64,000 nt of DNA, taken from assembly GCA_958298945.1 (NCBI GenBank), contig OY282610.1:27416167-27480166 (forward strand), in the 5' to 3' direction. Shown here one piece after another: positions 1 to 64,000 of the stretch (positions are counted from its first letter, which is position 1; the number at the start of each line of letters is the position of its first letter). The position numbers and the translations under genes are program-made. The notes below the pieces were generated by a model. The model saw only the letters and a list, made by a program, of their open reading frames with translations. It was not told the DNA's origin and made no database searches. The DNA comes from Atherix ibis. Taxonomy: Eukaryota; Arthropoda; Insecta; Diptera; Athericidae.

Positions 1-189
1 ATTAAAAAAAAATATTATTAATTAATAATAAATAATTATTAATAATTTCGAATTATGATGATGGTCGGAACTATGAGGTTGTAAAAACTGATGAGTTATG
101 TGTGATGATCCACCAGACTCTGCACACGTATATTGTGTCAAGTTCCTATATTCGAACTCATCATTGAGACGCCATCATTATTACATCAG
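1..189. other. AT-rich leader, no gene seen
   Basis: No reading frame or RNA gene is apparent. The stretch leads directly into the 16-bp minisatellite. Confidence 0.5.
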
Positions 190-1640
190 TTAAAATATTG
201 AGCAAATATTCATCAGTAAAAATTATTATTAGTAAAAATCTTTTTCAGTAAAAACTATTTTTCTGTAAAAATTATTTTCAGCAAAAACTATTTTCAATAA
301 AAACTATTTTCAGTAAAAATTATTTTCATTAAAAACTTTTTTTCTGTAAAAATTATTTTCAGCAAAAATTATTTTCAGAAAAAACTAATTTCAGTAAAAA
401 TTATTTTCAGTAAAAACTATTTTCAGTAAAAATGATTTTCAGTAAAAATTATTTTCAGAAAAAAATATTTTCAGTAAAAATATTTTTAGTAAAAACTATT
501 TTTAGTAAAAATTATTTTCAATAAGAATTATTTTCAGTCAAAATTTTTTAAGTAAAATCTATGAGGAAAAATTTATTTTCAGTAAAAAATTTCGAAAAAA
601 AATATTTTCAGTTAAAAATGTTTTAAGTAAAAACTATTTTCAGTAAAAACTATTATCATTAAAAATTATTTTCAGTAAAAATTATTTTCAGTGAAAACTA
701 TTTTCAGTAAAAATTCTTTCAGTAAAAATTATTTTCAGTAAAAATTATTTTCAGTTTAAAATATTTTCAGTAAAAACTATTTTCAGTCAAATTATTTTCA
801 GTAAAACTATTTTCAGTAAAAATGATTTTCAGTAAAAATTATTTTCATTCAAAATTATTTTCAGCAAAAACTATTTTCAATAAAAACGATTTTCAGTAAA
901 AATTATTGTGTAAAATTTATTTTCAGTAAAAATTATTGTGAGTAACAACCTTTTTAGGAAAAACTGTTTTGAGTAAAATTATTTTTCGTAAAAATTGTTT
1001 TCAGTTAAAATTGCTTTCAGTAAAAACTGTTTTCAGGAAAAATTATTTTTCGAAAAAATTGTTTTCAGTTAATATTATTTTCAGTAAAAACTCTTTGCAG
1101 TAAAAATTATTTTCATTAAAAACTTTTTTCAGTAGAAACTATTTACAGTAAAAATCATTTTCAGTAAAAATTATTGACAGAAAAAATTATTTTCAGTAAA
1201 ACTATTTTCAGTAAAACTATTTTCAGGAAAATTTATTGTGAATTAAAAATCTTTTCAGTAAAAATTATTATAAGCAAACATTTTTTCAGGAAAATTTTCT
1301 CCAGAAAAACTTATGTTCAACAAAAACTATTTTCAGTAAAAACTCATTCCAGTGAAAATTATTTTCAGTAAAAATTATTGTGAGTAAAAATCTTTTCAGG
1401 AAAAACTGTTTTGAGTAAAATTAATTTTTCATAAAAATTGTTTTCAGTCAAAATTGCTTTCAATAAAAACTGTTTTCAGTAAAATATATTTTCAGAAAAA
1501 ATTATTTTTCGTAAAAATTGTTTTCGGTTAAAATTATTTTTATTAAAAACTCGTTTCAGTAAAAATTATTTTCGGTAAAACCTCTTTTCAGTAAAAACCA
1601 ATTTTCAGTAAAAATTGTTTAATAACTGAAATTTTTTACC
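190..1640. repeat. 16-bp minisatellite array
   Basis: A long tandem array whose unit reads approximately CAGTAAAAACTATTTT (16 bp), repeated on the order of 80-90 times with point changes and small indels. Variants differ mainly in the ACTA/ATTA stretch and by occasional loss of one or two bases. Short open frames across it, such as one at 1174-1371, only reflect the repeat and are not genes. The array edge at 1640 is gradual, so the end is approximate. Confidence 0.93.
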
Positions 1641-2248
1641 AAAACTGTAATTTACAATTAAATCATTTTTATGTTAATTTTTTTTTGTATTTATTCAAAT
1701 TCTTTAGGTTTGTAAAAATAAAAGTTGCTATTTTTAATTAATTAAATATTATTTTAATTTAGTATTTAGTGGTCGAGATATAAAATGTTAAATATCCTCA
1801 AGCCATTTTAAGGGTAATTTTCTCTAAAGAAACTTTATATAAAAAAATCATCAACGGAAGAAGAATTTATGAGAGTGAAATGGCTGAAAAATTATACAAT
1901 AGCACAAAAACAATATCTCTTGATCCTTGTACCCGTAGAACAGTTGTCAGTACTTGCACGACATTTACAGGACACACATATGACCAAACAAAGCCAAATG
2001 AATTGGTTTATTTTCTAGCTGTAGTAACTGAATATCTTTAGTGTTATTATTATTGAAGTAATAATAATAATAATTCAAGAGATTTTACTCTCATTCAATA
2101 TTGATTTGGTTTTCGTCAAATTTCTGCCGCTCTCACATTGGGGCAACAAAATACAAATTGGGAGCTAATCGTGCGAAATAATTCACGTTCCACAATGTTT
2201 CGCGATACTAATTTGCAAAAAAAAAACAACATTTTTTGTTTCTTTTTT

Positions 2249-2250
<2 letters not shown>

Positions 2251-2300
<50 letters not shown>

Positions 2301-2310
2301 TATTATTGTT
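2251..2310. repeat. (ATT)n microsatellite
   Basis: About twenty ATT trinucleotides with one or two interruptions. Confidence 0.95.
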
Positions 2311-2427
2311 GATATTTTTATTTTTATTGTAGTTACTATTCGAAAGGTCACTCAGTATTGATGATGTTGATGTGATTATTGTCGACAATATTAATAATGA
2401 CATTAATCTAGGTTCACAAAAATTCAC

Positions 2428-2449
2428 AAACACACACACACACACACAC
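2428..2449. repeat. (CA)n microsatellite
   Basis: An uninterrupted run of about eleven CA dinucleotides. Confidence 0.95.
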
Positions 2450-3814
2450 CCATGCCAGATAGTATGCATTATCGTCATCACCTCCCATAACAGCATCGGT
2501 TCTATTGGAGATCGCTCCATATTAAACAAAGTACGCAGCAAGGATATCCGCTCCATCACCCGTTTTACTTGGCCATAGTATCCATACACGTGGTCACAAA
2601 ACAATACCATCGAAGGTGAACAATTTTTGATGTTATGAAATTTTCGCAAAATATCCTGTTCTAGGCTAAAGTTGTCCTTTTCATGTCACATAATAAAGTG
2701 GTTTGCGATTAAATTTAACAATGATTTTAATGAGCCTGACAATGGACGCCATTATAATATTCGGTTTGAAATTTTACCGACAGTTCACTTATAATGTTTA
2801 ATTTTGACTAATGGTAGATGACATTTGTTCCGTTTTTTTTTTTTTTTTGAATCCAACCAACAACAAAAACCGATGTTACACAAATATATATAAATAAGAA
2901 TATGTGCAATAATATTTTAATTAATAAATATTTATATACGAACTCATTTTGATATGTGAAGATATTCGTTTGAAGAGAGAAGTCACCATTGATTAGTTTG
3001 GTAATATTTGTTAGTTAACATACTATAAATAAGACTACTTTTACTACAATTTATAAAAGAAGAGATATTGTTATATTACGAGTACAATTATCAATAAAAC
3101 GATGACTCAATAAAGTTTTTCTCAACTGACTTATGCGAAAAATATTTCGACAGAAAGAAAAAATTCACAAATCCTTCAAAATATATTTTATATTAAATAA
3201 TTTTTTCTATTTTTAAAAGAAATTACAAAAATATGCATCTGCCAATTTATGGAATGTGTCAGTGAAGTTTTACAATAAATGTCATATAATATTTTCTATT
3301 CTATATAAAAAATTGTGTCAATTTTGTTTGATTTTATTATATTTAAATTTATAAAATTCAATTAATAATTAATTTTGAAAATAACTGACCCCATTTAGTT
3401 ATAAAAATATTTGCATTAAATTCCAGAGACAACAAGTTATACTTTTACCTTTTTTTTTTTTTGCTTATAGAAATTTAGGTTTTTTTTTGTAATTTATTTT
3501 TTGTTAAAGTATTTTTAATATATTTTATTTTTGTTTTTACAATAGTTAAAAAAGTCTCTTCGACCTATTGTATTTGAAAGGTGTTATTTGTAACTGATTG
3601 TAAAACGGAATTTTAGTTTAAAGGATTTTGAATTTTTTTTTTTTAAATTTAAAAAAAAAGGAAAAAGAAAACTAATTTTTTTTTATTAGTTGAAATTGTG
3701 TTTTACGTCAGTGAAATAGTAACGTCTGAACTGTCCTTAATGTCCTTAGTTATTGTATTTACTCTTTAGTAAAAATATTACTGAGAATTACTTTTACACA
3801 AAAATTTTACTTTA

Positions 3815-4126
3815 ATTACGCAACAAAGTCCCATGACGCAGAATTGCGAAATTTTTGTGATGTTAATTGGCTTCCACAATATATGAAAAATTGTCTGTAT
3901 GTATACAGTCAATGTTTATGGTTTAAAGGATTTAAAAACTAACATCCATCACGTAAATGAAAAATTACAACCCGAAATTAATGAGAAAGTTTTTCAAAAA
4001 CTATTTACATCTAGCACTGCAAAAATATTGAGCCTATCAGATTTTGATAATTTGTGTATAATTCTCAAGGATCAAGGATTAAAAAAAATTAATCAGATGA
4101 ATGTATTTCAATCAACTTTACTTTAA
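3815..4126 (+). pseudogene. DD41D-like mariner transposase remnant (C-terminal)
   Basis: Near 3856 the sequence encodes FCDVNWLPQ, resembling the (F)GDVNWPPRS motif that precedes the third catalytic Asp in one mariner lineage. The open frame 3899-4126 continues with DLKTNIHHVNEKLQPEINEK, which fits the helical C-terminal segment of the same transposases. The Asp-containing segment itself is missing and a frame change lies between the two parts, so this is a dead fragment. The same motifs recur, better preserved, at 23.3-23.9 kb and 45.5-45.9 kb. The assignment rests on weak but ordered similarity; a chance frame is possible. Confidence 0.42.
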
Positions 4127-4604
4127 GAAATAAAAAATTGACTAACATTTGATCATAGAGAAAATCTCTTAAGAAAAAAACCCACCAAAAATCCATATTT
4201 ACAATTATTTAGAAAAAAATATATTTACTTTTTTTCATTATAAAATGAAACAAAGTAAAAAAATTGAATTTTTTACAGTTTTTAATTGCAAGAAAAATAT
4301 TGTTTAAGCAATAAACTTTGTAAAATTTTAATGCCTTATAAATTTCGCTCACGAATTAATTTTTATATTTTATTTCTATTATAATTTTATAGTAAAAATA
4401 TACATACACGTGCATTAAATTATTATATTATGAAATTTGTGTCGTGAAAAAAATGTTCTGTCACAACTTTTACAGAAGAAATGAAAGATTTTCTACTGTG
4501 CACATACGCACTTGTTGCTATTTTAAGGAACTTGCGTTCGAGTAAATTTTTCAATCGGAGGAGGTGGCCAGCACAGAATGGATCGGAAAGCAAGACATAT
4601 GAAT

Positions 4605-4787
4605 CCAAATGCATGAAAAAAAATCCCAAGTGTCATGAATTGTCAAATAAAAAATTATAAGCGAAGGGAAAACTTAAGGAACAAATAGCTGGAAGATGTT
4701 TTGCTCCTTAAGTTTCGCATTCGCTTATAATTTTTTATCTGATAGTTGCTGCCATTTGGGATTTTTTTCCATGCAATTGCATTTGCT
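4605..4787. repeat. Long imperfect inverted repeat (MITE-like)
   Basis: Two arms of about 75-85 bp face each other around a spacer of roughly 22 bp. The inner arms share AAAAAATTATAAGCGAA and ACTTAAGGA. The outer arms share an ATGCATG-AAAAAAATCCCAA block. Several mismatches and a small indel separate them. The structure could be a palindromic non-autonomous transposon or a fold-back element; no target-site duplication was evident. Confidence 0.75.
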
Positions 4788-7560
4788 TAAATTGATGCTC
4801 TAACAAATTCTCTGTTAGATTTGAAACTTTTCGTCTTTTGGTTGGATTTCAGTGTGAATTTGCTGCACGCATAAAATTTAAACAACTGACAATTATTTAA
4901 AGTTTTTTTGATAAATTCCTTTTCATAATATTGAAATTGATAAGATTCAATTTTGCTCATAGATTTAAGTATCTGAAAACTGTAAACTATGGACAGATTG
5001 ATATTTCAGATAGTTTTAGGGAACTAATGCAAATTGGACTTAATTAAATATGAATTTTAATATTAGAATAAATCTGCATCCTATATGAAAGGCAAAATGA
5101 TATTTTTACTACTAAATTATTGTATTATTCAATTTATGCTTTGGAATGTAAAATTTTATCAATTAATTTGGGGTAATTTTTTCTGAAATTTTCAAGGTTA
5201 TTACTTGAAGACCAAATATGACATGAGAGAAAATCCAACAGCAAGTTTAACTGGCATCATCAAATCTTGAAATTATATGTCGTCGGAGAACTTTTCTTGT
5301 GGTTGTGGTCGCGTTTTATTAAAACCACATATGGTTAAAAATAAAATCTTCAAGTTCAAATCAAAAGAAGTTACCTATCATACGGCCATGGTGCTCAGAA
5401 TTGACGATAACCATCTAACTTTTTTCCATTTTCAAAGAAATACGAGCCAATAATATCTTCAGACGAAAATGCAATCCAAACCAGATACAATGGCTCTTTC
5501 ATAGTGACTTGCCTATTTTTATGGAACCTTCCTTATATATGGCAATTTTACTAATTTTATTCGAATCACGGCCACTATGGTAAAGAAACCGTTTACAATT
5601 TTAATACATTTAAATTAAATTTTAATCTATCAAATTTAATATATTTAAACAATATTTATTATTTATATTTTTTTTTTAATAACTACGAAATGATATAATT
5701 GTACTTTCCCAAATTATAAAATGGATCGGGCAAATAAAATAAAAAACTATTATTTTTCAAAAATTTATTATTAAGAATCACCCATTAAATTTAAAAAAAA
5801 AATTAGTAAAAAATATTCAATAACATTAACTAAGAAAAGCAAAAATTACTACTAATGAGGATTAAATGTTTATTCAAAAATAAAGTTTTAAATTTTCCAA
5901 CCAAAAAAAAAAAAAAGATAAGAAAAATTTATGTGAATGGGTATCAAAAGACATTTAGTAAGAAAATTAATTATTTACTTTATTTATTAATAGTAACTAA
6001 ATTGCATAATAATAGTTAACTCATTTTAGTATATAGATTAATAGCAGAATGCAGATAAATACGAGCAATGACTATAAAATTTAGAATATAAATTAAATTC
6101 TATGAAAACTGCACTAGTAATTATAGCAGAAGTAATAATTATAATAATAATAACAAAAATATTCTAATAATAGTAATAACTCTGATATAAAGGATACGAT
6201 ATCCTTTTGATAATTATGATAACTTTACCACAAAACCAATTCTGTATATTATATAAGGTAATTTTAATTTTAATCAACAAATATATTAGTTATAAATATT
6301 AAAATGTTACATACTTTGTATGTATATGTTTAATGAGTATATGCAAAAAGGATTCATTATAATCTAAAGGTTAGATAACTATACTATTCGCATAATGATG
6401 AGAAGATAGAATTCAAGTTACAGATTAATTCTGTTCAATTTTTTAAAATTACAAATTAATAAATGTATGTATTTTGGTATTTATAAATTTATATATGTTA
6501 TAAGAGCATATATTATATAGTAACATAGTTCATAATTATAGATAGCCATCAATCCAACAAATGATAAATAAATTAATTAAAATTTATAATTACAATTTAA
6601 CCCTGTTTGGGTATTAAATTATTTTTTTTTATAATATGTTCGTATTTTTGTTCTACTTTTTTCTCCTACCCCCTACCCCACCCCCGTCGTCCTTATTTTC
6701 ACGTTTTGTTAATAGAAATTTTGAGAAAAATTAAGAAAATAAATTTCAAATATTGAGAATTTTTTTATTGGTCTAGAAAAAAATAATATTAATTATCCAA
6801 AAAAAAAAAAAAAAGTGTGTTGATAATTAGTTTTTTTTTTTATACAATACAATTTCAAAAAAAAAAAAAATTATGGCAGATATTAAAAATTATTATTAAA
6901 AAATAACAAAAATTGTTAATAACAAAAAAACTACTACTACATACTATTGCTGAGTAAATATTTGTCGTTATTTTAATTAACATACTTAACGTTTTTCGAA
7001 TAATGGCGATTATCTAAATCCGCATCCTTTCTGATAGCATATTTTTTTTTTTTTTTAAAAAAAGTTCTTTCTTCCTTTTCTTTTGGGTAGGTGGGTAGGT
7101 GATAATTGGATTTAAAGCACTTTTGTACTTTTTCTTAAATATTATGACACACACTATCAGATTTAAATTTGATTTTTTTGTTTTGTTTTGTTTTTCTTTT
7201 AACAATTCTACTTTTTAGAATAAGATCAAAATATCACAATTGACGGGAAAAGTTTTTATACAACAAAAAAAAAGAACGAAAAAAAAAATCAAAAGACGCA
7301 AAAAACCGAAACGTCCTTAAATATATTACAATACTATATTTTCGAAAGAACAAAACAAATGAACTTTTCTATAAAAAAAAAAAAAACAATTAAATTTTTT
7401 TTTATTCTATTTATTGCGAATGATAAAAGCGTTAAAATATATAATTTGTAAATTAACTAATTTTGATTAGTTTTTTTTTTATTTTATTTTACTATTCAAC
7501 ATATCGTAAATGTGGTTATTTTTATTTGTTATTAATTTTTTTTTTTTTTTGCTGTCCTGT
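4788..7560. other. AT-rich non-coding stretch
   Basis: Poly-A and poly-T runs, scattered TAA/TTA-rich segments and no frame longer than about 60 residues. I see no gene, RNA or transposon motif. Confidence 0.5.
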
Positions 7561-8560
7561 TTTATGTCGTTTTGAATACGTGATTAACTTTAGAATTGAA
7601 CGAAAAGTCAGTCGCTTTACGCCAACACGAAACACACTAGCTTCCACCGTTTTGTACTGAACACAATCACCATACTGTCTTGACCAGTGCTTGGAATATG
7701 CCAACTCCGAGCGATTATATGCTGCTTACCATTCCCAGATGCGGCCTGGCCTGGAGAACTTCCATTTATCGAAGAGAGAAGGTAGAAATAACAAAAACAG
7801 AAAACAACTACCAAAGAAAAGAAAAAACACCACAACGCACCGTATTCGAATACCCCCTCTAGTATATGTGAATCAATCCCCTTTCGCTTACACCAGCTGC
7901 ATTTCGAATATATTCCGTCAGTTTCGAAGCATTCCATTCTTGTTACACATTCGCATTTTACATAGTTCACATTATGGCCGCATGTTGCTGTCGCATTCGC
8001 TCGACCGCTGTTTAGTTCCAAACTCGACAAAAACACTTTTTAATTCCACTTTTTTCAACGACCACGTTCCACTTGGCAGAGGACCTTAACTCAATAATTC
8101 CGACGAGAACGAGTTACGACAACTGCCGTCGCTGTCAAAACAGCAATTTTAAAACCTGCACAACCCTATGGGTTCTCACACAATTGCGACGACAAAAAAA
8201 ATTGGTCGCTGATCTAAGCCTAGTTTCGAATTTTCTCGTTGTTGTCGTAGTACTGCAACACAATTCGGTGTTTTGTTATGTGGCAGCATTGTTGAAATTT
8301 AAATCACAGCCAAGGTGAGAGATAAGGTGAACATAAAAATCGAATTGAGCATAAAATCTTAATAATAAACTGATCAGATGACTCGTTGCAATTGTGTTTG
8401 TTTGTTAATTCGGGCGAGATTCATTTTCGTTTGATAGAAAATTTAGTTATCGTCGGACTTGTGCTCAGGCCTTAAAGCATAAATGCACACTACAAAAAAA
8501 ACTTCAACACAAAGAAACTCGTCAAGAGAGACGTTAAATAACGTCACCCCGCTAAGAGTT
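7561..8560. promoter_or_regulatory. Higher-complexity island, possible promoter or 5' exon
   Basis: Base composition rises sharply here compared with both flanks, and several overlapping 130-140 residue frames exist on both strands (7617-8036 minus, 7691-8089 plus). None carries a domain I recognise. On the minus strand, around 8130-8100, an Inr-like CAGTTGTCG is followed by CGTTCTCG, similar to insect core-promoter elements. The island could be a promoter with a non-coding first exon, an enhancer, or an unrecognised exon. No splice structure is clear. Confidence 0.3.
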
Positions 8561-9440
8561 CTCTATAGAGACAGAGAGAGTAAATGACTGTCAAACTATT
8601 GTGTCCGCTGCGTATGTATGCGTAAGTAAAATTATTTTTGAATGGCAGTCAAAACCTAAAGCCCAGACCTCATAAGCTTCCATGACAAAGGAGAATATCA
8701 TCAGCCATTTTTAACTGTGGAAATTTGTTCTTTCAAAATTCAAATTTTGAATTATTGAAAAAAAAGAAAATGGCCGAAAATATGGTTTTATTTTTTATTC
8801 GATTATTTTAAATTTTGAATTTTTCCCTCTCATTATTATCGCTTTGAATGAAACTTTATAGTTTTGATAATTTTATATTTTTCTGCTATATTTAGATAAA
8901 ATCTGGGTTTTTTTTTTTTTGGTTGATTTAAAACAAAAATATTGATAATTTACGGTAGTTTAATATTTATTTTTAATGTAAACTTTTTTAAAAAAAAAAA
9001 TTTTTTTATGTTAAAATAAATGCAAAATCTTTTAAAACGAAGATTAAGAATTTTCCGAGTTTTTTCTTCCTTTAATAAAATAAATAATTTAGAATGTTTT
9101 CAGCAAATGAAAATATATTTTATAAATGAATAAATTTTTTTATTTCTAGTTTTTTTTTGGTGAAAAATGTCATAAAATAATTCGATTATTTTATTATTAT
9201 ATAATCGATGGTAGTTTTAATATACAGTTATAAAATTTTCATTTTATTAAATTAATTGAATTTTGTTGTGGATAATTTATTTAGGAGCAAACAAATATAT
9301 TTTCAATAAAAACTACAAAAAAAAATAGATTTTCTTTAAAAAAATTTAATGAATTTACTATTTAAAAAAAATTTTACATTTATAATATAAATAAATAATA
9401 AGGTTTTAAATTGATTTAAAAAAAAAATCCAAATTCTTTT
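8561..9440. other. AT-rich non-coding stretch
   Basis: No coding potential is visible; homopolymer runs dominate. The sequence grades into the tandem array to the right. Confidence 0.5.
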
Positions 9441-10335
9441 TTTACAACCAAAAAAATTTATTAAAAAAAATGAAAAATTTTCGGGCATTTTGAATGAAAT
9501 TTTTTAAAGTTTAAATGCACGTTTTATGTTTCGGAAAAAATATTATAAAAGCTTAAATTTTATTTTTAAAAATATTGCAAATTGATTTCTTACAAGCAAA
9601 AAAGTTTTTTCTTTTTAAATTATGAATTTGTGGGCACTTTTACATAAAAATTTGAAAAATAAATTATAAAAGCTTAAATTTTATTTTCAAAAATTTCCAA
9701 ATTGTTTTTTACAAGCAAAAAAGTTTTTTTTTTTTAAATTATGAATTTGTGGGCATTTTTTTACATAAAATTTTGAAAAAAAAAAAATGGTAAAAGTTCA
9801 ATTTTTACTTTTGAAAAAATTCCAAATTGGGTGTTTTACCAGCAAAAATGTTTAAAAAAAAAAATAACAACTTTTGAGCACTTTACATAAAATTTAAAAA
9901 AAACATTCTTAAAATTTTAATTTTATTTTTCAAAAATTTCCAAATTGGTTTTTTACAAGCAAAAAAGTTTTTTTTTTTAAAAATGACGAATTTTCGGGCA
10001 CTTTATATAAAATTTTTTATAGTGAAATTAAATTTAATATTTAAAAAAAAATGTAACAGTCCAAATTTGTTTTGGACTGTTACATTTTTTTAAAAAAATA
10101 TTAAATTTAATATTTTTTTAAAAAAATGTAACAGAAAAAATTCCAAATTTGTTTTCTTACACGGAAAAAAATTTTTTCAAGAAAAATTTTAAGAACTTTC
10201 GGGCACTTTGCATGAAATTTTTAAAAAAATTTGTAAAAGTTTAAATTTTATTTTTAAAAAATTTCCAAATTGATTTCGGACAAGCAAAAAAGTTTTTTAA
10301 AAAAATTAAGAATTTTCGGGTACTTTTTAAAGTGC
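9441..10335. repeat. Degenerate tandem array, ~117-128 bp unit
   Basis: Six to seven diverged units, each with the order ACAAGCAAAAAAGTTTTTT, a TTTCGGGCAC-type block, then TTTTATTTTTCAAAAATT and CCAAATTG. Unit starts near 9448, 9596, 9713, 9841, 9958, 10156 and 10281 give spacings mostly between 117 and 148 bp. The spacing 9958-10156 is longer because a hairpin has been inserted. Confidence 0.8.
10023..10115. repeat. Hairpin embedded in the array
   Basis: Arms ATGTAACAGTCCAAA (10051-10065) and its exact reverse complement (10071-10085) flank a 5-nt loop. The pairing extends outward through A/T runs and ATTAAATTTAAT segments with a small indel. A third ATGTAACAG follows near 10122. Confidence 0.9.
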
Positions 10336-13300
10336 ATTAAAATTTTATATTTTTTTAAATAAATTAATAAATATAAGAAGAAGAATATTCTTTACAATAT
10401 TTGAATATACTGTTTTTTTTTTTGGCTAACATTTCATATTGTTAAAAATCTTCCCAAAAAAAAAGGTAACTTTATGTAATAAAATTAAAAAAAACACTTA
10501 AAGAAAACGTTTAAATGCTATTGCAGACATAAAAAGTTCGACTTGAATTTCTATGTGACCGCAGCTTAAATAAATGACCAGACCCAAAAAAAGACCCCAT
10601 CCCATGTTGTTAATTGTATTGTGTTATGTTCATTTGCATACAAAAGAAAAGCTCTGCTGTCAAATAATTCGGAAACTCTGAGAGACCTTCAGAGTATACA
10701 AATTTACCCTTTATTTATTTAATAGTATTTGTTATATTTTCTTTCAACTATTGCTTTCCGTTTTTTGAAATTTATTATATACATTAAGAGACTTGAAGAA
10801 GAGAGCAAACCATATTAACCATTTGAGTAGAGTTCAAAAATTTGACCTCACGTATAATAAAACAGCTGACACCAATTGATGTTCTCCAGCATGTAAAAAA
10901 GCTCTCCTCGTCTTTGGTGAATTAAACTCTCAATTTATATGATTATTATTAATTATTTTCAACTCTACCAATTGACATTATGTATTTGCAAATTTAATCA
11001 AAAAGAACAAAAAAAAAAACAGAACTTGTAATAAATTCTATTTTTATAAAAGAATATTTTTAAAAAATTCAAATTTTACGCATTTGCTTAGGAAAATATT
11101 ATTCATTATTCACGTTTTAATAGTGGATTTGGAACCAATTCGATTCGAAATCCACATTCGTCATATGGTATACACACGAGCAAATGGGCACGTCGTAAAT
11201 ATGTATTTCCAATAAAGAATGAGTTCGACTACCTACCGATCCAAAACCAGCCACCTTATCTGGGCATACCATTTCGAATTCCATAATTATTTTTGAGCAG
11301 GTCTTGGAAAAAAAATTAAAACAAAAAACAGTACAACGATCTTATAGGGAAAATGTATCCAAATCGAAAATAAATTCTGACATTGATCGGACAACCTGGC
11401 CAGGCTTGCACTTTGGAGACCCAGAGTCCTAAGACCTCAGCGACTTAGGCTTTTCTAAGAATTTATCTCACATTTCAGAGAATCATCAATGATGAGTATC
11501 GTTTCAGTTTCTGTATTTTTGTTGTTGGTGTTTTTTTTTCCTCACCTATTTACCATTTTAAGACCTTGTCGCATTTTTACAATATCATGAAATTAAATTT
11601 CAAATGAATTTCGAAATGATTCTCATGAATTTATTCAAGCAAAATTTCACCATCATCGCTCGACTCTCGGATTGTTAATAAATTTCATAATAAAAACTGA
11701 TTTTAGTTGTTTTTTTTGTTTTTTTTTGAGTCAACAAAGCTTCCGGTACAAAGATCTCTGATGCGAGAATTTAATTCGAAAAACAAACAAGCTACAATAA
11801 TTTTCTAAAGTACGGAAAAACTTTGTCACATTTTGTATGATTTGATTTTTTGTTTTTGTTCTTATTTTTTTAATAAAATTTACAAAAATTACAAATAAAT
11901 ATTGAAGAGAAAATTTCCATTTATTCATTTTTATTTGATAAAATTTTGGAATAGTCCAAATTTCACGAAAATCTTCTGGAATTTTCCAAATTGAACGAAA
12001 AGTGGGTCGACTTTGAGAATATTGAGGCTGTTCATAGTCGATATTGTAGACACAATAAAGAAAAAAACTTTTTTTCGATTTAAATGAAAATTTCATATTT
12101 GCCAGAAAGTTTTTGTAAATTTTGCGCTCAGATACATCCCTGATCTTTTTACCTTTCCTCAGTAGTCTCATGTGTTTTATCTTTCATGTATCTGGATTAT
12201 ATTCATATTTTTTTCCACTTCAAAAATGTTTTTTTTTTCTCCTACTATAAACGTAATAAATAATACACAGGATCAGATTTAGTTGCAGCTGTTGTGAATC
12301 CTTGAAAATGTCCAATGTGTCTGCGTTTTAATATTGTTTGGGTTTTTTTTTTTTGTTAAACTTATTTAACTTGTACTTTTCGAGGTAGAAATAACAATGT
12401 CATAAAAATATATATATATATAGTCGTAGAATACAATATAAACGTAAGGCGCAGTACTAATGCACATTGACCGAACGGTATGCGCCCTCTCTATTATGAC
12501 CCCTTTTAAAATTCGTTCATATTTTGACATTGCAACCGTGAATGTCTATGTCAAGGCTATCCATCCACCACCAATTTAGTCTTTGGCACAGCAACAAGGG
12601 CTGGGCACATTGGTAAATGTCGAAAATTGTTAGACTTATCGTTGATGAAAGGGAATTTATCCACCCCTAAATGCGTTCGATTGTATTGTAAATATTTCGT
12701 GTCTCTATCTAACTTCGTTCTGTATTCGGTTCTAGGTCGTAGTTTTAGCGTTTAGAAAATTTCTGCAAAATGTAATAAAACAAAGAAACCCACACCTATA
12801 GCAACTGTAAGGACATTCCATATTTTCGAGTGTGTGTATGACCAAACACTATACGGTACCATTCAATTTCTAGAATCTTTTATTGCCAGGCAATAACAAC
12901 GGAAATAAGTATTATTGCATGGGTGTGCGCGCATAAATACACCAAATATATTATGCGCATATGGCCACGCATTCCTATATTATCGAAATCGTCCTTACAT
13001 TATCTCATCTTATCCTTGATGCTGATATTTCCGGTAGGCATTTTTACAAGGGAATTTTGTTTTTTTTTTTTCACTCTTAAACAATAAATAACCGGAAATT
13101 ATTCTTAAATTGAACAATTCAACAACAACAAAAAAAAAGGATTTTTTTTGGCCTTACTTTTTTTCTAGGTTATATTTTTGTTTTTGAGCTATTTAGAAAT
13201 TTTTTTTAAGGGTAAGTTTTTTTCTTTTTTTTTTTTTACTACATATAAATAAAAGAATTCCAAATTCGCACTTTTAACAACAATTATCTTTAAAAAAAAA

Positions 13301-13480
13301 ACAGAAAAAAATAAAATAAAAAGATACCGATCCGAACACTTTAAGAAACATCCTTGTTTGGGTGTATTTTTTGAATATTTGATGTCTTTTATCGTTAAAC
13401 AAAAAAAGCTTTTATAGTTAATCTACTATCTCAACCTAAAATAATATGTATCTAATCGGCTTTTTTAGATACAAAAAGAT
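10336..13480. other. Non-coding, partly higher-complexity DNA
   Basis: No convincing gene. The 146-residue minus-strand frame at 11731-12171 has low-complexity Lys/Phe composition and no domain. The segment 12,440-13,020 is less AT-rich and could be regulatory, but shows no motif I can name. Confidence 0.45.
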
Positions 13481-13843
13481 ACTGAATCATCAGATATTCT
13501 TCTCATTGCCAGTGGAGTTCCCCAGGATAGTATATTGTCACCTATCCTATACAGCGTTTACACAAACAATATTCAAACCTCATCGGCAATCCTTTTTGTT
13601 ACCAATGAAATTTTTGCATCCAATATTTTTCAAAACTACATTTTATACTTTCAAGAATATCTAAGCAAATGTAGAGTGAAGGTGAATGAACAAAAATCTG
13701 TTAATGTCATATTAAATCTTTTTCGTGAGTCATGTCCTTCTATATTCCGTATTGGCAAGAGAGCAAAGCGCGATCATAAAATTGTCAATGATCCTTTTTT
13801 TGTGCGTACATATCACAATCTTAATATTTCTTACATATTGTAA
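13481..13843 (+). pseudogene. Jockey-type LINE reverse transcriptase fragment
   Basis: The frame encodes ASGVPQDSILSPILYSVYTN, which matches the reverse-transcriptase block usually written GVPQGSxLxPLLYxxYTxD. It is followed by EYLSKCRVKVNEQKS, the segment after the catalytic FADD box in jockey-clade elements. The FADD box itself has decayed to FVTNE, so the polymerase is dead. Only about 100 residues remain of a domain of several hundred; both ends are lost. Confidence 0.82.
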
Positions 13844-15660
13844 ATGATTTTGTAGTGTCTCGTTACAGAAAAAAAACCTATTTACATCTAGTCTTCCAAC
13901 TGCCTCTTTATAGGCACTCAGCGATACCTCATAAGAACAAGCTTATTACTCTTGTGTAGTTGTCGATCACAAAAATAAAAAATAAAACAGAATTTTTCAT
14001 TTATAAGAAAAGAATTTTTTCTTCTAACCTAAAATCAACCCTAAATTATATACGATCAATTATCCTAAAAAAAAAAAACATTTATCAAGAACTACTTCAA
14101 TACAGAAATTAGAGCTTATTTTCTTGTTGTAACCATTTTTTTTTACAATTATTGCTTCTTTTTTAGAAAAAAATTATTCCCTTTTACGCATTTGAATTTT
14201 TTTTTAAAATACTTGTATTCCCATTTGTTTACAGTAAAATATGTTTAAACAATGAATTAAGAATTCTTCCAACCCCATTAAGCTTATTTAAATAAGAGAA
14301 ATTTATAGCAAATATTAAAAAAAAATTTCATAATTTTACTAACATAAATCGAAAGTTGACTCATTTTAGAATGTTTACAATATCATAAATCAAGTATAGA
14401 CCGTGAGAGCGTACTATCCTATTTTAGTGTGAATCTTTGATTATTTCGATCCTCAAATTTCACTGTTTATGGAATGTGTTATTTTTTCATTATATGATAT
14501 CATTGCAGACACCCACTCGCGTAGGTTTAGTATGACATTTTTGGCGGCGTGCAATTTGACACGATTAACAAAAACCAATTTTGCATTTTTAACTATAAAC
14601 CTCAGAAAAACGAATATAAACAAAATTAAAATATTGCCTGGGAACTGTGATTATTGGATATTTCGATATGATTTAATGAAAACAAACATCAAACTTCGAT
14701 CGATTCCAGAACGTTGTTGCCTTATCAATATTATCCCGACACATGATCATTAATTTTTTTTTTTGGATAATTTTTGTTTTGGTTTTGATTTTTGATTAAA
14801 TAGCAAAATATAATCGTTTATTCCACCCTCAACGAAAAGTCGGAATGTGTTTTTTTTTTCATTTCAATTTTGAAGATATTTCGAAAATAGATTCGTATAA
14901 TATTATTTATGTACAATATATCATTGGAAAAATATGATATCGTAATGTCTGTCTGTTGGCAGCATTAAGTGAAGCAGTTCAGTAAAAATCGTTAGCGTTT
15001 TAGGTCAATAAACAAGAAGTGTCGTCTTGTCTCTTGCGAAGAAGTCAGTAACACAGCAATTGAAGTAACGTCACACTTATCAGTTCACTTCTACAGAACG
15101 AGTGATGTTGTAAACGAAGACTCTAATTGAATCAATTGAGTTGAATTCCTTAATGAATGGTGGTCAATTTCTATGCCCCAGCAAAAAATAAAATAAGAAA
15201 CGAAATACAGACGGGACAGCACTTTTCCGAAAAGACCGGGAATTCAATCGAATACATCAACCCAATATGACCGTTCATATTAAGTTGAATGAGAAAATAC
15301 TATAATTTCGAATTTGTTTTTCAATTTTCTTCTTAAAGTTCTCTTAATTTACTAACTATTGTACAAGATAATAAATTCCACATAATTCTATTTATTGTAC
15401 AGAATCCGAACGGTTTCAATTAGAATCCGTACTCGGGGACCAAGCTTTAATATTTATTTACATTTTAGACTGCATTAATTTTTATTAAAACAGGTCACTC
15501 GTAGTTTTGTAATTGATAAGTTGTTCGATTCATTGATAAATTATAAAAAACACCATCAATAGGTATGTGGCAATGTTAATAAATGCGATCTTCAAGAGAT
15601 TTTCCATTTTGAAACTCATCCACGTTTAATGTGTAATCCTTTCAAATCCATTTCTTGACG
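13844..15660. other. Non-coding stretch
   Basis: No recognised gene. A 94-residue frame at 14469-14753 has ordinary composition but no domain and no supporting context. Confidence 0.45.
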
Positions 15661-15664
15661 TCCT

Positions 15665-18190
15665 AATATTAAATTAAAAAAATTTGCAATGACAACGAAT
15701 TCACGGAAATAAGTCCAAAATAGTTTATCGTTATTTTACGATATTTATAATTTTCTTAACAATTTTTAACGTCAAAACCTAAGATAACATTTTTTACAAT
15801 AATATGAAATGAAAGCTACTTAATATCAAGCAAAGTGATCGATATTTTACGATATTAAATATATTTTTAAATTTTTTGCTGCTAATCATGAGTTAATACA
15901 TAATTTTCTTAACCAAAAGATAATATTATTCAGAATAACAAGAAATTCATATTATTAAATCTAAAAACGATGATCGACTTTTTACGATATTTTTCAAATC
16001 CTTAGTTCTTACTAATCCTTAGTTTATGTGTACGTTTTTGGATCAATTGTTCATCTCCTAGATCCAAAATAACCGTTTTTGTAATAACAAAAAATTCAAT
16101 TCAATAAGTACTCAAATAGTTTATCGAAATTTTACGATATTCAACATATTTTTCTTTTGGCAACTTAAGCAGTATTCCAACTTAATTCTTTCAAATCAAT
16201 TTCTCATTGCCTAAAGAAAAAATATAACTTTTCATAATAACAAAAAATTCAAGTCAACAAGTCAAAAATATGTAATCGACGTTTTACGGTATACCAAATT
16301 GTTGGCCAATTTTTTCTACCAATTCTGTGTTAATGCATAATTTTCTTAACAAAGACAATATTTTTCACAGTAATAAAAAAACGTAGTTAATAAATCCAAA
16401 AAAATGATCGACTTTTTACGATATTCAAAAATATTTTAATTTTCTTTTATTTTTTAAATAATTTTTAATATCAAAATCTTAGAAAATAATTTTTATAAAA
16501 ATAAGAAAACATGTTAGTAAATCCAAAAAAAGTGATCGAATTTTTACGATATTGAGAAAAATTTTCAATATTTTTTAACAAACCCTTAATTAGTGTGTAA
16601 TTTTTTTAAACAGTTTTTAATATCAAAATCGAAGAAAATAATTTTTATAATGACAAAAAATTCAGGCTTAAAAATCCAAAATAAATTATCGACATTTTAC
16701 GATATTCAAAAGATTTTTGAATTTTTTGCTACTAATTGTGAGTGAGAACTTTAATTTTTCAACCAATTTGTCATCGGTTATAACAAAATAATACTTTTTA
16801 CAATAACAATAAATTCATGTCAATAAATCCAAAATAAAGTGATCGACTTTTTACGATATTTAGAAAAATTTTCAATATTTTCCAACAAACCCTTAATTAG
16901 TGCGTAATTTTTATAAACAGTTTTTAATATCAAAATTGAAGAAAATAATTTTTATTATTATTTTCAAAAAATTCAGGCTTAAAAATCCAAAATAAATTAT
17001 CGACATTTTACGATATTCAAAAGATTTTTGAATTTTTTGCTACTAATTGTGAGTGACAACGTTAATTTTTCAACCAATTTTTCATCGGTTATAACAAAAT
17101 AATACTTTTTACAATAACAATAAATTCATGTCAATAATTAGTGTGTAATTTTTATAAACAGTTTTTAATATCAAAATCGAAGAAAATAATTTTTATAATG
17201 ACAAGAAATTCAGGCTTATAAATCCAAAATAAATTATCGACATTTTACGATATTCAAAAGATTTTTGAATTTTTTGCTACTAATTGTGAGTGACAACGTT
17301 AATTTTTCAACCAATTTGTCATCGGTTATAACAAAATAATACTTTTTACAATAACAATAAATTCATGTTAATAAGTCCAAAAAAAGTGATCAACTTTTTA
17401 CGATATTCAGAAAAATTTTCAATATTTTTCAACAAACCCTTAATTAGTGTGTAATTTTTTTAAACAGTTTTTAATATCAAAATCGAAGAAAATAATTTTT
17501 ATAAAGACAAAAAATTCAGGCTTAAAAATCCAAAATAAATTATCGACATTTTACGATATTCAAAAGATTTTTGAATTTTTTGCTACTAATTGTGAGTGAC
17601 AACGTTAATTTTTCAACCAATTTGTCATCGGTTATAACAAAATAATACTTTTTACAATAACAATAAATTCATGTTAATAAGTCCAAAAAAAGTGATCAAC
17701 TTTTTACGATATTCAGAAAAATTTTCAATATTTTTCAACAAACCCTTAATTAGTGTGTAATTTTTTTAAACAGTTTTTAATATCAAAATCGAAGAAAATA
17801 ATTTTTATAAAGACAAAAAATTCAGGCTTAAAAATCCAAAATAAATTATCGACATTTTACGATATTCAAAAGATTTTTGAATTTTTTGCTACTAATTGTG
17901 AGTGACAACGTTAATTTTTCAACCAATTTGTCATCGGTTATAACAAAATAATACTTTTTACAATAACAATAAATTCATGTCAATAAATCCAAAATAAAGT
18001 GATCGACTTTTTACGATATTCAGGAAATTTTTTAAATTTTTCCCACTAATCCTTAGTTAAGCGTAATTTTTATAAATAGTGACAATAAATCATGCTGGTA
18101 AATCCCAAAAAAAAGTGATCGACATTTTACGATATTGAATTACAAAATAATCAATAATTTAGCATATTCAAAATATTTTCTAATTTCCTG
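15665..18190. repeat. Satellite with TTTTACGATATT core, ~153-bp unit
   Basis: Every unit contains (A)TCGAC-TTTTTACGATATTC or a variant. The GATATT landmark falls at 15740, 15851, 15986, 16136, 16289, 16420, 16549, 16701, 16855, 17012, 17249, 17402, 17555, 17708, 17861, 18015 and 18131. Early and late units are diverged and 111-157 bp long. Between 17249 and 17861 two 306-bp dimers (A-B-A-B, each 153+153) are nearly identical, showing recent higher-order amplification. The 237-bp step at 17012-17249 marks an unequal-exchange junction near 17138. Confidence 0.95.
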
Positions 18191-18289
18191 CATCCAATTC
18201 TGAGTTTCTTTATTATTTTATTTCTATTTGGTTAGCTATCAACAACTACATAAATATTGCAACAACCCAATTTTATGACAAAGACACTT

Positions 18290-19745
18290 ACTTCATTGAC
18301 AGGACAGGAACACGTAAGAGTAAACACCCATCGGTGTTTCTCCACCTAACAAGATTTTAACATTATAAGAAATTCTTTTTAAAAGCCGACGAGAGCAAAT
18401 AGAGAAGGTAACAGATAAAATCTCTTTAATGAGAGGATTATAGTGATAGGATGGTCGGGAATGAAACTTTTTATAACGGTAGATGCACAAATCATGTTAC
18501 GAGCATAGAACGGGGCATCAACAAATTTTCAGAGGATTTTGGATTGAAAGGATTGGTAGAACCGAATAGTTCAATACCGTACGTTCAGATCGGTTTTAAA
18601 ATCGTGTTGTAAATTAAAAATTTGTTCTTTATTATCAATTTCGATTGGTTGTCCATTAGTCTAAGAAGTAATCGGTAATGTCTGTTAAGTTCAAATCTTT
18701 TTGACGTTGTATGAGCAAAAGACTTTTACTTGTGATTATAGGTTTCTGGGAGTGATTTTGATATTGGAGTGGGATGTAAAAATAGTGGTGTAGTTAGCAA
18801 AGATAGCGGTTATAGTTTTGGGATTAGCTGGGTTGTCAAAGGTATAATTATTGTTTAGGATTGGACCAAGAATACTACCTTGAGGAACACCAGCTGTGAT
18901 GACGTTGGAAGAGATATGGTTTTAAAATAAGGAAGGAAAGAAAGCTCTTGAGTTGCCAGAGCAGTCCAGGGTGGCACGTCCGATCAAAAGCATGTGATAG
19001 CTCTAGGACTAGGAACACGCCTGGACAGTACTCTTTTCGCTCAAAAGAGGACGCAATGTAATCAACCACACGATAACATTTAATATTGTTCGGTTGTGGA
19101 GTGTTCTGATTGGAAACGAAAATGGTGATCGGGAATAATTTTAACATCTTAAAAAATAGGTTAAATACGCTTTAAGAAGAGTTTTTCAAAGATTTTTCCA
19201 AGGATTGGTAAGAAGCTGATAGGTCTATACGAAGATGAGGAATTTACTGGTTTTTTGGGTTTGGGTATCATTTAAATAATTGAAATTTTCCAAAGTAAGG
19301 GAAAATAGTTGGTGATAAACACGAGAGTTTTAATAAGAATAGGACCTGTTATTAAATCATAACCAGGGGCTTTTTTATTCGGCAGTTGATGAATTAGATT
19401 TTTTATTAAAGATGGCGTAACATTTTTTGAGATCTTTTTTTATTAAAGATGGCGTCTTTTCTTCTATATCCTTGTAAGAGGTTTATTTTTTATCGTATTT
19501 AACGTAGTCTTTAGTTACTGAATTTTGTATATATATAGTAAGATCCTGTACTGCTAAGTCAATATCGTTTTATATTTTCAGTTTTTATTTTAAGTTAATC
19601 TATTGATCTAATTCGTGTCAATTGTTCCGTTTATAAATCTGGAAGGAGGATTTTTGATAAACAGATTTATTACTATGATCAGAATTCAGCTCTGTTAGAG
19701 GATCTATGGTATATATGAATGAGGAGCTATGGAGTGATTTCTAAT
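18290..19745 (-). pseudogene. Decayed jockey-clade LINE (end of EN, RT, C-terminus)
   Basis: Reading the minus strand from 19745 down, segments appear in the right order for a jockey-clade ORF2. First comes LNSDH and DIDLAVQDLT (end of endonuclease and linker). Then NKKAPGYDLITGPIL and MIPKPKKPVNSSSSYRPISF (RT fingers). Then DYIASSFERKEYCPGVFL with HAFDRTCHPGLLW (palm, first Asp), ITAGVPQGSILGPIL, and FANYTTIF in place of the catalytic FADDTAI. Last are SKLIIKNKFLIYNTILKPI with TYGIELFG, and a basic RRLLKRI near the end. Many frame changes and stops and the loss of the DD pair make it inactive. It lies within the satellite, which resumes at 19.8 kb. Confidence 0.9.
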
Positions 19746-19799
19746 TTTATGTGAAAAATTTTTACTCAATTTTCTAATGTCTAAATTCAAGCAAATATT

Positions 19800-19865
19800 T
19801 TGCACAGCAACAAGAAAATCATATTAACAAATCCGAAAAAGTCATCGATATTTTACGATCTTTCG
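19800..19865. repeat. Outlying satellite unit beyond the jockey element
   Basis: AACAAATCCGAAAAAGTCAT followed by CGATATTTTACGATC matches the satellite at 15.7-18.2 kb. It is the right-hand edge of the array that the jockey element split. Confidence 0.8.
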
Positions 19866-21210
19866 GTTTTTTTTCTTTTTGAAACTACAACGTTATTTTT
19901 TTATATTGAAATATAAATTCTATTGAAAATTTCGCGACAGCTAATGACATTTGAGCTACTACTAACTGGAATTGGAATTGAAAACCATTGCGTACGCAGT
20001 TTTCCATTATTAGAAAAAAATTTTATAGAATAATAAAAATTTCAAGTACAAATGCTACACTAAAAAGAGGCATTTGTAAAAAACAACGATTACTGGGAAA
20101 TCTTAGTAATATATGAGCATATTTATTGGCATATTTAGGACATGAGCAGCTCTCATTACATTTGAAAAAAAATTGTATGGACTAATCGTTCAGTGTTTTG
20201 AAAGCATACACTCTATTATCGATAGTACATAAAATTTTACTTACTCTAGCGCAGTCTGATAACATCTAAAAATTTCACGATTTTTTTTCAAATAATGACT
20301 ACGTGACTAAATCTTTATGAAGCTTAAACTATCCATGAAACTATTTAGGATTTATTGTAGAATATATTAATTGCGTTAGCTTCTTGTTTTCAATATGTCT
20401 AATTTGAAAAAATTGTACATTTTTAAATGGTCAAAAACCGCAAAAGCCTCCGATAGTAATTATTTTTTATAACAACTTTCTTAAATCGAGCATTAATATT
20501 ATTTTGAGAAAAAAAGAAACTTAATAGTTTCTTTTCTTTCTTTCCAAATAATACTAATAGAATTAGCACAACAAATAGTATAGGTTATCTGAGGGTCAAC
20601 ATTGAAAACAATACAGTTCTTGTTTAATATTCAACAGCAAAACATGATCTTAAATATAGAAAAAAAAATAACAACCCAATTTTTATGTGCAAAATTAAAA
20701 ATTTTATTATAGATAAAAATTATGCAGTTAATTAAAAAATAATATAGACAAGAAATAATTTCACGAAACCAGTTGAAAAAATCTCATTTTTAACAAGAAC
20801 TCATTTTCAACAATTTTCTTAATAACTTTTGCTGAAGAGCAGAATTTGTACACTATTCAAGGTTTTGTCCTTTTTGCTTAGAATCAAACAAAAAGTTACA
20901 GTAAAGCAGAAAAACGTGTTGTTGTTTTATTTTGAGCGTACAACAAAAAAATTATTTTATTTCTCTGTCAATATAATTCCGGCTCACGCGTCAGCAAATT
21001 CTTATCGCTGATGGGTGAGCTAAAATTATTTTTTATGTCCTTTAAAAGTTTTGTAGTTTTTTTTATTAAAAAAAACTTTGAAAAAAACCAGTTTCGTTGA
21101 ATGAATTTGGAATGAAAAATTGCTCACTTGAACAAAAATGGTCTTGTTTTCGAAGACAGCTAGTACCATCTGTCGCCAAATGGCATAAGTATCGTTACTT
21201 CTTTTTCTAA
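19866..21210. other. AT-rich non-coding stretch
   Basis: No gene, RNA or transposon motif recognised. Confidence 0.45.
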
Positions 21211-21214
21211 TAAA

Positions 21215-21846
21215 TTATTTAATTGGTAAATCAAGTTTCGATTAGATCTTAGGCATTTGAAAAATTTCTATCCATTTTTTAGGTAGAATTTTATGGCATA
21301 GAACTTTTTGCTAGAGAGGGTATCAAAAGGAACCTTCGTAACGCAAAGATCTACATTATGTCAGACAGTCAAGCTGCATTGTAAGCTCCAGTATTCAATA
21401 CAAGCTAGTTTGGGATATCCCCATTGCCCTAAATCAGCTGACTTGCCAACGGCAGAGCAAATGCTCCGTTCATTAGACTAGAACCCTTTTGTGGCTATCC
21501 AAAGGGCTACCGGGGTTCATTATAAAGTCGTGTTTAAAATGTCACGCTGGGATAATTCCTCGTGCATGAGTCATTCGGAAAAGTTTATTGCCCTAACTAA
21601 AATCCGGGTGTTGAGGTCCTGAAACTCAATAAGCCATAAAAAATGGACAAATCAGACACGACAATCTGTCGTTTCCGTCCTGAAGAGGATGAAACGCCGG
21701 TGCACCTACTCTGTTATTGCCTGGCCATTGGTCGCCAGGGACTTCGAGATCTTGGTTTGGGATTTCTTGGTGCTTGCGAGATTTCCCGGCTATCTACCAA
21801 TATGATATTGAGGTTCGATAAAAGCCATAATATTGATATTACCTGA
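21215..21846 (+). pseudogene. LINE RNase H domain and zinc-knuckle tail
   Basis: RNLRNAKIYIMSDSQAAL near 21330 matches the RNase H segment containing the SDSQAA active-site Asp of I/R1/LOA-type LINEs. Further on, TICRFRPEEDETPVHLLCYC near 21665 matches the terminal C-x-x-EEDETPxHLLCxC finger. Stops and frame changes separate the parts, so it is inactive. The upstream reverse transcriptase is not present. The fragment ends about 80 bp before the mariner that follows. Confidence 0.8.
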
Positions 21847-21924
21847 GTAGGCATTACTTATCACAAAATACCACATTGGTTGAGGTGGTTTGTGACTATG
21901 TTCGTCTTGCTACCCTCTTTTATA

Positions 21925-23210
21925 TAAGGTGTCGTAAAAAGTAATCCATTATTTTGCCAATAGATGGCTTTAGGAGTCTGTATATCCCGTTTTAAAAGTG
22001 CGATTGGGTTGCACTAGATAGCGTTAGAAAGATAAGATTTCGTACTAAAGAAGCCTTTCATACAGTTTTGTGATTACTTGACTCAGTATTTTTTTACCAC
22101 GCGTCAAAGATGGACACCAACAAAGAGAAAATACGCCATATTTTACAGTTTTTCTTCGATAAAGGCGAAAACGCAAGCCAGGCAGCTGAAAATGTGAATA
22201 GTATTTATGGTCCTGATACTGTAACAGCCAATCACGCGAATTTTGGTTTCGTCAATTCCGTTCCGGTAATTTTTATGTCAAAAATGCACCACGCTCTGGA
22301 AGGCCAATTGTCGAAAATGTCGATAAAATAATGGAAATTGTCGAGTCCGACCGTCATGTAAGCACTGTTTCGATTGTCCAGGAGCTAAACATTGCACACA
22401 AAACCGTTTGGAACCACTTAAATAAGGCTGGATACAAAAAGAAGCTCAATGTTTGGGTGCCACACGAGTTATCGCAAAAAACCTCATGGACCGAATTTCT
22501 ATCTGCGAATCGCTGCTGAATCGCAACAATATCGATCCATTTCTGAAGCGGATAGTTACTGGTGATGAAAAGTGGGTCACTCACGGCAACGTCAAGCGAC
22601 AACGGTCGGTGTCAAATCGCGGTCACCCGGCGCAAACGGTGGTCAAGCCAGGATTGATAGCCAGGAAGGTTTTGCTGTGTGTTTGGTGGGACTGGCAGGT
22701 AATCATCTACTATGAGCCGCTCCCCTACGGCCGAACTCTTAATTCGGACCTATACTATCAACAATTGGACCGTCTAAAAGAAGCAAACGCCCAGAAGCGG
22801 CCAGCTTTGGCCAATAGGAGTGGAATTGTGTTCCATCAGGACAACGCCAGGCCGCATACATCGATAGTGACTCGCCAGAAGTTCCGGGACCTTGGTTGGG
22901 ATGTTCTTATGCATCCACCTTATAGTCCGGACCTGGCTCCAAGTGATTACCATCTCTTCCTGTCTATGACGAATGATTTTGCAGGTGAAAAATTCGCCTT
23001 AAGAGAAAATTGTGAAAATCCACTGTCCCAATTTTTTGCCAGTAGGGACGAGGGTTTCTATGAGATAGGCATTATGAAATTACCTCCAAAATGGCAACAA
23101 GTTATCAAACGAAACGGTGCATATTTGACCTAAATCGTATCATTCTATCTATCCTAAATAAAACCTTCAATTTAATGCAAAAATAATGAATTTCTTTTTA
23201 CTACATCTTA
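21925..23210 (+). mobile_element. Full-length mariner element with TIRs and TA duplication
   Basis: The left end TAAGGTGTCGTAAAAAG (from 21925) and the reverse complement of the right end, TAAGATGTAGTAAAAAG (ending 23210), form inverted repeats of about 35 bp with a few mismatches. A TA dinucleotide flanks each side (21923-21924 and 23211-23212). The length of about 1.29 kb is typical of mariner. The transposase inside is frameshifted. Confidence 0.92.
22110..23133 (+). pseudogene. Mariner transposase, frameshifted
   Basis: Starts MDTNKEKIRHILQFFFDKGE, the usual N-terminal helix-turn-helix, then continues through VSIVQELNIAHKTVWNHL (second HTH) and WVPHELSQK. The catalytic triad is complete: TGDEKW, HQDNARPH and YSPDLAPSDYH, with 34 residues between the second and third Asp (D,D34D). 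At least two frameshifts, near 22290 and 22480, break it into three frames. Sequence style suggests the mellifera/irritans group, but the subfamily is not certain. Recent decay is likely because most residues remain readable. Confidence 0.93.
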
Positions 23211-23349
23211 TATCAGGTGATTTGTTTGCTGTTTGGTTTTTTATATTTTTATTTTCGATAGATTATGTCTGACACGTAATTAGTTAGCATTGCCACTTTA
23301 TCATGCAAAGGATAATATTCGAACAATGCATACGAATTAATGAATTTTA

Positions 23350-23890
23350 TTATTAAAATTTGTAGTAGGCCGTGACAAAATTACACAGCAATTAGATCTG
23401 AAATGTCCCATTTGGTTTGACGAACAACCACAGTCAAAACAAGAACTGCCATTGCACCTAGAAAAAGGGCTGGTGAAATCGTCGGTTCGTACTTCTTCAA
23501 AGATGGCGCTGGCCGCAATATGACAGTCAATGGCGCCCGTTATCGCTTGATGATTTTGAACTTTTGCTTCCCCAAAATGTAGGAAATGCATCTGTTCGAC
23601 ATGTGGTGTCACCAAGACGGCGCTACATGCCATACAGCAAGGGGAACAATGGACATATTGGGAGATGGGTTCGGTGTGCACTTTACCTTACGTTCCGAAC
23701 GGGTGATTTGGCCGCCTAGATAGTGCGATATGACGCCGCTAGACTATTTTTTATAAAGGTACGTGAAACCACTCGTCTCTGCCAATAAACCAGCGTTTCG
23801 TTCAGTTTTGGAAGATACCATTGCACGTAAAATTAGCGAGATACCAGTCGACCTCTTGCATGGATCACTTAAAACGTAGTCATGGACATT
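23350..23890 (+). pseudogene. DD41D (rosa-like) mariner transposase fragment
   Basis: The frame reads GSYFFKDGAGRNMTVNGARY, then CHQDGATCHTARGTMDIL, then WPPR-stop-CDMTPLDYFL, then a helical tail to 23.88 kb. Counting from the Asp of HQDG to the Asp of PLDY gives 41 intervening residues, the spacing that defines the DD41D mariner group. Several in-frame stops (near 23550, 23578, 23724, 23754) kill it. The N-terminal half and TIRs were not found. Confidence 0.82.
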
Positions 23891-24368
23891 ATTTTAATAA
23901 AATAATCTTTAAAAAGTGAATTGAAAGCGTAGATTTATTAATTCAAATAAAAATAGAAAAACGTTTTCAATGTTTCTACGCTTTTCCGTAAATTTGATAG
24001 CCAAATACTTAAAATACACCCGTTAAATGTGCTCATTTGATTCTATGACAGTTGTTCCAGAAGAACACGACCTAACAAAGAAAACACAAAATGTTATTTC
24101 TTCTTTTCCAGCTGCTGCATTTCTGGTTGTACACCCTGTGAGCGAAACTGCATTTTTAGGTGTGCAACTCTTTCGAAAATGACGCCATTTTTAAGCTCTA
24201 CTATTTCTGATTGCCTTCATTTTTAAGCTGCTGAAATCTTTCGGGTGTAGCACTTTTAATTATTTTGTGGACTATACTATCAATTGATACCCAGGAGTGT
24301 GTTGTATCCTCTTCTTTTTAGATATAAACCAAATTTAAAAGGAAAAAAAATTTCCTTTTCGAAAGAGT

Positions 24369-24420
24369 TATCCAATAAAAAAATTTCTTATGGATTGTAT
24401 TAAAATTTTTTTATTGGATA
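24369..24420. repeat. Inverted repeat, 18-bp arms
   Basis: TATCCAATAAAAAAATTT (24369-24386) is matched by its exact reverse complement at 24403-24420, with a 16-nt spacer. Confidence 0.92.
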
Positions 24421-24500
24421 TCCCCAGTTATTTATAGCTCATTATACAAAGCATCCCCCACATTGTCGAAAGTAACTGATCTCTAGTAGCTGATCCTTTT

Positions 24501-24548
24501 TTTTATCCACGCTTGAATAGAAAGTTTTCTATTCAAGCGTGGATAAAA
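24501..24548. repeat. Perfect hairpin, 23-bp arms, 2-nt loop
   Basis: The left arm contains TATCCACGCTTGAATAGAAA and the right arm is its exact reverse complement, with only GT between them at 24524-24525. Such a tight perfect palindrome suggests a recent fold-back or inverted duplication event. Confidence 0.95.
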
Positions 24549-24957
24549 TAACCAAAAAAAATAATTTTTTTTAGTATTTTTGAGTAAAAACTAAACATTT
24601 AAAAAATCACGCGTTATCACTTATACCTAAGCATTAAAAGCAAAATACTAACTGGTAAATTGTTTTTTTGTCTAATTATGAATTATTTTTTTTTGTTACT
24701 ATTTTTAAAAAAAAGCTACAATTTTTTCTTATCTATAAAAAAGGGTTCCCAAAAATTCAAATTCATCGGAACCGTAGCGCCCATTATCGGAACACATCCT
24801 GATTTTGTTTGTTTCCTCGTCACAAAATCAAAAGTACTCTTCCTGTTTTGCTTCTTCTCTGTACTAAAAATAGAAGGTTTTATAAATTTTTTCTTCAAAT
24901 TTATAGAATACGATTATGACCATGTGCGTATGGTATTTTACAAAGCAACTTTATATA

Positions 24958-26221
24958 CCAGGTGTATAAGCTTAATTTAGTAAAAAAAACGCATGTTTTT
25001 TCATAGAAAGCAAAAACAAATTTATTCAAAGTACTTGGCCTTGCTAGCTACACATTTTTCCCATCTCTCGGGCAATTTGTGGATACCACGCCGAACAAAA
25101 TTCCTTCTCTTTCGAGGCAAACCACTCATCAAGCCATTTTCAGACGTCTTCGTAAGAATCGAAGTGCTGCTCAGCGAGCGCGTGGCCCATCGACGAAAAC
25201 AGGTGGAAGTCGAAAGGAGCCAGATCAGGTGAATAAGCGGGGTGGGGTAGCAACTCCCAGTTGAGTGTCTCCAAGTAGTTTTAGACCATTTTTGACATGT
25301 GCGATGGTGCGTTGTCCTGGAGGAAAATCGGCTTGTCATGTGTTTTTTGATAATCCGTCCTTCTTCCACGCACAGTGCAATTTGTTCAGTTGTTGGTGGT
25401 AGCAGTGGGCATTGACAGTTTCACCAGGTTTCAACATCTCATAGTAGACGATACCCTGCTCATCCCCCCAAACGCACAGCATCGTCTTCCGTCCGAAGCG
25501 ATTTGGTCTTGGAGAAGATGTTGATGGTTGGCCGGGATCAACCTACGATTTCTTGCATTCAGGATTCTTGAAATATATCCACTTTTCATCACCTGTCACA
25601 ATCCGATGCAGGAACGGATTTTTTTTTTGTCTGCCGAGCAAGATTTTGCATGTATTTTGGCGTCGCTCCATCTGCCTATCGCTCAATTCATGCGGCACCC
25701 ATTTTCCGATCTTTTCAATCTTCCCCATTGCACGCAGAGACATAGGAATGACTGATTGAGTAACATGCAATTGCTCCGCGAGCATTTTTTTGTGATTGGG
25801 TATCGTCTTCGTCCAAAAGAATCCACAATAGATGGTCCTCAACCTTCCTAGGCCGATTTTCACCCTTCTTGTCCCACAAGTCAAAATTGCCGTCTTTGAA
25901 CCGACGAAACCAATCTCGGCACGTTGTTTCCGATAAAGCACTGTCACCATAGGCCTCCATAAACATTCAAAACGATTCGGCAGCCGATTTCTTCAAATTG
26001 AAGCAGAAAAGCAGCTTTTATACTCTTTTTCTGGCATAAAACTAGACATGATTACCAAAGGAAAAATTTATGTTTTTGTACGAAATTGCTAACAATGTTC
26101 ACTAATTATTATTGACAAATGTCAAACTCATTAAAAAATAAGTATGGCGTTCCCATGGTAGCTAAATACGCTAACTCACGCTATCTATGACCAAACAGCG
26201 GATTTAAGCTTATACCCATGG
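24958..26221 (-). mobile_element. Full-length mauritiana-type mariner with TIRs
   Basis: The left end CCAGGTGTATAAGCTTAA (24958) pairs with the reverse complement of the right end, CCATGGGTATAAGCTTAA (26221), and both are flanked by TA. CCAGGTGTA-type ends are characteristic of the Mos1/mauritiana lineage. Length is about 1.26 kb. The transposase is on the minus strand and broken. Confidence 0.92.
25022..26049 (-). pseudogene. Mos1-like mariner transposase, frameshifted
   Basis: Begins MSSFMPEKE at 26049 and ends KYFE-stop at 25022, so both original ends are present. In between are SETTCRDWFRRFKDGNFD (HTH and linker), GKWVPHELSDRQMERR, IVTGDEKW (first Asp), FLQDNAPSH (second Asp) and YSPDLAPFDFH (third Asp). 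The tail reads GIHKLPERWEKCVAS. Frame changes occur near 25990, 25850 and in the C-terminal half, so no full product is possible. It is clearly of the mauritiana subfamily and different from the other mariners here. Confidence 0.92.
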
Positions 26222-26224
26222 TAA

Positions 26225-29200
26225 AATGTGATTATTTTCAAAATATCAGCCATTTTTGTTCAGGTGTTAGCGATTTTGACGTTATTGTAATAATAATTTT
26301 TTATTTCGAATATATACAAGTGTCCTTAGAGGATATCCAACAGTTCCGACAGCTCCTGCTAATGCTCTTCCTGATGGTTATGCCAAAGAGTTGAAATACC
26401 TCACAAATGGAGTACAACACCACCTTCTGTTACGGGGACTGCCTTTATTTACAGTCAGTTGCTCCAAACTTTAACTACTTTGCTCCTTTGTCAGGTATTG
26501 AAATTTCCAATTTTTATATTTAAAAAATTTCAAATCATTTCAATTTGGATACTTTAAAATTTTCATGTTCTAGTACGTTATGAGTTATTTGCTTTCTCGC
26601 TTTCCCTGTCCTATTGCCGAAAATTCCTTACAAATAAATTTTATAAATAGCAAGCATGGATTTATCAAGTCAAGTTAAAAATGATTTTTACATTTCTTCA
26701 ATTTTTTTTGTACTCTTTTGGAAAATTTGAAAACCGAACCCTTAAAAATTCATTCGTTAGTTATGATACTAGAAATTTTACAATTTCGACAAGAATTTTA
26801 TTCTGAATCGAATTAACAAAACAAAACCAATTTAGTTTTCATAACCATTTTAACATTTGTGAAAAAAGAAAATCGAACGTTTCTTTAAGGAAACCACTAA
26901 ACAAAAATATTTCAAAATTATTCAAGTGAAAATATAAGATTTTCTATAAGAAATCAATCAATAAATCAGTGTATGATTATGTGCAATAATGCACGACCAG
27001 TATATGATAGTAACAGGTTCTTGGAGTTAAGAGTTGGAAGCCCCATAGTATCAGGTTCTTGGGGGGGGGGGGTAGTAAATAGAAAATGAATAAGCGCACG
27101 TACGAGTAGCTATTGCACAAATGCAGTGCGACAATAACGAACGGACTTTGTAGACATTCTTGTAGAGACGAGAGATTTGAACGTTAATTTCTGTGCACTT
27201 AACTTGGAAAGATTTCGAACAGAAGTGGTGATTGCCTGGACACTTGAGCGGATGAAATGCTACCACACAACCTTATATGGCGAACCCTTAAAAACACAGT
27301 CGAACGTGATGTATTGTTGGTCTGTGTCCATCTGGACATAAACTAGAACCAGTCCACATACGAGTACGTCTCGGCATCACATGCACGGCAATTTCTAAAT
27401 GCGGCTTCTAATGCACTATCCGACAGTCGTGCGTATACTTGCTACCAACTGTGCCAACTAAAAACAAATGAACTATGGGAGGCCAGTTGTCGTCATCAAT
27501 TCGATTAATTTAGTTAAGTCCAAGCATGTCAAGTTGTTTGAATTAAATTTTGCATGAAAATGAAAATTAATTACTCAATTGACGAGTGAATATGTGAACT
27601 ACAAAATTTCCATTAAGTCGTGCCGTGCCTGTTCGGTATATTCGAATGGTAATGTCTGCCATCTCGCTAGTGGTAAAAGGTCAACCATCCATCTATTACT
27701 ACGAGTAGAACGAAACACGAAAGCTCCACAATCAATTGATTCGTCGTTATTCAAGAGTATATCGAAGACTGTGGTCCAGTACTAACTAACATAAATGGAA
27801 GCGGACTAGGTAAACTCGTTTGAATTGGTTTTAATTTTATTCCTACCTTCCTCGTTTCCATGGCCAATCTAATCTGATATGAAACACTAAAAAAAAAAAC
27901 ATATTGTATTCGAAAAAAAAAACAATTAATTTTGAGAAAAAAAAAACCAACAACAAAACGCAATAAAGTAAAACCAAGCATTGACCACAAGATTTATCTA
28001 CAACAATTCCTACTGACCAATGGTGTGGATTGAAACCAAAGAGTTAAACGCCCCCACACCATAAAATGCTTGTACGTCCTACAACAGTTTGAAATAGTTT
28101 TTTTTTTAAAATTCATTTTTAGTCTGTGCATAAATTCAATCAATTTTGAATAATTATTTCTGATTCTAAAAAGGAATTATTACCAAAAATTTCCAAAGTA
28201 ATTATTTACAAAAGAAATGTTTCACTAGGAAAAAAAAATACCCCAAAAATAACTTCCCCGTTCGATAGTTTGTAGAATAAATAAGGAATGACATCCTTGC
28301 GATTAGACACGAGGTATTGTATAAGAAAGGTGCTTAGAGTCGGTGCCAGGGTGCCATTTTTTGTAGCGTCATAGCAGCGGTTATCTTAAGGAGAAATTTT
28401 GCTGAGCTAAAAGAAAATTGGATTTTGTGAAAGAAATTATTATGTTATACAAAAGGGGAGGGGGGGGAGGTTGTACTGAGAAAATATTCCACTCGGTAGA
28501 TTATTCTGGATGTTCTGGCAATCCCTCACAATTTGTAGATTAGTGAAGCGGACGCCGCAGAATTGGTGTATAGGATGAGGATGGTTACTAAAACGATGGT
28601 TTGGTCAATCCTAATTTTGAGTAATTTTCTTATCCAAAATTTGGGGCTAGTAGTTGAATTGATTGGTTTGGTGAAGGACAACCAGTATGAAGAAAGGACA
28701 CTTTCATTATTCAAAGAATCTAGGGAGCTAATCAGCCTCTTCAGTACATAGTGTATTCAGGTGATCTGGAACTCATCGTTATCCGATTCCTCTACAATTT
28801 ACCAGGTAGTAAGGGATGCTATCCAAAACAGCACAAATTCTAGGTCAGCAATACCATCTGAAAATAGAAAGTTGAAGAACAGTTTCAATCACCGTCCTAA
28901 CTGCCCCCAGTTCACCATAGTAAGATGGAGGTGCGTGATTTTGAAAAACATCTTGAAGAATAAAACCTGGCTCATTAAAATGAAAAGGGGGGGGGGGGGG
29001 TGATTAGTTGTCAAATTGTTAAATCAGAGATAAAACCTCTTTCCCAACAAAAATCCGTTAACGTAGTTTCGGAGGGTGTTGCTATTCAAATGTCTGCAAT
29101 GGCCGATCTGACATAAAGAATCCTTTTTCGGAACTTTTCAACGACTTCGCAATTAGATCCGACCGTTTGACCTCACGAGAGACCTCGCTAGTTTAGTTTT

Positions 29201-29385
29201 ATTAGTTTTCGATGGACAAGGCCTCTATACGCGAGGTTACCAAAATGGGGTTGAAACTTTTCTGGAAGAAACTAGCGTGCAAGCTGTGTATAAGGAGAAA
29301 AAGTCCATAGGTCTTTAAGACCATTTCCTACCATATCTTGTAGAATAAATATTTATTATTGTTAATTAAGAAAAAGCCTTTCTCC
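26225..29385. other. Non-coding stretch with G-runs
   Basis: No recognised gene. G-homopolymers of 10-13 bases occur near 27060, 28455 and 28987. Short frames (28526-28714 minus, 28563-28751 and 28761-29003 plus) have no domain. AATAAA at 29343 is an isolated poly(A) signal match. Confidence 0.4.
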
Positions 29386-29388
29386 AAC

Positions 29389-29476
29389 GGTCATGCAACT
29401 TCAAAATACCTCTCCTCCGGAAGGCGTTCATGCAATGGTTATGCAACTTCAAAATACCTCTCCTCCAGAAGGCGTT
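29389..29476. repeat. Tandem duplication, 48-bp period
   Basis: ATGCAACTTCAAAATACCTC followed by TCCTCC-GAAGGCGTT occurs twice, at 29389-29428 and 29437-29476, with two mismatches. Confidence 0.9.
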
Positions 29477-29534
29477 ACTTTAATGTACGAAGAGCTCTTT
29501 TAGGTATATTTGAGAGTCCTTAACACCGCGCAAG

Positions 29535-30990
29535 TTTTTCTAGCAAGCGAGCTCAGCAAGGATGTCGAGTGAGTATGATAGATGATATACAGTATCATAA
29601 TTTAACAGGCGATATTATTGATCCTAAATCAAGGATCAGAATAAAGGATTATCAGTAGGTGATATGTTGAGTGACTATAATGGGTCAGGCAAAACTTCCC
29701 ATCTAAGCTGTAGTAACTTTTGACAAGTCTGCAATTTGATGTCCGGTATCATAATTTGACATCCGATGTCATTGATCCTTTAGCAAGGATCAGAATAAAG
29801 GGTTATGAGAAAGTAATATGTGTAGTGAGTATGATGAGTAGGGAAAAAACTTCCATCTAAGATGTATTAGCTTTTGCCGAGTCTGGAATTTGACGTCCGG
29901 TGTCATAATTTGACGTCCGGTTTCTTTGATCCTTCAGCAAGGATCAGAATAAAGTATTATCAGAAGATGATACGGTGGGGAAGTATGATGGGTAAGGCAA
30001 AATTTCCCATCTAAGCTGTAGTAACTTTTGACAAGTCTGGAATTTGATGTCCGGTATCATACTTTGACATCCGATGTCATTGATCCTTTAGCAAGGATCA
30101 GAATAAAGGGTTATGAGAAAGTAATATGTGTAGTGAGTATGATGAGTAGGGAAAAAACTTCCATCTAAGATGTAGCAATTTTTGCCGAGTCTGCAATTTG
30201 ACGTCCGCTGTTATAATTTAACGTCCAATGTCATTGATCCTTCAGGAAGGATCAGAATAAAGGGTTATCAGAAGGTGATATGACGAGTGAGTATGATGGT
30301 AAGGCAATATTTCCCATCTAAGCTGTAGTAACTTTTGACAAGTCTGGAATTTGATATTCGGTGTCATAATTTGACATCCGGTGTTATTGATCCTTCAGCA
30401 AGGATCAGAATAAAGTATTATCAGAAGATGATACGTTGGGGAAGTATGATGGGTCAAGCAAAATTTCCCATCTAAGCTGTAGTAACTTTTGACAAGTCTA
30501 GAATTTGACATCCGGTGTCATAATTTGACTTCCGGTTTCATTGATCCTTCAGCAAGGATCAGAATAAAGTATTATCAGAAGATGATACGTTGGGGAAGTA
30601 TGATGGGTCAGGCAAAATTTCCCATCTAAGCTGTAGTAACTTTTGACAAGTCTGCAATTTGATGTCCGGTGTCATAATTTGACATCCGATGTCATTGATC
30701 CTTTAGCAAGGATCAGAATAAAGGGTTATGAGAAAGTAATATGTGTAGTGAGTATGATGAGTAGGGAAAAAACTGCCATCTAAGATGTATTAGCTTTTGC
30801 CGAGTCTGGAATTTGATGTCCGGTGTCATGATTTGATATCCGATGTCATTGATCCTTCAGTAAGGATCAGAATAAAGGGTTATGAGAAGGTGATATGTTG
30901 GGTGAGTACGATGGGTGAGGCAAAACCTGCTATCGAAGTTGTAGTAACTTTTATCGAATCTGGAATTGCAATCCTTGAAAGGATCCATTC
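29535..30990. repeat. 154-bp tandem array with a hairpin in each unit
   Basis: The landmark GATCCTTCAGCAAGGATC falls at 29620, 29774, 29928, 30082, 30236, 30389, 30543, 30697 and 30851, giving a period of 154 bp (once 153). Each landmark is a 7-bp stem (GATCCTT/AAGGATC) with a 4-nt loop, CAGC or TAGC; the first is imperfect. Two unit types recur: one with AGAAAGTAATATGTGTAGTG and one with AGAAGATGATACGTTGGGG. 154 is not a multiple of three, so the array is not coding; the 98-residue frame at 30797-31093 is incidental. The array is unrelated to the satellite at 15.7-18.2 kb except in unit length. Confidence 0.95.
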
Positions 30991-31545
30991 GGGAACATAT
31001 GCTTTCGAGGGACGTTCATCATGGTACATTTCTGCCTATTCCATGAAATTTCCTGTATCAACATTATCACTTGGAAATTCTGGAATGATTTGAATGGCAG
31101 ATGCATGATCAAACCTTTGTAAATGTTACATAATGATTTCGTATATTTTATCTGACCATGTTATCTTCAGGAAGTATTTATCTTTTATTTCGTTAAGTAG
31201 CTTTTTATCTATGGAATTATTGATGTCATTCTAAAATTATTCTTCAGAATTCTAATTTTGTTTATCCTATCAAGAATATTGTGGGCCAACAAATACCCCG
31301 TTCGGGTTCTTTGTGAATGTTTATTTGATCTTTTCTAGATCGTAAAGAGTCTTTTTTTAAATTTCGCTATTAAAAATTGCAGTAATAATTAGTGCAGTCT
31401 TTAGGTGGAAGCCTATATTATATATATTCTTTTTATAATGTGGCCCCCATTTAAAAATTGAAAACAACAACAGAATGTCCATTTAAGTTATTTATTTAAT
31501 TCAAATATTTTTATTATACATATATTTTTTCCTTCATTATTATTA
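30991..31545. other. Spacer, no gene seen
   Basis: AT-rich sequence without recognised features between the array and the next mariner. Confidence 0.4.
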
Positions 31546-31548
31546 TTA

Positions 31549-32990
31549 CGAGGATCGTTCAATAAATCCTTAAAAAAAGATGGAAAAAAACTGTTTTTTT
31601 AAAAAAAATATAAAAAAAAACCATTGGTTTGGGCTTCATTGCATCAAGTCTGAACTGTTGATGACTTTAAAAATACGAGTATACTCCAGACGGATGGGTG
31701 AAAGTTCCAGAATTTTATGTACGAAGTTCGTTCAATTAGTACTTAGAAAAAGATGGAACAAACTGTTTTTAAAAAAAAAAAATTTTAATTTTCAACATAA
31801 GCTCTTTTTACCTCTGTGACCGTTTTTTCAAAGTTTTTATCCCGTCCAAAAAATAGGATTTCGGAAGTTCTGCAAAATACTCATCCGTTTGAGCAATGAC
31901 GTCCTCGTTGGAAGCGAACCGTCGTCCGCCAAGCCATTTCTTCAGATTGGGGAAAAGAAAATAGTCACTCGGGGCCAAATCTGGTGAATAAGCGGGATGC
32001 TGCAACAATTCCATTCTCAATTCCACAATTTTGGCCATGGAAACAGCGCAGGTGTGCACATGCGCATTGTCCTGATGCAAGAGGATTTTTTTCTTCTTCA
32101 GATGGGGGCGTTTCTCTTTGATTTCCTCGCTCAACCGTTGCAATAACGACGCGTAATACGCTCCTGTTATTGTTTTTCCTTTTTCCAAGTAGTCGATAAA
32201 AATTATGCCCTGCGAATCCCAAAAGAGGCAAGTTTTTGCCTTCTTCGGAGCCCGTTCACGCTTGAAAATCCACTGTGATGACTGTCTCTTCGTTTCTGGA
32301 GTGTAGTAGTGTATCCAGATTTCGTCCACAGTGACATATCGACGAAGGAATTCGGCAGGATTGCGATGAAAGAGTGCCAACATAGCCTCACAGTCCACTG
32401 CACGATTGCGCTTATTCTCCTCTGAGAGCAAACGCGGCACCCATCTTGCCGAAATTTTTTTCACAGACAATTTTTCATGCAAAATTGAAGCGACTATACC
32501 TTGTGATATGCCCGTGGCCTCAACTAATTCGCGCACTTTAATTCGTGGATCGTTCAAAATCAGATCGAGGATTTTGTCGATGATTTCAGGAGTAGACACC
32601 TCAACTGGGCGTCCTGAACGATGTTCATCTTTTGTGGATGAACGGCCACGTTAAAATTCATTCACCCAATTGTAAACCGTCGCAAACACAGGTGCAGATG
32701 TGCCATGAACTGCATCCAACTCGGCTTTGATTTCTTTCGGGCTTAAGCCTTTCAAATGGAGATGTTTGATGACAGCCCTAAACTCCCTTTTTTCTATTGT
32801 TATGCACAAATAAATATCGTTAGCTTTAATCGACGATAGAAATTGACCTACGCTATGGATCGAGCTGGCCTACGCTATGGATCGAGCTGACAGCTTTCCC
32901 GTTGATAATCCTACTTACAAAAAAAAAATCTTTACCGACACTACGAGCGCAATTTCTCGGATTTTCTAAGGACTTATTGAACGACCCTCG
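31549..32990 (-). mobile_element. CGAGG-type mariner, copy 1, with doubled left end
   Basis: The ends CGAGGATCGTTCAATAAATC (31549) and, on the other strand, CGAGGGTCGTTCAATAAGTC (from 32990) are inverted repeats flanked by TA on both sides. About 170 bp inside the left end there is a second TIR-like sequence, TACGAAGTTCGTTCAATTAG (near 31718), after a segment containing CCATTGGTTTGGGCTTC. This makes the element 1.44 kb instead of about 1.27 kb (copy 3). The same extra segment is in copy 2. Confidence 0.9.
31808..32797 (-). pseudogene. Mariner transposase, copy 1 (two lesions)
   Basis: The would-be start is ATA instead of ATG at 32797 (IEKREFRAVIKHLHLKGLS). Codon AAA of NEFKRGR has become TAA near 32653. 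From 32599 the frame is open: STPEIIDKI, EATGISQGIVASILHEKLSV (HTH), ARWVPRLLSEENKRNR, VTVDEIW (first Asp), LLHQDNAHVH (second), YSPDLAPSDYF (third, D34D). A 27-bp in-frame deletion after KKAKT removes nine residues that copy 3 keeps. The extreme C-terminus is replaced by KKRSQR through a frameshifting deletion. Inactive. Confidence 0.93.
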
Positions 32991-32994
32991 TATT

Positions 32995-34200
32995 ATTATT
33001 GAAGTTATTCTTTATTATTAATTTTTTTGTATTTATTATTGTAGTGGCCATCCTTCAGGTTTCTTAGTTTTTGTATAAGTTAACTTTTGTAAAGATACTT
33101 CCTGTTTTTCTGCAATTTTGTTCATTATAAAAGAAAGTTGACTATTACCAACAATACCGGCTCTAGTCTTAGTTTTGTGTCTTCTTTTGTGTCTTTTAGT
33201 TTATCTCTTCTATGATTCCTGGCGTCGCTCTTCTTCTTGCTGTCTTCTTCTTCTATAGAAACTATTCAATCTTCAGTTTTTTTTTATATTAACAATCATC
33301 ATTTTATTGTTATATGCAGAAAACTCCTTAAGTTCTCTATTAGATTATCTTCACCAATCAATCCAGACTCAGGTTGAGTATTAAGCATTTGATGTCTATG
33401 CCGGTGAATGTGCAAGTTTACAGATGGATTCTTCAAGGAGAGCCGATCTCGTAGGCCGTGTGACTAAGCCGATCTTCTATTATATACCAATAAAAGAAGA
33501 TTTGAATCTTCTTCTCCGCGTCGACTATGTGATCTTAACTAAATTTTGTCTTCATAAAATGTCGAGTATTTATACAAAATTTCTTAATAGTATAATATGC
33601 CTTGTATATATAAGCCTAAGAAAATAAACTATGGCAAGTGTCATCTTAGGAATTCACATTTCTAAAATTGTAGAAATACAAATTTTCCCAAGAATCATAA
33701 GTGCACAGATTGCCATGCATCATAAAACCTTTCTTGAAGATATTTAATGAGGTCTTAGTACTTGAAAAAATGTTTGTTATTTTGAAGTATATCCTTCAAT
33801 ATAGCAATCATAAAATTTTATTATTTTTACAGCATAATTGGCAAAATATTAACATCTGTTGTGCAGTACTATACCAATTCTAGGATAATAATCGAACCCG
33901 ACAAATGGGAGTCTCAAAATGATCTTCCTTTACATTAAATCTTCTTTGTTTTTTACCAGCAATAAAAATGAAATGAATATTCAAATTTATTGCTAAGGAT
34001 TTCAGAAGAATTTTATTTGAAAATGTTTTTTTTTTTTGTATTCAAAAGTTTACACCCGCATTTAAGTAATAGTTTTCCTTGTATTTTTTTATTTTAAAAA
34101 TTTTAATTTTTTTCCAAAATCTAAAATTTTAAGCACTTTTATATTATTTTTATTTTAATGAGAAATTTTCTATGATCGTAAATTTTTAAAGTAAAAACGT
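32995..34200. other. Non-coding stretch
   Basis: No gene recognised; short frames at 33424-33627 and 33701-33883 lack any domain. Confidence 0.4.
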
Positions 34201-35290
34201 TTTTTTTTCGAAAGAAAGTTGGCAATATTAATTAAATGGCATTAAAATTTTAATATAAATTTTTTTTTAAATCTACTTAGAAATTCAAAAAGAAAAATAC
34301 TTAACGAAATTTCCATTTTTAGTAAATCGCTGTGTATTTTTTGAATAATTCTTTTTAAAACTATTGAGAGAGCTTATCCAGTTGCTAGTTTGTTTTTTTA
34401 GTAAATAATATTTATCTGTGTGTGTGTGAAAACCACACATGGAATTTAGAAGATTAAAATATAAAAAAAACTGATAGTTTTTCTACAACAAACATTTCAT
34501 CGAAAGATGTTTAATTTAATTTTGATTTTTTCGATATTCTTTTTCTTAGAAAATATTATTTACTATAGGAAAAAAATTTATTTAAATTATAAAAAAAAAA
34601 ACATTAACCTTTATTTAAAACAAACTTCAGAAAAATCGTAGCACAAAAATTTTTGAACGAAATTCCCTAAAAGCAAATACTTAACGAAACTTTGATATAG
34701 ACCTTCGATTAGAGCGGGAGTTTAAAAGAAAATAACTTTCAAATTAAGACTTTTTCTGAGCAAAAAGATAAAAAAACAAATATTTTTGATTCAACCGAAA
34801 AATGCTTCGTTAAATTTAAGATTTTTTTGTTCTTTTTGCCATTGAAAAACTATTTTATATAATTAAATTTTTACTTTAAAAAAAATGAAGTTTATGCCTG
34901 GAAAAAATCATTTTCGTTTAGTTAAAAAATTTGTATACAAAGTATTTCTAGAAGAAAATACTTAACGAAACCATATAAAACCGTTTATAACAGCGGAATT
35001 TTCAAAAAAGATTTTTTTTTTAATTGAAAATTTCCACTAAATAAGATAAAAAATTGCATTATTTTTTTAATCAAAAAATATGAAAAGAAAATAGTATTTT
35101 CTGCAAAAAAGAAAAATCTTCTGATAATTTCACGTCTAACAGTTCAATATGGCGCGTAATTTCAAACAGAATTTTTTTAAGCCAGCAGCTCGTACTGTCT
35201 ACTTGGGAAGACATATCTAATTTTTCGTTTTTTTTTCTAGGAAAGTATGCATTTATCTATTTAATGAGTGTAAATATTTCATTGATTGAA
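34200..35290. repeat. Dispersed repeat family with CTTAACGAAAC core (left part)
   Basis: Diverged units share ACTTAACGAAAC (34302, 34681, 34966), GATTAGAGCGG-type blocks followed by TTTTCAAA, TTTCATCGAAA-ATGTTT, and GGCGCGTAATTTCAAA (35150). The same set recurs at 36.4-36.8 kb, beyond the R1 insertion, and at 47.7-49.2 kb. Units are about 285-500 bp with much drift. Confidence 0.7.
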
Positions 35291-35419
35291 TTTTAATTTT
35301 TTGTGTTCTTTTTCTGGGAAATATTTATTCTGAAAAAAAAATTAATTCACAATATTAAACACACACACACACATTTTGACAGTTTAAAAAGGTGGTGGTG
35401 GTTTTATAGTCTTGTCCTT

Positions 35420-36271
35420 ATCACGGGTGGGAAGGGAAGGGAGAATATCATCATTAGCATTGGCGAATATGAGGTGATCATGGGATCATCTCTTAAATAC
35501 CGAAGGGTGATGATTGACGCGAGGGTGCGGTTTTAGGAACACCTATTACACGTTGGTGGAAAAGCTGCGGGAACAATGAATACCAAACCTTGGGGGACGC
35601 AGGCAGAGTTGGAGGACCCTCTTGACGACCGTGATAGGGTCAATCCTGCTGTATTCTACACCAATTTGGGCGGATGGGTAGATTAGAGCAACCTACACTC
35701 GTGCAGTTGTCTCAGTCAACCGTAGGGGTTCGTTGAAGGTCGCCTGCGCATTCCGAACGGTATCATTTGTGTTGTGGCAGGTCGAAATATTGGCACATGA
35801 GCGCCACAGGCTGTACCGCCGAAGAGGTCGATGTGACGTTGTGCCGCCATCCGAGACCCATACGGAGGAAAAAGAATGAGTCCAAGAGCAGGTGGCAAAA
35901 TCGTTGGGATAATGCCCCCAATGGCAGATGGACTCACCGTCTCATCTCGGTTGTGGATCCGTGGATAGATCGATGACATGTACTATTTTCCTAATTTTTG
36001 ACGGGATACGGATAATTTCAGGCTCACCAATACTGCTTTAAATTTGTTTCTAACCTAATGTGCCCTTTTAGTGACAGTGTGATAGAGAGCACGGAGCACA
36101 TATTTTTTGCTGCCCCTTTATTCAATGCGAAAAGAGACGAGACACAGAAGTGCGCCGGAAAATGTCATGGGCCTTGACGTCAACTTGAGGACGACTTGTG
36201 GGGCTGTCGATGTCCTTGCGACAACAATCCTAAAAGAACTCCGTCTGAATGAGCGTGCAAGAAAATGGTAG
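35420..36271 (+). pseudogene. R1-clade LINE fragment (RT end to C-terminal finger)
   Basis: Segments in order: NIIISIGEYEVIMGSSLKY with VMIDARVRF (end of reverse transcriptase), SILLYSTPIWADG-like codons near 35640 (in two frames), WQNRWDNAPNGRWTHRLI near 35890, a CxxC-like finger with DSVIESTEHIFFAAPLF near 36075, and finally ENVMGLDVNLRTTCGAVDV to a stop at 36269-36271. This is the typical tail of R1-clade LINEs. Multiple stops and frameshifts make it dead. It splits the CTTAACGAAAC repeat region. Confidence 0.83.
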
Positions 36272-37000
36272 AAATATTGTAATTCACAATAATAATGATT
36301 TCGATCAATCCCGATGTAATGTCCGACGGCGATTCCGTAGGTAGATATAAAAATGTGACCAAGTAAGGCAGTTGTAGTGGTTTAAAAATCCACATTTTCT
36401 CATTCAATGGCTTCCACCTTACTATAACAAGAAAGGAAAAAAAACTTCAAAAAAACTTAACGAAACCGTATAAACTTCGATAGGAACGGATTTTTTTTTA
36501 AAAATCATTTTAAAATGAAGTTTTTCCACAAACAAATTTATATGTTCTTCAAAAAAAAAAAAAAAAATCTTCACATTTATTTATTTATAATTAAAATTTA
36601 TCCTGACAACCGAACAAAAAATCCTTTATATTAAATTCAATTTAGATTTAAACGAAAATAAATTACTTCGTATTTAATTGGTATGAATAATGAAAGACAT
36701 TAAATGGGATGCAAAAAAAAAAAAAATCTGATTATAATAAAATGGAAATTTTTCTATGTAATTTTATAAAAACTGGTTCCATTTATTAATTTAACGAAAC
36801 GAGCATGTCTCATAACTACTTCGAAAGTACATAAATTTCTTGGTACTGTTGCCAAAATGATTATGCATTAAAAGTCAGTCAGTCACCTTTTCGTTAAAAT
36901 TTTTAATTTTAATTCAAATACACTTTAGTATAAAATGCAAATGTTGCTAATATAGTGGGTTTTTGTCAACTAGTTTAGTATTGGTATGTATGGTATTCAA
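36272..37000. repeat. CTTAACGAAAC repeat family (right part)
   Basis: CTTAACGAAACCGTATAAAC near 36456 and TTTAACGAAAC near 36790 continue the family seen left of the R1 element. Confidence 0.6.
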
Positions 37001-38200
37001 AAATACATTTTTTTTTTGCATGGCACAATTTTTGATTGTTTTCTGTTTTGTTTTTTTTTTTGCCAATTCAGTCAGAGTTACCTGCATCAATCATTTTGTA
37101 TAAAGTATATGCGCAAGAATATTTATTCATAAAATAAGACAACAGATTTTGCTTAAGACAACATTTTCGGGTTTTGTATAAGACCTGTTACCAGCCATTC
37201 CGCTCTGACCTCACTTTTCTGACCATTCAACCAGAGTCCATAGTTTTTGTTGGAAATTTTTACCTTTTGACAATATTCTGTCGTGGCACTTTCTGCGCCA
37301 ATTCATTACCGTATAACACTGCCATTATTTATTTTATTTTTTTTTTATAAATTTTTTTATTAAATTCGTTAAAGGAAATTTCAAAGAAAGCCCAAGCCCA
37401 AATAACGTGTCAAAATTTCATTTTAAAAAAAAAAAACTACAAAAAATTTTACAAGCACACACACAATGAATCAAAATTTCCTAAAAGTTTCTTTTTATGG
37501 AAAAATTTCATAACAATAACCTTCAAGATATTTGCTCTTTGTTCATTTTCTTTTGATAACTTACATTATATTGTAATATACAAAAAAAAAAACTAAAAAA
37601 GTTGAAATGCACTTTTTTAATTTGAGCAACAAATTTCTACTATTTTACCTTCACATTAGAGTTCAAGAGAAAGGTACAACGTTTCTTATATAAGAAAAAA
37701 AATTTTAAATGCAAACAACAACAAAAATAAATATCGTATCTTTAATGGAGGAGATACACACATACACACACATATAAAATTTCTACATGGATTAACGATA
37801 ATCCATCATTTTGAACTATTGAATATTATTGTAGCAGGGCAAAAAAATTAAATTTTTATACAATTTCAATTCAACCACAAGGTTTCTTGTGCCAAATCTT
37901 TTATTAATCATTTCTAAATTAACTGCATTCAAAATTGATCGAAACATAAATATTATAATAAATTAAACTTCAGATATTCATTTAAAAAAAAAAAAAAAGT
38001 ATTTATTTCTAGTCTTGCTGCTTGAGAAAGATCCTTTTATAAATAGTTTAATAATAGATATTTTGTCAGAAAAAAAAGTTAATTTTTGATAATTTATTAT
38101 GTGACATTTTCTAAAAAAAAACAAAAATTTTTCGTATAATTTTTATTTTGTTGATTATTTTTAATATTTGTTTTTTTTTTTTTTTAATTATTAAACTTAT
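37001..38200. other. AT-rich non-coding stretch
   Basis: Homopolymer runs and short CA repeats (ACACACATACACACACA near 37755). No gene recognised. Confidence 0.45.
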
Positions 38201-38204
38201 AATA

Positions 38205-39109
38205 CGAGATCTGTTCAAAAAGTATCGGGAATTTTGAATTTCCGGGGTTTACGTGTATTCGATTTTTAATTTTTTTTGTGGCGTTATGTTGGTACTTATA
38301 TCTCCCACTTATGCTGACAAGTTCGGCCATTTTGAATTTTCAGTTAATTTTTGACAGCTGCTTTGCTTGCACGTGTTTTGGCTAGTCTTCGATTTTTACC
38401 CATTTTCGACTAAAAACAGCATCGCATTAACTCTGTCCGCGACAACCCAATTTTATTCCAAAAGGTCATAATTGGTAAAGAATCATGAGCTTATGGATAT
38501 GATGTGCAAACCAAAGCTCAATCATCCCAATGGAAGCTGCTGCACGAGGCAAGACTGAAAAAAGAACGCAAAGTTCTGTCAAATGTGAAGGTTTTGCTTA
38601 CAGTTTTCTTCAATTACTGGGGCATAGTGCATCATGAGTTCTTGGCACAGGGTAGAACGGTTAATAAGGAATATTACCTGCAAGTTATGCACAAGTTGCG
38701 CGAATCAATCTACCAGAAACGCCCGGATTTGTGGAAGAACAAAAATTGGCTTTTGCACCATGATAACGCCCCTGCTCACGCATCGTTGCTTGTGCTCGAA
38801 TTTTTGGCCTAAAACAACACACTAATGCAGCCACTGTATTCCCCAGATCTGGCCCCCTGTGAATTTTTCTTGTTCCCGAAACAGATTCTTTGATCCATTT
38901 TTTGGAATGGGAAAAAATCGAAGACGAGCCAAAACACGTGCAAGCAAAACAGCTGTCAAAAATTAACTGAACATTCAAAATGGCCGAACTTGTCAGCATA
39001 AGTGAGAGACATGAGTACCAACATAACGCTGCAAAAAATCAAAAATTGAATATACGAGTACGTAACCCGCGGAAAATCCAAATTTGCGATACTTCTTGAA
39101 CAGACCTCG
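38205..39109 (+). mobile_element. Internally deleted mariner with ~190-bp TIRs
   Basis: The left end CGAGATCTGTTCAAAAAGTA (38205) and the reverse complement of the right end, CGAGGTCTGTTCAAGAAGTA (39109), begin inverted repeats that run for about 190 bp (38205-38397 and 38912-39109), down to CACGTGTTTTGGCT and CTTCGATTTT. A TA precedes the left end; the right flank reads CA. The 905-bp element keeps only the middle of a transposase. It is therefore a non-autonomous copy. Confidence 0.92.
38465..38895 (+). pseudogene. Transposase remnant in the long-TIR mariner
   Basis: Codons read ES-stop-AYGYDVQTKAQSSQWKL, then SNVKVLLTVFFNYWGIVHHE, FLAQGRTVNKEYYLQVM, NWLLHHDNAPAHASLLV and PLYSPDLAPCEFFLFPK. 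The first catalytic Asp (normally GDES) is lost (GKES), the second is present (HHDN), and the third is changed to Glu (APCEF). The N-terminal DNA-binding half is absent. Related to SETMAR-like insect mariners. Confidence 0.88.
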
Positions 39110-39110
39110 C

Positions 39111-39550
39111 ATTTGGTGAGACCAGCTCGGCGCGGTATATTATGAGCTGTTACAATCAGGTGAAAATTGAAGGAAAAACGGCCAAAATACGAGCCAAGAC
39201 ACGGAAAAGTGATTTGGTTGCACAATATCGCTCGGCTATATGATGCTAAGGTGGTTAAAATTTACCTGAAAATACTAAAATGGGATGTCCTGGCCCATCC
39301 GCCGTATTCTCCAGAGGCGATTCCTTTCGATTACTACCTTTTCCGATCGATGACGCGTGGCCTAGATGAGTAGCACTTCCGATCTTACAAAGAAACCAAA
39401 AATTGAGTCTTCTGATCTTACGAAGAGAACCAAAAAAAAGTAGATCAGTTTTTTCCACATGGAATCCGTATACTACCAGAAAGATAGGAAAAAGTTGGAG
39501 CTGGCGATGGACAATACTTGACGCATAAACATGGAAGCATTTTTCCACAA
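39111..39550 (+). pseudogene. Mariner transposase C-terminal fragment
   Basis: Immediately after the long-TIR element, codons read W-stop-DQLGAVYYELLQSGE, then EKRPKYEPRHGKVIWLHN, KWDVLAHPPYSPEAIPFDYY (third Asp kept), YLFRSMTRGLDE and ILPERWEKV..DGQYL. The second Asp position reads LHN instead of HDN. A large part upstream is missing. The junction at 39109/39110 is exact, so the long-TIR element probably landed in this mariner and a deletion removed the left part. Confidence 0.83.
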
Positions 39551-40172
39551 TTAAGCCTCAAATTATGAAAAAAAAACGCCGGTTTTCCATTGATATTTTA
39601 TTTTATATTTATTTCTAAAGCGTAAATTGGATAATTCATAATTTAATAAAAACATTTCTTCTTTAAGGTCATTTCTAGTAACATTTGTACAGAAATATAA
39701 ATTTTTATTGTTATAACAACTTAGGTTATTTAAAGATAATTAAAGAGAAATTGAGAAAAATTCAAAGTTTCATGATGAATTATTACATTTTTAATATAAT
39801 TAAGAATAATATGACATCAATCTGCCATGCAAAAGAAAACAGCTTGTAACTTGCAATCGCAGACCTTTTAAATGGGTTTCCTAGAAACATTTTATTGGTT
39901 CGTGTATTAAGTGAGCAAACCAATCTGAACTTACCGCTGTTTTGTTTTTGCTTTTCCTATCTTTTTTTTGCAAAAATCATTTCTGTTTAGTAATATTTGT
40001 ACCGAAAAAGGTTAAATTTTAGCACCACAATAACTCAGGCCATTTACAAACAACCAAAGGTAACCTACTCTGACCATGTCACTAGCTGGAGTTAAAATCA
40101 AGACTCCTTCGTACTAGATGGAGACGTCCCAATGTCGCTAGATGCTAGTAAAATATTACTGTTTTAAAGAAC
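39551..40172. other. Spacer, no gene seen
   Basis: No recognised feature. AAAGAAC at 40166-40172 may be the left target-site duplication of the LINE that follows. Confidence 0.4.
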
Positions 40173-41242
40173 AGCCCGCTCTATCTTCTCTTCGTTGACT
40201 TCGAAAGAGCCTTCGACATGATTTCTCGCGACGCCATCTGGAGTGCTCTGGCTGAACTAGGCATCCCGCAGGCCATAATCGATCTAATCCGAGAACTATA
40301 CCGCGAGGCCCCGTGTAGAGTGCGTCTCAAAGGACGAAACAGCGATACATTCAACATCTCGAGAGGAGTCAGGCAGGGTTGCATAATCTCGCCTATCCTC
40401 TTCATAATCGCCCTAGACCTAGTTCTTCAACGCACTAACAGCACAGCCAGCAACGGTATACAGTGGACACTGCGTGAGAAGCTCCACGACCTGGACTACG
40501 CCGACGACATATGCCTCATGTCCCACACCTTCAACGGCATTCAGGAGAAACTGAATGCACTGGCCTCCAACGCAGAAAAAGTTGGGATGAGAATCAACAT
40601 CAAGAAGACCAAATTGATGCGTGTCGGCGCCACCTGCGAGAGACCCTTGATGCTACACGGTACCCAAGTTGAAGATGTCGAAAAGTTCTGTTACCTTGGC
40701 AGCATGCTCAGCAAGGATGGTGGAACTGAAATAGACATCCAAACGCTCATCAACAAGGCGCGACAAGCGTACACCTCACTTGGGAACGTATGGCGTTCCA
40801 ATCATCTCTCCATAGCACTCAAACTTCGAATATTCAACTCAAACGTCAAGCCAGTCCTGCTGTACGGCTGCGAAACATGGAAAGTAACAGACAGCACGAC
40901 TCGTAAGCCTCAGGCATTTGTGAACAGATGCTTGAGGCGCATAAGCAAGATCTTCTGGCCGAACTGGATAACGAACGATGAGCTGCTTCTTCTCACGAAG
41001 CAAATACCCCTGCTAGATAACATCAAACGCGAAAACCACCTACGGACATAGCAAGGATGGCCCTAGATTGGAACCCACAGGGCAATCGCAGCAGAGGACG
41101 TCCAAGGACCACTTGGAGAAGATCAGTCGAGCGCGAACACCAACAAACTGGCAAATCATGGTCGGAAGTAAAAAGGCTGGCTCAAGACAGAAGCAGATGG
41201 AGAGAGTTCACAGAGGCTCTAGTGCCGCTATATGCTCCATAG
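40173..41242 (+). pseudogene. LINE reverse transcriptase, 5' truncated, one frameshift
   Basis: Frame from 40173: SPLYLLFVDFERAFDMISRD (palm, first catalytic Asp), then SRGVRQGCIISPILFIIALD, then HDLDYADDICLMSHTF with an intact YADD catalytic pair, then GMRINIKKTKLM, FCYLGSMLSKDGGTEIDI, LRIFNSNVKPVLLYGCETWK and FVNRCLRRISKIFW. It stops at 41051. After a shift, ALDWNPQGNRSRGRPRTTWR and VPLYAP-stop follow to 41242. The second part is the usual C-terminus of this endonuclease-type LINE group; some 15 residues seem deleted at the junction. The clade is not certain from sight. Confidence 0.92.
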
Positions 41243-41311
41243 GAGTGACTGTGTTCTCATGTCTATGTGTAACATAGAAATGAAAACCTGTCAAATAAAA
41301 AAAAAAAAAAA
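40173..41311 (+). mobile_element. 5'-truncated LINE with 3' UTR and poly(A)
   Basis: The copy begins inside the reverse transcriptase and ends with a 3' UTR and an A-run of 18 or more bases (about 41297-41314). AAAGAAC occurs at both edges (40166-40172 and 41312-41318), a possible 7-bp target-site duplication, although the A-run makes the right side ambiguous. The reading frame is almost intact and much richer in GC than its surroundings, so insertion is recent compared with other elements here. Confidence 0.9.
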
Positions 41312-41319
41312 AAAGAACA

Positions 41320-42049
41320 AATTTAATTGATATTTACCTTTTAAAAATTATAAGAAAACTAAAGCAATAAACAAAATTTTTTTGCGAAAAAAATCCCATT
41401 TTTTCACGTCTACGAATTTTTTTTTTTACTAACCATAAAAATATAAAATAATTATAAAAATAATTTTTAACAAAATATATGTTGGGAAAAAATATAATTG
41501 AAAATATTTTATTATAAAAAAATTTATAAAATCCTAAAATTTCGATTGAAAAAATAATTTTTGAAAACTCTTATAAATATTAAGAACTATTTTGAACAAT
41601 AAACAATTTACAAAAAATATATTACCACTATGTACCTAAAATTAATATTAATAATTTCTCAATCAAACATTATCTAAAATCAAATTTACCTGGGAAAAAA
41701 ATAAAGTCGATAAATAATCGATATTCTATAAAAATAAGTATATTGCGCCCACTCACCGAAAAACATTTGGAAAGTCTTGTTAATATTATGAAATTTACAG
41801 AATTTATACCTATTCAAATTTGTATTTTGATTTTCTTACCTGAAACATAAGGTATAATAAGGTTACCTTTGAAATATAGTTTTTTATAGCAATTTTGGAA
41901 TTTTAAGGTCATTACAACAACAACAAAATATACTCAAATCAATATTAGGAATTTTTTTTGGACAAAAAAATCAATAAATATAAAGAAAAACTTCTTTTAC
42001 AACATTTTATTTGATGATTTTCTTTTTGTTGTTATTGTTCTTCAAAAGA
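41320..42049. other. AT-rich non-coding stretch
   Basis: No feature recognised; sequence grades into the next array. Confidence 0.45.
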
Positions 42050-44340
42050 ATTAAAAATTTCAAAAAAATTATATATTTTTATAATAAAACAAAAAAAAGA
42101 AATATTTTTAAACTTTTTTTCGAAATGTCTTCGTTAAGTTTTAAATTTTAAAAAAAAAAACTCAAAAAGTGTTCAGAAAAATATTAAAAGAAAGTAAATT
42201 TTCTAATACTCTCTAAAAATGATCTGAAAATGTTGCTTCAAAAATTAAAAGAAGATACCATCCCCCTTCCCCCTTCAGAATTCTTTTTATTTTTAATTAA
42301 TTTTTTTAATTTAAAATATCCAATTTAAAATTTAAATTTGTAGAAAAACTCAAAAAGTGTCAAGAAATAAATTGTAAAAAAATCAAATTGCTAATATTTT
42401 CATAAAAAAATATTACTTCTAAATTAAAATAAGATACCTTCCTATAATTAAAAATATAAAAACCAAAAATTTGTTAAATAAAACAAGAAAAGAAATATTT
42501 TTTTACTTTTTTACGAAATGTCTTCGTTCAGTTTTAAATTTGAACAAAAATTCAAAAAGTGTCCAGAAAAACATTTTAAAAAACTATATTTTCTAATACT
42601 TTCTAAAAAGGATCCAAACATGTTGTTTCTAAAATCATATTAAGAAACCCCCCCTCCTGCTTCAGAAATTTTTATATTTTTTAAGTTATTTTTTAAGTTA
42701 AAAATGTCCAAATTCAAATTTAAATTTCCATAAAAAGTCAAAAAGTGTCAAGAAAAATATTTTAAAAAAAGTGAAATTGCTAATATTTTCTAATAAAAAA
42801 AAGTTGCTTCTAAAATAAAATAATATTCCCACCGTAGAATTAAAAATTTTAAAAGAAAATTGTTTTATAATAAAAGAAAAAATGAAATATATTTAAAATT
42901 TTTTTTCATAATATCTTCGTTCAGTTTTAAATTTGATTAAAAAAAACACGAGAAATATTATAAAAAACTCAATTTCCTAATATTTTCTTAAAAGGATCTA
43001 AAAATATTGCTTTTAAAATCATAGAAAGAACCCCCCCTCCCCCTCTTCAAAAATTTTTATATTTTTGAACTTATTTTTTAAGTTCAAAATGTTCGATTTC
43101 CAATTTAAATTTGTAAAAAAAACTCAAAAAGTATCCAGAAAAATACTGTAAAAAAGTCAGTTTGTATTATATTTTCTAAAACGTATGTAAAAATATTGCT
43201 TTCAAAATAAAACAAGAGCCCCTTCTTAGAATTAAAAAATTAAAGAAAAAAAAATAATATATTTAAAATTTTTTTTCAAAATATCTTCGTTCAGTTTTAA
43301 ATTTGATAAAAAAAAACACGAGAAATATTATAAAAAACTCAATTTCCTAATATTTTCTTAAAAGGATCTAAAAATATTGCTTTTAAAATCATAGAAAGAA
43401 ATCCACCCCCCCCCCCCCCCCCTCTTCAGAAATTTTTATATTTTTGTACTTATTTTTTAAGTTCAACAATGTTCGATTTCCAATTTAAATTTGTAAAAAA
43501 AACTCAAAAAGTATCCAGAAAAATACTGTAAAAAAGTTAGTTTGTCTTATATTTACTAAAAAGGATGCAAAAATATTGCTTTCAAAATTAAACAAATCCC
43601 CTTCATAAAATTAAAAAATTAAAGAAAAAAAAATAATATATTTCAAATTTTTTTTCAAAATATCTTCGTTCAGTTTTAAATTAGATAAAAAAAAAAACGA
43701 AAATTATTATAAAAAACTCAATTTCCTAATATTTTCTTAAAGGGATCTAAAAATATTGCTTTTAAAATCCTAGAAAGAACACCCCCCCACCCCCCTCTTC
43801 AGAAATTTTTATATTTTTGAACTTATTTTTTAAGTTCAAAATGTTCGTTTTCCAATTTAAATTTGTAAAAAAAACTCAAAAAGTATCCAGAAAAATACTG
43901 TAAAAAAGTTAGTTTGTCTTATATTTTCTAAAAAGGATGTAAAAATATTGCTTTCAAAATAAAACAAATCCCCTTCTTAGAATTAAATAATTAAAGAAAA
44001 AAAAAGAATATATTTCAAATTTTTCTTCAGAATATCTTCGTTCAGTTTTAAATTTGATAAAAAAAAACACGAAAATATTACAAAAAACTCAATTTCCTAT
44101 TTTTTTTTAGAAGAACCTAAAAATAATGCTTTTAAAATCAAAAGAAGATATCCCCCCTTCCCCATTCAGAGATTTTTATATTTTTTAATTTTAAAATGAC
44201 CAATTTCAAATTAAAATTTGCAAAAAAAAACAAACCAAAAGTGTCCAGAAAACAGTCAATTTGCTAATATTTTCGATTTTTAAAAGGATATAAAAATGTT
44301 TGTTCTTAAAAAGACCTGCCCCAGTAATTTTTATATTTTT
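42050..44340. repeat. Tandem array, ~370-393 bp unit with C-rich blocks
   Basis: The landmark TCTTCGTTCAGTTTTAAATT (or variant) occurs at 42128, 42521, 42914, 43284, 43663 and 44035, giving spacings of 393, 393, 370, 379 and 372 bp. Each unit is itself two related halves: both contain ACTCAAAAAGT-TCCAGAAAAATA or a variant and AAAATATTGCTT, so the ancestral unit was probably about 190 bp. One half carries a pyrimidine block such as CCCCCCTCCCCCTCTTCA, of variable length, including a run of 17-18 C near 43407. The units at 42.9-44.1 kb are the most alike. Confidence 0.92.
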
Positions 44341-45465
44341 TTTCTATTACTTCAAACAACCTATAAGAAAGAGAAAAAAATCAGAACTAATCTTTTATAC
44401 ATAAAAAAAAAACTTATATAATAAATCACAATCTAAAATAGAAAAAATTCAAATATAAAAACATAAATAAATAAGAAAACTTGTTAGAATGTTTCGACTT
44501 CTTTTTGTAATGGAAATAAACGGAAAATCAAGACTAGTAGTTCCATACGCTAAATAGACGTAGTGTCGATACTCAGATGATCGTTAAGAACTCACACAGT
44601 CTCATAGTACTCATACATTCAGAATTTTCCCTTTTCAGCCATCGATCTTTGTCGTATAGAAAATATTTTTCCAATTCTTTTGTAGTTTTGTTTTTTTCAA
44701 ACCAGTTTTTAGTGGCCCTTTTTTCGAATCGACTACTTTTCCAGCTCATTTTACGACGAAAGTTGCATGTAAATTGCATGTGCACATACTATCGTACATA
44801 CACCCTTCACTCTTCAGCACACTATATAAGATTTATTTAGTTTATCTATAGCAAAGTGCATGTACAAAGTTTTATTGGATGCAACGTGGCAATCGCTTAA
44901 GACCCAATATGAAAATTTTCCAAATGCATTCTCGCAATAGTTGCAGTGTATTCAGGTACATTGCAGGTCAAAAGTATAGAATCATCTTAAAAATAACAAA
45001 AAACATTAGAAATTTCTAGTAAAAATCTTTATAAATCAAATATTTTCATTATTTTTTTTGAATGGATAGTTTAATATTTAGTACATTTATTAAAAAATAG
45101 AAGTTCTACTATAAAAGCATGTCCTTTAAATAGAAAATATTATCCGTTTTCTCTTAGTTAATGAAAATCCATTTTTCAATTTAGAAAGTATAGTACTATT
45201 AATTTAACAATTATAATTTACAAGTATTATTAAAAATAAAATTATTTTAGCTTAAAATATGCCATTTTATATTTTGGATTATTTTAATAATAATTAAAAT
45301 TTTATATTTTGGATTATTTTAATCTTCAAAAAGAATTATAAAAATTCAAGGGGTGATTATAAAAGCTCATTTTTTATCCTGTGGATATTTTTTCTATATA
45401 AAACTATAAAAATTAATAAATTACTAAGAAATAACAATTGTATCTATTAAAAAATGACTGTCTAA
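44341..45465. other. Non-coding stretch
   Basis: No gene recognised. 44,520-44,900 is more complex than its flanks and includes TATATAAG near 44825, which could be a TATA box but has no associated gene. Confidence 0.35.
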
Positions 45466-45469
45466 TGTG

Positions 45470-45890
45470 AATTGGCTATTGTTTCTTCGAAAATGAACAA
45501 GGAGAGATCGTAAACGCCATTTGTAAGCACTTTGCCTTTTTTTTGTCAAAACTTATAGATTTTTATCTAAACCATATGAGATTTTTATTTAAATGATACT
45601 TAAAGCCATACAACGTGGCAAATTTTCGATTTATTGGACAAAAAGTTACCAAGACGTGTGATATCGGGTTTTTGGTGATGTCAATTGGCATCCAAGATCG
45701 TTCAATTTGATGTTGTTGGACGTTTCCTTTTTAAAAAAAAACATATTTACATAAATAATTTCTCATAGATCGAACACATCATCCGTCAAGTAATAATCGA
45801 ATTACACCTCGAAATATGCGAAATAGTAATCAAAAATTACAGCAAAAATTTCATGGGAATTTAAATTTTTAGAGAATTTTATTTAACTTA
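45470..45890 (+). pseudogene. DD41D-like mariner transposase remnant
   Basis: Despite decay the order is clear: FFENEQGEIVNAICKHFAFF near 45484, FYLND (second Asp region) then SHTTWQIFDLLDKKLPRRVI near 45605-45665, then, after a 1-base shift, FGDVNWHPRSFNLMLLDVSF with the third Asp, then IEHIIRQVIIELHLEICEIV near 45773. These follow the same pattern as the copy at 23.35-23.89 kb. At least three frame changes and several stops. Confidence 0.75.
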
Positions 45891-46004
45891 ACTTTTCAAT
45901 AATACTTTATTAAGCGGAAATTGGATAATTATTAATTTATCGAAAGTTGAAACTCTAATTCACTAAAAATTTGTGACGGTTATACATAATATTCCAAGAA
46001 CATG

Positions 46005-46165
46005 CATTCATGGACCTAAAAGAACACTTTAATCAGACCGAAAGTCATCAGGGTTTACCACGATCTGGTAAGGTTAAGATTACTAGTTTAAGTGAGGATC
46101 GCTTAACTTACATACCTTTTGTAATAGGAATCAGAGACTTAAGAGAACCTCAAAAATAAAATAAA
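46005..46165 (+). pseudogene. Tc1-like transposase, N-terminal fragment
   Basis: DLKEHFNQTESHQGLPRSGK followed by VKITSLSEDRLTYIPFVIGI and RDLREP resembles the second helix-turn-helix and GRPR-like linker of Tc1 transposases (usual pattern: TGS...PRSGRP+..T...D). It stops where the mariner copy 2 region begins. The rest of the same protein type resumes on the other side at 47.53 kb. Confidence 0.6.
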
Positions 46166-46199
46166 AACCGAATTAAATAAAACTACGTCCTCAAAATTT

Positions 46200-47527
46200 A
46201 AAAAAAAAACCATTGGTTTGGGCTTCATTGCATCAAGTCTGAACTGTTGATGACTTTAAAAATACGAGTATACTCCAGACGGATGGGTGAAAGTTCCAGA
46301 ATTTTATGTACGAAGTTCGTTCAATTAGTACTTAGAAAAAGATGGAACAAACTGTTTTTTTAAAAAAATATTTTAATTATCAACATAATCGCTTTTTAGC
46401 TCTGTGACCGTTTTTCCAAAGTTTTTATCCTGTCCAAAAAATAGGATTTCGGAAGTTCTGCAAAATACTCATCCGTTTGAGCAATGACATCCTCGTTGGA
46501 AGCGAACCGTCGTCCGCCAAGCCATTTCTTCAGATTGGGGAAAAGAAAATAGTCACTCGGGGCCAAATCTGGTGAATAAGCGGGATGCTGCAGCAATTCC
46601 ATTCTCAATTCCACAATTTTGGCCATGGAAACAGCGCAGGTGTGCACACGCGCATTGTCCTGATGCAAGAGGATTTTTTTCTTCTTCAGATGGGGGCGTT
46701 TCTCTTTGATTTCCTCGCTCAACCGTTGCAATAACGACGTGTAATACGCTCCTGTTATTGTTTTTCCTTTTTCCAAGTAGTCGATAAAAATGATGCCCTG
46801 CGAATCCCAAAAGAGGCAAGTTTTTGCCTTCTTCGGAGCCCGTTCACCCTTGAAAATCCACTGTGATGACTGTTTCTTCGTTTCTGGAGTGTAGTAGTGT
46901 ATCCAGGTTTCGTCCACAGTGACATATCGACGAAGGAATTCGGCAGGATTGCGATGAAAGAGTGCCAACATAGCCTCAGAGTCCACTGCTGCACGATTGC
47001 GCTTATTCTCCTCTGAGAGCAAACGCGGCACCCATCTTGCCGACATTTTTTTCACAGACAATTTTTCATGCAAAATTGAAGCGACTTTACCTTGTGATAT
47101 GCCCGTGGCCTCAACTAATTCGCGCACTTTAATTCGCAGATCGTTCAAAATCAGATCGTGGATTTTGTCGATGATTTCAGGAGTAGACACCTCAACTGGG
47201 CGTCCTGAAAGATGTTCATATTTTGTGGATGAACGGCCACGTTTAAATCCATTCACCCAATTGTAAACCGTCGCAAATACAGGTGCAGATGTGCGATGAA
47301 CTGCATCTAACTCGGCTTTGATTTCTTTCGGGCTTAAGCCTTTCAAATGGAGATGTTTGATGACAGCCCTAAACTCGCTTTTTTCCATTATTATGCACAA
47401 ATAAATGTCGTTAACTTTAATCGACGATAGAAATTGACCTACGCTATGGATCCTGTCAATAATGCTACTTACAAAAAAAAAATCTTTACCGACATTACGA
47501 GCGCAATTTCTCGGATTTTCGAAGGAC
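46200..47527 (-). mobile_element. CGAGG-type mariner, copy 2, both outer ends lost
   Basis: Similarity to copy 1 begins at the CCATTGGTTTGGGCTTC segment (46210) and includes the inner TIR-like TACGAAGTTCGTTCAATTAG (46309). The outer left TIR is absent. On the right, the match stops within the TIR after GGATTTTCGAAGGAC (47527). Without both ends the copy should not move. Confidence 0.9.
46396..47388 (-). CDS. Mariner transposase, copy 2 (330 codons open)
   Basis: ATG at 47388 starts MEKSEFRAVIKHLHLKGLSP; the upstream open codons to 47607 are not part of the family. Domains: paired HTH (residues ~1-110, including GRPVEV near 68), WVPRLLSEENKRNR linker, catalytic core with VTVDETW, LLHQDNARVH and YSPDLAPSDYF, spacing D34D, all three Asp present. 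It shares with copy 1 the nine-residue deletion after KKAKT, in the core just after the first Asp. The C-terminus ends early at EKRSQS because of a frameshifting deletion that removes about 15 terminal residues. It is the only long open copy here; activity is doubtful because of the two deletions. Confidence 0.9.
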   Translation of the reverse strand: MEKSEFRAVIKHLHLKGLSPKEIKAELDAVHRTSAPVFATVYNWVNGFKRGRSSTKYEHLSGRPVEVSTPEIIDKIHDLILNDLRIKVRELVEATGISQGKVASILHEKLSVKKMSARWVPRLLSEENKRNRAAVDSEAMLALFHRNPAEFLRRYVTVDETWIHYYTPETKKQSSQWIFKGERAPKKAKTCLFWDSQGIIFIDYLEKGKTITGAYYTSLLQRLSEEIKEKRPHLKKKKILLHQDNARVHTCAVSMAKIVELRMELLQHPAYSPDLAPSDYFLFPNLKKWLGGRRFASNEDVIAQTDEYFAELPKSYFLDRIKTLEKRSQS

Positions 47528-47529
47528 AT

Positions 47530-47700
47530 AAAATAAGAATATACTACGTCCGTCGAAGTGCAGGAGAAAGAATGCTGTCGAAAGCAGTAGCGCCAACCGG
47601 AAGGCAAGGTAGTAGCGCGATTATGATTTGGGGTTGGCTCTCTGTTTTGTTGCCAATTGGAGGAATTTTAATAAAAGAAGAGCATCTAAATATTTTTTGA
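47530..47700 (+). pseudogene. Tc1-like transposase, middle fragment
   Basis: YVRRSAGERMLSKAVAPTGR followed by SSAIMIWGWLSV and GGILIKEEHLNIF matches the Tc1 core around the GGGSxMVWGxFS motif and the following GIM...Y..IL. The N-terminal part lies at 46.0-46.16 kb on the same strand, so copy 2 of the CGAGG mariner has interrupted a Tc1-like element. Confidence 0.65.
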
Positions 47701-47739
47701 AGCAATACTTGTCCATCAGGAAAAAAACAATTATAACCA

Positions 47740-49170
47740 AAAATACTTAACGAAAATTCAATAATAACTAAATTTTTATGTATATTTTCAATTATTGTTC
47801 TTAAAACTTTATTTAAATAAAAATTTCATAAGAAAATTGGGAAATATTATTAACTAATTTTTTGTTGTTGAAAAATATGCAATAGCAGTTTTGACAAACT
47901 CATATCTGACAGTTCAAAGAAGAGCCCTTATTTGATAGTTCAAATTGGCGCGTAATTTTAAATGGATATTTCTTTAATAAATATCTCATTGCAAGTTTTA
48001 TTCTCATAAATTATATATGTATGTATATGCGTACAAATATTAATTTAAATTTAAAAATAAAAAACGGATAGTGACAGATCCACAGAAATTTAAAATTTAA
48101 CAAAAAATGTTTCGTTAAATTTTAAATTACTGTGGTTCATTTTTTCTTGCAAAACTATTTACTACAATAAAAAATTTAATTTGTAAATTTTCATACAAAA
48201 AAAAAGGAATTTTAATAGTTCCATAAAGTATGTTGTTTGTTGAGAATAAACTATTTAACGAAACTATATAACGTTCAATTAGGGCGAGATTTGCACACAA
48301 AAAAAATTTAAATTAATATTGTCTACAAAAAAAATTAAATTTTAAACAACTTTATGTCCGACAGATGGAATAAGCGCATAATTTCAAATAGATCTTTTTT
48401 ATCTAGTAGCCATTTCTAAAGGCATATGACATTGTTGTAAGTTTTATTTTTGTTAATTATGTATGCATGGGGTTTGAGAATATTAGCATTTGAAAGAAAA
48501 ATTTCAACTTAAAAATGAACGAAATGGATCGTTTTTGTACAAGCAATTATTTCATCGAAAAATGTTTCGTTAAATTTAAAATTTTTGTGTTTTTTTTTAT
48601 TCTTGACTAAAAAGAAAAGTTCAGGCAAAAAAAATCAAAATAGTTCAAAAACACGCGTAATTATTGAACGAATTTTTCAAGAATAAACAGCTTAACGAAG
48701 CAATTCGATTAGGGCGGAATTTTCAAAAAAAAAAAGGTTTTTCAAAACAAATTTCAAAAAAAATTGTCAATCAAGCTTACAATTTTATATCTGACAGTTG
48801 AAATGAGTGCTTTTATTTGACACTTCAAATGAGCGCGTATTTTCAAATAGAATTTTTTTTAGCCAAAATCGTTTATTACCTATTTAGGATGGCATATTTA
48901 ATTGTTAGTTTTTTTCTGTATGTAAGTGAAAATATTTCTGTTTCTGTTATGTCGTTGAATTTAAAAAATACAAAAAAAAAGAATAGATTTTGTACAAACA
49001 AAAATTTGATCGAAAAATTCTTCGTTAACTTTTAATTATTTGTGTGTTTTTTTTAAAAAAAAAAAACTATTTATTGTAAAAAAAAACTTTATTTTCAATA
49101 AAAAAAACACATACACAGACACTTTTTGACAGTTGAATAAGGCTGATAATTTTTGAACGAAGTTTCCCAG
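47740..49170. repeat. CTTAACGAAAC repeat family, second locus
   Basis: ACTTAACGAAA (47747), TTTAACGAAACTATATAACG (48252) and CTTAACGAAGC (48691), each followed by a GATTAGGGCGGAATTTTCAAA-like block. CTGACAGTT and GGCGCGTAATTT segments recur at 47915-47960, 48360-48390 and 48795-48850. This is the same family as at 34.2-37.0 kb, not in the same order throughout. Confidence 0.72.
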
Positions 49171-50175
49171 TACAAACTACTTTACAAAACTGAATCGAAT
49201 CGTCCAAGCCCCGTTATCAATCGATTGTAATTAAGATTTTTTTCTAGCAATTTGAATAATTTTTTTTAATATTATATTTTTAATTTAATAACAATAAATC
49301 TATTTAACAAAAAAATATATCCTAAATCAAAATTAATGTAATAAAAAATGATCAATAATTATTATTTGGAAACTTTTCGCCTTATATTCAAATTGATCGC
49401 TTATTTTTGACTTGTAGTGTACATCTGTGCTCACAGAGTATATGGTATATAGGTGATATCAGGAGAAACTTTAAGTATCTATTGTTACCTGTAATATTTT
49501 CTGTATATTGTCATAGTTATCGCAATACTACACAATATATGCCCCTCAATATTATCCAATCATCCGTTACAGTTTATTGTATACAGTAAGCAAATACTAT
49601 AACCATAACCTCTCCCCCCCCCCCCAACAAAACCCACTAATTCGACACCAGCAATCTAATCGCACAATTGCTGTACACGAATACCTAATAAAACTAGATA
49701 TATACAGGCCAGCACCTAAAAAGATATAATAACAAACTTGCAACTTGATTTATTTCATTTTCAAGCGCGCCGATTTATTTAAATATTCTACACTGCATTA
49801 TTACTTGCTGCCAGATTAGATGCGACTATCTTAAAAGGTATTTTATTATTGGCAAAAAAAAAAAAAAAACTCCTCACAATTATAGTATAATAATTTTTCT
49901 TTTCTTTGCAAAATATATTTTCTAAACATTAAAAATAATATTTGCGTTAAAATTGCAGAATGATTGGAAATTTTCTTGAAAAAAAATCCCCCTGGTGGTA
50001 GGAAATAAAGTAAAATTCAAATAATTTTCTTTTAAAAAAAAAACAACAACAATTTAAACATTAAAAAATATATATTAAAAATGGTATTAGATTAACAAGA
50101 AATTTGAATTTAATATTGTTAGAATAAAAATGTTCTGTTTGCAAGTGCATACCAAATAACGACTTTGGAAGTGCT
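49171..50175. other. Non-coding stretch
   Basis: No gene recognised. A C-run of 14 bases lies near 49612. Other homopolymers are common. Confidence 0.4.
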
Positions 50176-50180
50176 TTCAG

Positions 50181-50280
50181 TATAAAAGTGGCTAGTACTA
50201 GTGTGACTGTCTCGTGAAGATCATCGGCAACGTGAAACGAGCCACTGTTGCCAGTTCAATGGTCTTAAATCTTCTTCGAT
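50181..50280 (+). promoter_or_regulatory. Possible TATA promoter
   Basis: TATAAAAG at 50181-50188 is followed about 20-30 bp later by TGTGACTGTC and a non-repetitive stretch with AACGTGAAACGAGCC. The context looks like an insect TATA core promoter, but the downstream frames (50214-50480, 50279-50563) are low in complexity and unrecognised. Confidence 0.25.
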
Positions 50281-50563
50281 GTTTTTTTTTTCAATTCTTT
50301 TTGCCTGGCATGGGGATTTTTGTCTTTTTTTTATCTCACGTTTCTTTTTCTCAACTCTCTCAACAAAAATGTTTACATTTTTCCATTTCTTTCTCTTCAT
50401 ATATTTTCCTCTTCATCCGAGGTATGAACGTGTGTTCGTGCATGGCTATAACAATTACCCCTCTAAAAAAAAGGTTATAAGTATTTGTCAGGTAATAGAT
50501 ACATATCCGATGATGATGCTGGTGAAGAAGAATCTTCCTTACCTGTGCTCGAAAGATTGCTAA

Positions 50564-51300
50564 CCTTCGCTTCGAGAGTCGTTGTTGTAGAATGATCACA
50601 TTTGTACTCGTGAAATGCTCACGTATCTTCGCTTTGTTCAGAACATTTTACAAAACAATCTAAATAGAAAATCAAATGAAACCTTTTGAAAGAGAAATTC
50701 TTTTTTCTTTTTCAATTTCTTAATAGTTAAGAAATATTTCAAAATTTTTCTATACTTTCTGCTCTTTTTTTTTTGTTGATGGGAAAGACTTTTAATTTTT
50801 TTCATAATTAAAATCCGTTTTTGAATATCTTTTTGAGTGCATTCCTTTTTCAAAAATTCTTTGCAAGAAAGACTGTAAGTTAAATTTCCAAAAAGAAAAA
50901 GATTTTTTTTTTATTTTGGAGAAAAATCCTTAAAAAAGTAAATTGTCACGATCGCCATACTATAGGGGCGCTGACTAATGAATGGGATCATTGAGGGCAA
51001 TTGGTATCTGCAGGTAAAAAAAAATTATATATCTTAAATAATTCTTTCACTACAAATGCATACAATCTATCATCGGTCATAATACTCATAAGTTTCCCAG
51101 CTAATTTCATAGAAGTCAGCATATTTCTTGTAGTTTTATTTTATTATTTGTGAAAATGCACGATCAGCAAAATGTCGATTCGTTTTTTTTTTTGGCATAC
51201 CTACTAGTCAAATGAAAGGAAAAAAATGTAAAATTAGCATAGAAAAATGGCTAATTTTTTTTTTGACGCTTTTGTATTTTGAAAATGACATTTAATTACG
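50564..51300. other. Non-coding stretch
   Basis: AT-rich with no recognised feature. Confidence 0.4.
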
Positions 51301-52440
51301 TTGAAAATGGCAAGAAACCCAACAGACAAATCAGTCAATCAATGTAGTCCGTAATGGACGATCTTGAGCACGTTTCATGTGAAAAAGTGACTCGTGATTG
51401 GTGAGGACGGGGTGTTAAACGCCCGAACGAATTGACAATTGCACGGAGGATCGACCAGCATGGATGGACGGATGGACGGACATACCCGTTTCATGCCTTA
51501 AGGTGATCGCCAGACACGTATTCTTATAGCTACGAGTACCTAGAATTATGGTGGGTGATATGGATATGTACAAATGTGCAAGTACTATCTAAATGCTCTT
51601 TGTAAATATGTATTTTTGTATGTACTCGTTTATATGGTGAACTGAATTATGGCTGAGTGTGTTAACAAAGAAGAAATGTTTAAAACCGGCACTGGTATGA
51701 CTTGATGGATTCTGAGGACTCGACTTGAATAGCCGTGGACTTTTGAATACCGGCCGTTGGCCGCACTGACAAAACCATGCAAGAACAGACCATAAAGAAT
51801 TTGTCTGCTTTTAGAATTTACGAGCAGTTCGCGGTTCTCGGGAATAGTTGCAGACATTGTGAGCCTTTGTCGTTAGTGAACCTTTGCACTGTCTACAAAG
51901 GAACTGACTACCGAGATTCGAAAACAAAGAAATTCACAACGATATACAATGCGGGCTCTCGACCAGCTCTGCAAATTGGAATTACTGGCAAGATCATAGT
52001 CTCCACCAGCACCTGAATCAGCATCAGCGGCAATGGCAGTAATTGCGGCTGATGCTGATTCTGGTATAAGCTAGTAAGAGCCAGGGCGGCAGCGATTTAC
52101 GGCAGCAGAGCCAGAACAGTCACTACCACCACCGCTGGCCCAATCAACGCCACGCGGAAGATCAGAACCAACTACACGTATCAGCAGTGGCAGTAGCAAT
52201 GCAATGATTCCCGGGAGAAACGAAGACGATGCGCGATGCCAGATTGAAAATCGAACTTCTCATCGACCGAGGATGGGATTCTGAATGCTTTGCGATCTTC
52301 GGCTTTAGGGTCAATCACGAACATTGACTTTTTCGATTCCAGGCGCTGCTTATCGAAGCCGACATTATGAATAGGGGAACGCATACAAAGATCCATCATT
52401 CCTGCACCAAGTATCTTAGATGATATCAAGTAGCCGTTAA
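51301..52440. other. GC-richer island, possible exon or enhancer
   Basis: The composition changes abruptly. GGATGGACGGATGGACGG near 51463 is a short tandem repeat. Around 52,020-52,200 CAG/GGC-rich codons occur; one plus frame from 52077 to 52284 reads GAEPEQ-like, Pro/Ser/Arg-rich residues. A minus frame 52181-52429 contains SPIHNVGFDKQRLESKKSMF and is unusually non-repetitive. I recognise neither. Either could be part of an exon of a gene not otherwise visible. Confidence 0.3.
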
Positions 52441-53864
52441 AAATCCAAAATTCTCAGCACCAATTTTGCATCTGCATAAAAAAGGGCTTTAGCTTATTTT
52501 TGGACGAAGTTTTTTCTATATTATTTTAAATTCGATATTCTTAAAACTAAAATTTTAAAAAGCTTATCTCTTTTGAAATTTTTACTTATGCATTTTTTTT
52601 TCAGTTTAATATACGATTAAATTTACGATAAACTTTTTCAGGCATTCTGAAGTGGTTTTTTTTTAAAAATTAAGAATCAATGATGAATCACCTGGTATGG
52701 TATAAATTTTGTAAGAGGAATTAGTTATGCTAAATTCTCTTTCATAGTAATTAATTTACGATAAAATCTTTGTGGAGGCTCATAATTTTCTTTTTCTCGA
52801 TAAATCCTTTCTTGAGTAAGAAAACTATTTAAAACGTTGGCTCTTTTTAACCTTTATTGATGTATTTTTTATTTTATTTACAATAGAATACGATAAACTT
52901 ACGATGAATTTCGTCGCGGATTCAAACTGTTCTTTTTTCCAAATTTAGAATATTTTTTATGGTGTTAATTTTATAAGAAGCATCAGTTATGATAAGCTCT
53001 TTTTCGTTCTGTTTAATTTACGATAAACTCTTTTTGATAGTACATCATTTTTCTCTTTATTGGAAAATTACCTTTTTTAATCTTTTTGGATTGAAAAATT
53101 ACGATAAATTTTTTTTGGGATTTTGAATGAATTTTTTTAATTTAAAATATGTGTAATATTTAATCGACGACAAAAACTTTTTCGTAGCGCATAATTATTT
53201 TTGGGTTGAAAAATATTCAAAAATTTGGCTCCCGTTAAATTTTTTTTAATGAAGTTTTTAAAAAAATTAGAAATACGATAAACTTTATTAACTTAGAACT
53301 TTTCCCAAGATTCTGAATACCTTTAGTTTTAAATTTGAATACACTAAGTAATTTTAATTTTATATGAAGGATCAGATACGATAAAATATTTTTCAAGTTT
53401 ACGATATACTCTTTATCGTTTGCTCATCATTTCTCTATTTTTTTTCATAATACCATTTTCGAGTAAGAAAACTATTTAATTAATTTTCCTCCTTTTAACA
53501 CTTATTATTAATGGATTTTTTTTTAAATTTAGAATATGATAAATTTACGATAAAGTATTTTTCCGATTTCTAGAATACCTTCGAAATTAAGAATACTTTT
53601 TATGGTGTAAATTTTGAAAGAAGAATACCATAGGATAAAGTTTTCCATAGTATTTAATTTAAGATAAAAACTTTTTCTTAGTGCATAATTATTTTTGAGT
53701 TTAAAAATATTAAAAAATTTGGCTCCCGTTAAATTTTTTTTAATGAATTTTTAAAAAAATTAAGAATACGATAAACTTTATTAACTATGAACTTTTCCCA
53801 AAATACTGAATATATTTGTTTTTAAACTAAGAATTCTCTAAGTAATTTTACTTTTATATGAAGA

Positions 53865-53964
53865 ATAAGATACGATAAAATATTTTTACTATATTTTATC
53901 GTATCTTATGAGCAAACGATAAAAAGTATATCTTAACGATATACTTTTTATCGTTTGCTCATAA
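53865..53964. repeat. Two adjoining perfect hairpins
   Basis: First hairpin: ATAAGATACGATAAAATAT (53865-53883) and its exact complement (53891-53909), 7-nt loop. Second: 27-bp arms (53906-53932 and 53938-53964; the arm contains AGCAAACGATAAAAAGTATA) with a 5-nt loop. The two overlap by four bases. Both contain ACGATAAAA. Confidence 0.95.
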
Positions 53965-54051
53965 TTTCTCTACTGTTTTTTCGTAATCCCATTTTCGAAA
54001 AGAAAAACTGTTTGATTAATTTTCCTCTTTTTAACCCTTATTATTAATGTA

Positions 54052-55322
54052 CGAGGGTCGTTCAATAAGTCCTTAGAAAAAGGTGGGAAAAAACTGTTTT
54101 AAAAAAAATTTTTTTTTATTATTCAACATAATATCCTTTTAGCTCTCTACAATTATCCAACCGTTTTTCCAAAATAGGATTTCGGAAGTTCTGCAAAATA
54201 CTCATCCGTTTGAGCAATGACGTCCTCGTTGGAAGTGAACCGTCGTCAGCCAAGCCATTTCTTCATATTGAGGAAAAGAAAATAGTCACTCGGGGCCAAA
54301 TCTGGTGAATAAGCGGAATGCTGCAACAATTCCATTCTCAATTTCACAATTTTGACCATGGAAACAGCGCAGGTGTGCACACGCTCATTGTCCTGATGCA
54401 AGAGGGTTTTTTTCTTCTTCAGATGGGGGCGTTTCTCTTTGATTTCCTCGCTCAACCGTTGCAATAACGACGCGTTATACGATCCTGTTGTTGTTTTTTC
54501 TTTTTCCAAGTAGTCCATAAAAATGATGCCCTGCGAATCCCAAAAGACCGTGGCCATCACCTTGCCGGCCGATGGCACAGTTTTTGCCTTCTTCGGAGCC
54601 CGTTCACCCTTGAAAATCCACTGTGATGACTGTCTCTTCGTTTCTGGAGTGTAGAAGTGTATCCATGTTTCGTCCACAGTGACATATCGACGAAGGAATT
54701 CGGCAGGATTGCGATGAAAGAGTGCCAACATAGCCTCAGAGTCCACTACACGATTGCGCTTATTCTCCTCTGAGAGCAAACGCGGCACCCATCTTGCCGA
54801 AATTTTTTTCACATACAATTTTTCATACAAAATTGAACCGACTGTACCTTGTGATATGCTCGTGGCCTCAACTAATTCGCGCACTTTAATTCGCAGATCG
54901 TTCAAAATCAGATCGTGGATTTTGTCGATGATTTCAGGAGTAGACACCTCAACTGGGCGTCCTGAACGATGTTCATCTTTTGTGGATGATCGGCCACGTT
55001 AAAATTCATTCACCCAATTGTAAACCATCGCAAATACAGGTGCAGATGTGCCATGAACTGCATCCAACTCGGCTTTGATTTCTTTCGGGCTTAAGCCTTT
55101 CAAATGGAGATGTTTGATGACAGCCCTAAACTCGCTTTTTTCCATTGTTATGCACAAATAAATGTCGTTAAACTTAATCGACGATAGAAATTGACCTACG
55201 TTATGGATCGAGCTGAAATTTTGACAGCTTTCCTGTCTATAATGGTAATTACAAAAAAAATCTTTACTGACACGACGAGCGCAATTTCTCGGATTTTCTA
55301 AGGACTTATTGAACGACCCTCG
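54052..55322 (-). mobile_element. CGAGG-type mariner, copy 3, full length
   Basis: CGAGGGTCGTTCAATAAGTC at 54052 and the same sequence in reverse at the right end (55322) form near-perfect TIRs, each flanked by TA. At 1271 bp the element has the normal size and lacks the extra left segment found in copies 1 and 2. Confidence 0.95.
54119..55145 (-). pseudogene. Mariner transposase, copy 3 (stops)
   Basis: ATG at 55145 starts MEKSEFRAVIKHLHLKGLSP. NEF is followed by TAA instead of AAA near 55001, the same nonsense change as in copy 1. The open part (from 54947) holds EATSISQGTVGSILYEKL, VTVDETW, KKAKTVPSAGKVMATVFWD (the segment deleted in copies 1 and 2), LLHQDNERVH and YSPDLAPSDYF. GGA of WLGGRR has become TGA near 54246, and a deletion with frameshift follows near 54165. 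The C-terminus ELKGYYVE is kept. Confidence 0.93.
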
Positions 55323-55830
55323 TATTATTTTTTAAATTAAAATACAATAAATTTACGATAAAGTATTTTTTCGATTTCTGGAATGTATTTTTTTTCTAAA
55401 TTAGGAATATTTTTTATGGTGTTTCATATATTATCAATTAACGATATACAATCTTTGGTAGTATTTCATTTACGATAAACTCTTCATCAATTAATTTACG
55501 ATAAACTCTTTTTCGTAGAACTTAATTTTTTTTATTAGAAAAACCCTTTCTTTTATATGGAAAATATTAAACAATTCCGTATTTCTAAGCTTTGCTGATG
55601 TATTTTTTTCTTAATTAAGAATACGATAAATTAACGATAAACTCTTTCAAAATTTAAATTTGCTTTTAAATTTAAACTCTGTGTAGTACAACGTATTTTT
55701 TTCTGCTGAAAAATCTATTTTTTGTGGAAAAGAATATTTAATTTTTAGAATGTTTTTTTTTTTTTTAAATTCAGAATACCTTATTTATTTTTTTAAGTTC
55801 TTAACAGTTACGATCAACTCTTTTTCATAA

Positions 55831-57411
55831 TAATTAAAAAAAAATTTTCTTTCAAGGAAAAATATACTAAAATGTTGGCATATCTACAGAAATTTATTTT
55901 CGACCTAGCTTGGCAAAAATCTATTAACAAATAATAATTTTTTTTCATTTTTTGTTAAATATTTATCATTTGTATGTTTTTAAGAGATATTTTTACTAAA
56001 AAATGTCTAAAGTGCTAAATGTTGTTACCGTTAAGGCCATCTGGTGAGAAATAAACGCCGCACATAAACTGTCAATATAAGTTATTATGATATCGATCAA
56101 TCAACTTTTAATTACTTTTAATATTTAGACCTGTCCAATTTCATTATAGATTTTTGTTGGAATAATTAAACTGAATTTTTCTATTATAATATTTTCCCTA
56201 CAACTTCATAGTATAATTTTATTATATTGTATATATTATTTTTTTAAACATGAACTCGTTTATCGTAGATTTAATCCCAACTACAATAATTGACGGAACA
56301 CCAAAAATTTACCATTTCTGCCAAAAGTCAATTTTTTATATAAACCAAAAAAAAGAGAGAAAAAATATTTAAAAATATTTTTGTGAATGGGACAAAATTA
56401 ATTCCATGTTTTTAATTGCATTCCATTGCCGACTAATTGAAGAAAAGAATAATTTTTTTTTTAATGTTAAGTTAGCCAACGACAACGATAAGTGAAGCAA
56501 TTAGTCAATCGGATAGTGTGGATAGATACGTGTAGATAGAGAGACGAATAGATATTGAGACAAATTGTAATCGTCTCGAAAAAGGCCTAAGGGTTAAATG
56601 TTTTGTTTATTTAAAATGCAAATAATCGATATATATGTATTTGTGTACATACACATGCTAAGAATAAAATTATAGAATAAGTTGGAATTGTTTAAAATTA
56701 GAAAATTCAACCTTCTTGAAACAAGTGACTAGGCTAAAAGTAATAATGATATTTTCCTTCTATTTAATATTAGCATTTAAGTTAGATGATTAATTCAAAT
56801 TGCAATCAGTTTTTAGGTTCAAATATTTTTGCATTTATTATATAACATTTAAAAATATTCTGTGAGTAGTTTAGTTGCACAATTCTCACAATCAGACTAT
56901 GTATCTAAAATTTAGCATATTTCTAATTATTTTCAATTAACAATAAATATGCATATTCAATTTAAATTGAATACAATTAGTACTGATTAATTTTTTCTTA
57001 ATTAAAATAGAATATTTATAGAATAGAAGAGAAAAAAAAACAACTACTAAATATGCTCTAGTAAATTTGTTCGAAATTAGATGTTTTCTTAAAATTAAAT
57101 CACAAAATCAATTTATTTAAGCAATGATATTAATTATTTATAAATTTTCTAATTAATCAATAAATATTTTATTATTTTTTTAATTTTAACCTAAAAAGGA
57201 ATTTAATAAAAACATTTTTCTTCTTCTTCTATTGAGTTTAAAAGTACCCAATTTTTTTTTTTTTTTTGCTAAATAACTACTGTTAAAGATAAACAATTTC
57301 TTCTGTTTTGTGAATTCTTTAATTAAAACTCTCCTTTCACTTATAATACTATAAATTTTTCTTAATTTATATTTTAATAAATAATTATTTAATAAATTCA
57401 AATAACATCAG
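55831..57411. other. AT-rich intergenic stretch downstream of the innexin
   Basis: No recognised gene; the 71-residue minus frame at 57186-57401 is Lys/Leu-rich and lies past the innexin stop, probably in the 3' flank. Confidence 0.4.
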
Positions 57412-57417
57412 TTTTTA
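57412..57417 (-). terminator. Poly(A) signal of the innexin gene
   Basis: AATAAA on the minus strand, about 30 bases past the stop codon. A typical position for a cleavage/polyadenylation signal, though the 3' UTR would be very short. Confidence 0.5.
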
Positions 57418-57445
57418 TTGCATATAATTTTTTTTTTATATTTTA

Positions 57446-57716
57446 CTAATTCATTCGTTTAATTTCATCATCATCTTCTGTCAGATGATTAGTATCGTTT
57501 TCATCCACTTCACTATCATTTAAGCTATACGGTTTCATTTCGCGTGATACCATTGCTAAAAATTCACGAAATAGAAAATTGTCCATATTACTGGCTAAAT
57601 AATATAAAAATAGAAAATTCGAAAATGTACACCGGCTTATAATTGCATATAAGTCATTTTTGGAAAATTTTGAAGGTCGCAGTCTTGATACTAAACCAAT
57701 ACCAACACCAGGAAAT
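57446..57716 (-). CDS. Inx7: Innexin 7-like, last exon
   Basis: Follows the previous exon through an 80-base intron (57717-57796; donor GTAAAA, acceptor TATAG, preceded by a CTT-repeat tract), phase 2. It encodes about 90 residues: RFPGVGIGLVSRLRPSKFSK, DLYAIISRCTFSNFLFLYYL and an acidic tail ending DEIKRMN-stop. This is the cytoplasmic C-terminal domain after the fourth membrane helix. The motif RCTFSNFLFLYYLASNMDNF fits the KCNFSNW-type segment of innexin 7. The tail is shorter than in Drosophila, from memory. Confidence 0.85.
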
Positions 57717-57796
57717 CTATAGAAGAAGAAGAAGAAGAAGAAGAAGAAGAAAAAATATAAAAATAAAAACAAAAGAAATCAAAAAGAATATTTTAC

Positions 57797-58328
57797 CTTC
57801 GATAACAGCAAAATAATGCAATACGCCATATTATAGCGATAATACTAGCTATTGCTAGAAATGCATACCAAAACCATAGAAAAGTGTAAATTTTCTCATT
57901 AATTATATTCAATGCCATAACACAGAGTGCATCGTGTAATTGTATAGATCCACCTGAACCATATTTATAAAAATGGCATTTGGTCATCTTGGGAAAGACC
58001 ACATCCAAAGCATCAACATTTTTGCCCCAATCCTCTTTGGCAACTTTTATTCCCAAATCATAAAATTGACCAGCCAAAAATAAATTGGTTATGTAAATTT
58101 GTAATAGAACATTAAGAAAATTTAGTATTTCACAAAAGAACATCATTAGTCCCCAGAATTTGTTAATTTCCAGCCGATTTATAAATGCCATTTTAATTGA
58201 CGATAGACGATTCTCCATTAAATTTTTGCTTGGAAATAGCTTCTCCCCAATTTTCAAATTACTTTCTTCCAAATAACGCGAGATTTTTATCATATGCAAA
58301 CCGTTGACAAGAGATCTAATTTGTCCAC
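57797..58328 (-). CDS. Inx7: Innexin 7-like gap-junction subunit, internal exon
   Basis: Innexins are four-helix membrane proteins forming invertebrate gap junctions. This 532-base exon encodes about 177 residues: GGQIRSLVNGLHMIKISRYL (cytoplasmic loop), ENRLSSIKMAFINRLEINKF, third membrane helix (FWGLMMFFCEILNFLNVLLQ, residues ~58-82), second extracellular loop with FPKMTKCHFYKYGSGGSIQL and two Cys, and fourth helix (NIINEKIYTFLWFWYAFL, ~150-175). LHDALCVMALNIINEKIY best fits innexin 7. The acceptor is TTTTAAG before 58328 and the donor GTAAAA after 57797; no lesions. The 5' exons (N-terminus, helices 1 and 2) are not in the window, so they lie beyond 64,000 or I missed them. A 1.1-kb LINE copy sits in the intron to the right. 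Confidence 0.93.
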
Positions 58329-58474
58329 CTTAAAAGAAAAAATAATTGTTAAAAAAAATTTATTGATCTAAAAATTTAAAAAATTTTTTTATCGAATTTG
58401 TAAAAAATTAAACAGTTTTCATATAAAATTTACACTTTCATAGAAATTATTTTCTACACTAATAAAAATAAAAG
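58329..58474. other. Innexin intron, AT-rich
   Basis: Intronic sequence between the exon acceptor and the LINE copy. Nothing else seen. Confidence 0.6.
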
Positions 58475-58486
58475 TATTTAAATACT
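58475..58486. repeat. Left target-site duplication
   Basis: TATTTAAATACT, identical to 59600-59611. It lies next to the poly(A) end of the minus-strand LINE copy. Confidence 0.9.
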
Positions 58487-58576
58487 TTTTTTTTTTTTTT
58501 ATCTGACTGGTTTCATTTCTACATTATACAGGCGCTCCTATGGAGCATATAGCGGCACAGAGAATACACGTCTCTA
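58487..58576 (-). other. LINE 3' end: C-terminal codons, 3' UTR, poly(A)
   Basis: The reverse complement contains GTGCCGCTATATGCTCCATA, encoding VPLYAP-stop, and then a 3' UTR about 20 bases shorter than that of the 41.2-kb copy because of an internal deletion. The terminal A-run is about 14 bases. Confidence 0.88.
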
Positions 58577-58849
58577 ACAGTTCGGCTAAAAAGTTTATAA
58601 GGTTGACATCTAGATGGCGCCTCTTGCAAAAATCTTAATTATCACAAAGCATCATCCTTCAAATGATTCCTGTAAAAATTTGACAGCAATCGGTCGATTG
58701 GTTCGTGAGATATAGCATTTTGAGTGAAGCAACTTTTGTTATTGAAAAAAAAATGGATAAAGACGAATTTCGTGTATTGATAAAGCATTGCTTTTTGATG
58801 AAAAAAAATACAGTGGAAACCAAAGCATGGTGTGACAAACGTTATCCGG
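58577..58849 (+). pseudogene. Mariner 5' end fragment inside the LINE
   Basis: From ACAGTTCGGCTAAAAAG (58577, after a TA) through an untranslated leader to ATG at 58753, then MDKDEFRVLIKHCFLMKKNT and VETKAWCDKRYP, the N-terminal helix-turn-helix of a SETMAR-like mariner transposase. It breaks off at about 58849, where the LINE endonuclease begins on the opposite strand. Only about 32 residues of the transposase remain. Confidence 0.78.
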
Positions 58850-59260
58850 TGGTAGAAGGCTTCTTTTTTGTTGGCGTCATCATCTATAACTTCGGTTGGG
58901 GCATAGCACTGCACGATGGTGATGTTTCGGAACTTCGAGTGGAGCCTGGCTGTCAGAAGGCGGTCGGAGACCGGTTTGTAGCCCATTAGAGATCTCTTTT
59001 TGCGTTGGCCGATAGGATCAATCCGACTCCACAGTGGTGGCCGCTGTCGTTGCCGCTGTAGATGAAGTTTTCCACCCGTCTGCGTTGTGAGGGCTCCCTT
59101 GGATGTTTCCACCTTGTCTCGGAGATTCCCAGGATGTCGAGGTTGTAAGCGTTTTTGGGAGAGAAGCCAGTCGAGAAGTTTTTGGGAGAGAGTCCCGCAC
59201 GTTCCAGGTACCTATTCGGGCTGTTCGATGAAAACCAGATGAGTTTTTTGCCTGAGGTAC
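58850..59260 (-). pseudogene. LINE AP-endonuclease domain
   Basis: Minus-strand codons in order: ARIGTWNVRDSL (N-terminal motif with catalytic Asn), YNLDILGISETRW (catalytic Glu), HHCGVGLILSANAKRDL, then GYKPVSDRLLTARLHSKFRN and ITIVQCYAPTEV. These are blocks of the APE-type endonuclease of LINEs, which nicks the target DNA. At least two frameshifts and a stop separate them; only the first half of the domain is present, and His-containing C-terminal motifs are missing. The last frame runs on into the antisense mariner, giving a chimeric 156-codon ORF (58642-59112). Confidence 0.88.
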
Positions 59261-59417
59261 GGTCCGGTTGACTCTTCTTGTGCTGTTTCTTGATAAGGTG
59301 GTTTTTATAGCTTGCGGCTTATCAGGCCAGCGAAGTAACCTCCAGTGACGTTGGGAGACCCTACGGACTACATATAAGGCTTTGCAGTCGGCTTCTCACC
59401 CCGGCACCCTGCCGAGA

Positions 59418-59464
59418 TGGCGGCAGCGGGAATCGAACCCGCTACCTACCGAGTGTGAGTCGGT
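59418..59464 (-). ncRNA. tRNA-Val(CAC)-like 3' half in LINE head
   Basis: The minus strand folds exactly like the 3' half of a tRNA. Anticodon arm: ACCGA, loop CTCACAC, TCGGT (59464-59448; anticodon CAC, Val). A 5-nt variable loop AGGTA follows. T arm: GCGGG, loop TTCGATT, CCCGC (59442-59426). Then come seven bases like an acceptor strand. GGTTCGATTCC matches the RNA polymerase III B box. No D arm or 5' acceptor strand is present, so it is not a functional tRNA; the 5S-like sequence takes the place of the 5' half. Confidence 0.8.
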
Positions 59465-59484
59465 CGACACACACACGGTTAAAC

Positions 59485-59598
59485 CTGCGGCACGCGGTGT
59501 TTCCAAGCGTTCACCCATCCAAGTACTAACCACGCCCACTCCTGCTTAACTTCGGTGATCAGACGAGAACCGGTGGATCCAGGACGGCACAGCCGCAG
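59485..59598 (-). ncRNA. 5S rRNA-like sequence at the LINE 5' end
   Basis: The 114-nt minus-strand stretch resembles 5S rRNA from end to end. Recognisable blocks are GGTTCTCGTCTGATCACCGA, AGTTAAGCAG (A box region) and GTGGTTAGTACTTGGATGGG (intermediate element and C box), then GAACGCTTGG and ACACCGCGTG. The first seven bases CTGCGGC pair perfectly with the last seven GCCGCAG, as helix I of 5S rRNA does. No T-run follows, so it is not a free-standing 5S gene; it leads into the tRNA-like part. It starts one base from the target-site duplication. Confidence 0.88.
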
Positions 59599-59599
59599 A

Positions 59600-59611
59600 T
59601 ATTTAAATACT
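59600..59611. repeat. Right target-site duplication
   Basis: TATTTAAATACT, abutting the 5S-like 5' end of the LINE copy; identical to 58475-58486. Confidence 0.9.
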
Positions 59612-60060
59612 AATTAGTAAAATTTTGAATTTTTTTAATAGCATATCTTCAATCAGATTAGAGGGTATTAAAAGTGTTCACAATTTTTTCGAGTAAAAAT
59701 TCTTACATTTCATAAAAGAAAACTTTTCATATCAAAAAAAAATCTTATTAATTTTGATAAACATTTAAAAAAGAAACTTTCAAACTATTATCAAAAAATT
59801 TTAACAAAATTTTAAGCGGATAAGAATTTTTTTTTTGCTTTAGAAAAAAGAACACTTGGAAATTTTATACAGGTATGTATCTAGTACACAGTGGTCTTGA
59901 GTTCAAATCCAGCTAGTATGTTAATTTTGCTTGATTTATGAATAATTATGTTAATTTGTTAATTAACATACTATCCAGCTAGTATGTTAATTTTGCTTGA
60001 AAAGAAGCTTGATTTATGAATAATTGAAATTACTTGAAATAAAAAAACTACCAAAAATTG
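59612..60060. other. Probable innexin intron
   Basis: AT-rich. TCCAGCTAGTATGTTAATTT occurs twice (59910 and 59974), a local duplication. No exon recognised. Confidence 0.45.
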
Positions 60061-60960
60061 TCTCGACAAAACAGCGGTAAGTCCAAATTGGTTTCCTTAC
60101 TTAATCGAAACCAATGAAAAGCTTCTTCTAATTTCAGTAAAAAATATTGAGCTAGAATTATAAGTAAAATTCACTTTCTCTTTGAAGGAGGGGGGAAGGG
60201 GGAAAGATTGGCTTATGTTAGGTGGTTTTCTTATAAAATCCTTTGCTAATTGCAAAGTTCAAACCCAATTAGTGCCAAGCCAAATCACAAATCACCTTTC
60301 TTTATTTCTAATTTAGGGGTCTGTGCTGTTATGGCACTAAGAATTTTAAGTTCAGTACAAATGTTATTAACTAGAAATAATTTGAAAAAAAAGATGAAAG
60401 AAGCGAAAATTGCCTCAACAAAGCAGCGGTAAGTCCAAATTGGTTTGCTTACTTAATGAAAATTAATAAAAAGCTTCTTCTAAATTCAGTAAAAAAATGC
60501 TGGAATTGCAAGTAAAATTCACTTTATATTTGATAGAGGGGGGAACGGGGGAAAGGTTGGCTTACGTTACGTGTTTTCGATCAAAATCTATCATTATTCT
60601 TAATTATGTAAAAAATATATTGTAGTAATTCGACACGAAATTGACGAAGTTTCGTCAACAATGTAATTTCGATTTTTATGTCCACATTTGAACATATTGA
60701 TATGATTGCGTCTAGTTCACAGCAGTCTCGAGTTCAAATTCTGCTAGTGACGTAGCCAAGATCGTCTTAGTTGTCATCAAAAAATGGTGGTAATATTTTT
60801 TTTTTTAGTATAAATTATTTTAAAAGTGTATTAAAAATTGTCTCAACAAAACGGCGGTAAGTCCAAATTGGTTTGCTCAAAACCAATGAGAAGCTTCTTC
60901 TAAGTTCACTAAAAAATTCTAGAATTTACAATAAAACCAACTTTTTCTTTAGGGTAGGAA
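60060..60960. repeat. Tandem repeat with AACAGCGGTAAGTCCAAATT core, first block
   Basis: Units begin at about 60072, 60424 and 60852. Each contains CAGCGGTAAGTCCAAATTGG, GCTTCTTCTAA-TTCAGTAAAAA, an AAAATTCACTTT segment and a G-rich block such as AGGGGGGAACGGGGGAAAG. Spacings are 352 and 428 bp. The short plus frame at 60250-60432 lies within the repeats and is not a gene. Confidence 0.82.
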
Positions 60961-62330
60961 GAAGACGGTTGACTTTAAAAACATTGACTTACGATCAAAA
61001 TCTACAGCCACCCTTAATTATTTTAAAATTATGCTTTTTCATTATGAAAATTTCAATTTTCCATACAAGTAAGAATAATTTAAGTAGAAAAAAATCGAAT
61101 TTAACAAAAAAGGTTTCTGAAAGTCCAAACTTTTGAATATCGACAATAAAATTGACAAAATTATATGCATTCAATTCTAAAGAAAACATAAATTGAATTT
61201 TCATTGACTTTTTTTTTTAATATTTTTTTTTTTTTTCAATATTTAAAGCAGAGAACTTTTGCCCATTTTATATGTAAAAATTATATTTTTGTGCACAAAA
61301 GTTCGGTGAGAGAGATTGAAAAACTGAAAATTCAAAATACAAAATCGCATATGATAGGACGGTATGCACACCTGTACAATTTAATTTGAAAGATGAAAAT
61401 GAAAAAATAAAAATAATTTTTGAAACAAATGAGCTCCTCTTTCTTTGGATAGTGTACGTGCCTTCCATACTGAGATCGTTCGCAGAAAATGTCTTTGATG
61501 TTATTCCAGGTAAATCACAGCACTATGCGCGGCATGCAAATATGACTATGAGCTGCGTCCAAATATTTAGACTCGGTTATATCTGTCTGAAGTTGGAGCA
61601 AATGATTCACACGAGCCCATATATTCTGACCATTCCAGTAACCAACCCCACACTATCTAAATTTTTAAAAAAGATTCCGGTGCCATATCATGCTATACAG
61701 ATCGCTATGGTGATGGCCGTGTCTCTGTTTAAGACCTGAAAACCAGTCGAATCTGGTATCAGAAGACAAACTCGAAATCGCATGACAAAGGCACACAACT
61801 GCCCAATAGTATTGTAGATAGACTTTACCAAAAAAAACGTGCAAAGCCAAAAAAAAAACAGGCCTGATGAAAATACCTGTCAGCGGAGGTGGCGACGGTG
61901 GTCATTAAACTTATGAGAAATGTCGGAAAAAATCGCGCCCGTCTATGCGATAATATTCGCAAATTATGTTAATGACTTTTGTGACATCATCGCAGTGGCA
62001 TGAAAATGAAATTTCCGTTTAGCTTTTATTCATTTAGTCAAGTTTTTTTTTTATTGTTCGACAGCCTAGCTTAATCAAAAACTAAACGCCATATGCGGTT
62101 TTTTTCTGCACACAAAATAAATGGAAAATACCGACTAGCACTCATTATGGAATTTACCCAAAATATGTGTGATGCGATAATTTCTATTTTAAATCTTGAT
62201 ATTGTCACAATTTTGTATCCTCAAAGGAATCTCAGTGTCTTCATTAATAGCTAAATCCGAAATAAAGGCGGGTAAGTTAGTTAAAAGGAAAATTCAGCTA
62301 TCACTAAAAGTAGAATTAAGTTGAAGAAAC
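60961..62330. other. Interruption of the repeat block
   Basis: Non-repetitive sequence, more complex at 61,430-61,960. The 117-residue frame 61386-61739 has no domain I recognise. It could be inserted DNA, or an exon of an unknown gene. Confidence 0.3.
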
Positions 62331-63500
62331 ATAATAAAAGAAGTGAAAATGGTCTAAACAAAAATGCGGTAAGTTCAAATTGGTTTGCTTACTTAATCGA
62401 AACCTATAAAAAGCTTCTTCTAAGTTCAGTAAAAATATTAGAATTGCTAGTAAAATTCATTTTCTCTTTAAAGGAGGGGTGGGGGGAAGGGGAAAAGTTG
62501 GCTTATGTAAGGTGGTTTTCTATCAAAATCCTTTGCTAATCGCACAGTTCAAACCCAATTAGTGACATAGCCAAATCACAAATCACCTTCCCTTATTTGT
62601 CACTTAGGGACCTGTGTTGTTAAGTTCAGTACAAATTTTACTAATTAGAAATGATTTGAAGGAAAAAAAAATAAATAACAGAAGCAAAAATTGTCTCAAC
62701 TAAACAGCGGTAAGTTCAAATTGGTTAGTTCACTTCATTAGACTGAATAAGAACCTTTTTATAACCCAGTAAAAAGTGTTTGTGTTGCACGTTAATTTTA
62801 TTTTTTTCTTTGCATGGAGAATCCGGGTAAGTTGTTGAGTTTAGATCAGTAATGTAGGAAGAAATATATTTGTCCATCATAAAATTATGATTTTTTTGTG
62901 ATTTTCTGTACTTATTACAATGGTTGTGCCATAATTTAGCGACACTCAGGACTCTTTTGTTCAAATCCAGCTAGTTACATAGATGAGATGCCCTTTAGTA
63001 GTCGCTCAATGGTCGCTAAGCATTAACATTTTATTGTAAATATTACTAATTATTAAAAATTATTGAAAAAAAATTAAAAGCAACGAAAATTGTCTCCACA
63101 ACATAGCGGTAAGTTCAAATTGGTTAGCTCACTTCATCTTAGCCAATAAAAAGCGTTATTAATGAGTTTTCTTTAGAGGGATAGGGGGGGAGGGTTGGGT
63201 AGTAAAGTTATTTTTGCCATAAAACTTTAGAATTTTTCTCAAAGCTTACAAGATCTATACTTTGATTAAGCGACATTCAGCACTCTTTTTAATCTAGCTA
63301 GTGGCATAAGCTCTTTAGTTATTACCCAAGGGCCCTGAGTTGTTATGGCGCTGTAAATTTATATTTTAGTACAAATATTATTAAATCAAATTTACTTTTT
63401 CAAAAAGGAAAAATGTATGCGATAAAACAGCGGTAAGTTCAAATTGGTTAGCTCACTTAATCCGATAGCATTTACGCTACTTTTCTTTCAATGGAAAAAG
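62331..63500. repeat. Tandem repeat with GCGGTAAGTTCAAATTGG core, second block
   Basis: Units near 62365, 62704, 63105 and 63430 (spacings about 339, 400 and 325 bp). Compared with the first block the core reads GTTC rather than GTCC. G-rich segments AGGGGTGGGGGGAAGGGG (62474) and GGATAGGGGGGGAGGG (63178) recur at the same relative place. Confidence 0.82.
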
Positions 63501-64000
63501 TTGGTTCATTTTTATTCGTTTTGGATTAATATCTATAAGAACTCTTAATTATATTAAAACATGAATCTCAATATTCTAAGCTAATCGCAATTACGTTGGA
63601 CCAAAATGGCCAATCTATGGTACAGCTCGTACCAAAGACATTACTTTTCTGCTTAATTTGTTTGTACTCAGCTTCCTTTTTACATAGGAAATCATAAAAG
63701 CAAAAATTCTGAATACCATTTTGGGAAAGAACAAAATCTTTGCAAAATTATTTTCAAATTTTACATAAACATTCGGAAGCTATTGTAATAAAGCATAACT
63801 TTAGAAGTTTTAAGGATGGGAGTAAGTTGAACGAAGAACATTCTAGAATATTACCGGAGTGAATCCTAATCACTACTAATTTAAGAAAGTAAAATTATAA
63901 AAAATTAATTGTATTTCAAGGGGAAAAAAGCAATCGCTTGCGACAAATTTCATTCGTCAGATTTTTTTTTGCAGTTTAAATTTTCCTTTTTATGTGTAAG
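63501..64000. other. Probable intron, no feature
   Basis: AT-rich and without recognised exons or elements. Confidence 0.4.

Follow-up and report, generated by a model that had tools for sequence, protein, structure and literature searches.

What kind of retroelement begins with a 5S rRNA-like sequence, continues with a tRNA-like sequence and then runs into a LINE? Such an arrangement is found on the minus strand of a stretch of 64,000 nt from the dipteran Atherix ibis (contig OY282610.1), referred to here as the window. A first-pass annotation, made from the sequence alone, had read it as a protein-coding LINE headed by a 5S/tRNA chimera. The interpretation that we lean towards, although only slightly on balance, is that of one decayed copy of a non-autonomous SINE-like retroelement, in which a head of 5S and tRNA-like parts sits on a bipartite RTE-like LINE body whose middle is missing. 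The features of the element, in window coordinates, are as follows.

58475..58486, no strand: target-site duplication, copy at the poly(A) end (TATTTAAATACT)
58486..58500, minus: A15 tail, with one base in common with the duplication
58501..58575, minus: LINE 3′ end, consisting of the last codons and the 3′ UTR, in common with 41,217-41,311
58,538-58,558, minus: the codons VPLYAP-stop, by translation, also present in the LINE copy at 40 kb
58578..58849, plus: 5′ end of a mariner-type transposon (leader and ~32 codons), cut off on its 3′ side; borders approximate
58850..59417, minus: LINE 5′ part, in which ~200 nt precede the N-terminal portion of an APE-type endonuclease
59418..59488, minus: tRNA-like stretch, with anticodon arm, T arm with B box, and 3′ acceptor side
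59,429-59,439, minus: B box, exact (GGTTCGATTCC)
59482..59600, minus: 5S rRNA-like head, full length (Rfam RF00001, model positions 1-120 of 120)
59,511-59,527, minus: 5S box C core, exact motif match
59,544-59,553, minus: 5S box A, exact motif match (GAAGTTAAGC)
59600..59611, no strand: target-site duplication, copy at the 5S end (TATTTAAATACT)

Read on the minus strand, the 5S-like head, the tRNA-like stretch, the LINE 5′ part, the mariner piece, the LINE 3′ end and A15 follow one another within one 12-bp target-site duplication. With the mariner left out, they form a single retrotransposed unit with a size of ~840 nt. The first-pass annotation had reported a perfect 12-bp duplication around the unit, and this is upheld: TATTTAAATACT occurs twice on the plus strand of the window, at 58,475-58,486 and 59,600-59,611, i.e., at both borders. 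A border match of at least 12 bases was obtained for a fraction of 0.00012 (about 1.2e-4) of 200,000 random position pairs, which were drawn from window positions 10,000-63,000 with a slop of at most 3 bases per border; pairs less than 200 bases apart were skipped, yet are counted in the divisor. One copy of the duplication is flush against the A15 run and the other against the first base of the 5S-like sequence. Thus the head belongs to the retrotransposed unit, as had been proposed. The single base that had been placed between the duplication and the 5S is not there by the Rfam borders, position 59,600 being shared by the two.

It is very improbable that a LINE fragment and a 5S/tRNA SINE were inserted here independently of each other, with the 12-bp match arising by chance. 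The duplication does lie in AT-rich, partly palindromic DNA. However the anchored match has the low chance given above, the one duplication is flush with both the 5S start and the poly(A), and no A tail is visible between the head and the LINE part.

Outside of the duplication, the element is adjoined by an innexin coding stretch at 57793-58329 (minus strand; PF00876, E 2.5e-46). There are 98 related proteins, and the one that carries an organism name is inx7 of the beetle Asbolus verrucosus. Six 92-nt repeats with the common core GCGGTAAGTYCAAATTGGTT are spread over 3.4 kb at 60034-63481. Further away are two tandem arrays, at 16510-17969 and 29529-31059, with spacings of mostly 153-154 bp, and a tandem array that extends from 213 to beyond 1517 in a 16-base register, with 41 overlapping family members.

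The 5S identity of the head is well defined. In an Rfam scan of the whole window, RF00001 matches 59,600-59,482 on the minus strand with 95.6 bits (E 1.7e-19), the one 5S match in 64 kb. The identity given earlier therefore stands, and the length is corrected from 114 nt to 119 nt by the Rfam borders. None of the 9 pairs of the closing stem is flagged as non-standard in the Rfam alignment. The free-energy fold of the 5S stretch alone is a different fold, with a z of -1.46 and with 16 of 200 shuffles as good. A genuine 5S gene cluster was considered and rejected, as the 5S is a lone one and is enclosed by a LINE tail and a duplication. Box A and the box C core were located by their 5S motif definitions. 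Two traits of SINE3 elements are present, a 5S rRNA-derived head at the extreme 5′ end of the element, and a sequence that is non-coding, without an RT match and with its endonuclease split over three frames.

The tRNA-like stretch follows the 5S head and overlaps it by a few bases. Its D arm and A box are unrecognisable, and a motif search of the stretch for the type-2 (tRNA) A-box pattern gave no match. The tRNA model RF00005 aligns with 59,488-59,418 at 24.8 bits (E 0.86, whole-window scan), under the gathering score of 29. An Rfam scan of 231 bases around the stretch gave no plain tRNA row. What it did list is the T arm, as a match to tmRNA, which belongs to the clan of tRNA (14.3 bits, E 4.4e-4). 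At 59,402-59,481 there is a match to a viral tRNA-like family (E 0.88), and the opposite strand has one to a plastid leader family (E 0.1); all three are below gathering. The fold of the stretch beats 200 of 200 shuffles, with a z of -5.0, and the B box is exact. The earlier description, of a B box within the 3′ half of a tRNA-like fold, is a fair one. These features of the sequence suggest, with moderate confidence, a tRNA origin for the stretch behind the 5S. A real tRNA gene was rejected as a candidate: ARAGORN found 0 tRNA genes, and the A box was not found.

Behind the head are ~570 nt of LINE 5′ sequence in which pieces of the endonuclease lie in three frames. When joined with X, the pieces match P0121 (PF03372) over 98%, at an identity of 41% (E 1.1e-16); of the 48 candidates for this joined query, 2 were below E 1e-3. 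Without joining, P0121 matches 58,998-58,834 (E 1.2e-12) and P0122 matches 59,013-58,843 (E 2.2e-11). In Pfam the joined query scores 13.8 bits (E 0.049), which is below the cut-off of 24.5, and no Pfam endonuclease family was found in the two single endonuclease pieces. The APE endonuclease frame of the first-pass annotation is confirmed as endonuclease sequence by the P0121 match, but it is not a single frame. In this decayed copy there is no ATG between the frame with which the endonuclease opens and the stop before it. Neither the frames nor the protein matches between the duplications revealed an RT, and the element has no intact endonuclease-RT frame, a trait of autonomous LINEs. The description as a protein-coding LINE is not supported: no RT was found, the endonuclease is broken over three frames and only the two LINE ends are kept.

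The tail of the element leads to a second LINE in the window, its likely partner, which has the following features.

40174..41311, plus: likely partner LINE, 5′-truncated copy with RT, C-terminus, the same 3′ tail and poly(A)
40,166-40,173 and 41,312-41,319: candidate 8-bp duplication of this LINE (AAAGAACA)

The LINE 3′ end of the element aligns with 41,217-41,311 over 95 columns (74.7% with gaps, E 1.2e-11). The claim of LINE 3′ codons and a poly(A) is borne out, with VPLYAP-stop in both elements and the A15 run. The copy at 40 kb displays RVT_1 (2.9e-24) and DUF6451 (3.9e-13), and its C-terminal frame matches P0002 and P0033. Relatives of its RT that are named, among 120 of 255, include Batillaria, Elysia and Apolygus. 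The partner LINE may belong to the RTE clade; the assignment as RTE-like is loosely supported, by broad protein matches rather than by a tree with named clades. The 8-bp duplication is weak, as the same scan gave one other chance 8-mer match in the scanned stretch. This locus (40,173-41,311) is the second place that had been named earlier; it is a LINE only, with no 5S/tRNA head. As the copy is 5′-truncated, it is uninformative on the head. In the headed element itself the LINE 5′ and 3′ ends are present and the middle is absent, which is the bipartite composition. The two ends may well derive from one LINE family, of which the copy at 40 kb does not retain the 5′ part.

A separate observation concerns P0001, an RT that is 74% identical to that of the window's LINE. 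The contig that carries it has 717 bases and bears the label Citrobacter sp. MH181794. This contig is probably insect DNA in a bacterial assembly.

Between the endonuclease and the tail lies the mariner piece of ~275 bp, which runs on the strand opposite to the element and was absent from the first-pass annotation. The 32 codons that start at 58,753 agree with the mariner at 46,399-47,667 in 13 of 28 residues. Taken as a single comparison this has an E of 3e-5, and 0 of 5000 shuffles scored equally well. A Pfam search with these 32 residues alone found no family. The 3′ side of the piece is missing where the endonuclease begins. A mariner fragment as the body of the element was tried and dropped, since the fragment points the other way, is incomplete at one side and contains T5-T9 runs. 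Other mariners are present in the window. Three minus-strand copies, at 31604-32697, 46193-47288 and 54088-55045, are 67-97% alike over the ungapped 182-300-nt stretches listed, and Transposase_1 was detected in both copies that were scanned, of the three. Another mariner-type transposase frame is on the plus strand at 22426-23133 (Transposase_1, E 2.5e-17).

The SINE-like reading is favoured by the complete 5S head that abuts the duplication, by the 5S box A, the box C core and the tRNA B box, all of them exact, by the two LINE ends with no RT match between them, and by the 3′ tail held in common with an RT-coding LINE copy in the same window. Published elements of like layout also speak for it (PMC3272025, PMC7245038, PMC4844689). 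Against it are the single copy seen, the size without mariner, which is long for a SINE, and a middle that was possibly lost after insertion. As a SINE-like element, its RNA would be transcribed by Pol III from the 5S start by way of internal elements in the head; the head may function as a Pol III promoter, judging by its promoter motifs. The protein of a partner LINE would then recognise the common 3′ tail and copy the RNA by target-primed reverse transcription. A mariner may have inserted into the copy after the element's own insertion, and a later deletion would have taken the 3′ side of the mariner together with adjoining sequence.

Pol III stops at T runs. The head and LINE 5′ part together (749 nt) contain one T4 run and none longer, versus 0.94 T4 runs expected from mononucleotide shuffles. 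As this count is at the level of the shuffles, it permits Pol III transcription but is no proof of it. In the mariner piece (276 nt) there are five runs of T5 to T9; Pol III would terminate at these, and thus the mariner most likely arrived after the insertion of the element. With the mariner in reverse orientation to the element, the present order would result from one deletion over its 3′ side and the neighbouring LINE. That deletion could have removed either the whole endonuclease-RT middle or little of an already bipartite body.

A deletion of this kind could also be accommodated by a different origin, from a full-length autonomous LINE that itself begins with the 5S/tRNA chimera and of which the element is a copy with an internal deletion. 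A single deletion from the endonuclease into a mariner near the LINE 3′ end would produce the present order, and with the mariner reversed and without its 3′ side, the LINE middle and the mariner end could have been removed together. Over the 1,117 nt of 40,174-41,290, the copy at 40 kb is free of T4 runs and is in principle readable by Pol III; however, 24% of shuffles are also without a T4 run. The window shows no full-length copy with a head, there is no ATG between the frame that opens the endonuclease and the preceding stop, and the known precedents, in the parts of the reports that describe them, are non-autonomous (PMC7245038, PMC4844689). An origin from such a full-length LINE is considered unlikely. 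The broader proposal is that the host has an autonomous endonuclease-RT LINE lineage whose 5′ end is itself a Pol III promoter of hybrid 5S/tRNA type, with 5S box A and C and a tRNA B box, and that the present copy is a member of it that has undergone an internal deletion. This is distinctly unlikely.

Further copies were sought in collections of viral, phage, plasmid and prokaryote DNA, which are poor places for insect repeats, and no relative of the element was found there. A blastn search of plasmids and phages gave no match to the element. In viral_contigs the patterns for the head, the 5S C-box and the tRNA part each gave 0 stretches, and those for the RT, P0121 and the RT alignment gave 4, 16 and 5 stretches, none of which was confirmed; the 15-base tail pattern gave 31 stretches. 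In genome_contigs the head pattern gave 2 stretches, both titled bacteria and with no Rfam match up to E 0.5. When the headed element and the LINE copy were compared by blastn with 33 loci, 73 matches up to E 10 were obtained, all of 26 bases or fewer. The best of these (E 0.002 and 0.006) are sited where the search patterns had been placed and are taken as chance.

A third origin bears on the joining of the head to the LINE. During a single insertion, the RT of a LINE could have copied the LINE RNA to its end and then continued on a small RNA of 5S/tRNA type or on a SINE RNA, so that the element would be a one-off chimera and not a member of any family. The single copy seen in the window agrees with this, and L1 chimeras with 5S rRNA or tRNA, within duplications, have been published for human (PMC13174262). 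As with the element described here, a small RNA is joined to a LINE inside one duplication. The duplications are of 7-17 bp in 20 of 27 5S cases and of 9-19 bp in the eight tRNA cases that were checked (PMC13174262). However, in the cases as that report presents them, the chimeras are single events whose small-RNA parts are typically truncated and antisense, whereas the 5S here is full length and sense. In addition, the LINE middle is also missing, for which a further event would be needed. A one-off origin is thus regarded as rather unlikely.

Several known SINEs resemble the element, and the SINE-like reading is best judged by comparison with them. Bird SINEs that are mobilised by AviRTE have bodies that combine a portion of the 5′ UTR with the complete 3′ UTR, and differing heads (PMC4844689). 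One of these, GymnSINE, is non-autonomous and has a head derived from 5S rRNA on an AviRTE body (PMC4844689). It is similar to the present element in that a 5S-derived promoter head precedes a body to which an RTE LINE contributes its 5′ and 3′ regions. It differs in its bird host and its UTR-only body, and no tRNA part is mentioned in the portion of the paper concerned with it; the LINE part of the element described here extends into endonuclease codons. Bipartite RTE-derived SINEs with tRNA or 5S heads are also described (PMC7245038, citing Kojima 2018). Their construction principle is the same, although a combined 5S and tRNA head is unmentioned in the relevant section (PMC7245038), and the present element has a long coding remnant.

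An insect comparison is HaSE3 of Helicoverpa, which has a 5S head and an RTE-LINE-like 3′ end, and whose body and tail are in common with those of the tRNA SINE HaSE1 (PMC3272025). Host class, 5S head and RTE-like 3′ end are thus alike. In the account of HaSE3 no tRNA stretch is described behind the 5S, and its partner HaRTE1.1 ends in TGA repeats, whereas the element here ends in a poly(A) (PMC3272025). Another SINE from the same report, HaSE2, has a mariner-derived 3′ region; in the element here the mariner piece is internal (PMC3272025). With its tRNA-like stretch behind the 5S, the head resembles that of AmnSINE1 of vertebrates, in which a 5S-derived promoter is followed by a tRNA-derived region, in a 570-bp consensus (PMC3234267). 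However AmnSINE1 has a Deu-domain and its own 3′ tail, and no LINE 5′ part is named in its description there (PMC3234267).

The first-pass annotation knew of no described case. This does not hold for the general layout, which is that of GymnSINE (PMC4844689) and the bipartite RTE SINEs (PMC7245038). In the open-licence literature, as far as it was covered, we noticed neither an autonomous LINE with a 5S or tRNA head nor a 5S and tRNA-like head with a LINE part that reaches into the endonuclease. Thus, by the sources cited, the layout is already in print, and what is unusual is the combination of a 5S and tRNA-like head on a bipartite body and the reach of that body into the endonuclease.

If the element belongs to a family, it would provide an insect example in which 5S and tRNA-like parts head a bipartite LINE body, and the length of its LINE part could reveal a possible intermediate on the way from a LINE to a short SINE. 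Full-length copies with the head, if they exist, would constitute a LINE that starts in the Pol III manner, which would be truly surprising since non-LTR retrotransposons are described as transcribed by Pol II (PMC10886601). In comparison with the systems above, the element fits the known helper-dependent kind better than a new protein-coding kind.
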